From Nitrosarchaeum sp. (GTDB lineage: Archaea; Thermoproteota; Nitrososphaeria; Nitrososphaerales; Nitrosopumilaceae), in assembly GCA_025699025.1 (NCBI GenBank), contig JAILWJ010000002.1:124001-188000 (forward strand): DNA of 64,000 nucleotides, read 5' to 3'. A model generated the notes under the pieces. It ran no database searches. It saw only the letters and a program-made list of their open reading frames with translations, and had not been told where the DNA came from. A program made the position numbers and the translations under genes. Of the stretch, positions 1 to 64,000 are shown piece by piece. Position 1 is the stretch's first letter. Every line of letters starts with the position of its first letter.

Positions 1-278
1 ACATATTCAAACAAGTTTTTTAACGCCGAACTAAAAAACGAATTGTAAATAGGTGTCCCAATTAACCAAACGTCGGCATCCATCAAAGCATTAGCTGCAT
101 TTTTTGTTGCTTTATTATAATTCTCATCAGGTCCTTTATAACATTCAATTTGACCTTCTGAAATATTGATAAATTCTACATCTACATTTTTTATTTTTGT
201 ATATTCTACAACATATTTCATTATTAGTTGAGTGTTGCTATTTTTTCTTGGACTGCCCGATACTACCACAACTTTCAT
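1..278 (-). CDS. NAD(P)H-dependent FMN reductase family protein (partial)
   Basis: The first 92 codons of a flavodoxin-like reductase that runs off the left edge of the window, so the C-terminus is missing. Translation from the ATG at 278 starts MKVVVVSGSPRKNSNT, the first beta-strand and phosphate-binding loop typical of the SsuE/NADPH-dependent FMN reductase fold. A later stretch, DVWLIGTPIYNSFFSSALKN, matches the second FMN-contacting loop of this family. Such enzymes use NAD(P)H to reduce FMN or quinones in the cytoplasm; the substrate cannot be assigned. A TATA-like element at 300-307 lies 29 nt upstream, supporting this start and a leaderless transcript. Confidence 0.8.
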   Translation of the reverse strand, partial: MKVVVVSGSPRKNSNTQLIMKYVVEYTKIKNVDVEFINISEGQIECYKGPDENYNKATKNAANALMDADVWLIGTPIYNSFFSSALKNLFEY

Positions 279-299
279 GTCTCAAGCTATAATCATCTG

Positions 300-307
300 T
301 ATTTAAA
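300..307 (-). promoter_or_regulatory. TATA-like box of the flavin reductase gene
   Basis: Reads TTTAAATA on the minus strand, 29 nt before the ATG at 278. This sequence and spacing recur at several other genes in the window and fit an archaeal TATA box with a leaderless start. Inferred from sequence only. Confidence 0.5.
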
Positions 308-326
308 TTCACTATAAAATTTAAAA

Positions 327-420
327 CGGGTTTGGAGGGCTTCGATCCCTCGACCTGTAACTTAGGAGGCTACTGCGCTATCCATGTTTCGCGTCAAAAA
401 TGACTCTGCGCTACAAACCC
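327..420 (-). tRNA. tRNA-Arg(CCT) with an intron in the D-loop
   Basis: The minus strand folds into a tRNA: acceptor GGGTTTG/CAAACCC, D-stem GCGC/GCGC, anticodon stem GTAGC/GTTAC with loop CTCCTAA (anticodon CCT, reading AGG), five-base variable region, and T-stem GAGGG/CCCTC with loop ATCGAAG. The span is 94 nt. Removing about 18 nt from the D-loop leaves a normal 75-76-nt tRNA with a standard D-loop ending in TGGATA. CCA is not encoded. The gene lies between the flavin reductase and the bluB-like gene. Confidence 0.85.
388..405 (-). other. Predicted D-loop tRNA intron (about 18 nt)
   Basis: The insert reads AGTCATTTTTGACGCGAA. It contains a GTCA/TGAC hairpin. CGC of the D-stem can pair with GCG near the intron 3' end, leaving three-base bulges AGA and AAA on opposite strands. 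This resembles a relaxed bulge-helix-bulge site of the archaeal tRNA splicing endonuclease, with cuts expected within each bulge. The exact boundaries may shift by one base. Confidence 0.7.
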
Positions 421-444
421 AGCAAAAAAAATACTTGTAATTAT

Positions 445-1152
445 TTAAGCGTAATCAAGATTGGTTTTAATCATCTCTTGAATCTCTTGCCACTCTGAAT
501 TTTCCTTTTCTTCCCATTTCTCAAAGTAAACTACGTCTTTAAGCTCCAGTCTGGGAAGCCAACCAGCTTTTTCAAGATCCGGTTTTTCTGCAAATTCATC
601 AACATATCCTAAACATAGGTATGCTATTGGCACAACATGTTCAGGTAATCTTAAAACATCTTTTAATGTTTCATTGGATAGGATACTTACCCATCCAAGA
701 CCTATTCCCTCTGTTCTTGCTGCAAGCCACAAATTTTGAATTGCGCAACAAACACTGTATAATCCTGCTTCTGGAATACTGGATCTTCCTATAACAAATG
801 GACCGAATTTTGAAGGATCATATGTCACACAAATATTGATAGAAGACTCTAAAATGCCCTCAAGCTTGAATGAAAGATATTTTGATCTATTTGGTTCTTC
901 AACATGATGCGACGCCTTCTCTTTTTCAATCTCAAAAGATTCTTTGATTTTCTTTTTTGTTAAATTATCCTTAATCAATATGAAATTCCATGGTTGAGAA
1001 AAACCAACTGATGGCGCATGATGAGCGGCGTTTAGAATTTTAGATAAAATCTCATTTTTAATAGGCTTTGATATAAAATGAGATCTGACATCTCTTCTAG
1101 AATAAATGGCCTTGTAAAATCCCTTTTTCTCATCCTCTGTAAATTCAGACAA
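445..1152 (-). CDS. bluB: BluB-like 5,6-dimethylbenzimidazole synthase / nitroreductase family
   Basis: A 235-aa nitroreductase-fold flavoprotein. It carries hallmarks of BluB rather than generic nitroreductases: an early YSRRDVRSHF motif, AAHHAPSVGFSQPWNF around residues 42-57, a YLSFKLEGI segment, CAIQNLWLAARTEGIGLGWVSIL in the centre, and LCLGYVDEF near the C-terminus. BluB breaks down reduced FMN with oxygen to form dimethylbenzimidazole, the lower ligand of cobalamin. Ammonia-oxidizing archaea are known cobalamin producers, so this role fits. No other cobalamin gene is adjacent. The start is a TTG. Conventional nitroreductase activity remains an alternative. Confidence 0.8.
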   Translation of the reverse strand: MSEFTEDEKKGFYKAIYSRRDVRSHFISKPIKNEILSKILNAAHHAPSVGFSQPWNFILIKDNLTKKKIKESFEIEKEKASHHVEEPNRSKYLSFKLEGILESSINICVTYDPSKFGPFVIGRSSIPEAGLYSVCCAIQNLWLAARTEGIGLGWVSILSNETLKDVLRLPEHVVPIAYLCLGYVDEFAEKPDLEKAGWLPRLELKDVVYFEKWEEKENSEWQEIQEMIKTNLDYA

Positions 1153-1230
1153 TTCTTTTAACCTATATTCTTCTTAATTGATGCTTTTGTTAAACGTTAA
1201 TAATGTCAGTAGTTAGTCTTGTACTTCAAT

Positions 1231-1304
1231 GGGCCGGTAGTCTAGCTGGTTAGGATACCGCCTCGACACGGCGGTGATCGTGAGTTCGAATCTCACTCGG
1301 CCCA
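1231..1304 (+). tRNA. tRNA-Val(GAC)
   Basis: A 74-nt cloverleaf: acceptor GGGCCGG/TCGGCCC (one G-T pair), D-arm GTCT-AGCTGGTTA-GGAT, anticodon stem CCGCC/GGCGG with a seven-base loop TCGACAC, T-arm GTGAG-TTCGAAT-CTCAC, discriminator A. The loop centre gives anticodon GAC (valine). Position 33 reads C instead of the nearly universal T. A run of five T follows at 1306-1310 and probably ends transcription; it overlaps the stop of the convergent gene. Confidence 0.88.
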
Positions 1305-1308
1305 CTTT

Positions 1309-1848
1309 TTAATTTAAACTAGTCTGAAACTCTTTTTCAATTACACTCCAAGACGTCTCAGTCGTAATACTACCCTCAGCAGAAAAATTGGTAATATCTC
1401 CATTCGTAACTGAGTCATATATTCCAGAGTCTACATTAGACTTGACAAGAACAAATGTGTTTTTTAATGGAATCTCTACACCTGAATAAAATATAGCTCT
1501 ACCTGGCATTGAAATGTCTTCTGTAGAATACTGTCCTGATCCTAATAATGTACCATTGGCAAATAACTGATAACTAATTACTGGAACCGTAAATGTCTTT
1601 TCACTTGGATTTTTTACACTAAATGTAACTTCTAACTTTGCAGTATTTTCAATCTTATTCACATCTATTATTTTTACACTATCTAATCTAATTTCAACCT
1701 GTTCTAACTGTGGATTATCTAAACTAGCATAATATACAATTCCTCCCATCATCGCTAGTAATCCTGCTATTGCTGCATAAACAATCATCTTACTCTGAAG
1801 TGCCAATTTACTGGTATCACATTGTGTACAACTAAAAAAGGTTGTCAA
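1309..1848 (-). CDS. Membrane-anchored LEA14/WHy-like protein
   Basis: A 179-aa protein with one N-terminal transmembrane segment (about residues 21-42, MIVYAAIAGLLAMMGGIVYY) and an exported beta-sandwich region. The outside part has the LEA14/WHy pattern: VEIRLDSVKIIDVN..., then KLEVTFSVKNPSEKTFTVPVISYQLFANG. It is a paralogue of the gene at 29923-30471. LEA14-like domains are linked to desiccation or envelope stress, but the function here is unknown. The TTG at 1848 adds an N-terminal stretch with CxxC; the ATG at 1788, right before the membrane helix, is a plausible alternative start. Confidence 0.6.
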   Translation of the reverse strand: MTTFFSCTQCDTSKLALQSKMIVYAAIAGLLAMMGGIVYYASLDNPQLEQVEIRLDSVKIIDVNKIENTAKLEVTFSVKNPSEKTFTVPVISYQLFANGTLLGSGQYSTEDISMPGRAIFYSGVEIPLKNTFVLVKSNVDSGIYDSVTNGDITNFSAEGSITTETSWSVIEKEFQTSLN

Positions 1849-1888
1849 GATCCAAATACATAATATTTGAACTAAGACATGACATATT

Positions 1889-2386
1889 GTGACAGCTTTA
1901 GAACAGGCAATTATTACGTGGATTCATCTAATTTCAGCTGCAATTTGGGTCGGTGGTTCATTATTCATTGGAGTTGTTTTTTCTCCACTGCTCAAAACAA
2001 TGTCTAATTCAATTGAAGAAAGATTACAAATAATGATCAAAGTTGGGAAAAGATTCAACAAAATTGCCATTCCATCATTAATAATTCTCATGGGAACTGG
2101 ACTGTACAATTCCCATATGCTTTTGAGTAAACCTGAATTATTACTTGGCACAAGCTACGGAACATATCTTTTAATCAAAATAATTTTGGTAATGGCATTA
2201 ATCATTACGTATGTAATTCATGTAAGAGTAATTCGAAAAGATGTGGAGCAAAAAATAATGGATAAACAACTGCCTCAAGAACAAATTCAAAAATTAAGAA
2301 AAAAAATTATCATTCTTGGCGAAATCACCGTAGTTATATCTATTACAATCCTATTTTTTGCATCATTGTTAGATGCTGGCGTCTAA
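1889..2386 (+). CDS. CopD-like multi-helix membrane protein
   Basis: A 165-aa integral membrane protein with four predicted helices. It resembles the small CopD-type family: helix 1 holds TWIHLISAAIWVGGSLF (an H-x10-GG pattern), helix 2 has IPSLIILMGTGLYN, and LIKIILVMALIITYVIHVRV follows. Members are tied to copper uptake or heme/copper redox in membranes, but the substrate is unproven. It starts with GTG. The intergenic AT-rich patch near 1859-1871 may serve both this gene and the divergent LEA-like gene. The 3' end overlaps the convergent rtcA gene by 18 nt. Confidence 0.55.
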   Translation: MTALEQAIITWIHLISAAIWVGGSLFIGVVFSPLLKTMSNSIEERLQIMIKVGKRFNKIAIPSLIILMGTGLYNSHMLLSKPELLLGTSYGTYLLIKIILVMALIITYVIHVRVIRKDVEQKIMDKQLPQEQIQKLRKKIIILGEITVVISITILFFASLLDAGV

Positions 2387-3391
2387 AACCCCCTCTATCC
2401 TAACTTCAAACCCTCCTTGTATTTTTCCAATTCCGTATTTACACTTTGTAAATTTTGAAGCAACATAGAGATTTGTTTCTAAATGTCTTGAAATTTTTGA
2501 TACTGTAAATACAGTCATATCATTTGTTAGACTTGCAGGCAACACCAACATATCTGCAAGATTTTCATCAATTCCTAACTCATTTTCAATAATCTTATCC
2601 AAATCTAAATCAAACTCATTAATTTTTTTATCATATATACTATCTACACCAATAACTGAATTGTCATCTATGCTTGTAATTAATATCGAAGCTCCTGAAT
2701 CATTCGTATCTTCTTTTTTAATGATAGATTCCACATCAAATTTCTTTTCAATCAATTCTGATTCAATTTTTTTACATTTCTCTTGTATCATATGTTCTGG
2801 TAATTTCGAAAATGAACAAAATAATTTTATTTTCTTAGTATTTCTCTTAACTAATGAAATTGATTTAATTTGAGATGGAAAAATTTCTAATTTGACTTCT
2901 CCCCCACCCTTAGGATAATATCCACGTTTAATTAATTCCATTGAAACGTTTATTCCCATTCTTGCATAAACTTCTTTCAAAACATATCTAGTGTAATCCA
3001 TAGTTGGACTCCAAAGAACATCAGTACCTCCTTTGATAAACAACTCTACTTTCTTTTGACAAATAGAAGAAATTGGAATTAGAACCTGAAGAATTAATGA
3101 GATACTTCCCGCCGTTCCCACATCTTCTCTAATGTTGATATCTCTAATACTACCAGGTATAAATTTGAAGGATGTAGAACCAATTTTATCTCCTTCAACT
3201 TTAGCATTGAAGATCTTCTGAAGAATTTTAATTGCTGTCAGATGTTGTGGTTTTAACCCAGGTTTTTTTCTTTTTTGTCTTATTTTTTCTAAAGTTATGG
3301 GTTTTCTTGTAATACATGATAATGTTAATGCTGTACGAACAATTTGACCTCCTCCCTCTCCAAATGATCCGTCAATTTTTACAAATTCCAC
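2369..3391 (-). CDS. rtcA: RNA 3'-terminal phosphate cyclase
   Basis: A 340-aa RtcA. The N-terminus has DGSFGEGGGQIVRTALTLS and GLKPQHLTAIKIL, the family signature. The catalytic histidine that becomes adenylylated is present near residue 303 in ISRHLETNL, which separates it from inactive Rcl1-like proteins. The enzyme converts RNA 3'-phosphates to 2',3'-cyclic phosphates with ATP and acts in RNA repair or processing. The start is a GTG. It is transcribed divergently from the NMN adenylyltransferase gene. Confidence 0.92.
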   Translation of the reverse strand: MEFVKIDGSFGEGGGQIVRTALTLSCITRKPITLEKIRQKRKKPGLKPQHLTAIKILQKIFNAKVEGDKIGSTSFKFIPGSIRDINIREDVGTAGSISLILQVLIPISSICQKKVELFIKGGTDVLWSPTMDYTRYVLKEVYARMGINVSMELIKRGYYPKGGGEVKLEIFPSQIKSISLVKRNTKKIKLFCSFSKLPEHMIQEKCKKIESELIEKKFDVESIIKKEDTNDSGASILITSIDDNSVIGVDSIYDKKINEFDLDLDKIIENELGIDENLADMLVLPASLTNDMTVFTVSKISRHLETNLYVASKFTKCKYGIGKIQGGFEVRIEGVLDASI

Positions 3392-3452
3392 AATTTTTCA
3401 ATATTTGTTGCCCTTATGATAGTTTTTTAAAATAAACCTGTGAACAATTAAT

Positions 3453-3947
3453 ATGAATGGATTATTGATTGGACGATTTCAACCATTTCATCTAGGTCAT
3501 CTTGCTGCATTAGAATATGCATTGTCTACCGTTGATAATCTGTGGATTGGCTTAGGAAGTTCAAATAGACCCTGTGAAAAAAATAATCCTTTTTCTGCTG
3601 ACGAAAGAAAACAAATGATCTTAGCTTCAATTGATGACTCCATGAAAAAACGAATTCAAATTTACCCTATACCAGATCTTGAAAATCATATTAAATGGAT
3701 TGATCTGATTGATACAATTGTTCCAAAATTTGACGTTGTATTCACAAATGATGATCTAACTAAACATCTTTACTCTAAACGAAATGTCAAAGTTCTTTCA
3801 ATTCCTTTCACAAATAGAGATGTTCTTTCTGGAACAAATATACGCGATTTAATAATCACCGATCAAAAATGGGAGGATTTAGTACCAATGGGAACCAAAT
3901 ATTTTCTAAATTCAAATAGTGCTAAACAACGATTGAAAAATCTCTAA
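3453..3947 (+). CDS. Nicotinamide-nucleotide adenylyltransferase (archaeal type)
   Basis: A 164-aa nucleotidyltransferase. GRFQPFHLGHLAAL at residues 7-20 contains the HxGH active-site motif, and LSGTNIRDLI matches the C-terminal ISGTxIR motif that binds ATP. Length and motifs match archaeal NMNAT (NadM-like), which makes NAD from NMN and ATP. A TTTAAAATA element about 29 nt upstream of the ATG fits a leaderless promoter. The following aminotransferase is 40 nt downstream on the same strand. Confidence 0.9.
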   Translation: MNGLLIGRFQPFHLGHLAALEYALSTVDNLWIGLGSSNRPCEKNNPFSADERKQMILASIDDSMKKRIQIYPIPDLENHIKWIDLIDTIVPKFDVVFTNDDLTKHLYSKRNVKVLSIPFTNRDVLSGTNIRDLIITDQKWEDLVPMGTKYFLNSNSAKQRLKNL

Positions 3948-3987
3948 TTATAAATAAACCCGGAAAGTACGTCCAATGGCGTAAATT

Positions 3988-5133
3988 ATGGAATATCTCT
4001 CTATGCTACCTGGCCCAACAAATGTACCAAATCGAGTAATGAGAGCGATGCTTGCTCCAATAATTAATCACAGAAGCGATGACTTTGTAGAATTATACAC
4101 TGACGTTGTGAAAAAAACTCAACAGGTTTTTGAAACACAAAATGATGTTGTTGCTTTATCTGCATCTGGAACCGGTGCAGTAGAAGCAGGTGTGATCAAT
4201 TTAATTAAAAAAGGCGACAAAGTCATTATTCCAGTCAATGGTGAATTTAGTGGTAGACTAGCACAACTAATTGAAAATCAAGGAGCTAATGTAATAAAAC
4301 TTCAAACTCCGCCAGGACAAAATGCAACTTTCGATCAGGTTAAAGAAGCATTTGATAATAATAAAGATGTCAAAGCATTCTATGTTGTTCATAACGAAAC
4401 CTCAACAGGGACAATGGTGAATTATCTTGATAAGGTATCTGACTTAACATCAAGAAATGGGGCATTCTATGTTGTAGATTCTGTTTCATTACTTGGTGGT
4501 GCTCCACTGCCAGTTGATAAGTGGAACATTGATGTATGTATGACTGGTGCGCAAAAAGCAATTGCTGCCCCTCCAGGAATCTCTCCTATTTCTATTAGTG
4601 CTAAAGCAAAAAAATACATGATTGAAAACCCCCCCTCTACAATGTATTTCAATTTAGCAAGATACTTCAAATATTATGATGAAGAAAAACATACTCCTTT
4701 CACACCTGCACTTCCATTACTTTATGCATATCGAGAAGCATTAACAATATTGTTGGAAGAAGGATTACAAAACGTCTTCAAACGTCATAAAGTTTGTTCA
4801 GATGCGTTATACTCTGGATTAAGCGCGATTGGTCTAACTCCATTTGCTAAAGAAGAAGATCGTTCAATCTCAATTGTTGCATTAAATTATTTAGATGGAC
4901 TAGAAGACAAGACTTTCAGAAACACATTAGCTGATAAATTCAAAGTATTAGTTGCAGGTGGATTTGGAAATCTTAAAGGTAAAGTCTTTAGAGTTGGATG
5001 TATGGGAGAAGTTAGTTCATATCATGTAATGAGAACAATTTCTGCAATTTCGTCCACATTAGCTATGATGGGATATGATGTAGATACTCAAGCAGGTCTA
5101 AAGACAGCTGAAGAAAAACTTAAAGCTCTTTAA
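3988..5133 (+). CDS. Class-V aminotransferase, alanine/serine-glyoxylate type
   Basis: A 381-aa PLP enzyme of the AGXT/SPT family. It begins with MLPGPTNVPNRVM and has the SASGTGAVEAG phosphate-cradle loop near residues 58-68. VDSVSLLGGAPL supplies the aspartate that contacts the PLP ring, and Lys190 in TGAQKA is the Schiff-base lysine. Family members transfer amino groups among alanine, serine, aspartate and glyoxylate; the exact pair cannot be read from sequence. Two upstream features bracket the start: a TTATAAATA box at 3948 and an ATG at 3977 closed after two codons, so the ATG at 3988 is preferred. Confidence 0.87.
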   Translation: MEYLSMLPGPTNVPNRVMRAMLAPIINHRSDDFVELYTDVVKKTQQVFETQNDVVALSASGTGAVEAGVINLIKKGDKVIIPVNGEFSGRLAQLIENQGANVIKLQTPPGQNATFDQVKEAFDNNKDVKAFYVVHNETSTGTMVNYLDKVSDLTSRNGAFYVVDSVSLLGGAPLPVDKWNIDVCMTGAQKAIAAPPGISPISISAKAKKYMIENPPSTMYFNLARYFKYYDEEKHTPFTPALPLLYAYREALTILLEEGLQNVFKRHKVCSDALYSGLSAIGLTPFAKEEDRSISIVALNYLDGLEDKTFRNTLADKFKVLVAGGFGNLKGKVFRVGCMGEVSSYHVMRTISAISSTLAMMGYDVDTQAGLKTAEEKLKAL

Positions 5134-5144
5134 TCCATGTTAAC

Positions 5145-5152
5145 TTAATATA
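5145..5152 (+). promoter_or_regulatory. TATA-like box of the FKBP gene
   Basis: TTAATATA lies 30 nt before the TTG start at 5175, with no convincing ribosome binding site between. This fits a leaderless transcript and supports the TTG start. Confidence 0.45.
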
Positions 5153-5174
5153 AGGAAATTCGAGACCGATCACA

Positions 5175-5921
5175 TTGACTTTCAATAAAGGTTCACTAAT
5201 CCTTGTAGATTATACTGCTAAAGTAAAGGATTCTGGAGAAGTCTTTGATACAACTATTGAGGAAGAAGCAAAAAAACATTCCATTCATGAATCAAGTGTA
5301 AAATATCAACCAAAACTTGTTTCAATTGGTGAGGTCTCATATCCAGTTCTTAAAGGACTTGACGAAGCATTAGCAAAAACATCCGTTGGAGACAAACTTA
5401 CTGTTGAGGTTACGCCAGACAAAGGATTTGGTGAAAGGGATTCAGGAAAAGTCAGAATGATTCCAATCAGGAAACTAGGTGAAGATGCAGAAAAAGTTTC
5501 TGTTGGTGATACCATAGAAATTGATAACAAGAGAGGAATTATTCGCTTTATTGGTTCAGGTAGAGTCCAAATCGATTATAATCACAAGTATGCCGGCAAA
5601 ACAATTCTTTATGACGTTAATGTAGTCAAATCACTTGATTCACCTACTGACAAGGTAGATGGAATTCTTCAAAGTAGACTGCCGTTAGAAAATTCCAAGG
5701 TAAATTTTGAATTAAAGGATAAGGAAGTAAGCATTACTATTCCCGAAGAAATTCTAAGAGCCGATGGACTGCAAATTATGAAGCATTTTATTCAACTAGA
5801 CATATTCAAATTTGTTCCATCTCTGGAAAAAATCAATTTTGTTGAAACACATCTAAACAAGCAAGCTCAAAAGAAAACTGAAACCAACGATCAAAAAACT
5901 CCTGAACCAAAAGCAGCTTAA
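5175..5921 (+). CDS. FKBP-type peptidyl-prolyl isomerase (long archaeal type)
   Basis: A 248-aa cytoplasmic prolyl isomerase/chaperone. The FKBP core is seen in LVDYTAKVKDSGEVFDTT, PVLKGLDEALAKTSVGDKLTVEVTPDKGFGER and KYAGKTILYDVNVV. The segment between the last two is the insert-in-flap chaperone domain of SlyD-like FKBPs. A C-terminal extension of about 90 residues resembles the long archaeal FKBP26 class and ends in a charged tail. The start is TTG. The 3' end abuts the convergent egsA gene by a single base. Confidence 0.88.
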   Translation: MTFNKGSLILVDYTAKVKDSGEVFDTTIEEEAKKHSIHESSVKYQPKLVSIGEVSYPVLKGLDEALAKTSVGDKLTVEVTPDKGFGERDSGKVRMIPIRKLGEDAEKVSVGDTIEIDNKRGIIRFIGSGRVQIDYNHKYAGKTILYDVNVVKSLDSPTDKVDGILQSRLPLENSKVNFELKDKEVSITIPEEILRADGLQIMKHFIQLDIFKFVPSLEKINFVETHLNKQAQKKTETNDQKTPEPKAA

Positions 5922-5922
5922 A

Positions 5923-6984
5923 TCAAATTACTTTAGTACTCTTAGCAAGATTCCATGCTTTTCTTTCTGTCATTCCCACTTCTTTTAATATAGTATATCG
6001 TTCAGGTCTCAAACTTTGTGCCATTACTAACGCATTAATCACTTCTTCTTCTTTTAAACCAATTTGTTTTGCAGTTATCGGCGCTCCGACATCTTTCAAT
6101 GCTTTTGCAATTTTTTTCCAATCTTGTCCTTGTAACTTTGCCATCATAATTGATCCAATTCCACATTTTTCACCGTGCAATCCCCTTCCCGGTGCAATTT
6201 TGTCAAGTGCATGAGAAAATAGATGCTCTGCCCCCGAACATGGTCTACTACTTCCTGCAATACATGATGCAACACCTGCACTGATCAGTGCCTCCACAAT
6301 GATTCTTGCATCCAAACCTTTCCGTGAACTCTTTGGATTTTTAAAAACTATCTTGGCACTCATTAAGGCTAGTTCTGCTGAATACATACCGTAATACTCA
6401 CCCGTTTTTTGATGACCTAATTGCCAATCTCTAACTGCAATGATATTTGCAATCAGATCCCCACATCCACTAGCAAGAAGTTTTGTTGGTGCTTTTTTGA
6501 TAATGTCGATGTCTACAAAAACCCCTAATGGAGCTGTAGCAACTATGGAATGAGGCTTGTCACTTTTCACTGAAACAAATGGACTGGCCATTCCATCATG
6601 TGAGGCAGCAGTTGGCACACTTACAAATGGAATCTTTAAGTTATATGCAACCATTTTTGCGGTATCTACAGAACGTCCCCCGCCCACTCCTGCAATAATC
6701 TGACTGTGATCTTTTTTTACATCCTCTTCAATCTGACTCAAATTTTCTATTTTATTATCCTTTGATGTATGCCAAACAAATGCAATTTTTTTCGTTTTTA
6801 ACGATTTTTCAATCTGCTCTTTCAAAATTTTTTTTACATGTACTCCAGAGATTAGTGATACTCTTTTGGGCTTGTTTAAAATATGCAAAAATTCTCCAAA
6901 TTCACCAATATTTTTTTCACCTACTACAATTAGCCTTGGTAGCTCCATTGTGTGTGACTGCATGCGATCATGCTTTTTTGTCAT
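5923..6984 (-). CDS. egsA: sn-glycerol-1-phosphate dehydrogenase
   Basis: A 353-aa NAD(P)-dependent dehydrogenase that makes sn-glycerol 1-phosphate from dihydroxyacetone phosphate, setting the stereochemistry of archaeal membrane lipids. The nucleotide-binding motif is GVGGGRSVDTAKMVA. SVPTAASHDGMASPFVSV follows, and the metal site is formed by the aspartate of ASGCGDLIAN, the histidine of GAEHLFSHAL and that of GRGLHGEKCGIGS. The longest reading frame uses the ATG at 6984; methionines at residues 8 and 13 are possible alternatives. It is divergent from psmB and shares an AT-rich promoter patch. Confidence 0.93.
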   Translation of the reverse strand: MTKKHDRMQSHTMELPRLIVVGEKNIGEFGEFLHILNKPKRVSLISGVHVKKILKEQIEKSLKTKKIAFVWHTSKDNKIENLSQIEEDVKKDHSQIIAGVGGGRSVDTAKMVAYNLKIPFVSVPTAASHDGMASPFVSVKSDKPHSIVATAPLGVFVDIDIIKKAPTKLLASGCGDLIANIIAVRDWQLGHQKTGEYYGMYSAELALMSAKIVFKNPKSSRKGLDARIIVEALISAGVASCIAGSSRPCSGAEHLFSHALDKIAPGRGLHGEKCGIGSIMMAKLQGQDWKKIAKALKDVGAPITAKQIGLKEEEVINALVMAQSLRPERYTILKEVGMTERKAWNLAKSTKVI

Positions 6985-7012
6985 TATTTATCATTTCAAG
7001 GGATCAAAAAGT

Positions 7013-7023
7013 TATTTAAAAGG
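7013..7023. promoter_or_regulatory. Shared divergent TATA region of egsA and psmB
   Basis: The patch TATTTAAAAGG reads TTTAAATA on the minus strand (36 nt before the egsA ATG) and TTTAAAAG on the plus strand (34 nt before the psmB GTG). No other good TATA-like sequence is visible in the 65-bp gap, so one near-palindromic element may feed both genes. Confidence 0.4.
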
Positions 7024-7049
7024 GTGTCATGTCATCTAGATTATCTTAG

Positions 7050-7691
7050 GTGTATTTTTTGTCAAATAACGTTCAAGAAAAAATTCTGCATGGGACTACC
7101 ACTGTAGGTATTAAGGTAAAAGATGGTGTAGTTTTGTGTGCAGACATGAGAGCAAGCGCTGGTTACTTTATTGCAAATAACAATACAATGAAAATCCAGA
7201 AAATTGATGATCATGCGGGATTGACTCTTGCAGGAGGCGTTGCAGACGCTCAAAATATTGTTGACATTTTACGATATCATTCAAATTTACATAGGGTCGA
7301 AAAGCAAGGTCCAATTGCAATTCATTCTCTTGCAAGACTTTGCTCTCTCATTTTCCACCAAAATCGTGGCTATCCATTCATGGCAGATATTTTAGTTGGT
7401 GGCTATGATGAAGATGGGCCAGCACTATTCAATATTGATATGTTTGGCTCAGTCGAAAAGAAAAATTATGTTACAACAGGAAGCGGTTCTCCTGTTGCAT
7501 ATGGTACGTTAGAGGAAGAATACCGTCCTGATCTAACAATCGAAGAGGCAAAAAAAGTTGCCCTTAGAGCAGTAAAAGCCGCAATAGTAAGAAATATTGG
7601 TACCGGTGATGGAATTAACATTGCCGTAATGGACAAAGACGGATTCCGTCTGTTAACCAATGAACAAAAGAAAGCAATCATCGAACTTTAG
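7050..7691 (+). CDS. psmB: Proteasome beta subunit
   Basis: A 213-aa 20S proteasome beta subunit. A 15-residue propeptide ends in HG and is followed by the catalytic threonine (TTTVGI). Counting from that threonine, Asp17 (CADMRAS) and Lys33 (TMKIQKI) are in the canonical positions, so the subunit should be active after autoprocessing. SGSPVAYG and NIGTGDGINIAVMD near the C-terminus are standard. It assembles with alpha subunits encoded elsewhere. The start is GTG. The aCPSF1 gene follows almost immediately, suggesting one transcript. Confidence 0.94.
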   Translation: MYFLSNNVQEKILHGTTTVGIKVKDGVVLCADMRASAGYFIANNNTMKIQKIDDHAGLTLAGGVADAQNIVDILRYHSNLHRVEKQGPIAIHSLARLCSLIFHQNRGYPFMADILVGGYDEDGPALFNIDMFGSVEKKNYVTTGSGSPVAYGTLEEEYRPDLTIEEAKKVALRAVKAAIVRNIGTGDGINIAVMDKDGFRLLTNEQKKAIIEL

Positions 7692-7698
7692 TGATTTA

Positions 7699-9636
7699 AT
7701 GCAACGTAAACAACAGCAAAAAGAAATATCTTCTAGCCAAAATATAATGGCCACAATACTGCAAAGTATCCCAAAAGAAGCTCATGTAACTAAAATAGAA
7801 TACGAAGGTCCACGAATTGCACTTTACACTAATGCGCCTCGTTATTTGATGGAAAACAATGAAACAATTTCAAATCTTGTTAATATAATTAAAAAAAGAA
7901 TTGTAGTCAGAACCGATGAATCAATCAGAAAAACAGAGGAAGACGCAAGAAAAATTCTTAATGACTGTATCCCAAAAGAAGCTAATTTTCAAGGTGCATT
8001 CTTTGATACTGCTACTGGTGAAGTATCTATTGAAGCAAAAAGACCTTGGTTACTTCAAAGAGATGCTAAGGAATTCAATCATGCCGAAATAACTGAAAAA
8101 ATAGGCTGGAAACTTCGCATAAGAAAAGCAACTACAATACCTTCACGTACAATCCAAACGATTAATGCAAATCTAAAACAATCTTCGGCTGAACGAAGTA
8201 AGCAATTCAGACAAATTGGTGACGAAATCTTTAGACCAAGACTAGCACAAAAATCAGAAGTATCTCTTCTTACTCTGGGTGGATTTGGGCAAGTTGGAAG
8301 ATCATGCATGCTTTTATCTACCCCTGAGAGCAAAATTCTTGTCGATTGCGGTATAAATCCAGGTGCAAAACATCCCATGGATGCATTTCCTAGGTTAGAT
8401 TGGGCAAACATTACTCTTGATGAATTGGATGCAATTGTAATAGGCCATGCTCATCTTGATCATACTGGATTTTTACCAGCATTATGTAAATTTGGGTACA
8501 AAGGACCAATCTATTGTACTGAACCAACACTTCCAATGATGAACTTGATTCAATTAGACGCAATCAAGGTAGCCGCTGCACAGGGAAGAACTCCGATGTA
8601 TTCTGAAAGAGATGTAAAGCAAATCATGAAGCAAGCAATTACCTTACCCTATGGAACCGTTACTGATATTTCTCCTGATATTAAACTAGTTTTAGCAAAC
8701 GCAGGACATATTTTAGGCTCAGCATTATGTCATTTCCACATTGGAAACGGAGATCATAACTTCGTTTATTCAGGTGATATTAAATTTGGAAAAAGCATAT
8801 TGTTTGAGGCCGCAAGTTGGAACTTTCCACGTGTGGAAACACTGTTGGTTGAAAGTACCTATGGAGCAAAAGAAGATATTCAGCCATCAAGACAAGAGGT
8901 AGAATCTGCCTTCATTAATGCTGTCAACAATACTCTTGCTGACGGAGGCAAAGTACTCATTCCTATTCCTGCAGTTGGTCGTGCCCAAGAAATCATGATG
9001 GTAATTGATCATTATATGAAATCTGGAGAAATGGTGGAAGCCCCTGTTTTTACTGAGGGAATGATATCAGAAGCATCTGCAATTCACGAAGCATATCCAG
9101 AATATCTAGCAAGAGAATTAAAACAAAAAATCCTTGAAACCGATGATAATCCATTTGATTCTGAATATTTCACCAATATCGAACATGCAGATGCAAGAGA
9201 AGAACCAATGAGAGAAGATTCACCATGTATCATTTTGGCAACTTCTGGAATGCTTGAAGGAGGTCCTGTTTTAGAATACTTCAAAAACATCGCTCCGGAT
9301 AAAAAGAACAAAGTTCTATTTGTCTCATATCAAGTAAATGGAACTTTAGGAAGAAGAGTCTTAGATGGTTCAAAACAAGTTTCGATGTTAGGTAAAGAAG
9401 GTAAAGTTGAAGTTGTTACAATTAATTGTAGTGTAGAAAAACTTGATGGCTTCAGTGGGCATAGTGATTATAATCAACTCATGTCTTTTGTACAAAGATT
9501 ACGACCAAAACTTCGTAGAGTTCTTGTGAATCATGGTGAAAGAAAGAAATCAGAGAATCTTGCAATGAATATTCGAAGAATGTATCGTATTCCTGCCCAT
9601 TACCCACAAATTCAAGAAGCTATCAAATTATTTTAG
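7699..9636 (+). CDS. aCPSF1/FttA, KH-beta-CASP transcription termination ribonuclease
   Basis: About 645 aa, with N-terminal KH-type RNA-binding domains (about 150 residues), then a metallo-beta-lactamase core with GHAHLDHTGFLP, a beta-CASP insertion, SGHSDYNQL and LVNHGE near the C-terminus. This is the archaeal CPSF73-like endonuclease that cleaves RNA at U-rich sites to end transcription. The reading frame stays open to an ATG at 7660, which would overlap psmB by 32 nt; the ATG at 7699, seven bases after the psmB stop, is preferred. Another possible start is at 7747. Its 3' end overlaps sepF by 9 nt. Confidence 0.92.
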   Translation: MQRKQQQKEISSSQNIMATILQSIPKEAHVTKIEYEGPRIALYTNAPRYLMENNETISNLVNIIKKRIVVRTDESIRKTEEDARKILNDCIPKEANFQGAFFDTATGEVSIEAKRPWLLQRDAKEFNHAEITEKIGWKLRIRKATTIPSRTIQTINANLKQSSAERSKQFRQIGDEIFRPRLAQKSEVSLLTLGGFGQVGRSCMLLSTPESKILVDCGINPGAKHPMDAFPRLDWANITLDELDAIVIGHAHLDHTGFLPALCKFGYKGPIYCTEPTLPMMNLIQLDAIKVAAAQGRTPMYSERDVKQIMKQAITLPYGTVTDISPDIKLVLANAGHILGSALCHFHIGNGDHNFVYSGDIKFGKSILFEAASWNFPRVETLLVESTYGAKEDIQPSRQEVESAFINAVNNTLADGGKVLIPIPAVGRAQEIMMVIDHYMKSGEMVEAPVFTEGMISEASAIHEAYPEYLARELKQKILETDDNPFDSEYFTNIEHADAREEPMREDSPCIILATSGMLEGGPVLEYFKNIAPDKKNKVLFVSYQVNGTLGRRVLDGSKQVSMLGKEGKVEVVTINCSVEKLDGFSGHSDYNQLMSFVQRLRPKLRRVLVNHGERKKSENLAMNIRRMYRIPAHYPQIQEAIKLF

Positions 9637-9906
9637 ATCGTACTCAGGCTTCCAAATTTTAATATTTGATGGAGCAACAATAATTCTCTCTTCACCCAAT
9701 CTTGCAATATCCGCACCTGCAGTTTTTGCAATAGAATATAGTTCTTCTACTACTTTGCGTAGCTGATCTACATCTTTTTGAGCTAAAGGCGTAACTCTAA
9801 GAATTAGAATCATCTCTTTTTTAATATCTTCTTTGATTGAATGCACATCACTAATGTCACGAATAGTTATTGCTTTCAAATATGTTGGACTTTCTTGTTT
9901 TTGCAT
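9628..9906 (-). CDS. sepF: SepF-like cell division protein
   Basis: A 92-aa protein matching the SepF (DUF552) family: YLKAITIRDISDVHSIKEDI, then ILILRVTPLAQKDVDQL and GADIARLGEERIIVAP near the C-terminus. SepF anchors FtsZ to the membrane in bacteria and in many archaea. The basic, slightly hydrophobic N-terminus (MQKQESPTYLK) is shorter than typical membrane-targeting helices. Thaumarchaea divide mainly with Cdv proteins but keep FtsZ-like proteins, so its role here is unclear. It overlaps the end of aCPSF1 tail to tail. Confidence 0.82.
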   Translation of the reverse strand: MQKQESPTYLKAITIRDISDVHSIKEDIKKEMILILRVTPLAQKDVDQLRKVVEELYSIAKTAGADIARLGEERIIVAPSNIKIWKPEYDLK

Positions 9907-9979
9907 CCTTGATGAAAATTCGATCTACTCCCTCAAAAACTCTTCCTTTGTTTTAACTAATTTTTTAAAGATTTCACGC

Positions 9980-10993
9980 CTAAATTCTAAATTTAATATA
10001 CGACTCTTCACTGACAGATTTAGATAGGATTTCTTGTTTGGAATTTTCCTTGCTTGTAATTACATAAACTTGTTTATCTTTTGGAGCATCTGAATAACGA
10101 AGAGTTACTGATGCTGCAAATTTAATGTGTTGAGATGCATTCTTTCCTCGCAATATTGAAACTGGACCTACATAATCACGTGCTTCCAATAAAATATCTC
10201 CTGGTAATGCAATTGCCTTTATCATTTCATTCTCATCCTTGTTTCTTCCAACAACAAATTTGGTTTGTTCATCTAATCTGAAATGTCTTCCAATTTTTAG
10301 TAAATCAATATCATTTATTGTTGGAGTTTCAACATGTTCAAACAAGTCTTTAGCTTTTATTCCAAAAGTTGGATCTGTCAAAAGACAACCTCCACCAGCA
10401 TTTGGCGGATTTTCTATTCCATATTTTTTTGCCATCTCTAATTGATTTTTTCTCGTTCTACCTTTTATCATTCCCATGTTTTCTCTTTTGATCAATCCCT
10501 CTTTTTCAGGATCAGTTTCTGGAAGTAATCCTGCAGAAAGTGGTCTTACAATCTTTCCCACAAGTCCTGATTCCTTTTCTATAGTTCTTAATGCAGGTGC
10601 ATGTTGGCTCATAGGTCTTTGTCCTAACACTTCACCAGAAATTATAAAATCAGCTCCAATCTCATTCATGTGTTTCTTCGCTGCCTCAAACATCATTGCT
10701 CTGCAATCTATACATGGATTAAATCCTGCACCAACACCGTGTTTTGGATGTTTTAACATTTCAATATACTCATCACCAAGATACACCGTTTTCAAATTAA
10801 CATTAAGATCATCAGCTCTTTCTCTTATTTCAAAACCACAACCTCTACCACAATCAAAATCACAAAATGGCGTTTTAATTGCAACAGCTGAAACATCAAA
10901 TCCTTGCTCCTGCATCATCCTAACTGCAAGTTGGCTGTCTAATCCTCCTGATAGCAATGCAACCACTTTTTTCTTTTGTGCTTTTTCAGTCAC
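9980..10993 (-). CDS. ThiI/MnmA-like PP-loop ATPase, probable thiolation enzyme
   Basis: A 337-aa protein with an N-terminal PP-loop, ALLSGGLDSQLAVRMM (residues 12-27). It then has a cysteine-rich region with FCDFDCGRGCGF and GAGFNPCIDCRAMM, followed by GGGCLLTDPTFG. The cysteines suggest an Fe-S cluster or sulfur relay. The C-terminal third resembles the NFACT-R-like (DUF814-type) RNA-binding module. Proteins of this build are often labelled ThiI or tRNA-thiouridylase relatives; the modified base is not known. The start is GTG. It stands alone, divergent from the M24 peptidase gene. Confidence 0.7.
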   Translation of the reverse strand: MTEKAQKKKVVALLSGGLDSQLAVRMMQEQGFDVSAVAIKTPFCDFDCGRGCGFEIRERADDLNVNLKTVYLGDEYIEMLKHPKHGVGAGFNPCIDCRAMMFEAAKKHMNEIGADFIISGEVLGQRPMSQHAPALRTIEKESGLVGKIVRPLSAGLLPETDPEKEGLIKRENMGMIKGRTRKNQLEMAKKYGIENPPNAGGGCLLTDPTFGIKAKDLFEHVETPTINDIDLLKIGRHFRLDEQTKFVVGRNKDENEMIKAIALPGDILLEARDYVGPVSILRGKNASQHIKFAASVTLRYSDAPKDKQVYVITSKENSKQEILSKSVSEESYIKFRI

Positions 10994-11064
10994 AGTTTAA
11001 AAACCCAAATTCGTATATACAAACTTTGCATCATACATAAATTAAGAAAAGTTTTGATTCCATC

Positions 11065-12129
11065 GTGAAACAACGTCGAAAAAACCTTCTCAGGTTTGCC
11101 CAGAAAATAGATTGTGATACATTAGTGGCATTCGAGCCTGAAAATCTGTATTATCTAACCGGATTTTGGGGGGAGGCAATAGGACTGTTAGAAAAAAATG
11201 GAAAAACAACCATCATAGCCCCTGAACTAGAGGTTGGAAGAGCCAAGGCTGAATCTCAAGATTGTAATGTAATTACTGCAGAACGAGGAATTGGTCTAGT
11301 AGCATCATTAGTTTCTAAAATTAAAAAAAACCAAGTATGCACTGACTGTCAAAATTACTCTGTAATGACCTCTCTAAAAAAATCAATTCCCAAAATCAAA
11401 TCATCGACTGAACCTTTCTATAATTCTCGAGTTATTAAAGATGAAAAAGAAATTTCAATTCTCAAGAAAGGTTCAAAAATTATTGACGAAATGTTTGAAA
11501 TTTGCATAAAAAAAATGAAAGTTGGGCAGAAAGAATCAGATCTTCAAGCAATTCTGATGTCTTATGCTATTAACCATCAAATGTTTGATACTGGTTACAA
11601 ATCCACACTTAATCCATTAATAATTGCTGGTGGACCAAATGGTGCATTACCACATGCACAGGTAACTGAAAGAAAATTCAAAAAAGGAGATCTTGTAGTA
11701 GTTGATCTTACTCTTAGATACAATGGATATGTTTCAGATGCAACAAGAACATTTGCAATGGGAAAAATTTCTCCCTTAGCAAACCAAGCATATGAAATTG
11801 TAAAAGAATCACAAAAACTTGGATTAAAAAAAGTTAAACCAAATGTGGCTTGTAGAGATATTGATCTTGCATGTCGAAAACATATTGAAGATAAAAATTT
11901 TGGAAAATACTTTATTCACTCAACTGGCCATGGCATAGGCCTTGAAGTTCATGAACTGCCAACAATCTCGTACAAAAATGAGGTAAAACTAGAAAAAAAT
12001 ATGGCAATAACAATAGAGCCTGGAATTTACATTGAAAATAAATTTGGAATCAGAATCGAAGATTCTTTGATCGTTAAAGACAAACCAATTGTAATGCACA
12101 AATTTACTAAAGAACTGATTACAATTTGA
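11065..12129 (+). CDS. M24 family Xaa-Pro aminopeptidase/dipeptidase
   Basis: A 354-aa pita-bread metallopeptidase. The N-terminal creatinase-like domain (FEPENLYYLTGFWGE) precedes the catalytic domain. All five metal ligands are visible: two aspartates in VVDLTLRYNGYVSDATRTF, the histidine in STGHGIGLEVHE, and glutamates in ITIEPGIY and GIRIEDSL. It removes N-terminal residues before proline or splits Xaa-Pro dipeptides in the cytoplasm. The start is GTG. It ends 2 nt from the convergent hypothetical gene. Confidence 0.9.
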   Translation: MKQRRKNLLRFAQKIDCDTLVAFEPENLYYLTGFWGEAIGLLEKNGKTTIIAPELEVGRAKAESQDCNVITAERGIGLVASLVSKIKKNQVCTDCQNYSVMTSLKKSIPKIKSSTEPFYNSRVIKDEKEISILKKGSKIIDEMFEICIKKMKVGQKESDLQAILMSYAINHQMFDTGYKSTLNPLIIAGGPNGALPHAQVTERKFKKGDLVVVDLTLRYNGYVSDATRTFAMGKISPLANQAYEIVKESQKLGLKKVKPNVACRDIDLACRKHIEDKNFGKYFIHSTGHGIGLEVHELPTISYKNEVKLEKNMAITIEPGIYIENKFGIRIEDSLIVKDKPIVMHKFTKELITI

Positions 12130-12131
12130 GC

Positions 12132-12614
12132 CTAATCATAGAAATCTACTAAATCAATAATGTGTTTTGATTCTGGATTATTTCCTTTAATGTTTCCCGA
12201 GTCCATATTGATATTCCAATCATAGCTAAATCCACCCTTATGTGATTTAAAATCCAAAATGACTTGATAATCCGATTGATTAGAATTTATCAAAATATCT
12301 ACTGATGTTTTTTTGTTATCATAAATTTTTTCATTGGGGTATTCTTCGCTTATTTTATTTGAAATTGCATCATATACACTCAACCCTTTTTCATTTGATC
12401 CCTTATAGGACATTAATGTCTGTAAAACTTGTCTTTCTTTTTCTGTCATATTTTCTGGAAACTTACTTTGTAAATCTCCCTTTGTTAATTCAGGAACAAC
12501 AAAAACAATTATCAATGCTATTACTCCAAGATAAATTGGGGCACGCTTTCTGATGAATTTTTTAAATTCTGATCCTTTCGGCCTTCCCTCTTTTTTCTTA
12601 GACTCTTTAGTCAT
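12132..12614 (-). CDS. Single-pass membrane protein of unknown function
   Basis: 160 aa. A very basic N-terminus (about 27 residues rich in Lys and Arg) is followed by one transmembrane helix, APIYLGVIALIIVFVVPEL, and an extracytoplasmic domain of about 110 residues with SDYQVILDFKSHKGGFSYDW. I recognise no family. It lies 7 nt after the methyltransferase gene at the end of the CoA operon, so it is probably co-transcribed. Confidence 0.6.
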   Translation of the reverse strand: MTKESKKKEGRPKGSEFKKFIRKRAPIYLGVIALIIVFVVPELTKGDLQSKFPENMTEKERQVLQTLMSYKGSNEKGLSVYDAISNKISEEYPNEKIYDNKKTSVDILINSNQSDYQVILDFKSHKGGFSYDWNINMDSGNIKGNNPESKHIIDLVDFYD

Positions 12615-12621
12615 ACATTAT

Positions 12622-13458
12622 TCAGTTTTTTGCAGTTAAAATTAAAACTTCCCAAGGAAATTCAATAATCCCATTTCTCTTAGTATATTGTAGCGTATTT
12701 CTTCTAACATTTTCTTTCAGTTCCCTCTTCTTTTCACTTTCTAACTGATCTAATTTTTCTTTTAATGGTTTTGCAACATATCTGAGATAGTTTTTCCAAT
12801 AATCTTCAAACCTTCCTGGACTGTATTTGAAAACATAACTCTTTACACAAATATTTGAAAATCCTACTTTTTCTATTTCATTTCTTAGTGTCGATTTTGT
12901 CCCAAATCTATCTAAATCTGGAGTACCTGGTAGAATGTAATCTGGAATAAACTCTGTAACTGCATCTAAAATACTGCTAAAAAAGGGAACTTTTTTCTTT
13001 GTGCCATGTACTGAAATTCCAATTTTTCCGTATTTTTTGAGGCTATTTCTCATGTTTTTTAGTGCTTTTTGAGCATCTGGAAAAAAGAATAGTGCGTATT
13101 GACAAGTAATTGCATCAAACTTTGCAGCAAAACTAAATCTTTCAGCATCCATAATTACAAAATCCAAATTAGTTTTAAATCCATTCCATTTTTTTGCAAT
13201 TTTTATTGCAGTTGTAGATGTATCAATTCCAACTATATTTCCATTACTCCCAACTTTTTCATTAATTTTTTTTGTTACTACTCCTGTACCACAGGCAATA
13301 TCCAACACATTATGACCTTTTTGCAAATCCATCAATTGAACTAATTTTGAAGTACTCTGAAACGGTCCATCGCTTATGCTAATCCATCTCTTGTGATAAC
13401 GTGGTGCTATTTCATTCCATATTGAGATATTGCCTTGTTTGTATCTTATTTTATTCAA
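12622..13458 (-). CDS. Class I SAM-dependent methyltransferase (UbiE-like)
   Basis: A 278-aa methyltransferase. NVLDIACGTGVVTKKI (about residues 49-64) is motif I, the SAM glycine loop; VGIDTSTTAIKIA is motif II with the acidic residue that holds the ribose; FDAITCQYALFFFPD is motif IV. This is the UbiE/COQ5-like Methyltransf_11 group, acting on quinones or other small molecules. The substrate is unknown. It sits downstream of coaBC and a 55-aa ORF in the same direction. Confidence 0.82.
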   Translation of the reverse strand: MNKIRYKQGNISIWNEIAPRYHKRWISISDGPFQSTSKLVQLMDLQKGHNVLDIACGTGVVTKKINEKVGSNGNIVGIDTSTTAIKIAKKWNGFKTNLDFVIMDAERFSFAAKFDAITCQYALFFFPDAQKALKNMRNSLKKYGKIGISVHGTKKKVPFFSSILDAVTEFIPDYILPGTPDLDRFGTKSTLRNEIEKVGFSNICVKSYVFKYSPGRFEDYWKNYLRYVAKPLKEKLDQLESEKKRELKENVRRNTLQYTKRNGIIEFPWEVLILTAKN

Positions 13459-13464
13459 TTACAC

Positions 13465-13632
13465 TCATGTCTCTTTTTTTAAGTTTGACTCTAGAGTTTC
13501 TCCTGTCTCATGATAAAATTTATGTTTTATTTCTTCCAATCTTTCAATATTTTTTATGTTACGTGATTTATTTAATTTTATTTTAATTTCTTTGTATTCT
13601 GCAACTAATTTCCTTAATTCTGCTCTTTTCAA
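13465..13632 (-). CDS. Small basic coiled-coil ORF after coaBC
   Basis: A 55-aa frame starting with TTG one base after the coaBC stop: LKRAELRKLVAEYKEIKIKL..., ending NLKKET. It is rich in Lys, Glu and Leu with heptad-like spacing and is predicted to be one long helix. It fills the gap between coaBC and the methyltransferase gene, which would otherwise be the only hole in this operon. No family is recognised. Composition is coding-like, but the small size and TTG start keep confidence moderate. Confidence 0.5.
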   Translation of the reverse strand: MKRAELRKLVAEYKEIKIKLNKSRNIKNIERLEEIKHKFYHETGETLESNLKKET

Positions 13633-13633
13633 T

Positions 13634-14896
13634 TTATTTATTCAATTGTTCTTCTAATTGTTTTCTGATAAATTTGGCAATTTTTTGTTTCTTCTTCCAT
13701 CCTGATGATATTTCTCTTTCTGAATTTACAATAATCACTTCATTATTTTCTGGATTTTTTGTATATCTGGAATTACCAATATCATTAGCTACTATCATGT
13801 CTGCATTAGATTCTTTCATCTTTTTTCTTGCTTCTCTTACCAAATCAACTCTTGATAAATTTACTTCTGCCTTAAAACCTACAAGGAATACATTTTTCTG
13901 GATTTTTTTAATATGATTGATAATCTTTGGTGCTCTCTTCAGGTTGATTTTAAGTGTGTTTTGAGAACTTTTAATTTTCTTTTTACTTGGTTTTTCAGGT
14001 GTGTAGTCAGATATTGCAGCCGCCATAATGACAACATCAAATTTCTTCCTCATCTGCTTCTTAACTTCATTGAACATATCTTTGCCTGTTGAAACTCTTA
14101 TGACCTTGGCACCTTTTGGTGGTTTTTCTATGCCTGGCCCGTAAATTAAAGTCACCTTGGAGCCAGCTGATATTAATTCTCCAGCTAGAAATATTCCTGT
14201 TTTACCTGAACTTTGATTAGTGATCATTCTAACAGGATCAATGTATTCTATTGTTGGGCCGGCAGTAATTAGTATACTCTTGTTTTTTAGTATGGATGAA
14301 AATCCAAATTTTCTTAATACATGTTCTAGAACGTCTTCTGGTTCAGGAGCTTTGGCCTTTCCCTCAATCATCTTTGGATCTAAAAACTCAATCTTGTTTT
14401 TTAGAAACTCTATGTTTTTCTTCACTGCATAGTTTTCATACATAGATTCGTGCATAGCAAGACACATCAATATTGGAATCTTTGAACCAAATCCTACTGT
14501 CAAAACTGTTGATATTGGAGTATCATCTATACCGTTTGCAAGTTTTCCTAAAGTGTTTGCGGTAGCTGGATAAACTATCAACAAATCTGACTGATTATAA
14601 TCTGCTAATTTTATGTGTTCTAGATTCCCTGTTAATTTTGTAATCACGTCGTTTCCTGTAGCCCACTTGAAATAATCTGGTTGAATTAATTTTGTTACTG
14701 CACTACTTGCTACACATGTAACATCTGCACCATGTCTCATTAGTAATCTTGCCAACTCAATTGCCTTGTATGCGGCAACACTACCTGCAACACAGAGAAC
14801 TATTTTTTTATCTGAAAGCTCAATGCCACGAGAATTAACAATATCTAATGATGGGTGCTCTTTTTTCTTTATTTTTCCTTTAACTGTCAATTTCAC
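13634..14896 (-). CDS. coaBC: Phosphopantothenoylcysteine decarboxylase / phosphopantothenate-cysteine ligase
   Basis: A 420-aa fusion enzyme of CoA synthesis. The N-terminal flavoprotein half (CoaC) has LCVAGSVAAYKAIELARLL and the LVYPATANTLGKLANGI substrate clamp. The C-terminal half (CoaB) has ILITAGPTIEYIDPVRMITNQSSGKTG and IMAAAISDYTP, with a C-terminal EVNL.../MIVANDIG motif. It adds cysteine to 4'-phosphopantothenate and then decarboxylates. The first 17 nt overlap the end of panB, so translation is probably coupled; a slightly later start before the IVLCVAG strand is possible. Confidence 0.94.
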   Translation of the reverse strand: MKLTVKGKIKKKEHPSLDIVNSRGIELSDKKIVLCVAGSVAAYKAIELARLLMRHGADVTCVASSAVTKLIQPDYFKWATGNDVITKLTGNLEHIKLADYNQSDLLIVYPATANTLGKLANGIDDTPISTVLTVGFGSKIPILMCLAMHESMYENYAVKKNIEFLKNKIEFLDPKMIEGKAKAPEPEDVLEHVLRKFGFSSILKNKSILITAGPTIEYIDPVRMITNQSSGKTGIFLAGELISAGSKVTLIYGPGIEKPPKGAKVIRVSTGKDMFNEVKKQMRKKFDVVIMAAAISDYTPEKPSKKKIKSSQNTLKINLKRAPKIINHIKKIQKNVFLVGFKAEVNLSRVDLVREARKKMKESNADMIVANDIGNSRYTKNPENNEVIIVNSEREISSGWKKKQKIAKFIRKQLEEQLNK

Positions 14897-15719
14897 TTCG
14901 TAGTTTTTCTAATTCTTCTTTATCCATTGAGAACCAATTTTCTTGAGATGGAAATGTTCTTGATTCCACATCTTTCTTATAATTTCCAATGGATTTTAAA
15001 ATATCCTCAGATAGATTCATGTATCTTTTTACAAATTTCGGTTTTATTTTGTCATACATGCCAAGTAAATCTTGAACAACTAAAACTTGACCACTACATC
15101 CAAGTCCTGAACCAATACCAATTGTCGGTATATTGACATTTTCCGAAATAATCTCTGCAACTTCATGACTGATCATTTCCAATACAATGCTAAAAACTCC
15201 TGCTTCCTCCAAATCTTTTGCGTCTTGAATTAGTTTTAAGGCAGTATCTTTTGTCTTTCCTTGTACTTTGTACCCTTGGGATAACATAGTAGTCTGTGGC
15301 TGCAGTCCAATATGTCCCATTACTGGAATTCCAACATCAACAATTGAACTAATTGTTTCCGCCATAACTGATCCGCCTTCAAGCTTTACTGCATCAGCTC
15401 CTGCTTTTATCAATCGCCCTGAATTTCTGATGGCATCATCAATACTTGCTTGATATGACATAAATGGCAAATCAGCAACCAACAAAGAGGTTTCTCTAGC
15501 TTTACTCACTGATTCAGTAAACATACACATATGTTCCATTGTAACAGGAATTGTACTTTCATATCCAAGCATAACCATTCCTGCGCTGTCTCCAACAAGT
15601 AATATGTCAATTCCAGCTCTATCACATAATGATGCCAATGTATAATCATAACTTGTAATTACTGAAATTTTTTTACCGTCTTTCTTCATATTAACAATAT
15701 CTTGAACTGATTTATGCAA
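14880..15719 (-). CDS. panB: 3-methyl-2-oxobutanoate hydroxymethyltransferase
   Basis: A 279-aa PanB barrel. ISVITSYDYTLASLCDRAGID opens the barrel, ILLVGDSAGMVMLGYESTIP holds a metal-binding aspartate, KLEGG and VMGHIGLQPQT line the active site, and GIGSGLGCSGQVLV is near the C-terminus. It adds a hydroxymethyl group from methylene-tetrahydropterin (or another C1 carrier) to 2-oxoisovalerate, giving ketopantoate. Its start overlaps the end of the phosphopantothenate synthetase gene by 8 nt. Confidence 0.94.
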   Translation of the reverse strand: MHKSVQDIVNMKKDGKKISVITSYDYTLASLCDRAGIDILLVGDSAGMVMLGYESTIPVTMEHMCMFTESVSKARETSLLVADLPFMSYQASIDDAIRNSGRLIKAGADAVKLEGGSVMAETISSIVDVGIPVMGHIGLQPQTTMLSQGYKVQGKTKDTALKLIQDAKDLEEAGVFSIVLEMISHEVAEIISENVNIPTIGIGSGLGCSGQVLVVQDLLGMYDKIKPKFVKRYMNLSEDILKSIGNYKKDVESRTFPSQENWFSMDKEELEKLRSEIDS

Positions 15720-16476
15720 AACGTGCTCTCCTCAATAGATTATTTCTAATTTCAATAATACTTTTTGCAATATTTTTTTTGTTATCAAATTCCCCTACAA
15801 TTTTTTTGAGTTCTTTTTGATTTCTTTTTAACAATTTTTTAGAAGTATCAATTAACAAATCCATAGATCTTATCACGTTATCCACAATTGTTATGTTTGC
15901 AGTTTGAGATGTTCGTGAAAGTGGATTAAGATCAAACGTAATTACTATTTTTCCAGCTTTTCTTAATGCTAAAGTTCTATCTCCATCTTCTAACGGTACT
16001 AGTACTACATCTGCAGCAAAAATCCCATTTTTATCAACAATTCTTCTAGCTGAGTCTATGCCTGATAGTGTGATCTTTGATTTCTTGTTAACTCCTAGAA
16101 TCTCTTTTGCTCCACTCTTCTTTAGAATGTTGATTACATTCTGTTTTCTTTTTTCATTTGCATAAAACAGATTTACTTCTATCTTTGCATTTGTTGTTTT
16201 AGCAAGTTTTACTATTTCTTTTGGACATAAAGCAGCCACATTCCCATTAACAGAAATCACTGGAAATTCTGCCAAAAGTATTTGTGCTGCTGCAACCCTT
16301 ATTGCGGTCTTTGCCATTTTGTTTGTTTTCTCACCTAATAGATAATCAAATGCTTCTCCTCTTCCTTGAGCAAGAAGTCCTTCTTTAGCAACCACACCAT
16401 TGTCAAAACCCTTAACCAGCTTTTCTCTAATTAAAAGAGATTTTACCCTTGGATGCGATTTTGGAATTAAAGTCAT
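15712..16476 (-). CDS. 4-phosphopantoate--beta-alanine ligase (phosphopantothenate synthetase)
   Basis: A 254-aa archaeal-specific enzyme (DUF137 family). Signature segments are IPKSHPRVKSLLIREKLVKGF at the start, AAQILLAEFPVISVNGNVAAL, ANEKRKQNVINIL and PLEDGDRTLALRKAGKIVITFDLNPLSRTS. Archaea use it with pantoate kinase in place of bacterial PanC and CoaA: pantoate is phosphorylated first, then joined to beta-alanine. Its position between pantoate kinase and panB supports the assignment. Confidence 0.93.
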   Translation of the reverse strand: MTLIPKSHPRVKSLLIREKLVKGFDNGVVAKEGLLAQGRGEAFDYLLGEKTNKMAKTAIRVAAAQILLAEFPVISVNGNVAALCPKEIVKLAKTTNAKIEVNLFYANEKRKQNVINILKKSGAKEILGVNKKSKITLSGIDSARRIVDKNGIFAADVVLVPLEDGDRTLALRKAGKIVITFDLNPLSRTSQTANITIVDNVIRSMDLLIDTSKKLLKRNQKELKKIVGEFDNKKNIAKSIIEIRNNLLRRARFA

Positions 16477-16486
16477 CTATATTCAA

Positions 16487-17395
16487 TTAATTGAATAGAA
16501 GTCTTGCGCCCTGCATATCTAATTCAGACTTTACAATAATTCCTTCAGAATATTTTTCCAATATCTTTATAACTTTATTTTCAGCTTCTTGTGGAATCAT
16601 GGAAAATATAGTTTCACCAAAAAGTGCTACTCCACATTTAATCTCGTTTAAAGCAAGTTCATTAATTATTTTTTCCATTCGTGGAGATATTACATTAACA
16701 TATTTGGCAAACTCCAAAGACATATCTTGAAAATGTTCATAATTTTTTGATTCAAGTAATTGATTAACCATTTTTCCACCCAAACCATTAATCTGTGGTA
16801 ATCGTTCTTTCAAAAACTTGTTTGTTGAAATTGGTGAAAAACAAATCATAATTATTGAAATAGGTTCTGTATTGATTTTTTCTACTCTTCCAATTCCAGG
16901 AGCTCCAGGTTTCACTCTAATTTCAAACCCTCCATGATATGAAGCTAAAACATCTCCTAATCCTGTTTTACAGTTAACCTCCGCATTGTGAGCAATTTTT
17001 CCAATTTTATCATGTGGTAATTTTGTTTGAAGAGCTTTATCTAATGCATATGCAAGTGATAATGCAACAGCACCACTAGAACCTAATCCATAACCAACAG
17101 GGATTGATATCTTATGTGCTATATCAAAAAACAGATTTCCAAAATTACCAAGTTTTAGAAATTCATTTAAAACATATTCAGAAACATCTGTCTTATCTGA
17201 TTGATATCCATATGTAGAAATTTTATAGAATGAGTTCTGATCTGTTTTTGGATAAATAGAAACACTGGTTGTTACGCCTTCTTTTATTGAAAAACCTGCT
17301 CCCATAGAACCCAATTCTTCTGATACTTGAGTTTCATCTAGAAAAGCCTTGAAGAAACCTGTCACATGTGCCGGACAAAATGCTGTTGCTTCCAC
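16487..17395 (-). CDS. Pantoate kinase (archaeal GHMP kinase)
   Basis: About 302 aa of the GHMP kinase fold. The N-terminus ATAFCPAHVTGFF and the GVTTSVSIYP strand match the pantoate kinase family, and PVGYGLGSSGAVALSLAYAL is the ATP-binding glycine-rich loop (motif 2). The frame is open to a TTG at 17419. The GTG at 17395 puts the start 31 nt after a TTATATTT box at 17419-17426 and right at the conserved region, so I prefer it; the GTG at 17401 is also possible. First gene of the leftward CoA operon. Confidence 0.9.
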   Translation of the reverse strand: MEATAFCPAHVTGFFKAFLDETQVSEELGSMGAGFSIKEGVTTSVSIYPKTDQNSFYKISTYGYQSDKTDVSEYVLNEFLKLGNFGNLFFDIAHKISIPVGYGLGSSGAVALSLAYALDKALQTKLPHDKIGKIAHNAEVNCKTGLGDVLASYHGGFEIRVKPGAPGIGRVEKINTEPISIIMICFSPISTNKFLKERLPQINGLGGKMVNQLLESKNYEHFQDMSLEFAKYVNVISPRMEKIINELALNEIKCGVALFGETIFSMIPQEAENKVIKILEKYSEGIIVKSELDMQGARLLFN

Positions 17396-17459
17396 GATCA
17401 CGGTATAAATCTTACACAAAATATAAGAATATGGCTTAAATTAATTAAATTAGTATAAA

Positions 17460-18440
17460 TTGACTAAATTCATTCGACGCCTACAAAAAATAGGTAGTAG
17501 CATTCTCGTATCACTTCCGAAAGAATGGGTTGACGCAAACCATCTTGATAAAAGCAGTCAAGTTGAGATAGAAACTGGACAAGATACAATTTCTATCTCT
17601 GCCAACACAGAGACAAGACCTACAAAAGAATTGATTATTTCGTATCCACTACCTAAAGAAGAAAATATTGTTGCTGATATTACAGGAGCATATCTTTTAG
17701 GTTATGACATTATTGAAATTAATTCAAAATCAATAATTCCAGGCGAAGATAGAGAAAAAATCCGTAATTCAATGAGACGTTTGGTTGGAATGGAAATAGT
17801 TGAAGAAGATGCATCCAAAATTAATATGCAATTTCTTTTAGATGCAACAACACTAAATCCAGAAAAAATTCTCAAAAGAATGAGCTCAATTGCTCTTGGA
17901 ATGTATGACGATATTTGTAATGGTTTAATCGCTGAAGATAGATCAAATCTACAAACATTATCTAATAGAGATGTAGAAGTGAATCGACAATATTTTCTTC
18001 TTGTTAGGTTAATTCGAAGTACACTAGTTGATAAAAGACTTGCTAATGTATTCAATTTAGAAAATATTGATGTTTTAGATTATAGAGTCGCTGCCAATCT
18101 CTTAGAAAATGCAGGGGATACCATAGTTGAGCTTGCAGATTTCATCTACAATTCTTCATTGTCTAAGGAACATCTTAGAAAAATATTTGATATTGTACAA
18201 AATTTTACGTCTCTTGCAGAAAAATCAATTGATGCATTTACAAAACCTGATAGATTGTTAGCAATTGAATCTATTTCATTGCATAGGGAGTATCAAGAAA
18301 AACTCTTAAAACTTAGAATTTCAATGGGAAATAAAAAACAAATTCCGATTGATTTTCTTGATCTTGTTCACATGTTTGAAAGAATTGCAAAATCTTGGGC
18401 AGATGTTGTAGATCTTGTAAAACCAATATATCATGAATAA
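17460..18440 (+). CDS. AbrB-like/PhoU-domain regulator
   Basis: A 326-aa protein. Residues 1-50 (TKFIRRLQKIGSSILVSLPKEWVDANHL) form a SpoVT/AbrB-type swapped-hairpin DNA-binding domain, and residues from about 110 onward form PhoU-like three-helix bundles with repeated ENAGDTIVELADFIYN patterns. This architecture is common in archaea and thought to link phosphate status to transcription or transporter control. No Pst genes are nearby. The start is TTG. It ends exactly where the convergent Nudix gene ends, leaving no intergenic base. Confidence 0.83.
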   Translation: MTKFIRRLQKIGSSILVSLPKEWVDANHLDKSSQVEIETGQDTISISANTETRPTKELIISYPLPKEENIVADITGAYLLGYDIIEINSKSIIPGEDREKIRNSMRRLVGMEIVEEDASKINMQFLLDATTLNPEKILKRMSSIALGMYDDICNGLIAEDRSNLQTLSNRDVEVNRQYFLLVRLIRSTLVDKRLANVFNLENIDVLDYRVAANLLENAGDTIVELADFIYNSSLSKEHLRKIFDIVQNFTSLAEKSIDAFTKPDRLLAIESISLHREYQEKLLKLRISMGNKKQIPIDFLDLVHMFERIAKSWADVVDLVKPIYHE

Positions 18441-18956
18441 CTAAGTAATTTTCTTTTTAGACACATATGTCATTACTGCACAAATTGTTTTTGAATCTTG
18501 AATTTTACCATCCTTTATCATTTTAATTAATTTCCTTAATTCGATTTTTTCAACGGACAAAATTTCATCAGCATCTAATTTCAAATCTGCAATTTTTTTC
18601 AAGCCTGAGGCTACATAGCAATGAATAATCTCAGAATTGTAGCCAATTGAGGGGTAAAATGAGATTAGCCAAGTCATTTTTTTAGCTCTGTAGCCTGTCT
18701 CTTCTTCTAATTCTCTAAATGCACATTCTATTGGATCTTCTTTTTTCTCCAATGTTCCAGCAGGAATTTCTAAGACATATCCATGAGGAAATCTATGTTG
18801 TTTTACTAGAATTATTTTGCCATTTTCATCAAATGCTAGCATTGCAGCTGCACCACGATGTTCAATCATCTCTCGTTTTACTTTTCTTCCTTCTATGATT
18901 CCATCATACACACTTAGACCTAGAATCTTTCCCTCGTAGATCTTTTTCTTTTTCAT
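18441..18956 (-). CDS. Nudix hydrolase, ADP-ribose pyrophosphatase type
   Basis: A 171-aa Nudix protein. The full Nudix box is present: [14 protein letters not shown] then RELEEETGY, matching G-x5-E-x7-R-E-U-x-E-E-x-G-U. The flanks ([20 protein letters not shown] and a [16 protein letters not shown] stretch with proline after the box) suit ADP-ribose pyrophosphatases. It probably hydrolyses ADP-ribose or a related nucleoside diphosphate in the cytoplasm. Confidence 0.88.
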
Positions 18957-18980
18957 ATTTGTCGTTAATTTACTTATTAT

Positions 18981-19883
18981 TTAATTTGTTTGATACGACA
19001 AATGTAATGTAGGTGATTTTTTAGATTCCTCAATTGTTTTCTCTAGCCATTTTTGCATGAATGAAATTTTTTTTGGAATAAACAAATCTGCAGTTTTTAC
19101 ATTTTTTACATTTCTTATTTTTTGAGTCATCTCATCCATTTTAAAAATATCATGGCTATACAAAAATAAAACAATTTGATTTTTTGATATAAATGGTGTT
19201 TGCATATATGATTCTGTAAATTTTTCATCCATTTCTATCAATGTTTCTTTTAGATCACCATCAATCCATGTAAGTATTACATATGGAATAAACCCTTCAA
19301 TCTTTGTTGGATCATAAACTAATGTAAATTGCACACCTTCGTTTTCTTGTAATTTTTCTAAACATCTTGTAACAGTTTTTGTTGATAGGTTTGTACTTTT
19401 TGCAATTGATTCTATTTTTTGTCTTGGATTAACTAGTAACTTTTCTACAATCATTAAATCTGTTTTCGTTAAATTTAATGAATATCCTGGATTTTCAGCT
19501 TCAAAAATTGATAACACTCTAACATTTCGCATTATTTTTTTTGCTAGATCTATCTTCTTTTCTAAATTATCCTTTACAACTATGCTACATACAGTTATTC
19601 CACCCACACATGGGACAACAAAAAATGGCTCTCCGATAAGACTCACTTGTTCCAAAATCTCCTCCATATTTTGTCCTGTTACTACAAAATACAATACTCC
19701 ATAACTCAATACGGGAGGTTCTATTCTTATTGAAAATTTTTCAATGATGCCCAATTTCTCCATTTTTTGAATCCTTGCTCTAACTGCTCCACCTGAAATC
19801 TTCAATTCTTTTCCAATCTGTCTATCTGATTCTCTGCAATTATTGAGTAGTCTACTCAGAATCTTGATATCCAAACTGTCCAA
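18981..19883 (-). CDS. Double winged-helix Lrp/AsnC-like regulator
   Basis: A 300-aa DNA-binding protein with two helix-turn-helix units. The first is at residues 1-50 (LDIKILSRLLNNCRESDRQIGKEL...GGAVRARIQKMEKLGII) and the second near 155-205 (TDLMIVEKLLVNPRQKIESIA...STKTVTRCLEKL). Each is followed by a ligand-domain-like segment. This is the two-headed Lrp-like type frequent in thaumarchaea. It is divergent from the ABC export operon, with a perfect dyad between them, so it may control that operon and itself. Confidence 0.8.
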   Translation of the reverse strand: MDSLDIKILSRLLNNCRESDRQIGKELKISGGAVRARIQKMEKLGIIEKFSIRIEPPVLSYGVLYFVVTGQNMEEILEQVSLIGEPFFVVPCVGGITVCSIVVKDNLEKKIDLAKKIMRNVRVLSIFEAENPGYSLNLTKTDLMIVEKLLVNPRQKIESIAKSTNLSTKTVTRCLEKLQENEGVQFTLVYDPTKIEGFIPYVILTWIDGDLKETLIEMDEKFTESYMQTPFISKNQIVLFLYSHDIFKMDEMTQKIRNVKNVKTADLFIPKKISFMQKWLEKTIEESKKSPTLHLSYQTN

Positions 19884-19943
19884 TTCGTCACCATATTGTT
19901 GATCCTAGAACACATATACAACCTATTTAATATAAAATTGTCT

Positions 19944-19961
19944 ATATTATTAGTAATATAT
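19944..19961. promoter_or_regulatory. Palindromic operator candidate
   Basis: TATATTA-TTAG-TAATATA is a perfect inverted repeat with 7-bp arms and a 4-bp spacer. It lies 18 bp before the ABC permease start and overlaps the likely TATA region (TAATATATATGATATAC). A dyad of this size between a regulator and a divergent operon suits an Lrp-type dimer site. AT-rich DNA yields such repeats by chance, so this is a candidate only. Confidence 0.4.
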
Positions 19962-19978
19962 ATGATATACATTAAATA

Positions 19979-21187
19979 TTGGACTATTTTATTATTTTTG
20001 TGGAATATAGGCTAAGACTAGCAAAACGTATGCTGTTTAATAAGAAAGGTAGTTTGATTGGAGCTGTTTTAGCTGTAACAATTGGCATTTTAGTTATTCA
20101 CGTAAATTTTGTAATTTTTCAAGGATTGTTTGATGCAATAGTTCGTGATATTAGTAATTACAGAAATGGAGACGTTTTAGTTACTGATGAAGCTGATTAT
20201 ATTGACAAATCTGATCTGTCGGTAGTAAATTGGTTTGAAAGAATTCCATACGTTGAGGCGGCGACTCCGCGGCTTTCATCAACAGCCGAGATGAACATGA
20301 CAAAAAATGGAAAACTGATTGAAGAAACAAGAATACCAATCGTAGGAATTGATCCATATAGAGACATAAGAGCATCGACAGTTCATGAAACTGTTACAGA
20401 AGGCAACTATGTTTTTGCAAGAAATTCTATTGTTTTAGGTTCTAATGTTGCACGAGATATGGGTGGAGCTGAAGTTGGTGATAGTGTAAAAGTTCTTGTT
20501 GTTGATAGAAACGGCGAAGATCAAATTAGGCGATTTACAGTTACTGGGATAGCGCAGTCTCCTGGTGGTCAAGGATTTGATTATACTGCAGTAGTGCATA
20601 TTGATACGCTTAGAGACATGATGAAAAGAGATGGAGAAACTGGTTCCTTTATGATAAAACTTAATGATCCATCAAAAGCATTAGAGGTTAAAGAATTCTT
20701 TCTGAGATCTTTTCCAAATGATGATTTTCTTGCAGAAACTATAGAAGAATCAGCTGAGGAACAACTAGCCGGATTTAGATCTGGCATTGCTATGATCAAC
20801 ATGATTGGATATTTTGGTATGATGTCCTCAGCATTTGCCATTGTTACAATTCAAATGATGCTTGTTAATGGAAAAACAAGAGAAATTGGGGTAATGAGAT
20901 CAATCGGAGCTAAGAGAAAAGACATTTTAATAATTTTCATATTTCAAGGAATGATTATAGGTGCAATTGGTGCAGGAGTAGGTACCGCTGCTGGATTAGG
21001 TTACACATTTTATGCTAAAGAAACAAAAATGTCTTTTAACAATAGCTTACCTCTGGAAGTTAGTTATAACTGGGAAAAAATAATTCAAACAGCTTTGACC
21101 TCCTTTGTTCTAGCGATTATAGCATCTTTATATCCATCATATAGAGCCACCAAACTTTTACCCGTAGAGGCGATGAGAACTGTCTAA
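19979..21187 (+). CDS. MacB/LolC-like ABC transporter permease
   Basis: A 402-aa FtsX-family permease. One membrane helix near residues 26-50 (GSLIGAVLAVTIGILVIHVNFVIF) is followed by a large extracytoplasmic MacB-PCD-like domain (about residues 55-260) and three C-terminal helices (MINMIGYFGMMSSAFAIVTI, ILIIFIFQGMIIGAIGAGVG and the last near 375-390). REIGVMRSIGAKRKDIL is the coupling segment that contacts the ATPase. Such systems export lipids, peptides or drugs, or act mechanically. The start is a TTG within an AT-rich promoter; ATG codons appear only later. First gene of a three- or four-gene operon. Confidence 0.86.
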   Translation: MDYFIIFVEYRLRLAKRMLFNKKGSLIGAVLAVTIGILVIHVNFVIFQGLFDAIVRDISNYRNGDVLVTDEADYIDKSDLSVVNWFERIPYVEAATPRLSSTAEMNMTKNGKLIEETRIPIVGIDPYRDIRASTVHETVTEGNYVFARNSIVLGSNVARDMGGAEVGDSVKVLVVDRNGEDQIRRFTVTGIAQSPGGQGFDYTAVVHIDTLRDMMKRDGETGSFMIKLNDPSKALEVKEFFLRSFPNDDFLAETIEESAEEQLAGFRSGIAMINMIGYFGMMSSAFAIVTIQMMLVNGKTREIGVMRSIGAKRKDILIIFIFQGMIIGAIGAGVGTAAGLGYTFYAKETKMSFNNSLPLEVSYNWEKIIQTALTSFVLAIIASLYPSYRATKLLPVEAMRTV

Positions 21188-21884
21188 AGTACTTGAAATT
21201 CAAAATTTGAGCAAAATCTACGGTCAGGGCGAAAATCAAGTCAATGCCTTAGACAATGTAACATTTTCCATTGAAAAGGGAGAATTTGTATTGATTGTAG
21301 GTAGTTCTGGTTCTGGCAAATCTACTCTTCTGAACATGATTGGGTTGTTAGACAGACCAACTTATGGAAAAGTCTTCATTGATGGAATAGATACCACAAA
21401 ACTTGACGATAACAAAATATCATCGTTTAGAAATAAAAAATTAGGATTCATTTTCCAATTTTCCAATTTATTATCTGATCTGACCGTTTTAGAAAATGTT
21501 TTGCTTCCAAGACAAATTGCTAGAACAAACGATTCTGCTGAAGAAGATGCAAAAAAATTACTAAATGCAGTAGGACTAGAAAGTCAAATGAATAAAAGAG
21601 CCAACAAAATTTCTGGTGGACAAGCACAACGTGCAGCTATAGCTAGAGGATTAATCAATAGTCCTTCTATTGTATTGGCAGATGAACCCACAGGAAATCT
21701 GGATTCTGTAACATCTGAAAAGATAGTACAATTAATGAAAACAATGGCAAAAGAACTCAATCAAACTTTCATAGTTGTTACTCACGATAGACAACATTTC
21801 GGTGATGTTGATAGAATTATCACAATAAAAGATGGACATGCATTTGAGGGCGATCTACCCTCAGAAGTGGAGGCGTTGGTATGA
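21180..21884 (+). CDS. ABC transporter ATP-binding protein (LolD/MacB type)
   Basis: An ABC ATPase with Walker A GSSGSGKSTLL, Q-loop FQFSNLL, signature ISGGQAQRAAIARGL, Walker B IVLADEPTGNLDS and switch histidine VTHDR. The nearest ordinary start is TTG at 21207, but that removes the first beta-strand. The upstream in-frame sequence reads LSKVLEIQNLSKIYG, the usual N-terminus, starting from CTG at 21180, with an in-frame TGA just before it. I therefore give the CTG start, which overlaps the permease stop by 8 nt; the start codon needs proof. The 3' end overlaps the next gene by 4 nt. Confidence 0.85.
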   Translation: MSKVLEIQNLSKIYGQGENQVNALDNVTFSIEKGEFVLIVGSSGSGKSTLLNMIGLLDRPTYGKVFIDGIDTTKLDDNKISSFRNKKLGFIFQFSNLLSDLTVLENVLLPRQIARTNDSAEEDAKKLLNAVGLESQMNKRANKISGGQAQRAAIARGLINSPSIVLADEPTGNLDSVTSEKIVQLMKTMAKELNQTFIVVTHDRQHFGDVDRIITIKDGHAFEGDLPSEVEALV

Positions 21885-23194
21885 TTAATACAAAAATTTC
21901 TCTCATTTTAGCATCTTTGTTAATTACATCCACATTATTTGATAATTCATTTGCTCAAATATCATCTGGTGGATTTGGAGATTCTCCGTTTGAGCGAGAT
22001 TTTGGAGATGTAAAATTTCTGGATGCGTATTTTGGAACTTATAACAACAAGATTGAGATAGAACCAGGCGACAAAAACGTGCCATTTACCGTTGTATTTG
22101 CGAATGTAGGTACACAAGACATTACAGGAATACGTGGACAGTTGTCATTACCATTTGGGTTTTCATCCTCTGATGGTCCTGGTTCAATCATTTTTGCCAA
22201 TAGCAACTCTAATTCATTGGCTGGAGAAAACTTTCATTTGACATTTTTTGTGAATATTGACAAGAATGTAAAAATTCAACAATATCCGGGAACCGTCAAA
22301 GTTGATTACTCTAGATTACGAGAATCAGGAATACGAACATCTTTCTCTGATTTTAATTTTAAAGTTACAGGTGATAGTATTATCAATGTAAAAGCACTAA
22401 ATCCATTTCTTACATCATTGCAATCAAATGATGTTGTAATAGAAATTTCAAATGATGGAACTGCTCCAATTTCCAGTGTTGATATTGTAGCCACAAATAC
22501 TCAAACTGAAATTGCATCGACATCTGCATCTACCACCAATGTAGAAAATGTTGTGATATTGGAATCAAATTGGGATGTGGGAAATATAGAACCAAAATCA
22601 TCTCGATTTCTCACCGCTACTGTATATGTACCTGAAAATCTGAAAGGTGATACATTAAGAATTCCATTATCAATTAATTTCCATAATGCACATGGTGATC
22701 AACAAACAATCTCCAAAATTGTTGATTTCTACATAAAGGGACTGATTGATTTATCTGTTTATGATGTTTCTATAGTTGAACTCTCTAATACGCAAATGGT
22801 TGTAGGTGAAATAATTAATGAAGGTAACATTGATGCGTTATTTGGTTTTGTGACATTAGAAGGACTTGGAGACTCTAACATTAAAACAACCACTCAATTC
22901 ATTGATGAAATTGAAACTGATGCTCCTGTACCATTTAACATTCCAATTGAGTTTGATGGCCAACCAAAGTATGGAGAACATGATATAAAAATAACTGTAA
23001 GATACAAAGATGATACTAGAGATGAGTTTTTTCTTCCATATGAGACCACTATTTTTGTAGAAGAGCCATCCAAAGATGATGATTCTGGAAATATCTATCA
23101 AATGATGATAATTCCAGTACTGGTTGGAGCTGGAATCGGATTTTATCTATATTACAAGCGTAAAAAAGATCAGACCAGTCAAGGTTCAAATTAA
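21881..23194 (+). CDS. Exported membrane-anchored beta-sandwich protein of the ABC operon
   Basis: A 437-aa protein with a signal peptide (ISLILASLLITSTLFDNSFA, cut before QISSGG), several repeated immunoglobulin-like segments resembling COG1361/NEW3-type domains, and a C-terminal helix, MMIIPVLVGAGIGFYLYY, followed by a basic tail. It overlaps the ATPase gene by ATGA, so all three are probably translated together. It likely works outside the cell as the partner of the MacB-like permease, by analogy to accessory proteins in archaeal export operons. The specific function is unknown. Confidence 0.75.
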   Translation: MINTKISLILASLLITSTLFDNSFAQISSGGFGDSPFERDFGDVKFLDAYFGTYNNKIEIEPGDKNVPFTVVFANVGTQDITGIRGQLSLPFGFSSSDGPGSIIFANSNSNSLAGENFHLTFFVNIDKNVKIQQYPGTVKVDYSRLRESGIRTSFSDFNFKVTGDSIINVKALNPFLTSLQSNDVVIEISNDGTAPISSVDIVATNTQTEIASTSASTTNVENVVILESNWDVGNIEPKSSRFLTATVYVPENLKGDTLRIPLSINFHNAHGDQQTISKIVDFYIKGLIDLSVYDVSIVELSNTQMVVGEIINEGNIDALFGFVTLEGLGDSNIKTTTQFIDEIETDAPVPFNIPIEFDGQPKYGEHDIKITVRYKDDTRDEFFLPYETTIFVEEPSKDDDSGNIYQMMIIPVLVGAGIGFYLYYKRKKDQTSQGSN

Positions 23195-23212
23195 AAACTA
23201 CAATAAACTCAT

Positions 23213-23548
23213 GTGACTAAATTGAGATTGACCCTTATTGTTTTACTTGCGGTTTTGGTAGTTGGTGGATCTGTTATTGTTTATGGGTTTTTGACCCAGA
23301 GTAACAATGAAATTGAGAACAGCTCCCCTTATGAGAAGCTTAAGAATTACAAAGAAGATCTTGAAAAAATCAATCAATATAACCAAAAAATACTATCTGA
23401 GCTTGAACAAAAAATCACTGGCATAGATGATCCAAATCTGGAACAATTAACCCAAGAGATTGAAATTCTAAAACGAGTAATTAATGATAACAAAGAAGAG
23501 CTTGAAAAAGTAATACAAAAACTGTCCAAAATGAAACCAAATCAATAA
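23213..23548 (+). CDS. Small membrane-anchored coiled-coil protein
   Basis: 111 aa, GTG start. One N-terminal helix (LTLIVLLAVLVVGGSVIVYGFL) is followed by about 80 residues of charged helix, with repeated LEKINQYNQKILSELEQKI and IEILKRVINDNKEELEKVI heptads. It lies 18 nt after the beta-sandwich gene and may be the fourth gene of the ABC operon, where a coiled coil could act as a periplasmic adaptor. No family is recognised. Confidence 0.6.
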   Translation: MTKLRLTLIVLLAVLVVGGSVIVYGFLTQSNNEIENSSPYEKLKNYKEDLEKINQYNQKILSELEQKITGIDDPNLEQLTQEIEILKRVINDNKEELEKVIQKLSKMKPNQ

Positions 23549-23625
23549 CTCAACATCTAATTATGCCCTATTTGTTAGATAAAACGTCAACGTTATATCA
23601 TATTTTGTTGCATGATAATTCGGGC

Positions 23626-23694
23626 ATGGCAAAGAATCTATTTCTGTTTCTAGCTGGTAGTATAGTGGGATTTATTACAACACCGCTTCTATAA
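23626..23694 (+). CDS. Candidate 22-aa single-helix membrane peptide
   Basis: ATG frame encoding MAKNLFLFLAGSIVGFITTP plus two leucines. It is one hydrophobic helix with a positively charged start, in the 200-bp gap between two genes. Other very small membrane ORFs occur in this window (30577 and 60259). It could be chance; no clear TATA box or ribosome site is seen. Confidence 0.3.
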   Translation: MAKNLFLFLAGSIVGFITTPLL

Positions 23695-23748
23695 TATTGA
23701 GATTCATCTAATCCTTAATTCATATATTGATTCTTAAAATTAAGATTA

Positions 23749-23952
23749 GTGGAAACTCACAGAACACTTACAATACTTGGTATTATCTTACTCCTCTCTA
23801 CAATTGCAATATTTTATTATCATGAAGAAAATTACTCTGATGACGAATTCAACCTTGCTTATGTCACTGGAGTTGCTATGATAATTGTATTTATGGCAAG
23901 TTTAGCCTTAATCAACAAAGACAGATTTAACGAATCAAAATCAAAAAAATAG
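23749..23952 (+). CDS. Small two-helix membrane protein
   Basis: 67 aa, GTG start, with two predicted membrane helices (TLTILGIILLLSTIAIFYYH and AYVTGVAMIIVFMASLALI) joined by an acidic loop (EENYSDDEFN) and ending in a basic tail. TCATATATT about 31 nt upstream is a fair TATA box. Function unknown. Confidence 0.55.
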   Translation: METHRTLTILGIILLLSTIAIFYYHEENYSDDEFNLAYVTGVAMIIVFMASLALINKDRFNESKSKK

Positions 23953-24158
23953 GTTCAATGTGAATTTTTGTGGGTAATCATCTTGTATAGCGTATTTCTA
24001 TCTAGATTGCACGATTGTCTATCAAGTCTTGAGGTTATTACTGATTGTCATCGATGGTTTTTGATCTCTTTTGATTCAAAATAGTTACTAAAATTCTTTT
24101 TGACTTTTGCTGATACAGCACCCTCTAAGATTATAAGCAATTACTTGATCTTGCGATC

Positions 24159-24542
24159 ATGCAAGGTAATGAAATTGAAGTTCCAAAGGAAATACGTGAA
24201 TTCATGATTGATGGGGCAGAAGAAACTATCCTTGGTCAAAAGAATGGTGCAATTAAACAATATCGATATGGAAATTTACATATTAGAGAATATAATGACA
24301 AATTTTTAGTTCATACTGATAAAATTGATCCACGAGAAGATCCATTTGGTCATCTAGTCTTTGATGCTCCTGAAGTTTTGATTGGGTTAGCTTGTGCCAT
24401 ATTTGGAGGTCCTCAAATTGCAAAATTTGCCTCCAATAATAAATTCAAGAAACCATCTGTCACATCAGAACTTCTGTCTAGTATATTGTCTGGATATGTT
24501 GGATATGTGACATCTAAGAAAATCAAGAATTCGCTGAAGTAA
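24159..24542 (+). CDS. Conserved-looking protein upstream of ubiB-like kinase
   Basis: 127 aa. The N-terminal half is soluble and charged (EIRKE-like, with YRYGNLHIREYNDKFLVHTD), and the C-terminal half has two weakly hydrophobic segments (VLIGLACAIFGGPQIAKFA and LLSSILSGYVGYVTS) that may bind the membrane. I recognise no family. The next gene starts one base after the stop, so it is probably co-translated with the UbiB-like kinase. A TATA-like ATTATAAG near 24130 supports a promoter here. The 206-bp gap before it shows nothing else clear. Confidence 0.6.
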   Translation: MQGNEIEVPKEIREFMIDGAEETILGQKNGAIKQYRYGNLHIREYNDKFLVHTDKIDPREDPFGHLVFDAPEVLIGLACAIFGGPQIAKFASNNKFKKPSVTSELLSSILSGYVGYVTSKKIKNSLK

Positions 24543-24543
24543 C

Positions 24544-26097
24544 ATGTCTGTGGTTAGAACAATTCAAGTATTAGTGAAACTTTTACCATCCATTTTAGCT
24601 TTGAAAAAAGATAGGCGACGATGGGTTAAACAAGAAGGAAAAGAAATTGATCATGAATCATTTCGCAAAAATGCCAGAAATATTCTAAATGCTTTCATTT
24701 CTTTAGGTCCTGTATACATAAAGCTTGGTCAGTGGCTTTCATCACGAGCTGATATTTTACCTCAACCATATTTGGAGGAACTTGCAAAACTTCAAGATAA
24801 TGTACCCCCTGTATCATTTGATCAAGTAAAAACAATAATTGAAAAAGATATTGGTCCAATTAATGAAAAATTTGACAGCATAGATCCAAATCCAATTTCT
24901 GGAGCATCGTTAGGCCAAGTTTATCGAGGAAAATTATCTGGTCAAGAAATTGTTGTTAAAGTAAAAAGACCTGGAATTGAAAAAGTTGTTGAAGAAGACA
25001 TCAAAGTTTTAAAAAAAATCCTTCCTTTGGCTTTACAATTCGTTGATCCGAATCTTCGTTTTTCAGCTAAATCAATGCTATCTCAATTTACTGAGACAAT
25101 TCATGAGGAAATGGATTATACCAACGAATCAGCAAATCTCAAAAAAATAAAACATGACATGGAAAAAAACAACAAAGTTGTTATTCCGTCAATTTACGAT
25201 AATTACTCATCAAAAAATGTACTGACAATGGAATATCTCCCAGGAATCAAGATTACTAACATCCAAGCCCTCGATGAGAAGGGAATTGACAGGCAGAAAT
25301 TGGTAGTTGATGTACACAAGGTATTCTTTACTATGCTTCTGCGGCATTCAGTTTTTCATGCAGATCCTCATCCTGGAAACATTTCAGTCACTGATGATGG
25401 TAAGTTGATTTTATATGATTATGGGATGGTCGGACGATTAGACAATGAAACCAGATTACGACTTGTTCGGCTTTATCTTGCTTTAGTAGAAAAAGATCCT
25501 CCCAGAACTGTTAATGCAATGAATGATCTTGGAATGCTCACTCCAAATTTTAATCGCTCTGTAATAGAAAAGGGAATAGAGCTTACTGTACGTGCAATGC
25601 ATGGGAAAAAACCCGATGCGATGGAAGTAGAGAGCTTGATGGAACTTGCAAACAAAACAATGAGTAGATTTCCCTTTCTTCTTCCAAAAAATCTTGCACT
25701 GTATATGAGAATGGCTTCAATTATTGAGGGAATTTACAAAACTCACAAAGTAGATTTTAAATTTGTCAAAGTTGTTAGAGAAATATTAGAGGAAGAGCGC
25801 TTAATCAAAGATGCATACATTGAAGAGCTAAAATATTCATTTGAACGATTTGCAAAATCAATTGATGCAACTATCTCAATTGCACCTGAGATAAAGAAAT
25901 TTCTTGATGAGAATCATTCACTTCAATCATTAAATTTAAAATCTAAATCAAATATTTTGTTATCTGGAAGTATTCTTTCTGCTGCAATTTTTATTGGTTC
26001 ATCATTAGTGTATCCTACAAATGAATCAATTGGAATTGTTGGAATGATTGGCTCTCTGATAACTATGGGCATATTTGTAATATTTCGAAAACACTAG
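24544..26097 (+). CDS. UbiB/ABC1 atypical protein kinase-like ATPase
   Basis: A 517-aa member of the ABC1/ADCK/UbiB family. PVYIKLGQWLSSRADILP is the KxGQ signature (about residues 60-77). QEIVVKVKRPGIEK holds the ATP-binding lysine, HADPHPGNISV is the catalytic loop and LYDYGMVGRL the DFG-like metal site. Two C-terminal membrane helices follow residue 460 (LLSGSILSAAIFIGSSLVY and IVGMIGSLITMGIFVIF). Relatives support isoprenoid-quinone or lipid metabolism, here possibly menaquinone- or plastoquinone-like molecules or archaeal lipids. Confidence 0.88.
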   Translation: MSVVRTIQVLVKLLPSILALKKDRRRWVKQEGKEIDHESFRKNARNILNAFISLGPVYIKLGQWLSSRADILPQPYLEELAKLQDNVPPVSFDQVKTIIEKDIGPINEKFDSIDPNPISGASLGQVYRGKLSGQEIVVKVKRPGIEKVVEEDIKVLKKILPLALQFVDPNLRFSAKSMLSQFTETIHEEMDYTNESANLKKIKHDMEKNNKVVIPSIYDNYSSKNVLTMEYLPGIKITNIQALDEKGIDRQKLVVDVHKVFFTMLLRHSVFHADPHPGNISVTDDGKLILYDYGMVGRLDNETRLRLVRLYLALVEKDPPRTVNAMNDLGMLTPNFNRSVIEKGIELTVRAMHGKKPDAMEVESLMELANKTMSRFPFLLPKNLALYMRMASIIEGIYKTHKVDFKFVKVVREILEEERLIKDAYIEELKYSFERFAKSIDATISIAPEIKKFLDENHSLQSLNLKSKSNILLSGSILSAAIFIGSSLVYPTNESIGIVGMIGSLITMGIFVIFRKH

Positions 26098-26484
26098 CTA
26101 ATCTATGTTAATATTTTTTCCATGTTTCTGAATTGGAATTATTATTGTTAAAACCCCGTCTTCATATTTTGCAGAAGTAATAGCTTCTTCTTTAGGTTCA
26201 ATTGGCAATCTCATTTTTTTATCAATAATGTTGGGTCTTTGATTACAAATCATGTCATGTTTTTTGTCTTCATGAATTTCTTTGCATGCCTGAAGTGCAA
26301 GAATTTTTCCATTTAATGATAATTTAATGTCTTTTTTTTTAAATCCTGGCATATCAACTATTAATGTCAGTTTTTCCTCATCAAGATGCATATCAACTGG
26401 TGGTAAAACAAATTCATAAAACTCACGAGATTTGTTTCCTATCTCCTTGATCATTTCTTTAGCCATTGATTTTACTAAGCCCAT
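26098..26484 (-). CDS. Small heat shock protein Hsp20/alpha-crystallin
   Basis: A 128-aa sHsp. The alpha-crystallin domain runs from about residue 28 to 118: PPVDMHLDEEKLTLIVDMPGF at the start and YEDGVLTIIIPI at the end, the consensus GVL element. The N-terminal arm is short (about 27 residues) and the C-terminal I-x-I tail is replaced by KNINID. It binds unfolding proteins without ATP. It ends one base from the ubiB-like stop (convergent). Confidence 0.88.
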   Translation of the reverse strand: MGLVKSMAKEMIKEIGNKSREFYEFVLPPVDMHLDEEKLTLIVDMPGFKKKDIKLSLNGKILALQACKEIHEDKKHDMICNQRPNIIDKKMRLPIEPKEEAITSAKYEDGVLTIIIPIQKHGKNINID

Positions 26485-26560
26485 TTTGTGTTTATGGTCA
26501 ATTTTTCGGTTATAAACTTTGATAGATTTTTAATCAATTAATCTCTCTGATTTGATATCT

Positions 26561-27142
26561 ATGATTATTGTAATTGAGGGGGGCGATCAAGCAGGAAAAA
26601 AAACACAGACCGCAATGCTTGAAAATGCTCTGAAAAAAAGAAAAATTAGGACAAAGACGTTCAGCTTTCCTGATTATAAGACACCTATTGGAAAAGAAAT
26701 CTCAAAATATCTTGCTGGAAAACGAAAATTCACTCCTCAAGTAATTCATTGCCTTTTAGCTGCAAACAGATGGGAAAAACTACATGATATTCTTGATGCT
26801 CAAACAAAGAACTCAGTTTTAATTATGAATAGATATTATCAATCAAATTTAGTATATGGTTTAGCAAATGGAATGAAACAGCAATGGTTGGAAAACTTAG
26901 ATGCTGGTCTACCAAAGGCTGATCTTGTAATTCTACTTGATGTGAGTCAAACAGAGTCATTTAACAGAAAAAAAACAAATCGTGACAAATTTGAGAAAAA
27001 TGAAGAATTTTTAAAAAAAATTTCAAATATTTATCGGTTGATTGCAAAGAAAAAACACTGGAAAATCATTGACGCATCCAAACCTAAAAAAGAAGTTCAT
27101 CAAGAAATTCTCAAAGTGTTTTCGAAGAAAATAGGATTATGA
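26561..27142 (+). CDS. tmk: Thymidylate kinase
   Basis: About 193 aa. The P-loop IEGGDQAGKKTQ begins right after MIIV, and FSFPDY (TMP-binding) and LIMNRYYQSNLVYG (DRY-like) follow; VILLDVS is Walker B. It makes dTDP from dTMP. A TTG three codons upstream (26552) extends the frame, but the ATG at 26561 is 34 nt after a TTTTTAAT box and starts at the conserved strand. The last 4 nt (ATGA) overlap the HD gene. Confidence 0.9.
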   Translation: MIIVIEGGDQAGKKTQTAMLENALKKRKIRTKTFSFPDYKTPIGKEISKYLAGKRKFTPQVIHCLLAANRWEKLHDILDAQTKNSVLIMNRYYQSNLVYGLANGMKQQWLENLDAGLPKADLVILLDVSQTESFNRKKTNRDKFEKNEEFLKKISNIYRLIAKKKHWKIIDASKPKKEVHQEILKVFSKKIGL

Positions 27143-28374
27143 ACAAAAATTATCTGGACATAATTGATCCAATACATGATTTTATTCGCGTCTATGATCA
27201 TGAGCTTCAATTAATAGATAATCCGATATTTCAAAGATTAAGAAGAATTAGGCAGTTATCTGGTGCACATTTAACATATCCTGCTGCTCAACATACTAGA
27301 TTCGAACATTCATTGGGCGTAATGCACATTTCAGGTCAAGCTGGATACGCATTAAATGAAAAAGGATTTCTAAAATCATCTGACGTTGAAGTTCTCAGAC
27401 TTGCAGGACTTTTACATGATATAGGCCATGGGCCATTTTCACATCTGTTTGAAGAAATTGTTCAAAAAAAGAAAATCTCTCACGAAGATTTTGGCAAAGA
27501 GATAATTTTAAAATCCGATATTGGAGATGATTTAACCAAAAACGGATATGACAAAAAACTGATTACTGATATAGCCTTCGGTGATTCAAAATTCCAATTT
27601 CTAAATGAAATTGTTTCTGGAGCTCTTAGTGCTGATATGATGGATTATTTGCTTAGAGATGGTTATTTTACAGGTGCAGAACATGCAAAAATTGATCATA
27701 AAAGAATAACACAATCATTAGAAGTATATCGAAAAAAATTAGCACTGGAAAGATCTGCACTCTATTCCTTTGAATCAATGATGCATTCACGTTATCAAAT
27801 GTTTAAAGCTGTATATTTTCATAAAACTGTCAGAGCCGCCGAAGTCATGATTCTAGAGGCTTTACGATTATCTGATGAAGAATTTGGATTTACTTCATTT
27901 AACCTTAATGAATATGTTCAACTAACGGACGAATATGTTTTGTCAAAATTAATTTCATCAGATTCTCCAAAACTAAAACGGGCAAGACAATTGGCAATAG
28001 ATTATCAGAATAGAAAATTGTTAAAATGTGTGTTTGAACGAATTTTGACAAGTAGAAATCACTTAGGAGAAACAAAAACCAACGAATTAAGAACCTTGAT
28101 TTCTAAAAAATCAAAAATTGATGAAAATGAAATTTTTGTAGACAGTTCTGTCACTCCATCCATTCCACTTGCACCTTCAAAGAAAGAATCAAAACAAATT
28201 ATTCTAATTTCTCATGAAAACAGAAAATCAGCTGCTCAAGAGATACCAATATCAAAAATTCCCGTAGTGTCAGCAATATCTGGTTTTATGAATATTCTTC
28301 GAATTTATACACACGTTAAGAATAGAAACAAAGTTGAAATTGCCGCAAAATCAATACTTGGTGAACTGAAATAA
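27139..28374 (+). CDS. HD-domain phosphohydrolase (SAMHD1/dGTPase-like)
   Basis: A 411-aa HD protein. [10 protein letters not shown] supplies the first histidine, [12 protein letters not shown] the H-D pair, and [16 protein letters not shown] the last aspartate, a full HD metal site. The arrangement is that of archaeal SAMHD1/dNTP triphosphohydrolase-like proteins. Its overlap with tmk upstream and with pyrH downstream by one base (TAATG) strongly suggests a role in nucleotide pool control. The exact substrate is not shown by sequence. Confidence 0.85.
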
Positions 28375-29057
28375 TGAAAAAAAGAATTGTTATCAAACTT
28401 TCAGGCAGAGTTTTTGGCATGGATAATGTCAAATTGTTAAAAGACTATGCTTCATTTCTAGTAAAAATTAGTAAATTTTGTCAACCTGTAGTTATTGCGG
28501 GTGGAGGAAATATTGCAAGGCATTACATTACACATGCTAGATCCTCGGGAGCTGATGAATCAACTTTGGATGAACTTGGAATTGAAATTTCAAGACTCAA
28601 TGCGAAACTCTTGATCTATGCTCTAAAAAATAAGGCATATTCTCATCCTCCTACAACATTACAAGAAGTACGTCATGCAGTTGATGATGGGTTGATTGTT
28701 GTCACTGGAGGTCTTCATCCTGGACAAAGCACAAATGGAACAGCCGCTCTTATTGCAGAAAAAATCCATGCTGAACAATTCCTTAATGCTACTGATGTGG
28801 ATGGTGTTTATGATATGGATCCAAATAAATTCAAAAAAGCAAAAAAATTCAAGAGAATTGAACTTAAAAATCTAAAAAATATGCTTGTTCATGAGGATTC
28901 TGTTGCGGGAGGATACGATTTGATGGACATTGTAGCATTGAAAATCATTGAACGATCTAAGATCAAAACTAGAATTCTAAAGGCAGATCCAAAAATTATT
29001 GAGAAAGCAATTAAGGGTATGGATGTAGGAACCGAAATTATTTTACCATTAAAATAA
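28374..29057 (+). CDS. pyrH: Uridylate kinase
   Basis: A 227-aa amino-acid kinase-fold enzyme of the archaeal/short UMP kinase type. [12 protein letters not shown] opens the protein, [14 protein letters not shown] is the phosphate loop, [15 protein letters not shown] binds UMP, and [15 protein letters not shown] binds ATP. It converts UMP to UDP. Translation is coupled to the HD gene. The convergent next gene ends one base away. Confidence 0.92.
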
Positions 29058-29414
29058 CTAGTCTGAAATTTTGTTTTGAATGGTTGGTCGTGATTCTGAC
29101 CAAATCTGGATTTTAGTATCTGAAAATTCAGGAATTCCATCATCTCTTAATTTTCTATATATTTTCAATGCATTTTCTTTGTTTGTTGCTTTTGATTGAG
29201 CTTTTGTAAATCCATCACTATCTACAAGAATTACAACATATCCCTCCTGCGAATCAATTACAGCTGCAAAATCTTCTTCTCCTACGGGCATAAATTGTCC
29301 ATTAATTTTTTTTGTAGTAAGAGTTAACATACCAAATCCTGCAGCTTCAAACATCTTCATTTGTGATTTGGTTGCTCTCTGTTTTCCTTGTTGCACTGCT
29401 TGAAAATACTGCAT
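29058..29414 (-). CDS. Conserved hypothetical protein
   Basis: 118 aa, soluble, mixed alpha/beta. It starts with a glutamine/lysine-rich helix (MQYFQAVQQGKQRATKSQMK), followed by a small beta domain (FGMLTLTTKKINGQFMPVGE, YVVILVDSDGF). No known family is recognised. It sits 53 nt after the zinc-ribbon gene in the same direction and may share its transcript. Confidence 0.6.
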   Translation of the reverse strand: MQYFQAVQQGKQRATKSQMKMFEAAGFGMLTLTTKKINGQFMPVGEEDFAAVIDSQEGYVVILVDSDGFTKAQSKATNKENALKIYRKLRDDGIPEFSDTKIQIWSESRPTIQNKISD

Positions 29415-29467
29415 GATTTTTTTTCTAATTTAATAATATAATAACCATCTCTATCTTTGTATTTAGA

Positions 29468-29818
29468 TCATTTCACGGGTTTTGCCTTACCAATCTTATC
29501 CATCTCGTCTTTCTTTTGAAATACACGATATTCGCCTATGATTGAATTACATTTTTGACACGTGTATTGACCCCTTTCAACTAAAATTAAATTATCTGCA
29601 ACCTCCTCATTATTGTTCTCTTCAATCTGGATTTTTGGCGATCTATCAAATTCAGATTGGCAGTTTTTACAAAAATATTTTAACATTTTTTCTTCTTCTA
29701 CCTTTCCAATGGGTGCCAGAAATAATTTTCCGACTCCCAAATCTGCTTTTTTTGCTTGCTCTTCAGTAAGATCCGCAGTAATGTATCCACCTGAACCATG
29801 AACCATTAGTTGAGCCAT
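29468..29818 (-). CDS. Zinc-ribbon protein
   Basis: 116 aa. A CxxC pair near residue 50 (YFCKNCQSEF) and a second near 86 (YTCQKCNSII) would form one zinc ribbon separated by an acidic insert (EENNNEEVADN). The N-terminal 45 residues (GGYITADLTEEQAKKADLG) form a separate small segment. Such ribbons bind nucleic acid or partner proteins; the function is unknown. Confidence 0.65.
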   Translation of the reverse strand: MAQLMVHGSGGYITADLTEEQAKKADLGVGKLFLAPIGKVEEEKMLKYFCKNCQSEFDRSPKIQIEENNNEEVADNLILVERGQYTCQKCNSIIGEYRVFQKKDEMDKIGKAKPVK

Positions 29819-29922
29819 TTTTACATATATGATTTACTAGACCTTAAAATACATGTCTTTCAAATGGATTTGTTTTACTTTACATCTGAACATTTAAGAT
29901 ATCAAAGAGATGTAGATATTCA

Positions 29923-30471
29923 ATGAATCCTAAAATCTTTGTTTTTGCAGCCGTTATTGGATTGGGAGGTATTCTGGGTGGAATTCTATTGTCTAATTCC
30001 TCATTTGAAAATTTTTCATCACCATTACCTCAAAAAGATGATCCGAAAATAGAACCAATAATTGTTGAACTTGATGATATTTCTATCATCGATATTTCTG
30101 AAAGGGCTGCTACTATTGAGATCAAATTCAAACTTACAAACCCTAACCCAATTTCTGTTATTGTTCAAGTGATGGATTATCAACTCTTTGAGACAAATTT
30201 TTCAGAACAACGACAAATTTCTGGTGGTCAAATAGGTAGCAGGCCTGAGGGAATGGTGGAATTTGGCTCAAACTATTACTCTCTTCTAAGTGGTTCTGAA
30301 ATAATCCTCAAGGATAAGATAGTTTTACAAAATAATGGGAACATCCCTGAATTGTGGTCTACTCTTAAAAATAATACTGCAAACTGGCGAGTTACTGGTG
30401 ATGTCTTTTACAATTTTAGCTCTATGACTAGTGGTCATGAGAATGAAATTCATTTTGAATTTACAAAATAA
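29923..30471 (+). CDS. Membrane-anchored LEA14/WHy-like protein (paralogue)
   Basis: A 182-aa paralogue of the gene at 1309-1848. One N-terminal helix (IFVFAAVIGLGGILGGILL) leads to an exported domain with VELDDISIIDISERAATIEI and FKLTNPNPISVIVQVMDYQL, the WHy/LEA14 pattern with the NPN turn. The two copies are 28 kb apart and clearly diverged. Role unknown; perhaps envelope stress protection. Confidence 0.62.
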   Translation: MNPKIFVFAAVIGLGGILGGILLSNSSFENFSSPLPQKDDPKIEPIIVELDDISIIDISERAATIEIKFKLTNPNPISVIVQVMDYQLFETNFSEQRQISGGQIGSRPEGMVEFGSNYYSLLSGSEIILKDKIVLQNNGNIPELWSTLKNNTANWRVTGDVFYNFSSMTSGHENEIHFEFTK

Positions 30472-30487
30472 ATGAAAGTACTTATTG

Positions 30488-30513
30488 TATCATAATAATT
30501 CAAAATTATGATA
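30488..30513. repeat. Perfect inverted repeat, possible terminator or operator
   Basis: TATCATAAT and ATTATGATA form 9-bp arms around an 8-base AT loop, 17 bp after the stop of the LEA-like gene and followed by a run of T (30519-30523). It may end that transcript. The AT-rich stem is weak as RNA, so a protein-binding dyad is also possible. Confidence 0.35.
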
Positions 30514-30548
30514 ATATGTTTTTAGAGTGAAAATATTGGCAAAATTAT

Positions 30549-30571
30549 AAAAGCCCGTAAGGTGGGTTTTT
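30549..30571 (+). promoter_or_regulatory. Hairpin just before a 36-aa ORF
   Basis: AAAAGCCC-GTAAGGT-GGGTTTTT forms an 8-bp stem (one G-T pair) with a 7-base loop and a U-rich 3' arm, ending 5 nt before the ATG at 30577. It could be a terminator for upstream transcripts or a translation-control hairpin. Confidence 0.4.
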
Positions 30572-30576
30572 ATCAA

Positions 30577-30687
30577 ATGGCAGAAGCAGGAATGGCCGCT
30601 TATGGCTCAGCAATAGGGGTTGCAATTGCACTAGCAGTTGTGTGTTTTGCACTACGTGGAAAAGGACACCCTGAATCACTAGATTAG
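30577..30687 (+). CDS. 36-aa single-helix membrane protein
   Basis: MAEAGMAAYGSAIGVAIALA followed by VVCFALRGKG and a short tail. One membrane helix (about residues 8-26) is rich in small residues (Gly, Ala, Ser) with an interfacial tyrosine, a pattern seen in small subunits of membrane complexes. It is too short for usual gene finders. A hairpin lies immediately upstream. Partner unknown. Confidence 0.55.
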   Translation: MAEAGMAAYGSAIGVAIALAVVCFALRGKGHPESLD

Positions 30688-30724
30688 AAGGAATTTTTCC
30701 TTTACAATCTTTTTCATTACTTTT

Positions 30725-31372
30725 CTAATCGTCTTTGCTAAAACCTAGCATTTCTGCTAATGATGTTTGTTTTGTATTTTTCTTTGTAATGTAGCATCTT
30801 TGATAATATTGACAGTTGGTGCATTCCGTTGAAGGTTCCAATATCGGAGTTTTTTGTTCCTTGAGAAGATCATTTAATACTCTTACTCTTCTAACTACTT
30901 CCTCAAACATTTTTTTGTCACGAATTAATGCAAAACTAGATTCCTCTCTGTTTCCTGAAATATATATTATCATTCCATCTTTTTTCTCGTAGATCCACAT
31001 ACATGCATTTAGATAAAGCAAGTCGTTAGCTTTCGGATCTTGGGGTGTTGAATTGGTAGGCCTAAACAAAATTATTGAATCATCTGCAATCATATCTGCT
31101 TGGCCTTTGAGTTTAATGTCGTCAATTACATACTCTTTTGGATTACTTCCAAACTGCAATTTCCGCAGTAATCCTGATAATAGATCACTAAATCCACGTC
31201 TTTCTTCTTCTTTGGGATCTACTCTATCATAATATGAACGTCTTAGGCATTGAACTACTTCTTTCAGATGAATAGTTTTGATGTCTTTTGAATCAATCTC
31301 GATTTCTAACTCTCTGCCTATAGATTCTACTGCATTTTTGATTAAACTTCGAAAATCTCTATCTCCCATCAT
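30725..31372 (-). CDS. Cas4/RecB-like Fe-S protein with altered catalytic site
   Basis: 215 aa. Four cysteines are placed as in Cas4: Cys42 (VVQCLRRSYYD) and Cys184, Cys187 and Cys193 (ECTNCQYYQRC), so a 4Fe-4S cluster is likely. The nuclease motif begins well (LKGQADMI, Asp93), but the following strand reads IILFRPTN where active enzymes have ExK, so the second acidic residue and the lysine are missing. It may bind DNA ends without cutting, or use another site. No CRISPR array or other cas gene is present. It probably belongs to stand-alone Cas4-like repair proteins. Confidence 0.7.
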   Translation of the reverse strand: MMGDRDFRSLIKNAVESIGRELEIEIDSKDIKTIHLKEVVQCLRRSYYDRVDPKEEERRGFSDLLSGLLRKLQFGSNPKEYVIDDIKLKGQADMIADDSIILFRPTNSTPQDPKANDLLYLNACMWIYEKKDGMIIYISGNREESSFALIRDKKMFEEVVRRVRVLNDLLKEQKTPILEPSTECTNCQYYQRCYITKKNTKQTSLAEMLGFSKDD

Positions 31373-31404
31373 GGTAATTTACCTGATATATTCATCCTTA
31401 TAGA

Positions 31405-31641
31405 TTAACTCATAATTCTGGTTAAAAATTTTGAAATTTTTGCCGAAAATGCTAAAGTTACAAAATGAGTCCCAAATCCTATGATGGCTCCTAAAGCTAT
31501 GTTGCCTGTTCCAAAGTAGATTCCTAGGAATAATCCTAATGGAGGCAATGAAAAAATCATAGCCATAAAACCACTTACCCAAATTGTATTAATGACGGTT
31601 TCAGTAGAGATGTCTGTTTTTTTCTTTGGGAATCTGATCAT
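31405..31641 (-). CDS. Small membrane protein next to atpC
   Basis: 78 aa with two or three hydrophobic segments (VINTIWVSGFMAMIFSL, LGLFLGIYFGTGNIALGAIIGFG and THFVTLAFSAKI), basic at both ends. It starts 9 nt after the ATP synthase subunit C gene in the same direction and is probably co-transcribed. It is reminiscent of AtpI-like assembly proteins by size and place only. Confidence 0.55.
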   Translation of the reverse strand: MIRFPKKKTDISTETVINTIWVSGFMAMIFSLPPLGLFLGIYFGTGNIALGAIIGFGTHFVTLAFSAKISKFLTRIMS

Positions 31642-31649
31642 TGTAAAAT

Positions 31650-32690
31650 CTATTCTTCATCAAGAATCAGTTTTGACATTGTGACATCTGTTGGAATTTT
31701 TTGCTCAACTGCATATGCAATAGCAGCTAAATTTCTTACTTCAAAAGCAGTTAACTTTGTAATTCCAATGATTGTCGCAAAACTGAACATTTTTGTGAAT
31801 GCTCTTGCAGATGAATGATATAATGCCACCTCAAATGCTCTCTCAAATTCAGATACTGCATCTAATTCATTTTCAATCTGTGGAATCATAATCTTGTATT
31901 TTGTATTTGTGAGTTCATTGAATGCATCCCTCACTGTAGCAGCTGATATCATTCTTCCCAACAATTCTCTTGGAATGGTTGGAGTCTGAGTTACAATCAA
32001 ATCTTGAATTTGTGATTCATCCAATCCCCAAAACTTTCCTCTAATCACACTTAGAAGATTGTAATAATCAATATCCATACCGACTAGCTTGATGACATCG
32101 TTATCTCTGGAATTTTTTACAGCACGACCAAGCTGTTGATATAATATTTTATCAAAATAAATATCAAAAATCTGAATATTTTTTCTCTCATTGTATAGTG
32201 CAGCAGCTTTAGCAATTTCTTCTCCAAATTGTACAGAGTTCAAACTAGCCACTGCTTCTTCAAGGTCTTTTGCAACCAATGCCTTGATTATGATATCTCT
32301 TTGTTTTACCAGTTCTTCTGCACGAAGATTAATGTGAGTCTCAATTGCTTCTTGGGTCTTGCCTAATACTTTTCCTTTTAGAATTAATTTCAAATTTGAA
32401 ATGATAAATTTCATAAAATAAGCATCCAAAATATCTGAATCTCCTGCAGTTTTTGCAATAGAATAATGCATCTCTGCAAGATGACCTCTTAATGCTGATT
32501 CAATACCCTGTGACGTGTATGGTTTCTGGACTTCAGTAATTGAATCTCCATATACTGTATTTTTAATTCTAGTCATCAACTCCTCAAGATCCCTTGACTC
32601 TGCAAGTGTCTGATAATCTACTCTTTTGAGTAGTTTGCCTCTTTGACTGTATGATTTTACAGACGCATAGACATTTTTGGAGCGACCCAT
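31650..32690 (-). CDS. atpC: A-type ATP synthase subunit C
   Basis: A 346-aa AC39/subunit d homologue that links the central stalk to the membrane rotor. The N-terminus GRSKNVYASVKSYSQRGKLL and later segments FEVALYHSSARAFTKMFSFA and FEVRNLAAIAYAVEQKIP match the family. It is separated from the main atp operon by about 6 kb and is on the opposite strand. Confidence 0.88.
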   Translation of the reverse strand: MGRSKNVYASVKSYSQRGKLLKRVDYQTLAESRDLEELMTRIKNTVYGDSITEVQKPYTSQGIESALRGHLAEMHYSIAKTAGDSDILDAYFMKFIISNLKLILKGKVLGKTQEAIETHINLRAEELVKQRDIIIKALVAKDLEEAVASLNSVQFGEEIAKAAALYNERKNIQIFDIYFDKILYQQLGRAVKNSRDNDVIKLVGMDIDYYNLLSVIRGKFWGLDESQIQDLIVTQTPTIPRELLGRMISAATVRDAFNELTNTKYKIMIPQIENELDAVSEFERAFEVALYHSSARAFTKMFSFATIIGITKLTAFEVRNLAAIAYAVEQKIPTDVTMSKLILDEE

Positions 32691-32755
32691 TTAGACCAAG
32701 TTTGATGGGCAACGGATTTTAATGTTTGGCGTTTGATTGCTAAAAATTCAGTATT

Positions 32756-33421
32756 TTAGGCAATTTTATTAAGAAATTTTATAACTTCTTCCTTATCCTG
32801 TTTTGATAGTTGCAAAAATGCCTTAATAACCTCCTTTTGTATCATTAGAGACTCATCTTCTATCTTTCTAAGATTTGATAGATCAAATGGAAGTAATTCT
32901 ATTTTATTATCACAAAATGCCTTGACATATTTTTGTAAAATTGAATATGTAAAATTCGGGCTTGTTTTTAATAAATTTGATAGAATTTTTTCATCTTCTC
33001 TTTCATTTTCTTCTGCTTGTGCTAAAAACTCGTTTAGCAGTTTTCCTCTATTTTTTATCTCACTAATAGATAAAGCAATTAAGGTACCTTTTTTTGTTAA
33101 ATGATAATATGGAATTCCTTTTTCTTGTAGTGCTTTAGGCCCTCGCTTTAGAGGTAGCCTTCCATGTTCCTCTGCAATTCCCATTGGAATAAGAATTTCA
33201 TCCAGATCCCTAAAAATCCCTGAATAGATATTCTTCCATGCAACTCCATGTACTTTTGCAATTCTTTGTGAAATTCCTGTTCTTGTCCTTTCAGCAGGAT
33301 TTGCATTACTAGCTAAAATTGTTATAATTGCTCTTTGTCTGTTGGCCTCCCCTGTTAATTCTTCTCCCTTTGTCTTGAATGTGTCAAAAATTGAGAGTTT
33401 GGTATCTGGTTTTACTTTCAT
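32756..33421 (-). CDS. Winged-helix-like protein of unknown role
   Basis: 221 aa, soluble. ANRQRAIITILASNANPAER followed by GISQRIAKVHGVAWKNIYSG looks like a winged-helix DNA-binding start, with IPYYHLTKKGTLIALS as the wing. The C-terminal half is helical (ILQKYVKAFCDNKIELLP, ...QLSKQDKEEVIKFLNKI). No exact family is recognised. It lies between atpC and the divergent amt gene and might regulate either. Confidence 0.55.
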   Translation of the reverse strand: MKVKPDTKLSIFDTFKTKGEELTGEANRQRAIITILASNANPAERTRTGISQRIAKVHGVAWKNIYSGIFRDLDEILIPMGIAEEHGRLPLKRGPKALQEKGIPYYHLTKKGTLIALSISEIKNRGKLLNEFLAQAEENEREDEKILSNLLKTSPNFTYSILQKYVKAFCDNKIELLPFDLSNLRKIEDESLMIQKEVIKAFLQLSKQDKEEVIKFLNKIA

Positions 33422-33519
33422 TTATTCACCTTTGACATAATTTTCATTTTCTATGATATTATCAAAATAAACCAAAATATAATAATTTACATTTACAGTG
33501 ATTTTGACGTCTTCAACCC

Positions 33520-33527
33520 TTAAATAA
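33520..33527 (+). promoter_or_regulatory. TATA-like box of amt
   Basis: TTAAATAA lies 29 nt before the amt ATG, preceded by CAACCC. The spacing fits a leaderless or very short-leader transcript, as expected for a strong thaumarchaeal promoter. Confidence 0.5.
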
Positions 33528-33548
33528 TTTTCAATTTCGATAAATTTA

Positions 33549-35114
33549 ATGAATTCTAGGAACCACAAGTATGCTCTATTACTTGTGGCCGCAGTAACCA
33601 TTACAGCTACTGGTGCAATGTCTCAGGCATTTGCACAGCAAGTTACCGATGGTATGGACGGATACTATGATCATGGAATTTACACTGGCAACCCAAACGA
33701 ATGTTGGGTTGACAATGGTGATGGATCTTTTACCGCATGTTACATCGATACAGGTGATACTGCCTGGATGCTAACAGCAACATCATTAGTACTTTTCATG
33801 AGTCCTGGTGTCGGATTCTTCTATGGTGGATTGGCACGCTCAAAGAACATTGTCAATGTTCTTGGAATGACCCTAATTGTTATGGGTTTAATGTCAGTGC
33901 AATGGGTACTTTGGGGATATTCCCTAGCCTTTGCACCAAACGCCAATGAAGGAGCCCAGATGTTCATGGGAAGTCTTGATTATGCAGGATTTAACATGGT
34001 CTCTAACTATGCACCTCTAGGTGCACCAACAGCTTGTGACGGTGACATTTGGTCAAATGCATATCAAATGCAACAAATGAAATCTGAAGAAGCTTGTGGT
34101 GATAGTTGGCCAAGTACAGTTCCACATGCATTATTTGCAGCCTTCCAAGGTACTTTCGCAATCATTACGCCAATTCTAATTATTGGTGGTTTGATTGACA
34201 GAATCAAGTTCAGTGCATTAATCATCTTTGTACTCCTTTGGGGTACATTCGTGTATGATCCAGTTGCCCATATGGTATGGGGAGGTGGATTAATAGGTGG
34301 AGGCGGACTCGATCTCGTTCCAGAAATTGAGGAGGCTTCATTTGCGCTTGACTTTGCTGGTGGTACTGTAGTACACATTACTTCAGGATTCTCTGCATTA
34401 GCAGGAGCTCTTATCCTTGGTAGAAGACTTGGATATGGCAAAGTTCCAATGGAACCACACAACATTCCAATGGTTGTGCTAGGAGCATCAATCCTCTGGT
34501 TTGGATGGTTTGGTTTCAACGCAGGAAGTGAAGTAATGGTTGATGGTATTACTGTCAGTGCTTGGGTTGTAACTAATACAGCTACAGGTATGGCAGCTAT
34601 TACTTGGGTACTAATGTCATGGGCACATACAGGAAAACCAAGCATTGTAGGTGCTGCATCAGGTGTAGTGGCAGGATTGGTTGCAATCACACCAGCTTCT
34701 GGTTGGGTTGGACCGATGGCAGCTATTATTATCGGAATCGCAGCAGGTGCAATATGCTATGGTGCTGTAGCATTCAAGAATGCCAGAAAATGGGATGACG
34801 CTCTCGATGTATGGGGAGTACATGGAATGGGTGGTCTCACAGGAGCAATCTTGACTGGTACATTAGCAAGTCCACACATCTGGGATACAGGTGATGGTTG
34901 GGGAGCATGGACTGGTACACCACAAGGATACGAACAACAAGCAATCAGTATCATTGGTGCAGCAATCTCAATTGGATATGCATTTGGTGTCACAATTGTA
35001 ATCCTCAAAGTAATGGACGTTGTATGGCCTGGCGGAATCAGAGTCACTCCTAAAGAAGAGGAGATTGGTCTCGATTTGGCACAACACGGCGAAAGAGCAT
35101 ACGTAAACGAATAG
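33549..35114 (+). CDS. amt: Ammonium transporter Amt
   Basis: A 521-aa transporter that brings ammonium to the cell. A signal peptide (LLVAAVTITATGAMSQAFA) precedes about 11 membrane helices. The twin pore histidines are His276 (GGTVVHITSG) and His425 (VWGVHGMGG), and Asp268 supports the substrate site. Four cysteines lie in outside segments: Cys52 and Cys64 near the start and Cys163 and Cys183 in a loop insert, likely two disulfides. Codon choice is smoother and more GC-rich than in neighbours, which fits high expression. No GlnK gene is adjacent. Confidence 0.95.
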   Translation: MNSRNHKYALLLVAAVTITATGAMSQAFAQQVTDGMDGYYDHGIYTGNPNECWVDNGDGSFTACYIDTGDTAWMLTATSLVLFMSPGVGFFYGGLARSKNIVNVLGMTLIVMGLMSVQWVLWGYSLAFAPNANEGAQMFMGSLDYAGFNMVSNYAPLGAPTACDGDIWSNAYQMQQMKSEEACGDSWPSTVPHALFAAFQGTFAIITPILIIGGLIDRIKFSALIIFVLLWGTFVYDPVAHMVWGGGLIGGGGLDLVPEIEEASFALDFAGGTVVHITSGFSALAGALILGRRLGYGKVPMEPHNIPMVVLGASILWFGWFGFNAGSEVMVDGITVSAWVVTNTATGMAAITWVLMSWAHTGKPSIVGAASGVVAGLVAITPASGWVGPMAAIIIGIAAGAICYGAVAFKNARKWDDALDVWGVHGMGGLTGAILTGTLASPHIWDTGDGWGAWTGTPQGYEQQAISIIGAAISIGYAFGVTIVILKVMDVVWPGGIRVTPKEEEIGLDLAQHGERAYVNE

Positions 35115-35228
35115 AAAACAACTTTCTTTTCTTCTTTTTATTATTCAGCGCCTACTCTAGGATTTTTCATCTCGTTATTGCTGTAATCTTCTATAACAAA
35201 TTAATCTCAGAACAGATCTATTTTCTAT

Positions 35229-36005
35229 ATGTTCATTCAATCAAATGATTTATTACAAATTTTAAAAGATGAAAATTTGATAATTGTAGATACTAGATCA
35301 TTTAAGGAATATTCAGAAGGGCATATACCAAATTCTGTAAATCTAGATCTTTTTACATTTCACTGGATTGATACAACAAAGGAAGGAATTGAAAACTTTA
35401 ACAAACAAACACAGACGCTTCTTTCTTTTCTGGGTGTAACTTCAGAAAAGAAAGTTGTTTTTTATGATGATGTCTCAGGCATGCTTGCTGCAAGAGGTGT
35501 TTGGATGTTATTGTATTTTTCTCATGATGATGTTTCAATATTGGATGGAGGAATTCAAAAATGGAAAAAAGAAAATTATCCACTTGAAATAAAACCAAAT
35601 GGTTTCAAACCATCCAAATTTTTAGGTAAAATCAACTCCAACATTATTGCTGGTTTTGAATACATTAAAGAAAATCTAGATTCTGTTAGAGTTATTGATG
35701 CAAGATCGCAAGGAGAATATGCTGGTACCATCATACGTGCTGCTAAAAGCGGGCATATCCCAAATGCAATCAATATTGATTGGATCAACAACATCAACGA
35801 AGACGGGACATTCAAAAATAATGATGAATTATCTAAACTCTATGACATGCCCAAAAACTCTGAAATAATTACTTATTGTCAAGGTGCATATAGGGCTGCC
35901 AATACATTTCTTGTTTTAAAAAAACTTGGGTTTGAAAATGTTAGAGTTTACTTGGGCTCCTGGGGAGAATGGGGAAATAAATTAGAACTTCCTGTAGAAA
36001 AATAA
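35229..36005 (+). CDS. Two-domain rhodanese (thiosulfate/mercaptopyruvate sulfurtransferase)
   Basis: 258 aa with tandem rhodanese domains. The inactive N-terminal domain has IIVDTRSFKEYSEGHIPNSVN and the C-terminal one has VIDARSQGEYAG, GHIPNAINIDW and the active cysteine in TYCQGAYRAAN. The loop CQGAYR resembles CxxGxR of thiosulfate sulfurtransferases. It moves sulfane sulfur to cyanide or to thiol acceptors, or detoxifies. It stands 114 bp after amt; that gap holds a T-rich likely terminator (TTTCTTTTCTTCTTTTT) and little else. Confidence 0.87.
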   Translation: MFIQSNDLLQILKDENLIIVDTRSFKEYSEGHIPNSVNLDLFTFHWIDTTKEGIENFNKQTQTLLSFLGVTSEKKVVFYDDVSGMLAARGVWMLLYFSHDDVSILDGGIQKWKKENYPLEIKPNGFKPSKFLGKINSNIIAGFEYIKENLDSVRVIDARSQGEYAGTIIRAAKSGHIPNAINIDWINNINEDGTFKNNDELSKLYDMPKNSEIITYCQGAYRAANTFLVLKKLGFENVRVYLGSWGEWGNKLELPVEK

Positions 36006-36047
36006 ATCCATCATAATCCTTTTCTATAATCTAAGTTCAACTACGTC

Positions 36048-36212
36048 ATGGGATTTTTAAAAAAGATCAAAGACACTGCAGAAAAAACCGTTGAAAAAGG
36101 AACAGATCTTGGAAAGAAAGGTGTAGAAAAGGGAGCTGAATTAGGTACCAAAGGTTATGATGGTGCTAAGGATGCTGCTAAAAAAGGACACGACAAGGCT
36201 AAGCAAGAATAA
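36048..36212 (+). CDS. 54-aa Lys/Glu/Gly-rich amphipathic repeat protein
   Basis: MGFLKKIKDTAEKTVEKGTD, then GKKGVEKGAELGTKGYDGAK, DAAKKGHDKAKQE. Degenerate 4-11-residue K-G/E repeats resemble LEA-type or YtxH/apolipoprotein-like amphipathic helices that bind membranes or protect proteins on stress. It lies 42 nt after the rhodanese stop and ends 17 nt before the convergent atpI stop. It is probably a real small protein. Confidence 0.6.
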   Translation: MGFLKKIKDTAEKTVEKGTDLGKKGVEKGAELGTKGYDGAKDAAKKGHDKAKQE

Positions 36213-36229
36213 TTTCTCTTGATTTTATT

Positions 36230-38329
36230 TTACTTTTTTTTCCAGATAAATTGATTGTATATTAATTCAGGTCTAATTTGTCTGAATGGCTGTGATCCGC
36301 CGTCATACCATTTTGTGAAGAATTCATACAAATGCAATCTGAGTGACTGTATGTATACGATTAATCCCTCAATCATCATGATTCCCAAGTTTCCACCGAT
36401 GATCATTGCCCATGCACCAATAGATTCTGAACCTCCAAGTGAAACAAATGCGTTATTCACTGTGAGTAACAACGCGGCGTGGACCAATAACATGATTCCA
36501 AGTCGAGCATAACTAATTGTATGAGCTAAACTTTCAACTGTTTTGCCAAGAAATACTTCCATTACAACATTAGCCGCAGAACCTCCATCTTCTGGATGTC
36601 TCTTTGCATGCAAAATTCCACCAATCATCATCATTGCCATTGAGGCAATGACAATTACTACTGCAATTCTGGTTACGATCCACACTTGTGCCCAATCTCC
36701 TAGGAATATTGTGACCCATGGCACTGCTTCATTATGAACTTTGGAATACATGTTCATTACATCATATTGTGAGCCTATTGCACACATCATGATCACTACA
36801 ATTCCTCCATACAGTGTGATGTTTGGAATTGCCTCCATGTACATTACAAGTTTGTGTCCCTCATGTGCTAATCTTCTGATGCGCAAAACCATGGCCCAAA
36901 CAAGATGAATAATTCCTATGAATAATGAAACTTTGAGGATGTTGATTACTTGATCAAAGGTTAGTTCTGCAACACTAAGAATACCTACAATCCAACTTAC
37001 TGAATGTAGTGCTCCTCCCTCTTCTAAGAGTCCTTCAAATGGTCCCATATGATCAAGATGATAACCAAACATCTCTCCAGCACCTACACCTGCTATTGCA
37101 GCTGAAGCACCAGAAATTGCAATGAGCATTCCCCACCTTGAGAGATTTCCTTGTCCCTTGACTTTGAATAACAATCCCATTCCCATGAGTAATAATCCAT
37201 GACCCATGTCTGCAAACATCAATCCGTAAAATATTGGCCACATCAATGCAATCATAGGTGTTGGATCTGCCTCTCCCTTGTTGGGAATTCCTTGACTTTG
37301 TGTGATTACCTCAAATGTTCTAACAAATTTTTTATTATCAAATAGAACCGGAATCTGCTCTTTGTGTTTTGGTTCTGTAATATCTTCAACAACTGACATC
37401 CATTGTTTTGTAGAATCCTTGAATTTGGATTCCATTTTACTTGGGATAAATCCCTGAATTACTGCAAAGTTTTTTGTTCCTCCTGGTTTTCTTAAAGTTT
37501 CCAGAACCTCTTTTGCAACCAATGCTTCTTCATGTAAAATCAAAATATCTCGTCTAATCTTCTTTTTAATAGATGCAATCTGTTTTGCAACTGTTCCTTG
37601 TTTTGTTAGTAGTTCTTTGATTTTGGTATCAACCATTGTAAATGCTTCTGCTGGAACCTGAGGAATTCCCTCTGGTATGACAAATGGATTTGCATTGAAC
37701 CCACGAAGTACTTTTAGCGCTCTTTCTGAATCATCAATTCCACAAATCACAAGAATCGCTACTTTTTCTTTACTTGCCAAGTCATACTTGTAAAAAGTAA
37801 TCCCATCAAGTGCCCTGCTGATCTCTTCATAATCTGTAGAGTTGATTACAAAGAGATTTGTATAGAAATATTTCATCAAACCAAAACCTGACAAATTTAT
37901 GTTCAATTTCTTGGCAATTTCAAGAGTATCTTTTAGTGATCTATACTCTTCAAGCGATCGCCTTGTATTGGCTTCTTCTTCTAAGAGATGTGCTGGTTCA
38001 TCAATAATGGTTGGTACGCGTTTTTTGAGATCTTTTATCAAATTATCAATTTCATCAATTTCGTAATTACTTTTCTTGATTACAGTTCCCTTGAATAGAA
38101 TCTCCAAAATTCCTACGGTCAGCGGTACGCCTAAACCCTTGATTACCTCATCAATTGCCTGATATGTTTTTTGAGCCTCTAATAATAGATCATCAATTTC
38201 CGGCGTAACAAGATCGTTCTCCGAATCTATCTTGTGAAACCATTCAAACTCTGTAAGTCTTGAAATTGCTTTTGGAGATTCACTTCTCGGTAATATTACA
38301 CTCCCAAGTTTCAGATCTGCTACTACCAA
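36230..38329 (-). CDS. atpI: A-type ATP synthase subunit I (a-subunit)
   Basis: About 700 aa. The cytoplasmic N-terminal half starts VVADLKLGSVILPRSESPKA and has coiled coils near residues 85-150 and 255-310. The C-terminal half holds seven or eight membrane helices, including PTPMIALMWPIFYGLMFADM, and HTISYARLGIMLLVHAALLL carries the essential arginine of the proton half-channel. The frame is open to an ATG at 38389, but a TTG at 38329 sits 32 nt after a TATTAAAA box (38354-38361) and at the conserved start, so I prefer it. Confidence 0.9.
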   Translation of the reverse strand: MVVADLKLGSVILPRSESPKAISRLTEFEWFHKIDSENDLVTPEIDDLLLEAQKTYQAIDEVIKGLGVPLTVGILEILFKGTVIKKSNYEIDEIDNLIKDLKKRVPTIIDEPAHLLEEEANTRRSLEEYRSLKDTLEIAKKLNINLSGFGLMKYFYTNLFVINSTDYEEISRALDGITFYKYDLASKEKVAILVICGIDDSERALKVLRGFNANPFVIPEGIPQVPAEAFTMVDTKIKELLTKQGTVAKQIASIKKKIRRDILILHEEALVAKEVLETLRKPGGTKNFAVIQGFIPSKMESKFKDSTKQWMSVVEDITEPKHKEQIPVLFDNKKFVRTFEVITQSQGIPNKGEADPTPMIALMWPIFYGLMFADMGHGLLLMGMGLLFKVKGQGNLSRWGMLIAISGASAAIAGVGAGEMFGYHLDHMGPFEGLLEEGGALHSVSWIVGILSVAELTFDQVINILKVSLFIGIIHLVWAMVLRIRRLAHEGHKLVMYMEAIPNITLYGGIVVIMMCAIGSQYDVMNMYSKVHNEAVPWVTIFLGDWAQVWIVTRIAVVIVIASMAMMMIGGILHAKRHPEDGGSAANVVMEVFLGKTVESLAHTISYARLGIMLLVHAALLLTVNNAFVSLGGSESIGAWAMIIGGNLGIMMIEGLIVYIQSLRLHLYEFFTKWYDGGSQPFRQIRPELIYNQFIWKKK

Positions 38330-38418
38330 GATAATCCAACGTATTTCCTTTGATTTTAATATCTTTCTGAATTGGAAACTCCCAAACATTAAAATCCATT
38401 ACGGATTTACGGCACTCA

Positions 38419-39018
38419 TTGGAATCTAGTTCTGCATTAGAAACTACTATTGACAAAATCCTCGATCAAACTCAAAAAAACATTCTATCAAGCATAAATT
38501 TAGCCCTAACAGATGCTCAAAAGACCCTAGATAATGCAATTCCTAGACTAGAGCAAGAATATGATAAAATCATATCAGATGGGAAAAAAGAGGCAGATAA
38601 GATACAAAAACAGATCGTTGGTAGTTCTGATCTTGAAGCAAGAAACAAACATCTTTTGGCATTAGAAAAGGCCGTCGAGAACGTCTTTACTAAAGCACTT
38701 GAACAAATTGCTAATGCCCAACGCAATGGGGATTATGCTAATTTGATAAAATCACTCTTAGAAAAATCTACAAATATCTTAGGAACCACGCAAGTAATAG
38801 TTTATACAAATTCCAAGGATAAAGATCTGGTCAAATCCACCCTTTCACAATTTTCTGGGGCAGAACTATCTGCTGAAACAATTGATTGTCTTGGTGGTGT
38901 TATTGTTAAATCAAAAGATGGTGCAATGACTTTTGATAATACTATTGATGCAAGGATTGAACGTCTGAAGCCTTTAATAAGGAAAGAAATTGCATCAAAA
39001 TTCGGAGTAGGGAATTAG
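38419..39018 (+). CDS. atpE: A-type ATP synthase subunit E
   Basis: A 199-aa peripheral-stalk subunit. The N-terminal half is a long coiled coil ([20 protein letters not shown] and [21 protein letters not shown]), and the globular C-terminal domain has [18 protein letters not shown] and [23 protein letters not shown], family hallmarks. The start is TTG, about 30 nt after an ATTAAAAT box. It leads the E-A-B-D operon; the next gene starts one base after its stop. Confidence 0.9.
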
Positions 39019-39019
39019 G

Positions 39020-40798
39020 ATGGCAGCTCAAGGTAGAATTGTTTGGGTCAGTGGACCTGCAGTAAAAGCAGATGGAATGTCTGCCGCAAAAATGTATGAA
39101 ACCGTAGTGGTTGGAAACTCCAAACTAGTCGGCGAAGTAATTAGATTGACGGGCGATGTTGCATTTATTCAAGTATACGAGTCAACAAGTGGATTGAAGC
39201 CAGGCGAACCAGTAGTTGGCACTGGAAATCCACTCAGTGTTTTATTAGGACCTGGGATTATTGGTCAGCTTTATGATGGAATTCAAAGACCATTAAGAGA
39301 ATTATCCAAGGCCTCAGGCTCATTTATCGGTAGAGGTATTACCACTACTCCAGTTGACATGACAAAGAAATATCACTTTGTTCCAACTGTTAAAAATGGT
39401 GATGTAGTTCATCCCGGAAATGTTATTGGAACTGTTCAGGAAACAGACCTTATAGAACACTCCATCATGGTTCCACCAGATCATCCCGGAGGTGTTGTCT
39501 CAAATATTGTATCTGAAGGAGATTATGATCTAGAAACTGAAATTGCAAAAACAGAGAAAGATGGAAAATCCATCACACTCAAAATGTATCACAAATGGCC
39601 TGTTAGAAAACCACGTCCTTACAAAGATCGGTACGATCCCACAGTTCCACTTTTAACTGGTCAACGTGTAATTGATACATTTTTCCCCATTGCAAAAGGT
39701 GGAACAGGCTCAATTCCAGGTGCATTTGGTACAGGAAAAACTGTAACACTTCACCAAATTGCAAAATGGGCAGATTCTCAAGTTGTGGTTTACATTGGTT
39801 GCGGTGAACGTGGAAATGAAATGACCGAGGTACTAGTCGAATTTCCACATCTAAAAGATCCACGAAGTGGAAAACCACTGATGGATAGAACTGTACTTGT
39901 AGCAAATACAAGTAACATGCCAGTAGCTGCAAGAGAAGCAAGCATCTACACTGGTGTAACAATTGCAGAATATTATAGAGACATGGGAAAAGATGTTGTA
40001 CTTGTAGCAGACTCAACCAGCAGATGGGCAGAAGCACTCAGAGAAATGAGTGGAAGATTAGAAGAGATGCCTGCTGAAGAAGGATACCCATCATATCTTG
40101 CATCAAGATTAGCAGAATTTTACGAAAGAGCAGGTCGTGTCAGAGCAATGGGTAGTCCAGACCGTGATGGTTCCGTTACTCTTGTTGGAGCAGTTTCTCC
40201 ATCAGGTGGAGACTTTACTGAACCAGTTACAACTCATACAATGAGATTTATCAAAACTTTTTGGGCTCTAGACGCAAAACTTGCGTATTCTAGACACTAT
40301 CCATCAATCAACTGGATGAATAGCTATTCAGGATATCTGGCAGATATTTCCAAATGGTGGGGAGAAAACATCAATGGAGACTGGCTTAGTCTACGAAGCG
40401 AAGCTTATGGAGTTTTACAAAGAGAAGATACTCTTAAAGAAATTGTTAGACTATTAGGCCCAGAAGCACTTCCAGACGAAGAAAAATTAATTCTTGAAGT
40501 TGCAAGAATGATAAAAATTGGCTTGTTACAACAAAACTCATTTGATGATGTTGATACGTACTGTAGTCCAGAAAAACAATACAAATTACTCAAACTATTA
40601 GTTGATTTCTATAGGAAAGGACAACAGGCACTAAAGGAAGGTGCAGAACTTTCGGATATTCGTGCAATGGGAGTTATTGGTTCAATGCTTAAAGCAAGAA
40701 TGGAGGTCAAAGATGATGAGATGGCAAAACTTGAACAATTAGACAAAGACATGCAAGAACAATTCAAAGCAATTACAGGAGTTAAAGTATCAAATTGA
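39020..40798 (+). CDS. atpA: A-type ATP synthase catalytic subunit A
   Basis: 592 aa. The catalytic P-loop GAFGTGKT is at residues 234-241, [17 protein letters not shown] follows, and [20 protein letters not shown] is the Walker B region. The family-specific non-homologous insert (about residues 115-190) is present and no intein interrupts the P-loop. It binds and makes ATP at the head with subunit B. Its stop overlaps the atpB TTG by three bases. Confidence 0.96.
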
Positions 40799-42177
40799 CC
40801 GAAGGCGGAGTACAATACAGCAAAATTGCAGAGATTAAGGGCCCACTGGTAATCGTCGATGATGTAGAGAATGCAGCATTTGATGAATTAGTTGAAATTG
40901 AAACTAGAGAAGGCGAACGAAGATTAGGCAAAGTTCTTGAAGTTGGGAATGGCAAAGCTATTGTTCAAGTGTTTGAAGGAACAACTGGACTGTCCATTTC
41001 TGGCACTAATGCAAAGTTTGTTGGCAAAGTTATGGAAATGCCAGTTTCTAAAGAGGTACTTGGTAGAGTCTTTGATGGATTAGGTAGGCCCAAAGATGGG
41101 CTTCCGGATCCAATTGCTGATAAATTTATTGATATTAATGGTGAGCCGATGAATCCTGAACAACGCGAATACCCAAAGGACTTCATTCAAACTGGCGTTT
41201 CTGTAATTGATGGAATGATTACTCTAGTTAGAGGTCAAAAACTGCCGATTTTTTCTGGCTCTGGCATGTCTCATAATTTATTGGCAGCACAAATCGCAAG
41301 ACAGGCAAGTGTTGTTGGTACACAAGATGATTTTGCTGTAGTTTTTGCTGCAATAGGCGTGCAATATAGTGAAGCAGAATACTTTAGAAGAAGTCTCGAA
41401 GAATCTGGTGCACTAAAGAGAAGTGTTTTATTCCTTAACTTGGCTGATGATCCAGCAATTGAAAGAATCATCACTCCTCGTGTGGCATTAACTGTGGCAG
41501 AATATCTTGCATTTGATCTTGGAATGCACGTTCTAGTAATTCTTACTGATATGACCAACTATGCAGAGGCTCTTAGAGAAATTAGTGCAGCAAGGGAAGA
41601 AGTTCCAGGAAGAAAAGGCTATCCCGGTTATCTTTACACTGATCTTTCAACAATTTATGAAAGAGCAGGCAAATTAAATGGAAAGAAAGGAAGTGTTACA
41701 CAGGTTCCTATACTGTCAATGCCTTCTGATGATATTACTCATCCAATTCCAGATCTAACTGGCTATATCACAGAAGGTCAGATTGTGCTTGGAAGAGATC
41801 TATTTAGACAAGGAGTATATCCACCTGTCAACATTTTGATGAGTCTTAGTAGATTAATGAAAGATGGAATAGGTGAAGGCAGTACAAGAGCAGATCATGG
41901 TGAAATATCAAACCAGAACTATGATGCATACTCTCGAGCACAAGAAGTCAGAGCACTTGCAGGAATTGTAGGTAAGGCTGGATTGACAGAGATTGATCTG
42001 AAATACATGGATGTGGGTGACGTATTTGAAAAAGAATTCCTTTCACAAGCAACTGATGAAAATAGAACGATTGATGAAACTCTCAGCATTCTATGGAAAG
42101 TTGTATCTAAACTTCCAAAGAATGAGTTGACCAAAGTCAAAGATAAATTCGTAGAGCAATATTATCAGGAAAAGTAG
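40795..42177 (+). CDS. atpB: A-type ATP synthase subunit B
   Basis: The 460-aa non-catalytic nucleotide-binding subunit. The P-loop is replaced by FSGSGMSHN as usual for B subunits, with [20 protein letters not shown] and [20 protein letters not shown] downstream and [20 protein letters not shown] near residue 320. The start is TTG overlapping the atpA stop (TTGA), indicating coupled translation. Confidence 0.96.
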
Positions 42178-42181
42178 CAAA

Positions 42182-42814
42182 ATGTCATTTGGACAGAATG
42201 TAGCTGCAACAAAAATTGAACTTCTCAAATACAAGCGATCTAAACAAGTTGCCTCCATGGTCCAAAAAATTCTAGACGACAAACGTAAAGTTCTTTTAAA
42301 AAATATTGAAGAAATGATTGAAGAAGCATCAAAGGCCAGAGGTGGAATATGGGAGCCATTGCAAGACATCTACAAATCAGTCAATGAAGCATATCTGGCT
42401 TTAGGAACATCAACTGTCGATTCTGTAGCAGAATCTACACCTCCAGTTATGGAGGTAGAAGTTAAAGTTAGACGTGTGGTAGATGTTAAAATTCCAGCAT
42501 TATCAGTAACTGAAAAAGACACTAAATCAATGCCTTATGGATTTGCTGATACAAATTCTTCTATAGATAGAGCCGCCAAACAAATCAAAGAACTCCTCCC
42601 AAAAATCTGCAAGGCCGCAGAATATGAAAATTCAATTTTCAGTCTTGCAAAGGCACTTGAAAAAACACAAAAACTCCTAAACGCCCTTGAAAATGTAATT
42701 ATTCCCCAATATCAACATAGAATTAGATTCATTCTTGCAACTCTGGAGGAGAGGGAACGAGAGGAATTCGCAAAGTTAAAAAAAGTAAAGGCAAAGATGG
42801 AGAGTAGGAAGTAA
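42182..42814 (+). CDS. atpD: A-type ATP synthase subunit D (central stalk)
   Basis: 210 aa. Family segments are the N-terminal NVAATKIELLKYKRSKQVAS and the C-terminal RVNALE-like run KLLNALENVIIPQYQHRIRF followed by LEEREREEFAKLKKVK. The protein is two long antiparallel helices that turn within the A3B3 head. The gene lies 4 nt after atpB. Its stop overlaps the next ATG by one base. Confidence 0.93.
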   Translation: MSFGQNVAATKIELLKYKRSKQVASMVQKILDDKRKVLLKNIEEMIEEASKARGGIWEPLQDIYKSVNEAYLALGTSTVDSVAESTPPVMEVEVKVRRVVDVKIPALSVTEKDTKSMPYGFADTNSSIDRAAKQIKELLPKICKAAEYENSIFSLAKALEKTQKLLNALENVIIPQYQHRIRFILATLEEREREEFAKLKKVKAKMESRK

Positions 42815-42945
42815 TGGCAAAAGAAGAGATTAAAAAATTAGTTGAAGATTCTAAAAAACAGTTAGATCTAGAACATGAAAATTTTGCAAAATCCATCAAA
42901 CATGATTTGGCATCATTCAAAAAGAAAACCCTCGATCGAATTTGA
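42814..42945 (+). CDS. 43-aa coiled-coil ORF inside the ATP synthase operon
   Basis: MAKEEIKKLVEDSKKQLDLE followed by a helical, Lys/Glu-rich remainder ending in KKKTLDRI. The ATG overlaps the atpD stop (TAATG), so it should be translated. It is one predicted amphipathic helix with heptad-like hydrophobics. It sits between D and K, where other archaea encode or place stalk genes, and neither subunit H nor F is found in this window. It might be a shortened H-like stalk peptide, or an unrelated regulator. No known family is assigned. Confidence 0.6.
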   Translation: MAKEEIKKLVEDSKKQLDLEHENFAKSIKHDLASFKKKTLDRI

Positions 42946-42964
42946 GTTCACGACCTCATCATGA

Positions 42965-42980
42965 TTTAAATATGGAACTA
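42965..42980 (+). promoter_or_regulatory. Promoter of atpK with a shared 16-mer
   Basis: TTTAAATATGGAACTA begins 34 nt before the atpK ATG, giving atpK its own TATA box within the ATPase operon. The identical 16 bases occur at 55188-55203 before another start codon. An AAAGGAG ribosome-site-like stretch follows at 42980-42986. Confidence 0.5.
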
Positions 42981-42998
42981 AAGGAGCCGATAACGTAA

Positions 42999-43307
42999 AT
43001 GAAACCTATCGCATTGCTACTTTTGGCAGCAGCAGTAATATCCATTTCAGGATCTACTGGACTTGCATATGCAGCAGAGGGAGATGCAGCAGGAAGTTCT
43101 GACTCACTGAAAATTCTCGGTGCAGGTTTGGCATTCGGTCTTGCAGCTTTTGGTGCTGGTATAGGTTTAGGTCAAGTAGGTGCAGCCGGTCTTGCTGTCA
43201 TTAGTGAGAATCCAGCATTACAGTCAAAAGTATTCATCTTCGTAGGTATGGTCGAATCAATCGCTATCTACGGTATAGTCATGATGTTTATCATCCTGGG
43301 ACAATAG
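42999..43307 (+). CDS. atpK: A-type ATP synthase rotor ring subunit K (c-subunit)
   Basis: 102 aa: a signal peptide (IALLLLAAAVISISGSTGLAYA, cut before AEGDAAGSS) and one helical hairpin. Helix 1 is GAGLAFGLAAFGAGIGLGQV; the loop has SENPALQ; helix 2, VFIFVGMVESIAIYGIVMMF, carries the ion-binding glutamate (VES). A cleavable leader on a c-subunit is unusual but known in some archaea. A separate promoter probably gives the higher dose needed for the ring. Confidence 0.93.
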   Translation: MKPIALLLLAAAVISISGSTGLAYAAEGDAAGSSDSLKILGAGLAFGLAAFGAGIGLGQVGAAGLAVISENPALQSKVFIFVGMVESIAIYGIVMMFIILGQ

Positions 43308-43341
43308 ACCCAGAAGTACCATCTTTTTCAACTTTTTCACT

Positions 43342-43803
43342 TTAATTATATTTTAACTTGTTAACATCTAAAACTCTTGAACAATACCTGCATTTTAAAA
43401 CTCGACCTTCCTTATCTATGACATCCATTACTGATTCAATGTGTTCATTACTGTTTGTTATGCAGTCAGGATTGGAACAACGGAAAATTCTATCAATCTC
43501 ATTTGGAAGTGAAACTCTTCTTTTTTCCACCAGTTTGTAGTCCTTAATGATGTTGATGGTTGCTTTGGAGGCAATTACTGCCAATTTGTTTGTATCATCG
43601 TCTTTGAGAAATTTATTTTCCACTTTAATGATGTCCTTTTTCTTGAACTTTCCGCTGGGCACGTTAAGTGCTATGGTGATCAAACTTCCATCCCTGCCGT
43701 CAATTCTTAGGGCATTAAGGACCTGGAGACCTTTACCTTCGTCGATATGGTCAATAACAGTTCCTTCCTTTATTCGTCGAACCAAAAGTTCGGACTGTTC
43801 CAT
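43342..43803 (-). CDS. pyrI: Aspartate carbamoyltransferase regulatory chain
   Basis: 153 aa. It begins MEQSELLVRRIKEGTVIDHI, the normal PyrI start, and ends with a zinc domain CSNPDCITN...KCRYC (C-x4-C, C-x2-C). It binds nucleotide effectors and tunes the catalytic chain. The frame is open to a GTG at 43824, but only the ATG at 43803 lies a proper 33 nt after the TAATATAT box at 43829-43836. It is divergent from pyrB rather than in the usual pyrBI order. Confidence 0.92.
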   Translation of the reverse strand: MEQSELLVRRIKEGTVIDHIDEGKGLQVLNALRIDGRDGSLITIALNVPSGKFKKKDIIKVENKFLKDDDTNKLAVIASKATINIIKDYKLVEKRRVSLPNEIDRIFRCSNPDCITNSNEHIESVMDVIDKEGRVLKCRYCSRVLDVNKLKYN

Positions 43804-43812
43804 CAGAATACT

Positions 43813-43836
43813 TTGTATAGTCACCTGTATATATTA
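43813..43836. promoter_or_regulatory. Interlocked pyrB/pyrI divergent promoters
   Basis: TTTGTATA at 43813-43820 is 31 nt before the pyrB ATG. On the other strand, TAATATAT (43836-43829) is 33 nt before the pyrI ATG at 43803. The two TATA boxes point toward each other within 24 bp, so the start regions overlap. This is inferred from spacing. Confidence 0.45.
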
Positions 43837-43843
43837 TTGAAAG

Positions 43844-44773
43844 ATGAACGAGTTCTATCAAAAAGACATCATCTCAATTAAAGACTACAATAAAGAGCAA
43901 CTAGAGAAGATCTTTACAGCAACGGATAAGCTTATCCAATTGGATCCTTCCACCAGAAGAGAAATTTCAAAAGGCAAAACCATGGCGTATCTGTTTTATG
44001 AACCAAGTACTAGGACTCGATTAAGCTTTGATTCTGCAATGGCATCGATTGGTGGAAACTCACTAGGAATTTCTGATATATCCTCCTCTTCTACTCAAAA
44101 AGGAGAGAGTTTAGCAGATACTGTAAAAATTATGTCCATTTATTCTGATGCGCTTGTTCTTAGACACCCACTTGATGGCTCTAGTAGGTTTGCAGCTGAA
44201 ATATCTTCAAAACCTGTAATTAACGCTGGAAGTGGTACTGAAGAACATCCAACACAGGCAATTCAAGATCTGTATACCATAAGAAAGGAAAAGAAGAAGA
44301 TTGATGGATTAAAAATTGGAATTGTTGGGGACTTGAAATATGGCAGAACAGTCTACTCGCTTTTGTACGGACTTGGAAACTATGACGTTGATGTTCACCT
44401 GATTTCTCCTGAATCTCTCAAGATAAGATCTGATTCTGTTTATGAAATCAAAAAGAGACTATCATTTACGGAATCAACTAACATAGAGGAACACATAGAT
44501 GATCTTGATGTTCTATATGTGACTAGAATTCAAAAAGAACGATTCCCTGATGAGGAAGAATATCTAAAAGTAAAGGGAAGCTATGTTGTTGGATTGGATT
44601 TATTACAAAAGATGAAAGATACTGCTATCATCTTGCATCCGCTTCCAAGATTAGATGAAATTTCTCCTGATATTGATGGAACAAAAAATGCAAAATATTT
44701 TGAGCAGGCAGAATATGGAAAATATACAAGAGCTGCACTTTTGGGATTGACTCTTAATGAAAACGGTTTCTAA
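43844..44773 (+). CDS. pyrB: Aspartate carbamoyltransferase catalytic chain
   Basis: A 309-aa enzyme that makes carbamoyl-aspartate in pyrimidine synthesis. FYEPSTRTRLSFDSAMASIGG is the carbamoyl-phosphate loop, SSSTQKGESLADTVKI the neighbouring-subunit loop, EEHPTQAIQDLYTI the second signature and HPLPRLDEI the final one. It ends 42 nt before the Lon-domain gene, which has its own likely promoter. Confidence 0.95.
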   Translation: MNEFYQKDIISIKDYNKEQLEKIFTATDKLIQLDPSTRREISKGKTMAYLFYEPSTRTRLSFDSAMASIGGNSLGISDISSSSTQKGESLADTVKIMSIYSDALVLRHPLDGSSRFAAEISSKPVINAGSGTEEHPTQAIQDLYTIRKEKKKIDGLKIGIVGDLKYGRTVYSLLYGLGNYDVDVHLISPESLKIRSDSVYEIKKRLSFTESTNIEEHIDDLDVLYVTRIQKERFPDEEEYLKVKGSYVVGLDLLQKMKDTAIILHPLPRLDEISPDIDGTKNAKYFEQAEYGKYTRAALLGLTLNENGF

Positions 44774-44815
44774 TACGTATCCCATATATCTGAAAACGTT
44801 TTAATCAATTACAGT

Positions 44816-45526
44816 TTGACACAAACAAAAATTATTCCTATATTCCCATTGGATCTGGTTCTATTTCCTAGACAGGAATTGCCTCTGAGAATCTTTGAGC
44901 CAAGATACAAGCAACTAATTGATGATTGTATGTTGGGAGATGGTCAATTTGGAGTGTGTCTCATTGATCAAAATAATTCTGTTAATGGGTGGAATGCCCC
45001 TAAATCTATCGGCACTATTGCTAAGATTACAAAATGTGAGGATATAGGACTGGATGGTCTACAGCTACATATTGAGACTGTAGGCAGAAACAAATTCCAA
45101 ATTAACAAAATCATTCCTCCCTCTTTGGCACCTCCAGAAAACTATGATCCATATTCCGCAGAAGGACACAATGTGATCTCAGAATTACATGAAAAATATG
45201 ATCCGAGTGAAAAAATGTACATTCAAGCTGAGGCGAAGCTTATCCCGGAAATAGACGATGACATATCACTAGAAAAATGGGAAAAGTTGGTCTCGTTATG
45301 GAAAAAGAAAATTGTGACACAGGCACTACCTCAAATAGTTGAGCCTCATTCACTAGATCATGTTTTAGAAAAATACTACCTGATAACAGACATGCCGACC
45401 ATTGATTATGTTTATTCACTAGCTGCACTTGGAGCAAAGGATCCAAATGATTTACAGCCTATTCTGGAATCCAATACAATAGATGAGCTTTTGTATAACG
45501 TAGAAAAATTAATGACAGTAAAATAA
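44816..45526 (+). CDS. Lon N-terminal (LAN/substrate-binding) domain protein
   Basis: 236 aa. IPIFPLDLVLFPRQELPLRIFEPRY at the start is the classic Lon N-domain motif, then FGVCLI and IGTIAKITKCEDIG-LDGLQLHIETVGRNKFQI. There is no AAA or protease domain, so it is a stand-alone substrate-binding protein. Its partner is unknown. The start is TTG. The following gene begins 20 nt later. Confidence 0.85.
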   Translation: MTQTKIIPIFPLDLVLFPRQELPLRIFEPRYKQLIDDCMLGDGQFGVCLIDQNNSVNGWNAPKSIGTIAKITKCEDIGLDGLQLHIETVGRNKFQINKIIPPSLAPPENYDPYSAEGHNVISELHEKYDPSEKMYIQAEAKLIPEIDDDISLEKWEKLVSLWKKKIVTQALPQIVEPHSLDHVLEKYYLITDMPTIDYVYSLAALGAKDPNDLQPILESNTIDELLYNVEKLMTVK

Positions 45527-45546
45527 CCCAGTGGTAATGAAAGGTT

Positions 45547-46914
45547 ATGCAAGCAAAAATTACCATTTTAACTCTAATCATATTTCTGTTAGTACCTGCA
45601 ACAAATGCATATGGACATGGATTGGGAATTGATACAATCAAATCTGTAGATGTTCAAGGAAAATCTGTTTCTATTGCAGTTGAAATACCAATGTATTTTG
45701 ACAAAATAGATGAACAACAAATAACAATCACTACAACAGACATTGAGACAAAACAACCTGCCAAAAACGTAACTCTTTTGATTGGGTTGTTTTATCAAAA
45801 TGAAATGATTTTTAGAAATTATTTTTTTGCTGAAGATGGGATACTACCAATAACAGTAAAACCAACAACTAAAGGGGAAGTTGAAATTCACGGGGAACAA
45901 GATTCGCTGCTGGGTGCATGGCATGGAACTGAATCTAATCCAATTGAGATCACTGGGCCAATTTTTAATTCAGGCGGACTCTATAACTTTGAAATTGAAG
46001 TTAGAACCATAGATGAGCCTACAAACATAATTGAAAATTCAGGAGTTTACAATGCTGACTTGAGTATTGTTGAAACAACTGAACATATTCAAAAAGATTC
46101 GGAGGGAAATGATGTAAAATTCAGGTTAAAGTCTTATTTTGATAAAATTTCACAGTTCCAATACGATCCAATATCCAAAGAGGTTTCATTTGAGATGGCG
46201 TTTGATTGGACTGAAAAACAGATGTCTCACATCCCTGTAATTCACGAAGAAGTACATTTTCCAAAACAATTTGGCGAATTTTTGTATCCAAGCTATACTG
46301 GGAAGGTAAACGGTATTGACTTGTTCAAGGCATCAGTTACAATTGATGACTATACTGAAGAAGATGAACGAATAGTTCACTTTGTTTTGTTACAAGATCA
46401 TCTAAACTTTCTAAAGAATCAGATAAAAAAATCTGATCAGCCCTTACCCGAAAAAATGATCTTTACATTGTCTCCCAGCGATGAACCTGGATTTCCATTG
46501 ACTGCATTTACGAAAAGTGAGGACTTTCAAATCGATCTGTCATGGGATCCTGCAGAGATCCAACCTGGAGTAAAAACAAACTTCATCTTTACAATCAGAG
46601 ATGGTAAAACTGGTGAACCAATGCGCAGCTCTGATTATACCTTTGTAATCATGCAAAATGGAAATGAAATTCACAGATCTACTGGAACAGCCCAAGTTGG
46701 GGGTGATTTTAAACAATATGAATTTGGCGAGGAAGAAACAGGTCCAACAATAATTCGTTTTGAGAATATCAGAAATACCGGTCAAGAGACTGAGTTTGGG
46801 TTTGTAGTTGCACCTGAATTTGGTTCAATTGTCATGCTTGTACTTGTATTATCTATAATTGTGGTAATATTTGTGACAAAACAAAAGAGTTTTGTTTTTA
46901 AAACAAGTATCTAA
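45547..46914 (+). CDS. Secreted HGLG-family protein with PEFG-type C-terminal tail
   Basis: 455 aa. Signal peptide MQAKITILTLIIFLLVPATN-AYG, predicted cut before His24 (HGLGID), so the mature chain may start with His. A beta-rich body includes ITGPIFNSGGLYNFEIEV, FDWTEKQMSHIPVIHEEVHF and LSWDPAEI. The C-terminus has PEFGSIVMLVLVLSIIVVIF with a short basic tail, like the PEFG-CTERM sorting signal of thaumarchaea. It is a paralogue of the 557-aa protein at 55218. Function unknown; a metal or copper role is suggested only by location and N-terminal His. Confidence 0.72.
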   Translation: MQAKITILTLIIFLLVPATNAYGHGLGIDTIKSVDVQGKSVSIAVEIPMYFDKIDEQQITITTTDIETKQPAKNVTLLIGLFYQNEMIFRNYFFAEDGILPITVKPTTKGEVEIHGEQDSLLGAWHGTESNPIEITGPIFNSGGLYNFEIEVRTIDEPTNIIENSGVYNADLSIVETTEHIQKDSEGNDVKFRLKSYFDKISQFQYDPISKEVSFEMAFDWTEKQMSHIPVIHEEVHFPKQFGEFLYPSYTGKVNGIDLFKASVTIDDYTEEDERIVHFVLLQDHLNFLKNQIKKSDQPLPEKMIFTLSPSDEPGFPLTAFTKSEDFQIDLSWDPAEIQPGVKTNFIFTIRDGKTGEPMRSSDYTFVIMQNGNEIHRSTGTAQVGGDFKQYEFGEEETGPTIIRFENIRNTGQETEFGFVVAPEFGSIVMLVLVLSIIVVIFVTKQKSFVFKTSI

Positions 46915-47294
46915 AGAGCGACTAGTTTTACAGTATCCATGTTTTTGTTTATCTGAAAGTCTCTTGTTATTCTGGATACCTTTTCAGCGTCACCATCAAT
47001 CACAAACAATTCCATACATTTTTCTTTGTCAATCTTACTGTGAAGATGTGTTGTAATCAAATCTTCAAAGTTATGAGTAATTCCAGATACAATATGATCA
47101 AATTCATCATTATGTACAACCAACAAAATTGCATGGATGTTTCCTGATAAATCTGATTTCTGTTTTTCCTCGGAGACAAATGATCTAATACCTGCCCTTA
47201 TTGCCTCTGATCTACCCGAAAATCCCATGGATGTTTGAAGTCTGTCAAGCTCGGCCAATATCTCGTCATTTAATGAAATGGAAACTATTGGCAT
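46911..47294 (-). CDS. NikR-like ribbon-helix-helix metalloregulator
   Basis: 127 aa. Residues 1-40 form a ribbon-helix-helix DNA-binding domain (VSISLNDEILAELDRLQTSMGFSGRSEAIRAGIR, split here by domain), and the rest is an ACT-like metal domain. Aligned without gaps to NikR, His74 and His85 match the first two ligands and Cys93 the last, but Lys87 replaces the third histidine. It is divergent from the Znu-type importer and likely controls it. The metal may not be nickel. The 90-bp gap between them is very AT-rich. Confidence 0.8.
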   Translation of the reverse strand: MPIVSISLNDEILAELDRLQTSMGFSGRSEAIRAGIRSFVSEEKQKSDLSGNIHAILLVVHNDEFDHIVSGITHNFEDLITTHLHSKIDKEKCMELFVIDGDAEKVSRITRDFQINKNMDTVKLVAL

Positions 47295-47356
47295 GTCAGT
47301 AATGTTATTAATTATCTTATAAGTTTAACAATTAAAATTATTAACTTTTTGTACAC

Positions 47357-47366
47357 TTATTAATAA
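47357..47366 (+). promoter_or_regulatory. Promoter/operator region of the Znu importer
   Basis: TTATTAATAA is a perfect 10-bp palindrome 28 nt before the GTG of the binding-protein gene, so it can serve as TATA box and possibly as part of an operator. A related TTATTAATTAT lies near 47305 by the divergent regulator gene. Confidence 0.35.
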
Positions 47367-47384
47367 TCGCAATTAAGTAGAGGT

Positions 47385-48302
47385 GTGAATAATACTAATT
47401 TGGCAATTATTGCTATTGTAATTGTTATTCCGCTCGTCTCTTTTGTAGTCTATGCTTCTGATTCTACAATTCAGCAGAATACTGTAAACTCGAATCTACA
47501 GGTTATAACGTCATTTTACCCTTTGTATGAATTTGCACAAAAAGTCGGACAGGATAAAGTAGACGTCATTCTTCTTGTTCCGATGGGTGTAGAGCCACAT
47601 GATTGGGAACCTACCATACAGGATGTACAAAGAATGCAAAAAGCGGATTTGATTGTGATTAACGGGCTAGGGTTTGAAAGTTGGATTGAGCATTTATCCG
47701 AAATAAATTTTCATGGAAACATAATTGACACAAGTACTGGAATTATTAAAACAGACATGCTTGACTCCCCTGAAGACCCTCGTGATCATTCTCATGCATC
47801 TGGTGATCCTCATATATGGCTGAATCCAGTTCTAGCAAAAATACAAGTTCAAAATATTGCAGATGCATTTTCCAAACATGATCCTCAAAATGAAAAATTC
47901 TATCAACTAAATGCAGAAAATTACAAAAATGAACTAGATTCACTTGACACAAAGATTCGCACTGAACTTTCTAGTTGCTCACATGATTTTATTGCATTTC
48001 ATGATGCATTTTCTTATTTTGCACGGGAGTATGGTTTGAATCAGCATACAATAATCCCTTCAAATAATCCACATGCAGAACCAACTGCAAGAACTTTGGA
48101 AGATGTGATTAACACTGCCAAAGAATTTGATTTAAAAATAATTTTTACTGAGGAAACTGCTGATTCCAGGACTGCTGAGATAATATCAAATGCAATTAAT
48201 GGGAGAGTTTTGGTTCTATCTCCAATCGAGATTGGAAATGATGGAAGTTATATTTCAAGAATGACTGAAAATCTGAACAACCTAAAGGAGGCATTATGTT
48301 AA
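47385..48302 (+). CDS. znuA: Zinc/manganese-type ABC importer substrate-binding protein
   Basis: A 305-aa cluster A-I binding protein. An N-terminal membrane or signal segment (LAIIAIVIVIPLVSFVVYA) is followed by VITSFYPLYEFAQKVGQDKV. Metal ligands appear in VEPHDWEPT, GDPHIWLNP, FHDAFSYFAREYGL and IIFTEETADSR. Only a short His segment (DHSHASGDPH) takes the place of the long His loop of many ZnuA proteins. Metal is zinc or manganese by family. The start is GTG; the end overlaps the ATPase gene by 7 nt. Confidence 0.87.
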   Translation: MNNTNLAIIAIVIVIPLVSFVVYASDSTIQQNTVNSNLQVITSFYPLYEFAQKVGQDKVDVILLVPMGVEPHDWEPTIQDVQRMQKADLIVINGLGFESWIEHLSEINFHGNIIDTSTGIIKTDMLDSPEDPRDHSHASGDPHIWLNPVLAKIQVQNIADAFSKHDPQNEKFYQLNAENYKNELDSLDTKIRTELSSCSHDFIAFHDAFSYFAREYGLNQHTIIPSNNPHAEPTARTLEDVINTAKEFDLKIIFTEETADSRTAEIISNAINGRVLVLSPIEIGNDGSYISRMTENLNNLKEALC

Positions 48303-49018
48303 AAGTCATTGAAATTGAGCATCTTACTGTAGAGTATCCAGGTGTAAAAGCACTTGATGATGTGAGTTTTTCTGTAAATGAAGGTGATTTTTTAGGTATA
48401 ATTGGACCCAACGGTGCAGGTAAATCCACACTGTTTGCTTCAATGCTTGGATTAAATACAAAATACAAAGGTACCATCAAATTTTTTGGAAAAGATATTC
48501 GAAAATCTAGAGAATATCTAAAATTAATTGGATATGTTCCACAAAAACCTGTTTTTGAAAAAAATTTTCCAGCCACGGTAAACGATGTTGTTAACATGGG
48601 ATTAAGAAAAAAATATCATGAAAAGAAAATTGATGAAATACTTCAGCAACTTTGGATTCATGAGCTAGGAAACAGACGAATAGGTGAGCTTTCAGTGGGA
48701 CAACAGCAACGCGTGTTCATTGCAAAAGCTCTGGTGAACAATCCAAAACTTTTGATCCTTGATGAACCCGTAACTGGAATTGATCAGCATAGCATAGATC
48801 TATTTTATAGCATTTTGAAGGACTTAAATTCGAAACAAAAAATCACAATCATTTGGTCATCTCATGATCTTGATGCTGTAAACAAGCTTGCCAATCATGT
48901 TGCGTGTCTGAACAGAACTTTGTTCTTTCATGGCGAATCTGATGATTTTTTTGACAATGACGAACTTGTAAAACAGTACTCAGAAGCATCAATGCAGGAA
49001 CACATGCATCATCACTAA
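48296..49018 (+). CDS. znuC: Metal ABC importer ATP-binding protein
   Basis: 240 aa: Walker A GPNGAGKSTLF, Q-loop GYVPQKP, signature LSVGQQQRVFIAKAL, Walker B LLILDEPVTGID and switch WSSHDLD. The C-terminus has a histidine run (MQEHMHHH) that may bind metal. It is the energy subunit of the Znu-type importer. Confidence 0.9.
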   Translation: MLKVIEIEHLTVEYPGVKALDDVSFSVNEGDFLGIIGPNGAGKSTLFASMLGLNTKYKGTIKFFGKDIRKSREYLKLIGYVPQKPVFEKNFPATVNDVVNMGLRKKYHEKKIDEILQQLWIHELGNRRIGELSVGQQQRVFIAKALVNNPKLLILDEPVTGIDQHSIDLFYSILKDLNSKQKITIIWSSHDLDAVNKLANHVACLNRTLFFHGESDDFFDNDELVKQYSEASMQEHMHHH

Positions 49019-49019
49019 C

Positions 49020-49835
49020 ATGTCCCTTGAAATTTTTTCATTTGGTTTCATGCAAAGAGCGCTAATTTCAGGCATTGCTATTGCAATTTTATGTTCGGTC
49101 GTAGGACTCTTTCTTGTCTTAAGAAGATATTCTCTGTTTGGAGATGCCATTGCACACTCTTCCTTTGGTGGCATAGCTTTAGGTCTTATGGCCGGAGTTT
49201 ATCCACTTTGGACAGCATACGGTGTATCTTTAGTTAGTGCATTGATTATCACGCGAATTAAAGACAGATTCAATGTTTCAGGTGATGCCTCTGTTGCAGT
49301 TCTTTTGTCATCTGGAATAGCTGTTGGTCTTGTAATCATTGGAATATCTGGCGGATTTACTGTTGATATCTTTAGTTTTCTTTTTGGCAGTATCTTGCTT
49401 GTCGGCGTCAGTGATACTATAATGATTTTGGGATTGACTGGAATCATCTTAATTGTGATTCTGGTGCTTTACAGGCAATTTCTTTATTCTACATTTAATG
49501 AAGAACAAGCCAAAGTTAGCGGTATATCTGTTGAAAAGATAAACTACCTGCTTATTTTTATGGCAGGATTGACAGTCGTTACTTCAATTCAGCTGGTAGG
49601 CGTTTTGCTTATCTCTGCCTTGTTTGTAATACCCAATGTTACTGCAATAATGTATGGCAAAGGATTCAAACAAACAACGATACTTTCTATGGCGTTTTCA
49701 ATTTTTTCAGTCGTAGTTGGAATTCTTGTTTCATATGTTTTTGATATTACTCCTGCAGGAACCATTGTTTTGCTATCTACTGGGATCTTTGTGTGTACAA
49801 TTGGAATAAAATCTGTAGGTATTCTCAAGACATGA
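49020..49835 (+). CDS. znuB: Metal ABC importer permease
   Basis: A 271-aa ABC-3 family permease with about 8 membrane helices: FMQRALISGIAIAILCSVVG, LRRYSLFGDAIAHSSFGGIA (the coupling signature), AVLLSSGIAVGLVIIGISGG and LVGVLLISALFVIPNVTAIM. It starts one base after the ATPase gene stop and overlaps the convergent CopC-CopD fusion by 11 nt. Confidence 0.9.
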   Translation: MSLEIFSFGFMQRALISGIAIAILCSVVGLFLVLRRYSLFGDAIAHSSFGGIALGLMAGVYPLWTAYGVSLVSALIITRIKDRFNVSGDASVAVLLSSGIAVGLVIIGISGGFTVDIFSFLFGSILLVGVSDTIMILGLTGIILIVILVLYRQFLYSTFNEEQAKVSGISVEKINYLLIFMAGLTVVTSIQLVGVLLISALFVIPNVTAIMYGKGFKQTTILSMAFSIFSVVVGILVSYVFDITPAGTIVLLSTGIFVCTIGIKSVGILKT

Positions 49836-52608
49836 TAAGAGAATTCATTCTTCTTTTATCTTTGATATTTTTGACAAAAAATAGTGACGTTGCAATGATT
49901 CCCATTGCTATTAATGGCGATGCAAGTTCTGTGTATTTTAATTCTGTACTTTCTGGTGCAACTATATCTTGAGCTACTGGAATCTCGGTAAGTTCTATCA
50001 TTGCCAACTTGTTCCCCTGTTGTTCAACAAACCAAACATTGTCGTTATTGTCTGATGCAGTGAATTGTGAAAATGATGTTGCGGTAGGAATGGGAATCTC
50101 AATCAGCTCGTCGTTATCTGGATCGTATGCCCCAATACTATCTATGACATGTTGTGCAAACCATACATTCCCATATCTATCAAGTGACATTCCGTATGGT
50201 AATGACTCTTGGTTGGGCACAACAATTCTCTCAAATGTTTCTAAAACTGGATTAAATCTTACAATTGCAGTACCACTATGTTCTGCAATCCATACATTTC
50301 CATTGTCATCAAAAAGTAATGCCTCTGGCGCCTTTAGTGGCACGCTTGGAGTAAATTCCTTGATGCTGTTGTCCTGCGGATCGATATAGCCAATTCTGCC
50401 TTTGGCCGATTCTGTAAACCATATTTTTCCATCTGAATCAACAGATAATGCAAATGGGAGTGATTCCTTTTCAGGAAGGCGAATCTCTTCAAATGTTTCG
50501 TTTACCTGCTCGTACTTGAGAATCACATCTTTGTTAATTATTGCAGTCCAAATGTTTCCTTCAAAATCTGATTGTATGAATGTGGCGGTGTTTTTTGATA
50601 TGACTGGTTGAATCTTTGGTATGCTTATTGTTGAGATTTCATTCGTTTTTGGATCAATATATCCAATTTGATTTGCTGGAGTGTCTGTAAACCATATCTT
50701 TCCATCATTATCCATTGTAAGGATCATCGTGGTTAACCCGTCAAATGAAAACGATTCAAACAACTTTGTTTCCAAATCAAATTTCCAGATTCTTGGAGAT
50801 AAAGGATCACTTATCCATATTGAATTTTTTCCATCATATAATGGATAAAGTGGCTTTGCTGCTTCAGGCAATTCATACTCTATAACCTCTACTTTGAGAT
50901 CCTTTAGTTTCGGTTTTACCAACAGATCAAGCAAAACCAATTCATTTGCGTTATCTGTTCTTTGTGCCTCGACTTCCATCTGCCATTTGCCAGAAAATCC
51001 AAATGTTGTTTCTCCAGAGAATTTTTCGAATCCGTCTTCGCTTTCTGTTCTTTCAACGGGAACTTCGATTGGAGAGATGTTTTTTTGAGGGTTTGAGATT
51101 TTCACTTTTAGTTCATCCAAGTCATATAGTTGATTGTTCTGCAAATCCTCGACTTTTACAACAATGGAATTTGAACCACTGGAAAATGGCGATATCTCTA
51201 TATCAAATCTCACATTTTCTGAATACTCGATTGCTCTAAAACCATAGGATGCATCTTGGGCTTCAACTTTCTGAATTTCCCCTCCAGGCAGAGTTCCGTT
51301 TGCTAATAATGCAACAACTCCCAGTAAAATGATTCCTAGCATTACATCTATCTTGAGTGATTTTTTCAGTCTCCTATGTATTGAAAATTCAGATTTTAGT
51401 CTCAAGGCATTTTCTCCTCCTCTTTGAACTCTGAACTGGAAGAATCCTCCCAGTCCTACCATTATGGATGCAATTGTAATCTTTGCAATGATTAATTTTC
51501 CATAGGTTGATTCTGTGATTATCCCAACATCACTTTCTAAAAGCCACATTAGGGTTGGTCCTGAAATAATTACAATCCCTAGTGCTATTATAAACACGAT
51601 TGAGAATCTTGGTATCATTACTAGTGACATCTTTTCCGTCTTTGCTTTCTCTAATCTTGAAAATGTTGGCAACAACACAAAAACAAAATAAATTATTCCT
51701 CCAATCCATATTGCTGCAACGAGATTGTGTACGTAATCCAAAATGACTGCTGATGTTTGCCCACTTGCTGCTCCATGTCCAATCATAGTTGATGTTCCAA
51801 TAAGTGCCAACGACAAAACAAGCATTGGAATGTGATTCCACTTTGTTAGGTACCTCTTTTTATCCATCCAAAACCAGATTCCAAGAAGTGCCGCCGTGAT
51901 TGTCATTCTTACAACCCACGTCGTACCAAATGTTGTCTGAATAGAATCAATTACTGATGTCTCCAATCTCAAAGTCTGTACTGTAAGCATTATGATATTT
52001 GAAGCAAATACCAGCACCAAACCTATTCCAGTAATTGACATGAATCGTCCATGATGAACGGTATCTATCTTTTCAATTTCTTTTCTTATGAGTTCTTTAT
52101 TTTGTGTTCCCCAAACTAGCAATGACGCAATAACTGCTCCTAGAACAATTGTTTGTCCGACGAGTCCCGGAAATCTTGATCCTGCTTCTGGAAAGAACAA
52201 TATTTCTGTAATTGATTTTCTGGCAGCATTGTTGATATCTAGTTTAACGTCACCCACTGCAAAAATAAAAGCACCATCAACCAGGTGACCATCCACTTTT
52301 GAGAGAACCTTGGTTGTTCCTGTATACACTCCTTCTTTTAGCGGCGGCGTTGTAACGACAAGTGATGACTCACCCGTGAAATATTTTGAATTCCTGTTGT
52401 CAATTTGTTCACCGCTACTGTCGTAAATCTTAATTGAGCTAAAATCTAGTTCTATAGGCTCTGAAAAAATCACCGATACTTGGGTTATTCCTATAGGTGC
52501 ATTAAGTGATGAATTTGGATTTGTCTCTAATGTGAATGGATGGGCCGTGGCATAAGGAATTATGCCTACTGTAAAAGTCAAAATAAAAACAAGTAGAAAT
52601 TTTTTCAT
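49825..52608 (-). CDS. CopC-CopD-beta-propeller fusion protein
   Basis: 927 aa. After a signal peptide (GIIPYATA, cut before His23) comes a CopC domain with mature N-terminal HPFTLETNP and KVDGHLVDG (Asp107, His109), the copper site of CopC. About eight CopD membrane helices follow (residues 145-430), then a beta domain, then seven repeats of the D-x-x-G-x-(I/V)-W type (IWFTDTPANQIGYID, NVWIAEHSGTAIVRF and others), a streptogramin-lyase-like propeller (about 600-885), and one C-terminal membrane helix. It likely handles copper at the cell surface; the propeller role is unknown. Confidence 0.85.
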   Translation of the reverse strand: MKKFLLVFILTFTVGIIPYATAHPFTLETNPNSSLNAPIGITQVSVIFSEPIELDFSSIKIYDSSGEQIDNRNSKYFTGESSLVVTTPPLKEGVYTGTTKVLSKVDGHLVDGAFIFAVGDVKLDINNAARKSITEILFFPEAGSRFPGLVGQTIVLGAVIASLLVWGTQNKELIRKEIEKIDTVHHGRFMSITGIGLVLVFASNIIMLTVQTLRLETSVIDSIQTTFGTTWVVRMTITAALLGIWFWMDKKRYLTKWNHIPMLVLSLALIGTSTMIGHGAASGQTSAVILDYVHNLVAAIWIGGIIYFVFVLLPTFSRLEKAKTEKMSLVMIPRFSIVFIIALGIVIISGPTLMWLLESDVGIITESTYGKLIIAKITIASIMVGLGGFFQFRVQRGGENALRLKSEFSIHRRLKKSLKIDVMLGIILLGVVALLANGTLPGGEIQKVEAQDASYGFRAIEYSENVRFDIEISPFSSGSNSIVVKVEDLQNNQLYDLDELKVKISNPQKNISPIEVPVERTESEDGFEKFSGETTFGFSGKWQMEVEAQRTDNANELVLLDLLVKPKLKDLKVEVIEYELPEAAKPLYPLYDGKNSIWISDPLSPRIWKFDLETKLFESFSFDGLTTMILTMDNDGKIWFTDTPANQIGYIDPKTNEISTISIPKIQPVISKNTATFIQSDFEGNIWTAIINKDVILKYEQVNETFEEIRLPEKESLPFALSVDSDGKIWFTESAKGRIGYIDPQDNSIKEFTPSVPLKAPEALLFDDNGNVWIAEHSGTAIVRFNPVLETFERIVVPNQESLPYGMSLDRYGNVWFAQHVIDSIGAYDPDNDELIEIPIPTATSFSQFTASDNNDNVWFVEQQGNKLAMIELTEIPVAQDIVAPESTELKYTELASPLIAMGIIATSLFFVKNIKDKRRMNSLIMS

Positions 52609-52700
52609 ATGATAATTTTCACAACTCTTAATTTAAACAATTTACATTTTGTTCGATGATTGTACCAAACCACGTAAAGATAATAATGTGTTTTAACTAG

Positions 52701-53339
52701 ATGATTTTAGTGAAAGTACTAATTTTTGCTTTATTTGTATTAATTTTTACAGGAGTCACTTCACAAGCTTTTGCTCATACCACGGTTGAGGTTGAGAAAT
52801 ATGAGATTGAAGTTGGTTGGGGAATAGAGCCACCTATTGTAGGATACAGAAATGATTTTGTTTTTCATATAAGTGAGCCTGGAGAAAATCCTGGCGTTAA
52901 AACGGGAATAATTAATGCATTTAAAAACTTGCAGGCTACTGCAAAATTTGGTGGAGTTACTAAAGTATTAGACATTGGCTCTGATCCAAGACTTGGACAC
53001 TATTTCTCTCATGTAATTCCAACCAAAGTGGGTTCAATCTCTATACTATTGCAAGGAGACATTAACGGAGTTCCAGTAGACATTGAGATTCCAGTTGAAG
53101 ATGTTGCAACTACTGCCGTTTTAGACTTTCCACCTACAAGTAGCTCATCTGATCAAGATGTTTCAGCACTAAAAAATGCAATTTCTGAATTACAAAGAGA
53201 TGTGTTGTCAATCAAATCCGGTTCAGGCATTGAAGTAAAATCTGATTCTGGTATGGCATACGACTTTGCAGTTTTTGGTATTTCAATTGCAGGTGCCGCA
53301 ATAATCTTGGCTGTTGTATCTCTAGTAAAAAGAAAATAG
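52701..53339 (+). CDS. Secreted membrane-anchored protein with N-terminal histidine
   Basis: 212 aa. The signal peptide ends SQAFA, cut before His26 (HTTVEVEKYEIEVGWGIEPP). The domain has FVFHISEPGENPG and LGHYFSHVIPTKVGSI, with extra histidines able to bind metal. A helical stalk and a C-terminal anchor (AVFGISIAGAAIILAVVSLV, then KRK) follow. It lies divergent from the CopC-CopD fusion and convergent with the blue copper gene, so a copper role is likely but not shown. Confidence 0.68.
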   Translation: MILVKVLIFALFVLIFTGVTSQAFAHTTVEVEKYEIEVGWGIEPPIVGYRNDFVFHISEPGENPGVKTGIINAFKNLQATAKFGGVTKVLDIGSDPRLGHYFSHVIPTKVGSISILLQGDINGVPVDIEIPVEDVATTAVLDFPPTSSSSDQDVSALKNAISELQRDVLSIKSGSGIEVKSDSGMAYDFAVFGISIAGAAIILAVVSLVKRK

Positions 53340-53353
53340 AAAAGAGAAAATTC

Positions 53354-54220
53354 CTAAAGTCTTGGAATTACTCTAGATTTTGCAGTAACTGCTACGATGC
53401 TTATGATTGCAACGGCAAGTATCATCATTGCGATTGTTCCAAATTCAGGAACAACTTTAGAAAATACTACCTGTTCACCAATTGGTCCAGTCTTTGGATC
53501 ATCTACTCCATAACCTTGGAAGGTGATGGTGATGTCTACTGGATCAGATGAGCCAAGAGCTTGTGTCATATGTGTTCCTTTCCCATCATGATGATGTGCG
53601 CCCATATCATCTAGTACTGTGTTGCCATTTTGTGTGACTCTGATGTCATGATTGACATGCTCAGCATCTTCGAATTCAATGTTGATCTCCATCATTTCAC
53701 CAGCTGTTGGTGTTGAGGCCCAAATTGAAACCTTGGTGCCATCAGACAACATTCCTGTTGCTGCTGCATCGCCTTCACTGTGCATCGTTTCATCTCCGTG
53801 TTCATCCTCCGGTTCTTCCGCACCTGCTTCTTGAACTACGACAATTCCTTCCATCCATGGGTGAACCATACAGAAGTAGTCATATTCGCCCGGTGCATAG
53901 TCATCAAATTTGACTGAGAATGTAGCACCTGCCATAAACAAACTGCTATCAAATAGACCATCTGGTCCATCAACTGCATTTCCAGATGTTACAGTGTGTG
54001 CTGCAGAGTCAACATTATTCCATGTGACTTCGCCGCCAACATCGATAGTTACCTCATGTGGAATGTAGCATTCGTTTGTAGCCTCACATCCTGGAACTGA
54101 AGAACCTTTTGCAACATCGACACTTGCAGTTGCATGATCTGCAAATGCAGGAGATGTTGCGGTTACTCCAGCTACAATAGCGAGTAATACGAAGAGAGAG
54201 CCTATAGCTATAGTCTTCAT
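53354..54220 (-). CDS. Blue (type 1) copper protein with PEFG-type tail
   Basis: 288 aa. Signal peptide (ends TSPAFA) and a cupredoxin domain with His75 (DSAAHTV), Cys117, His120 and Met123 (YDYFCMVHPWMEG), the full plastocyanin-like copper site. Cys45 and Cys51 (CEATNEC) may form a disulfide. An acidic linker (EEPEDEHGDE) leads to a second beta domain and the C-terminal PEFGTIAMMILAVAIISIVA with a basic tail, a PEFG-CTERM sorting signal. It probably carries electrons in the copper-based respiratory chain. Confidence 0.92.
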   Translation of the reverse strand: MKTIAIGSLFVLLAIVAGVTATSPAFADHATASVDVAKGSSVPGCEATNECYIPHEVTIDVGGEVTWNNVDSAAHTVTSGNAVDGPDGLFDSSLFMAGATFSVKFDDYAPGEYDYFCMVHPWMEGIVVVQEAGAEEPEDEHGDETMHSEGDAAATGMLSDGTKVSIWASTPTAGEMMEINIEFEDAEHVNHDIRVTQNGNTVLDDMGAHHHDGKGTHMTQALGSSDPVDITITFQGYGVDDPKTGPIGEQVVFSKVVPEFGTIAMMILAVAIISIVAVTAKSRVIPRL

Positions 54221-54283
54221 TAATACCTATACCTGTTTGGATCCATAAAAACCTCACTTGAGATTTTCAGAGATAATATGGCG

Positions 54284-55105
54284 CTATTTGTGTTTGGACT
54301 GGTACAACTTTAGAATTCCAAATACCGGAATTCCAACATACATTCCGATATTTAGTAGAACTATAGAGATTCCATAACCCAAAACTTCCTGCTCAGAATT
54401 CATATCTACATAATTTAGAATTGATAATGATGAAATCATTGGTGTAAGTGTTACTTTCATAAACTCTTTGAATAATGGTTGCTGTCTTTCAAAATCAGCA
54501 ATTGTTGGAGAAAATGAATAATACACTTGATTAAAACCTGTCATGAACGCGGTTCCTGACTCTGTTGCAAGCAGTTTGTTGTCTCGCAACTCTCTTAATT
54601 GCTGGACTTGCGTTGCCATCTCCGAACCGTATGTTGCAGTAGCAATCAGACAGCCTCCACCAGGTTCAGAACCATTGTTTATCGGAATGCTTGGCTGAGC
54701 ATTTGCTTCACCTACGGCAATACTAAACAAGACACCTTCTTTTGGGATTGGAGAAAACAAAATGCCTTCTACTTCTATATTCACCGTGTAAACCCCTTCT
54801 TCAGGAAACTCCACTTTTAATGCGTTAAGAATACCTTCAGAAGTATGCATGAGATTTGGAGTTTGCCAAATTATTTCACCTGATTTTGAAATTACTATGT
54901 TATAGTCAATATGTACTTGGGTTTTCTTTGTTTGTGGATTTATAAATTCAATTTTCAAATTTGCCAAATCTCCTGGCACAATATTCTCATAAGATAATTT
55001 CACATCAAGTGTTCCTTTCTCAGTTGGCAATATTTCAGAATTAGTCTGAGCAAATACCGGAGTAATTAAAAATGGAATTAATAATAGCGCAAAAATGAAT
55101 TTCAT
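54284..55105 (-). CDS. Secreted CFI-box-like membrane protein
   Basis: 273 aa. Signal peptide (FALLLIPFLITPVFA, cut before QTNSE), a beta-sandwich domain (about residues 30-130), a GGGCLIATATYGSEMATQVQ segment that matches the CFI-box motif with an invariant cysteine, then LRELRDNKLLATESGTAFMT, a helical region and a C-terminal membrane helix. CFI-box proteins are common in thaumarchaea; their job is unknown. It lies downstream of the blue copper gene region and divergent from the HGLG paralogue. Confidence 0.68.
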   Translation of the reverse strand: MKFIFALLLIPFLITPVFAQTNSEILPTEKGTLDVKLSYENIVPGDLANLKIEFINPQTKKTQVHIDYNIVISKSGEIIWQTPNLMHTSEGILNALKVEFPEEGVYTVNIEVEGILFSPIPKEGVLFSIAVGEANAQPSIPINNGSEPGGGCLIATATYGSEMATQVQQLRELRDNKLLATESGTAFMTGFNQVYYSFSPTIADFERQQPLFKEFMKVTLTPMISSLSILNYVDMNSEQEVLGYGISIVLLNIGMYVGIPVFGILKLYQSKHK

Positions 55106-55187
55106 ATGATTACTTTTTTTCCATCATACATAAAAATTGCACTGATTCTCAATTTGAAAAACTTGAGTATGAAATTTCTATGCCATC

Positions 55188-55203
55188 TTTAAATATGGAA
55201 CTA
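55188..55203 (+). promoter_or_regulatory. Promoter with the same 16-mer as atpK
   Basis: TTTAAATATGGAACTA begins 30 nt before the TTG start at 55218 and is identical to 42965-42980. The TATA part fits leaderless transcription; the shared GGAACTA part may be chance or a common initiator element. Confidence 0.45.
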
Positions 55204-55217
55204 TACCATAAAAAATA

Positions 55218-56891
55218 TTGTACAGCAAACTTGTGTTATTTGTAGCATTTGTCGGAATCTTTGCTATTCCAGCTCTTGTGCCAAATGTATTTGGACATGG
55301 ACTTGGAGGAGATCAGGCGCCTCCATTAACATTTGGTGATATGGAGGTAACAGTTAGGACTGAACTTACTCCATCTGACATTACTGTTGGAACAATTGAT
55401 GATATCAACATGAAAGTTCGTTTCTTTGACACTATAACCGATGAAACTTTGGACAAAGTAACATACAGAATTGAAGTGTGGCAGAGCGGCGAGCTTTTAG
55501 CTAGAAATTTGTTTTATGATCCAGATGGAATTCTGAACGTAAAGATAAACCCGAAGACTGGGTGTGCCGAAGCTGAATTGTGGAAATGTACCGTTTATGG
55601 GGGATCTGAGCATGTGTCTGCTCCAGGCGCACTTTATGTTGAAGGCGAAGGAAGGCCGTCAATTACTGGACCGCTATTTGTAAAAGGCGGATTGTATAAC
55701 ATCCGAGTTGATATTGAAGGAGCTACCAGTCCAAAAGTCATGCTTGCTACATTGCTTAGCTATGACACGTTTGTTAGTATTGCACAAGAGCAAGACTTTC
55801 TCATCAAAACAGCAAATGCTGAAGAAATTCCAGTTGTTGTAAAAACATACTATGACGAAGTAGAGGATTTCAAATTTAATCAAAACGATAATTCTATATC
55901 ATTTAACATGCCATTTGACTGGAGTCCTGATTATGTTAACTTGGTACAAGTTGTACATGAAGAAATAAGAGTTCCTAAATCATTTGCACCTTATGCAGAA
56001 GGTAAGCAATTCAAGGGATTTATCAATGGTGTAGAGATTGATCAAAGGGCACTGCTAAACGATCCTTACTCGTATGAGGATACCAATATAGTTCATTTTC
56101 TTGTAACCAAAAATGAATTGCAAAAAATTAACGAAAAATTAGGTCCTGACAATCACAATAATAAAAATATGAATCTCAAATTAGTTCCATTAGATGAGGT
56201 ATCAAAAAGCTTGACTGAGTTTTATCTTGTAGATACTGCAACTAATGAACAAGTTCCTACAACGGTCAATATCTCATGGGATGGAAACTATGGCGCGGGA
56301 GAGGAAATTCCTTTTGAAATAACATTTTTTGATGAAAATAGAGATCTTATAAGAGATATTCGATATGCGATTTCATTCATTGATGAAAATAATAAAGAAC
56401 TACAAAGACTCACAGGCGATGATTCTAGCATGCCTGGAATTGTTGCATTGGAAGGAATTGATCTCCAAAAAATCTTTGTTCCGTCACAAGGACAATATCG
56501 GATAGACATTCTTGTTTATGGTACAGGTCTGGATTATAATGCAAAGTATGCAGGAATTGGTTCTGGGATTATTGAAATTGGTCCAAGTCTTCCAAAGTCT
56601 CCCACTGGTACGTCAACTATGATTCCGTCATGGATTAAGAACAATGCAGGTTGGTGGGCAGACGGCTCAATTGACGACTCTTCGTTTGTTCAGGGAATAC
56701 AGTACCTGATCAAAGAAGGAATAATGAATATTCCTCCAACTACCCCAGGTGTAGGATCTGGTTCCAATGAGATTCCGTCATGGATTAAGAACAATGCAGG
56801 TTGGTGGGCAGACGGCTCAATTGACGACTCTTCGTTTGTTCAGGGAATACAGTACCTGATCAAAGAAGGAATAATGAAGATCCAGTCATAG
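55218..56891 (+). CDS. Secreted HGLG-family protein with two WIKNNAGWW modules
   Basis: 557 aa, TTG start. The signal peptide ends LVPNVFG, cut before His27 ([10 protein letters not shown]). The body parallels the 455-aa paralogue at 45547 ([48 protein letters not shown]). A cysteine pair is near residues 115-123 ([11 protein letters not shown]). Instead of a PEFG tail, the C-terminus has two copies of [20 protein letters not shown] plus [15 protein letters not shown], a module found in many thaumarchaeal exported proteins and probably used for surface binding. The exact role is unknown. Confidence 0.72.
56621..56728 (+). repeat. 108-bp perfect direct repeat, copy 1
   Basis: Identical base for base to 56771-56878, 150 bp downstream, in the same frame, separated by a 42-bp linker. 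Encodes the WIKNNAGWW module. Confidence 0.9.
56771..56878 (+). repeat. 108-bp perfect direct repeat, copy 2
   Basis: Second copy, with no base changes. Identity at third codon positions shows a recent duplication or active gene conversion. Confidence 0.9.
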
Positions 56892-56915
56892 ACTTTAGTT
56901 TTGTATGTGATTATC

Positions 56916-57122
56916 ATGAAAGACATCAATGACATTTTACCGAAAATCCCAAACATGAGGTGGGGCGCTTTGATGAATAAAGCGCCAACCAATCAAAAAA
57001 TTCAAGAAATGAATGACATCTTTCCTGATAATGGAAAATGGCATACTGTCTTTGAAGAAAAAGATTCCATAACAATTGATGGCAAGCAGATTTGGAAAAA
57101 AGATCCAAACAAGTGGACATAA
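56916..57122 (+). CDS. Small soluble protein of unknown function
   Basis: 68 aa from the ATG at 56916 (a TTG at 56901 would add five residues). KDINDILPKIPNMRWGALMN and GKWHTVFEEKDSITIDGKQI are polar and rich in Trp and Lys. It starts 24 nt after the HGLG protein stop and may be in the same transcript. No family recognised. Confidence 0.5.
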   Translation: MKDINDILPKIPNMRWGALMNKAPTNQKIQEMNDIFPDNGKWHTVFEEKDSITIDGKQIWKKDPNKWT

Positions 57123-57196
57123 TTCTGCCTTCTATACAACCATACAATCACAAGAACAATCTTTAGATTATATTTGAATCCAAATACTAGATACTA

Positions 57197-58066
57197 TTGA
57201 CTCAGAATTCCCAAGTTGTGGTTACAGGAGCTAGTGGTTTTGTGGCAAGACATGTGCGGAAACTCCTCTCTGAAAATGATATAAAAACAATATCTGTATC
57301 TAGAAAAAATTTTAAAAAATTTAAGAATGAAACAAAAATAGTTTCCAGAAACTATGATGAGAAAATTCTTTTGCCAAAAATACAAAATTCTACGGCATTA
57401 ATTCATCTTGTGGGTATTGGAAAACAAACTGTTGAAGATGATTATTTTTTAGTGAACTTGGAATTTACAAAAAGAATCATCAATATATGTAGAAAAGTAG
57501 GAATAAAAAAAATTATCTATACTAGTGGTCTGGGTGTCTCAAAAGATACTACATTGGGTTATTTTATTTCAAAATACAAAGCTGAGCAACAAATCATTAA
57601 CTCAAACTTGGATTTTACTATATTTCGTCCGTCATATATTGTGGGAAAGGATGATCATTTTACAAAATACCTAAAATCACAAATCAAAAAGGGCGTTATT
57701 GAAATACCTGGAACAGGAAAATACTCTATCCAACCTATATCAATAGATGATGTCTCTAAAGTTATTCTCAAATCTGTTCAAGATAAGAAGTTTACAAAGA
57801 AAATTCTGGATCTTGTGGGTCCAGAATCAATCACATTTGAAAGATACATTAAAGAATTTTCGCGAGGCACTGGGACAAAAATTAAGAAGACAAGCTTGGA
57901 GTCTGCATACCACAAAGCCATTTCAAATCACAAAAGCGACTTTGGCGTTGATGATCTAAATCTTCTTGTAGGTAACTTTACAGGAAATCACAAAAAATTA
58001 CAACAAATATCTGAAATGAAGTTTCAATCTGTTATGCAATTGTTAAAGTCCGGCAGCCTTCTTTAA
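57197..58066 (+). CDS. NAD(P)-binding epimerase-like protein (NDUFA9/NmrA type)
   Basis: A 289-aa extended [23 protein letters not shown] is the nucleotide-binding glycine loop (TGxxGF). The usual YxxxK catalytic pair seems altered: [20 protein letters not shown] resembles it loosely, with FRPSYIVGK after. It is like the atypical SDRs NDUFA9/Ycf39 that bind NADPH for assembly or redox sensing. The start is TTG. Its last 24 nt overlap the convergent metK gene. Confidence 0.78.
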
Positions 58067-59209
58067 TGCGTCTGCCTTGTCGGTTTTTTCCCAAGTAAAT
58101 TCTGGTTCATTTCTTCCAAAATGGCCATATGCAGCTGTTTTTCTGTAAATAGGTCTCTTCAAGTCAAGATGTGATATTATACCTGATGGTTTCATATCAA
58201 AATTCTTTCTTACCAATTCCTCAATGTCTTTTTCTGGGATCTTGTTTGTTCCAAATGTATTAACATAAAGCGACACTGGTTCTGCCACACCTATTGCATA
58301 TGCTAATTGAACTTCACATCTATCAGCCAATCCTGCGGCAACCAAATTCTTTGCAATATATCTACACATGTAGCATGCAGATCTGTCTACCTTTGAGGGG
58401 TCTTTCCCAGAGAATGCACCACCGCCATGTCGTCCAAACCCACCATACGTGTCTACAATAATTTTTCTTCCAGTTAATCCTGAATCACCATGGGGTCCAC
58501 CTATTACAAATTTGCCGGTAGGGTTTATGTGAATTTTAATTTGATCATTCCACAGATTTCCCAAAACTGGTTTGATTACTTTCTCAATTACCTGCTTTGA
58601 AATATCTTCCTGAGAGATTTCAGGTGCATGCTGTGTTGAAACCACAATTGTTTCAATTTTTGTAGGTTTGTTGTCAACATATCTGACAGACACCTGTGTT
58701 TTTCCATCTGGCCTTGCCCATGGAAGAACATTGTTTTTTCTAACCTCTGCTAACTTTTGTGCCAATTTTTGCGATAGTAAAATTGGCATTGGCATAAGTT
58801 CCAGAGTTTCATTTGTTGCATACCCGAACATCAATCCTTGATCCCCTGCTCCTTGTTCGTGATCTCCAGTGGCAGTTACTCCCTGACTGATGTCTGGGCT
58901 CTGGGCATGAAGTCGTAACGTTACTTCACATGATTCTGTATCAAACTTTAGTTCTTTGTTATTGTACCCAATGTCTCGAATGACTTTTCTTACAAGTTTT
59001 TCTTGCGACTCCCTGTCAAAATTTGCTTTAGTTGTAACTTCGCCTACAACTGCTACAAAATCTGTTGTAACTAAACTCTCAACTGCTACCCTCGAATCGG
59101 GGTCTTGTTTTAAGAATTCGTCTAAAAATGCATCCGAAATTTGATCACATATTTTGTCTGGATGACCTTCAGTCACCGACTCGGATGTGAACAGAAAATT
59201 GTTAGTCAT
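58043..59209 (-). CDS. metK: S-adenosylmethionine synthetase, bacterial type
   Basis: About 388 aa. [20 protein letters not shown] opens the protein, [15 protein letters not shown] is the ATP-binding motif, and [17 protein letters not shown] is the second signature. These belong to the bacterial/eukaryal MetK family, not to the divergent archaeal MAT that most archaea use. It makes SAM from methionine and ATP. A GTG at 59218 adds three residues; the ATG at 59209 matches the family start. It follows the SmAP gene with a gap of about 15 nt. Confidence 0.93.
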
Positions 59210-59224
59210 AAGAACCACTAGTCA

Positions 59225-59467
59225 CTAGAGTTCATTTTCAAGTTTGATAAATAATACATTGTTGCCCCTCACAATTACCCTGCCATAATTTGCAATCGTT
59301 TTACCATCATGCAATTCTTCAGCATCTGTCATAATCAAGTTCATGTAAGAATCAACATTGTCCATTTTGCCCTTGTATTCTACTTCATTTTTCAATCTAA
59401 CAGTCACTTTCTTCTTTGTACTTTTTTGAAGAGTTGTTAATGGTCTTTTTGCACTCGTTTGCGACAC
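59225..59467 (-). CDS. Sm-like archaeal protein (SmAP/LSm)
   Basis: 80 aa. Sm motif 1 is KKKVTVRLKNEVEYKGKMDNVDSYMNLIM (shown by its ends KVTVRLKNEVEYKG and DSYMNLIM), and Sm motif 2 is GRVIVRGNNVLFI with the RGNNV signature. It forms a ring that binds U-rich RNA and takes part in RNA processing. It leads a two-gene unit with metK. Confidence 0.93.
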   Translation of the reverse strand: MSQTSAKRPLTTLQKSTKKKVTVRLKNEVEYKGKMDNVDSYMNLIMTDAEELHDGKTIANYGRVIVRGNNVLFIKLENEL

Positions 59468-59564
59468 TAATTATTCACTTGTTTTGCATACGTTGTTCTC
59501 TAGAATAAAAGCCTTACCTCGTTTGAAAATCCTGAAATTCTTTAAATTTTTTCATTGATTTTAG

Positions 59565-60236
59565 ATGATTAATCAAATGATCTCCACTGGATTAGAAAAA
59601 TTAGACGAATTTCTTTTAGGTGGGATCCATAATTGTGTAATTACTGACATTTATGGTGGTAATGGAACAGGGAAAACACAACTATTGTTACAAATCTGCA
59701 TAAATTCAATCAAAAATGGCGGAACTGTTCTCTATCTGGACACAACAGGAAATTTTAGACCTGAAAGAATTATTGAAATGCAAAAAAACCACAACTCAGA
59801 TTACGATCTGCTTGAGAGAATCACGGTTCTAAGAATAACAAATACTTCTGAACAAATCAATTCTATAGAAATAATGAAAAACCAAAGCTTTTCTTTAATA
59901 GTGATTGACAACATCACTGATTTATTTTCGTATGAATACCAAAATGAGGATCTGATTTTTGAAAAAAACACATTATTCATGAGATTTATGAGAGAGCTTT
60001 CACACGTATCACTGACTAAAAAAATTCCGATTGTTATTACAAATATGGTTAGAAATTTTGAAGGTAATGAAATGGAAAACCTGAAATCTGCAATCGATCC
60101 GTTTACGCATATCAAAATCAAGCTTTCAAAAACATCCTCAAAATTTCAAGGTGAAATTAAATGGCTAAATCATAGCAGTCAATTTTCTTATAAAATTGAC
60201 ACATCAGGCTTAACCCATAATACTGAAGATATTTAA
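59565..60236 (+). CDS. RadB/KaiC-like RecA-family ATPase
   Basis: 223 aa. ISTGLEKLDEFLLGGIHN is the RadA/RadB entry motif, GGNGTGKTQLLLQ is Walker A, VLYLDTTGNFRPERI follows, and SLIVIDNITDLF is Walker B. There is no N-terminal HhH domain, so it is a RadB-like paralogue of RadA rather than the main recombinase. Such proteins assist recombination. It stands in a DNA/RNA-repair neighbourhood with the Lhr helicase and the RPA-like gene. Confidence 0.85.
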   Translation: MINQMISTGLEKLDEFLLGGIHNCVITDIYGGNGTGKTQLLLQICINSIKNGGTVLYLDTTGNFRPERIIEMQKNHNSDYDLLERITVLRITNTSEQINSIEIMKNQSFSLIVIDNITDLFSYEYQNEDLIFEKNTLFMRFMRELSHVSLTKKIPIVITNMVRNFEGNEMENLKSAIDPFTHIKIKLSKTSSKFQGEIKWLNHSSQFSYKIDTSGLTHNTEDI

Positions 60237-60258
60237 CATCCATGTGTCTAGTTTACGA

Positions 60259-60378
60259 ATGGCAGGAATCTTTGATTCTATTCCGGTAATTGTCGTAGTT
60301 TTATTTGCAATAGGTTTAGCTGGTGTAATGGTTTATGAAAAAACACGAACAAATCCAACCAAAGAACCTGATTCTTGA
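60259..60378 (+). CDS. 39-aa single-helix membrane protein
   Basis: MAGIFDSIPVIVVVLFAIGL followed by AGVMVYEKTRTNPTKEPDS. One membrane helix and a polar C-terminal tail, 22 nt after the RadB-like stop. Its last 44 nt overlap the helicase start in another frame, so it may couple with the helicase or be a small regulator. It is plausible as a gene, but not proved. Confidence 0.5.
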   Translation: MAGIFDSIPVIVVVLFAIGLAGVMVYEKTRTNPTKEPDS

Positions 60379-63085
60379 TTTAAAAGTTGATTCTTTATTT
60401 CAAAATTTTGGATTTACAAATTTAACAGAAATCCAAAAAAAAGCTGCACCGATAGTTCTACAAAAAAAAGACTGTCTGATTATTGCTCCAACCGGTTCTG
60501 GGAAAACTGAATGTTCGGTAATTCCAGTTTTTTCTATAATAAAAGATTCAAAGAAATTGGGAAAAATCAAGGCACTGTACATCACTCCACTTAGAGCATT
60601 GAATCGAGATGTATTTCGAAGAATCACAAAATATGCCCAAGCAAATGACTTGTCTATAGAAATTAGACACGGTGATACAACTCAAACTGCCAGAAGAAAG
60701 ATCACTGAAAATCCTCCCGATGTTTTAATCACGACTCCAGAAACACTGGTAATTTTGCTTACCCAACAGAAAATGCTTGATGCACTGTCTGATTTGGAAT
60801 GGATTATTGTCGATGAGGTTCATGAATTACTTGCAAGTGAAAGAGGCTCTCAGCTGTCTCTGAGCATAGAGCGACTGCAGATAAACTCAAAAACGCCTCT
60901 CACAAAAATTGGTCTGTCTGCAACAGTGGGAAATTTTGAAGAAGCAGGCAAGTTTGTAGTAGGTTCAAAAGGAAAATGCCAAATAATTCGAGATACGTCT
61001 GTCAGGAAATATGATGTTGAAGTCAAATTCGTTGACGGTTCAATTTCTGACGTGGCTGATAAAATTATAGAATATGTTGAGGAGCAAAATCTGGATTCTC
61101 CCGTACTTCTTTTTACCAATACAAGAGGCGAATCAGAGTTTTTAGCTTCTATTCTTAAAGAAAAATCTACTATCAACATAGAACTCCATCATGGATCATT
61201 GTCCAAAGAGGTAAGAGAAGACACGGAGCTATCACTACGAGAAGGTAAACGAGGAATTGTTGTGTGCACGTCTTCTCTTGAACTGGGTCTTGATATTGGT
61301 TCAGTAGAACTGGTTATTCATTATGGTTCTCCCAGACAAGTATCAAAACTAGTTCAAAGAATTGGTCGAAGTAGACACAACAGAGACGCTTCAGCAAAAG
61401 GTTTGATTATAACTAATAACGCTGATGATGAATTTGAAACACGAGCCATTCTTGATAGAATCCAGGAGGGATCAATTGAAGAACAAAAAATTCATGATGG
61501 TTCTTTAGATGTTCTTGCACATCATTTAGTGGGGATGACAATGCAATTAGGTGAAATACCGATAAGTTTTGCATTTGAAACCATTACCAATGCATATCCT
61601 TTTAGAAATTTACAAATTGATGAGTTGATTGGCGTCTTGGATTTGTTGGATTCTAATTATCTGATCTTCTTTGATAGAAACAAAATGACTTTTTGGAAAA
61701 AGGGACGATCTTTCAAATATTATTTTGAGAATCTCTCTACTATCCCTGATATTTTAAAATTCAAGGTCTTTGACAGTGTGGGGAAAAAAATCATTGGTAC
61801 TTTAGATCAAAGATTTGTGGGTGATTTTGGGGATTCTGGAAACATTTTTGTTCTAAAAGGCTCTCAATGGAGGATTCTCAATGTTGATGAAAAGTCACTG
61901 TCTGTGAATGTTGAACCATTTAGAGGAGGAGGAATTACTGTACCTTATTGGGAAGGTGAGAGCATTCCGATTGACTATAGAACCGCTAAAAAAGTTGGTC
62001 ATTTTCGAACCAAAGTTAATTCTGGCTCGTTAAATCTAATCAACAAGACTATTGAAAATCTGAATTTTCAAATCCAGAATGAAAGTGACGTAATCATTGA
62101 ATCAAATAGATCACAAGGCTCTATTGTAATTCATTCATGCTTTGGAACAAAAATTAACGCAACACTGTCTACGTTACTATCATCAATGCTGTCTTCGGTA
62201 TTAGGATCACTGGTAGATTCAAGAAGTGATGGATATAGAATAGCCTTGTCTTCTAGATCCAGAATATCTGAAAAATTATTTTTAGAAGTTCTAAAAGATG
62301 AGTATGATCTGTATTCTATAATTACTGCTTCATTAGCTGGAACTCACAATGTTAATTGGAGAACTTGGTGTGTTGCAAAAAAATTTGGTGTAGTTGGCAG
62401 AGGTGCGATCTATGAAAAAAAATCTGCCAGATTTTTATATGAGAGATATTCAAAAACACCTCTTGTTATGGAAGCACTGCGGGAGCTATTCCATGATAAA
62501 TATGATTTGTCAAATACTGATAAAATTCTAAGAAAAATCAGAAATGGTAGAATTTCCATAGTCTGGATGGAAGTGGATGCATTTTCTAAACTTGCAGAGC
62601 CAATATTAGATCATACTGCAAAATACTATTCTGCACCTGCAAATCTTGACAAAGGAATATTGGATCTTGTTAAAGCACGATTAGCAAAAACAAAACATCG
62701 GTTAGTTTGTGCAAGATGTGGGAAATGGGAAAGGGTTATTGAAACAAGTGAAGCTAAAAACATTCTAGTTTGTCCTTATTGTAAGGGCAGGCAAATAACG
62801 GCTACTTTCTATTCTGATTATGATCTCCCAAAAATTATTCGTAAGAAACACGAGGGAAAAAAGCTGACTCCTGACGAAAAACACAAGTTTGAGCGTGCCT
62901 GGAAGGTGTCTTCGTTGATTGGAAATTTTGGAAAAATTGCAATAACGGTAATGTCTGGATATGGTGTTGGTGCAGATACTGCAGCACGAATTTTGCGAAA
63001 CATGGTAGATGAGGAACATCTCTTCAGGCAAATTTACGAAGCAGAAAGGCAGTATGTTGTTACTCGGGGATTTTGGGATTCCTAA
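60335..63085 (+). CDS. lhr: Lhr-like large DExH helicase
   Basis: 916 aa. Q-like motif FTNLTEIQKKAAPIVLQ, Walker A APTGSGKTE, DEVH box (IIVDEVHELLASERGSQLSL), motif III GLSATVG, motif V GLDIGSVELVIHYGSPRQVS, motif VI LVQRIGRSRH. The C-terminal half contains winged-helix and Lhr-specific regions and a zinc ribbon (CARCGKWE...CPYCKG, near residues 789-810). Lhr helicases unwind DNA and RNA-DNA hybrids in repair. Its last 4 nt overlap the convergent RPA-like gene. Confidence 0.9.
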   Translation: MKKHEQIQPKNLILDLKVDSLFQNFGFTNLTEIQKKAAPIVLQKKDCLIIAPTGSGKTECSVIPVFSIIKDSKKLGKIKALYITPLRALNRDVFRRITKYAQANDLSIEIRHGDTTQTARRKITENPPDVLITTPETLVILLTQQKMLDALSDLEWIIVDEVHELLASERGSQLSLSIERLQINSKTPLTKIGLSATVGNFEEAGKFVVGSKGKCQIIRDTSVRKYDVEVKFVDGSISDVADKIIEYVEEQNLDSPVLLFTNTRGESEFLASILKEKSTINIELHHGSLSKEVREDTELSLREGKRGIVVCTSSLELGLDIGSVELVIHYGSPRQVSKLVQRIGRSRHNRDASAKGLIITNNADDEFETRAILDRIQEGSIEEQKIHDGSLDVLAHHLVGMTMQLGEIPISFAFETITNAYPFRNLQIDELIGVLDLLDSNYLIFFDRNKMTFWKKGRSFKYYFENLSTIPDILKFKVFDSVGKKIIGTLDQRFVGDFGDSGNIFVLKGSQWRILNVDEKSLSVNVEPFRGGGITVPYWEGESIPIDYRTAKKVGHFRTKVNSGSLNLINKTIENLNFQIQNESDVIIESNRSQGSIVIHSCFGTKINATLSTLLSSMLSSVLGSLVDSRSDGYRIALSSRSRISEKLFLEVLKDEYDLYSIITASLAGTHNVNWRTWCVAKKFGVVGRGAIYEKKSARFLYERYSKTPLVMEALRELFHDKYDLSNTDKILRKIRNGRISIVWMEVDAFSKLAEPILDHTAKYYSAPANLDKGILDLVKARLAKTKHRLVCARCGKWERVIETSEAKNILVCPYCKGRQITATFYSDYDLPKIIRKKHEGKKLTPDEKHKFERAWKVSSLIGNFGKIAITVMSGYGVGADTAARILRNMVDEEHLFRQIYEAERQYVVTRGFWDS

Positions 63086-64000
63086 TTTTTCTTTGTAATT
63101 TTTGAAAATGGGGTTAAAAACAACTCTATTCTTCCTTCCAAACCGGCTTTTGCATTCAGAGCAGTCACAGAAATGATCTCCCCTAACTCGCATTTGTCAA
63201 CAAGCCTTGCTTGATTTCTCCACCCTTTAATCCATATTTGCCCCGTATCGTCTTCTACAAACATTTCTGATAGTGAAATTGATTCGCCTGATTTTGTTTG
63301 CACTTCTCGTCTTTCAGGAACTTTTAAAATTATGGCTTCCACGCAATAATTTCCATCAACTTTGACATCGTTAATTTTTGTTCTTAACTGAGATCTTGAG
63401 GGAATAGATTCGTCATTTTCTATTTTTCTTACAAATGAGTTGTCATCAAGAGTAACAGAATTACCATACACTTTTGATGGCATACATTCAATCACGTCGC
63501 CTTCATTACAAATTGTAGTTGAATTAGAAAGATCAGTGATGTTGTAAAAGTTCTTCTTGTTGTCTACAGCCAAAATCATGTTTTTCCCATTCTCTGACGT
63601 CGAGATTGAGATGATTCTTGCAATAATTGGCTCAGCTTCTTTTCCGCCTTCTATCTCTATTAGTGTGGAATCACTGCCATGAATCTCTAGTCCCTGGTTT
63701 CCTCCTCTGACTTTGACTCCTAACAACCTTACTTTTGCTCCTTGAGAAATCATGTTGGGTATCTCTGATTCGTCTTTTCCCCAAAGTACTACCCTCATAG
63801 CATCCCCATCCTTACCTTTTAGCCTCATTCTTAGTGCTTTTCCAGGCTGCCCTCGTGAGTTTGTAAATTCCATGCTGCTGATCAACCCGTCAAGGATTCC
63901 TGATACTACCAAATCTTTCTGCCCTTCCTTCAACTCCCCGATATCTTTTGTAATTTTTTCAATAGTTGGAATTTCACTATTGTTGTCAATCGCTTCAATA
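63082..64000 (-). CDS. RPA-like single-stranded DNA-binding protein (partial, 5' end outside)
   Basis: More than 305 codons with no stop up to the right edge of the window; the N-terminus is outside. The reading frame before the TTG at 63933 continues as IEKITKDIGELKEGQKDLVV, so that TTG is not the start. Two OB-folds are visible: DLVVSGILDGLISSMEFTNS...RVVLWGKDES and NYCVEAIILKVPERREVQTK...IWIKGWRNQ. This is the archaeal RPA/OB-fold type that coats ssDNA. No zinc finger is seen in the C-terminal part. Confidence 0.85.
   Translation of the reverse strand, partial: IEAIDNNSEIPTIEKITKDIGELKEGQKDLVVSGILDGLISSMEFTNSRGQPGKALRMRLKGKDGDAMRVVLWGKDESEIPNMISQGAKVRLLGVKVRGGNQGLEIHGSDSTLIEIEGGKEAEPIIARIISISTSENGKNMILAVDNKKNFYNITDLSNSTTICNEGDVIECMPSKVYGNSVTLDDNSFVRKIENDESIPSRSQLRTKINDVKVDGNYCVEAIILKVPERREVQTKSGESISLSEMFVEDDTGQIWIKGWRNQARLVDKCELGEIISVTALNAKAGLEGRIELFLTPFSKITKKN

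Follow-up and report, generated by a model that had tools for sequence, protein, structure and literature searches.

A conserved 43-residue protein encoded between atpD and atpK is a candidate additional small subunit of the A-type ATP synthase of ammonia-oxidizing archaea

Results

The window analysed here, a stretch of 64,000 nucleotides from a Nitrosarchaeum genome, carries genes for subunits C, I, E, A, B, D and K of an A-type ATP synthase, and neither F nor H was found within it. On the forward strand lie atpE (38419..39018, 199 aa; PF01991, 77.6 bits), atpA (39020..40798, 592 aa), atpB (40795..42177, 460 aa, which served as a tblastn query), atpD (42182..42814, 210 aa; PF01813, 177 bits) and the proteolipid gene atpK (42999..43307, 102 aa; PF00137, 65.7 bits). 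The reverse strand bears atpI (36230..38389, 719 aa, with tblastn matches to the I genes of related operons) and atpC (31650..32690, 346 aa; PF01992, 202 bits). Between atpD and atpK lies a 43-codon open reading frame (ORF) on the forward strand (42814-42945) that encodes MAKEEIKKLVEDSKKQLDLEHENFAKSIKHDLASFKKKTLDRI; its ATG shares one base with the TAA stop codon of atpD (TAATG), and 53 bases separate it from the start of atpK. Within this last interval is an archaeal TATA-like box, TTTAAATA (42965..42972, forward strand). The preliminary description of this DNA had placed the ORF in this overlap with atpD and ahead of atpK, and had listed the same seven subunits without F or H; the former is borne out, and the latter holds for the window only.

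By reading, without profile searches, the cluster is flanked by a sulfurtransferase-like gene on one side (35229-36005) and pyrI/pyrB-like genes on the other (43342-43824 on the reverse strand; 43844-44773), which is the constant setting of the atp operons of ammonia-oxidizing archaea (AOA) (PMC6863869). A repetitive Lys/Gly-rich ORF of 54 aa (MGFLKKIKDTAEKTVEKGTDLGKKGVEKG...; 36048-36212, forward strand) also occupies the gap that separates the sulfurtransferase-like gene from the 3' end of atpI; no Pfam match was found for it.

The preliminary description had suggested looking for the ORF with its TAATG junction in other AOA. The small gene is present in all 80 named AOA genomes or loci retrieved via atpD, being detected automatically in 79 of them, with the last (L245) having N bases within the small-gene stop codon; the product is exactly 43 aa long in 67 of these loci, and the same one-base overlap with atpD recurs in 46. 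A first search had recovered it at E<=3.2e-4 in 22 of 25 genomes of family f1. Dinucleotide shuffles of the same intervals yield an ORF by the same rule in 7.7 of 79, and the median dN/dS over 506 pairs of 80-97% nucleotide identity is 0.19, with 99.8% of the pairs falling below 1. The 43-codon ORF is a real protein-coding gene under purifying selection, a chance ORF being ruled out by conservation, selection and shuffles alike.

The TATA-like box is kept in 72 of 79 AOA loci, mostly 16-25 bases past the stop of the small gene and at the stop itself in 3 loci, against an expectation of about 0.01 per locus. Given its conserved place after that stop, atpK probably has a promoter of its own, which perhaps serves the high copy number of the c-ring, and the small gene would stay with the E-A-B-D transcript. 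Such a transcript would fit a component of the low-copy soluble part of the enzyme rather than of the c-ring part.

The association of the small gene with the A-type operon can be followed across the class. In the class sample, 73 family-f1 genomes contain it, and a threshold of E<=1e-3 yields no match among 16 V-type-only f1 genomes (genera g8 and g5), the counts of 73 A-type and 16 V-type-only genomes having been sorted by hand. Directly after atpD, the A-type genomes of f8 (Nitrososphaeraceae-like), as well as families f2, f3 and f10, show a homologue or a counterpart by position, and in two genomes with two atpD types each (G295 and G311) the small gene follows the A-type copy alone. It is linked to the A-type operon only; at that place a different small gene stands in the 17 V-type loci that were read directly. 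In all V-type-like AOA operons read (L252, L253 and L254-L270, in related genomes), the other ORF, of about 41-58 aa, overlaps the end of atpD or lies just after it, and precedes H; it is likely to form a single membrane helix and contains a motif resembling N-x-Q-[KR]-[KR]-F (e.g., LPNFVNQQQRKFFLIIRAFKLGNILGTVALALYAGKHFFGV). Pfam returned no match for it, and NCBIfam gave only weak, non-significant matches for one of two tested; we presume that it might be comparable to ntpH of Enterococcus hirae.

Across Thermoproteota, every one of the 59 D loci followed by K within 1.2 kb in the same orientation (14 families; related loci, with ORFs recognised by inspection) has a Lys/Glu-rich ORF of 32-60 aa between D and K, the shortest being a single case (L112); the many other Thermoproteota in which D is not followed by K are uninformative in this respect. 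Nine of the 59 loci are Sulfolobaceae-like (f35, L032-L040), and the ORF there is the epsilon subunit (PF08112), with L040 scoring just under the curated cut-off. The gene order at locus L129 is F-A-B-D-epsilon-K. In families f26 and f18 the small ORF adjoins K rather than D. In one f18 locus (L148, G216) a gene that reads as UspA-like has been inserted after atpD and separates it from the small ORF; the latter still sits beside atpK.

Profile comparisons firmly support homology among the AOA small proteins (f1 against f8, E 1.8e-10, reversed control 0.0036; f1 against f2f3, E 9.7e-7, reversed control 0.021). They are suggestive of sequence homology to Sulfolobus epsilon (hhalign with the pooled AOA profile, E 4e-4 against 0.03 reversed; f1 alone, 0.002; another comparison, E 0.003 at a probability of 10%) and likewise to the small ORFs of basal Nitrososphaeria (E 6e-6, reversed 1.5e-4). 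The case for a common origin with epsilon would thus be mainly one of operon position. PF08112 matched neither the ORF nor any of 22 members of its family at E<=10, the 43-aa protein has no significant Pfam, NCBIfam or PDB match, and the PDB, when searched with profiles of the ORF, epsilon and H, returned only unrelated coiled coils or non-significant matches. A paralogous relationship to the N-terminal helix of E, which epsilon resembles by eye, was also considered and is not claimed: hhalign scored epsilon at E 0.001 (reversed control 0.013) and produced no match with the AOA protein. Our literature search turned up no account of the small protein of AOA, nor any structure or function for the epsilon of Sulfolobus, whose role has, to our knowledge, not been established.

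The preliminary description had regarded F and H as missing from this operon and had proposed a search of the rest of the genome, and that search (1.7 Mb in 4 contigs, 99.99% complete) located both. The F gene (97 aa) is on contig C1, where PF01990 matches G000:C1:259848-260087 at 52.9 bits, above the curated cut-off. An H-type gene of 111 aa lies on the reverse strand of contig C3 (G000:C3:396220-396552); the H profile TIGR02926 matches C3:396265-396459 at E 4.5e-5, the protein finds its best NCBIfam matches, each short of the cut-off, in two models of H, NF006256 (2.3e-8) and AhaH (2.1e-5), and alignment shows the ORF to be conserved. When the profile of this H-type family was run on 150 genomes of the class, an unlinked gene was found in all A-type f8 genomes sampled and in 72 of the 73 A-type f1 genomes bearing the 43-aa gene, the exception (G312) being a draft; in V-type-only genomes (G011, G307, G309, G314, G317, G322, G280) the matches adjoin the operon atpD, the V-type place of H. 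In related genomes the same profile detects H genes that open the operon at its 5' end (L116, 5.7e-22; L119, 1.2e-16; L122, 2.5e-14). Since it finds both the unlinked genes and the operon H genes, we conclude that the H-type gene of this genome is of full length and has relocated away from the operon. In the genome of the window (C3) and a congener (L081 and L071) this gene adjoins one that reads as nascent polypeptide-associated complex-like. Wang et al. (2019) stated that a clear homologue of H had yet to be reported for neutrophilic AOA (PMC6863869), and a paper from 2020 (PMC7785015) names NVIE_018270 of Nitrososphaera viennensis as a 'putative ATPase subunit H', which could be matched here to neither gene.

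The order at L122 (G239, family f60) is H, C, (I reversed), F, E, A, B, D, a 46-aa ORF and K, an arrangement repeated at L127 (G262), where the ORF is of 41 aa. Thus, with H, F and the small ORF together in one operon, the small ORF is no stand-in for either and comes in addition to both. The 43-aa protein itself gave no match to the F domain PF01990 and no NCBIfam match to the H profiles TIGR02926 and NF006256, and a replacement of F is ruled out by the F gene on C1. The preliminary description had held that finding F and H of normal length elsewhere, along with a lack of conservation of the ORF, would tell against its proposal; the first has turned out to be true and the second false.

AlphaFold2 predicts the 43-aa protein as one helix of 41 residues (residues 2-42, pLDDT 96.6). 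Its hydrophobicity has a period of 3.75 residues with a power of 0.244 (99.9% of permutations lie below 0.193), although periodicity over 43 residues is poorly resolved, whereas the heptad power of the AOA proteins is about 0.01. The peaks are at 3.75 for f1, 3.74 for f8, 3.73 for f2, 3.71 for the Sulfolobaceae epsilon and 3.70 for f26, to be set beside 3.70 for the H family and 3.74 for the E helix among stalk components; part of the N-terminal helix of D also has a weak peak near 3.73. A period above 3.6 corresponds to right-handed coiling, and the 43-aa protein falls in the hendecad/quindecad range (3.67-3.75) rather than at the heptad value of 3.5. Right-handed coiling of this hendecad/quindecad kind is a hallmark of the E and G stalk subunits of the A-type enzyme (PMC6131620). 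The periodicity, poorly resolved as it is and with a weak peak in D as well, favours a stator partner. Subunit E is of the canonical kind: its N-terminal stalk helix is predicted to span about 96 residues, and its fold matches those of E subunits with solved structures.

Discussion

Taken together, these observations suggest that the 43-aa protein is probably an extra (tenth) small subunit, or a tightly bound accessory, of the A-type ATP synthase, occupying the position of epsilon in Sulfolobus. It would be made right after D by translational coupling, and its helix would then pack in a right-handed coiled coil, for which the E/H peripheral stalk or the collar (I, C) is the likeliest site; an extra helix there might add stiffness or lock the assembly of the stator. 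The status of a permanent subunit is inferred from these lines of evidence, and the location on the stalk is put forward more tentatively than that status. The preliminary description had offered two possibilities for the peptide, and it is the unrecognised stalk or regulatory subunit, in keeping with a conserved A-type-linked gene and a single helix of right-handed type, that stands, while the minimal H falls.

Several other roles may be envisaged for such a protein. It might be an assembly factor, for the D-containing rotor or for the joining of A1 to the stator, rather than a permanent subunit; the translational overlap with atpD would suit this, as would the structural record, our search having found no proteomic or structural evidence for the small protein within the complex, which also weighs against the subunit reading. 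The families in which the ORF stands beside K rather than D (f26 and f18) indicate, however, that the tie to D is not strict, and this account is on the whole unlikely. A small helical regulator that blocks wasteful ATP hydrolysis, in the manner of the mitochondrial IF1 or the alphaproteobacterial zeta subunit, would be expected to be small, to form a single helix and to be co-expressed with the catalytic subunits, as the operon implies here, and might be of use to AOA, which live on little energy; yet the constant length and the D-coupled start suggest a partner of fixed stoichiometry, and an inhibitor is likewise unlikely. That the ORF is a leader peptide or regulatory uORF for atpK, with no function as a protein, could be read from its position just upstream of that gene, but is very improbable in view of the purifying selection on its amino-acid sequence, its conserved length and the TATA-like box past its stop, which would put it outside the main atpK transcript. 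The weakest reading, a minimal H pairing alone with E, has in its favour a short coiled-coil-type helix with a stalk-like right-handed period and a profile that weakly resembles columns 55-92 of H (E 0.0016, reversed control 0.0096), and is rejected as scarcely credible because a separate 111-aa H-type gene exists in this genome and its counterpart in nearly all the other A-type genomes sampled, H and the small ORF coexist in one operon, and the roughly 96-residue helix of E, far beyond the pairing reach of 43 aa, needs a full-length H.

The notion of an additional subunit or accessory can be taken a step further, with less assurance. The protein may be a tenth stoichiometric subunit of the stator, ancestral in the A-type enzymes of Thermoproteota and forming a third helix on the E/H stalk or the collar, that was lost when AOA swapped to the V-type-like enzyme; we regard this as conceivable rather than likely. 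If true, it would mean that there is an ancestral tenth subunit known so far only as the epsilon of Sulfolobus and overlooked elsewhere because of its size of 40-60 aa. The subunit lists of the ATP synthase of AOA, organisms abundant in oceans and soils, are incomplete, as the lack of a clear H homologue in the 2019 study (PMC6863869) illustrates. A 111-aa H candidate is placed here away from the operon, and a candidate small extra subunit whose position is common across Thermoproteota turns the role of Sulfolobus epsilon into a directly testable structural question in several organisms.

A parallel may finally be drawn with the known subunits of these enzymes. With subunit F (PF01990) the 43-aa protein shares only that F is encoded with the ATP synthase genes in other archaea, F being an unrelated domain of 97 aa encoded elsewhere in this genome. 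With subunit H/G (AhaH, NtpF) it shares a helical nature, the right-handed periodicity of the stalk type and an encoding along with the ATP synthase, but H is about 105-115 aa long and has its separate gene in the same genome. The closest likeness is to Sulfolobus epsilon (PF08112, ATP-synt_E_2): although the PF08112 profile does not match the AOA protein, which at 43 aa is some 9-16 residues shorter than the roughly 52-59 aa of epsilon yet of similar size, both lie between D and K with a start that overlaps the end of D, both are all-helical and Lys/Glu-rich with the same hydrophobic period of 3.7 residues, and both end in a similar C-terminus (IKRKALKEI in epsilon and FKKKTLDRI in the 43-aa protein).
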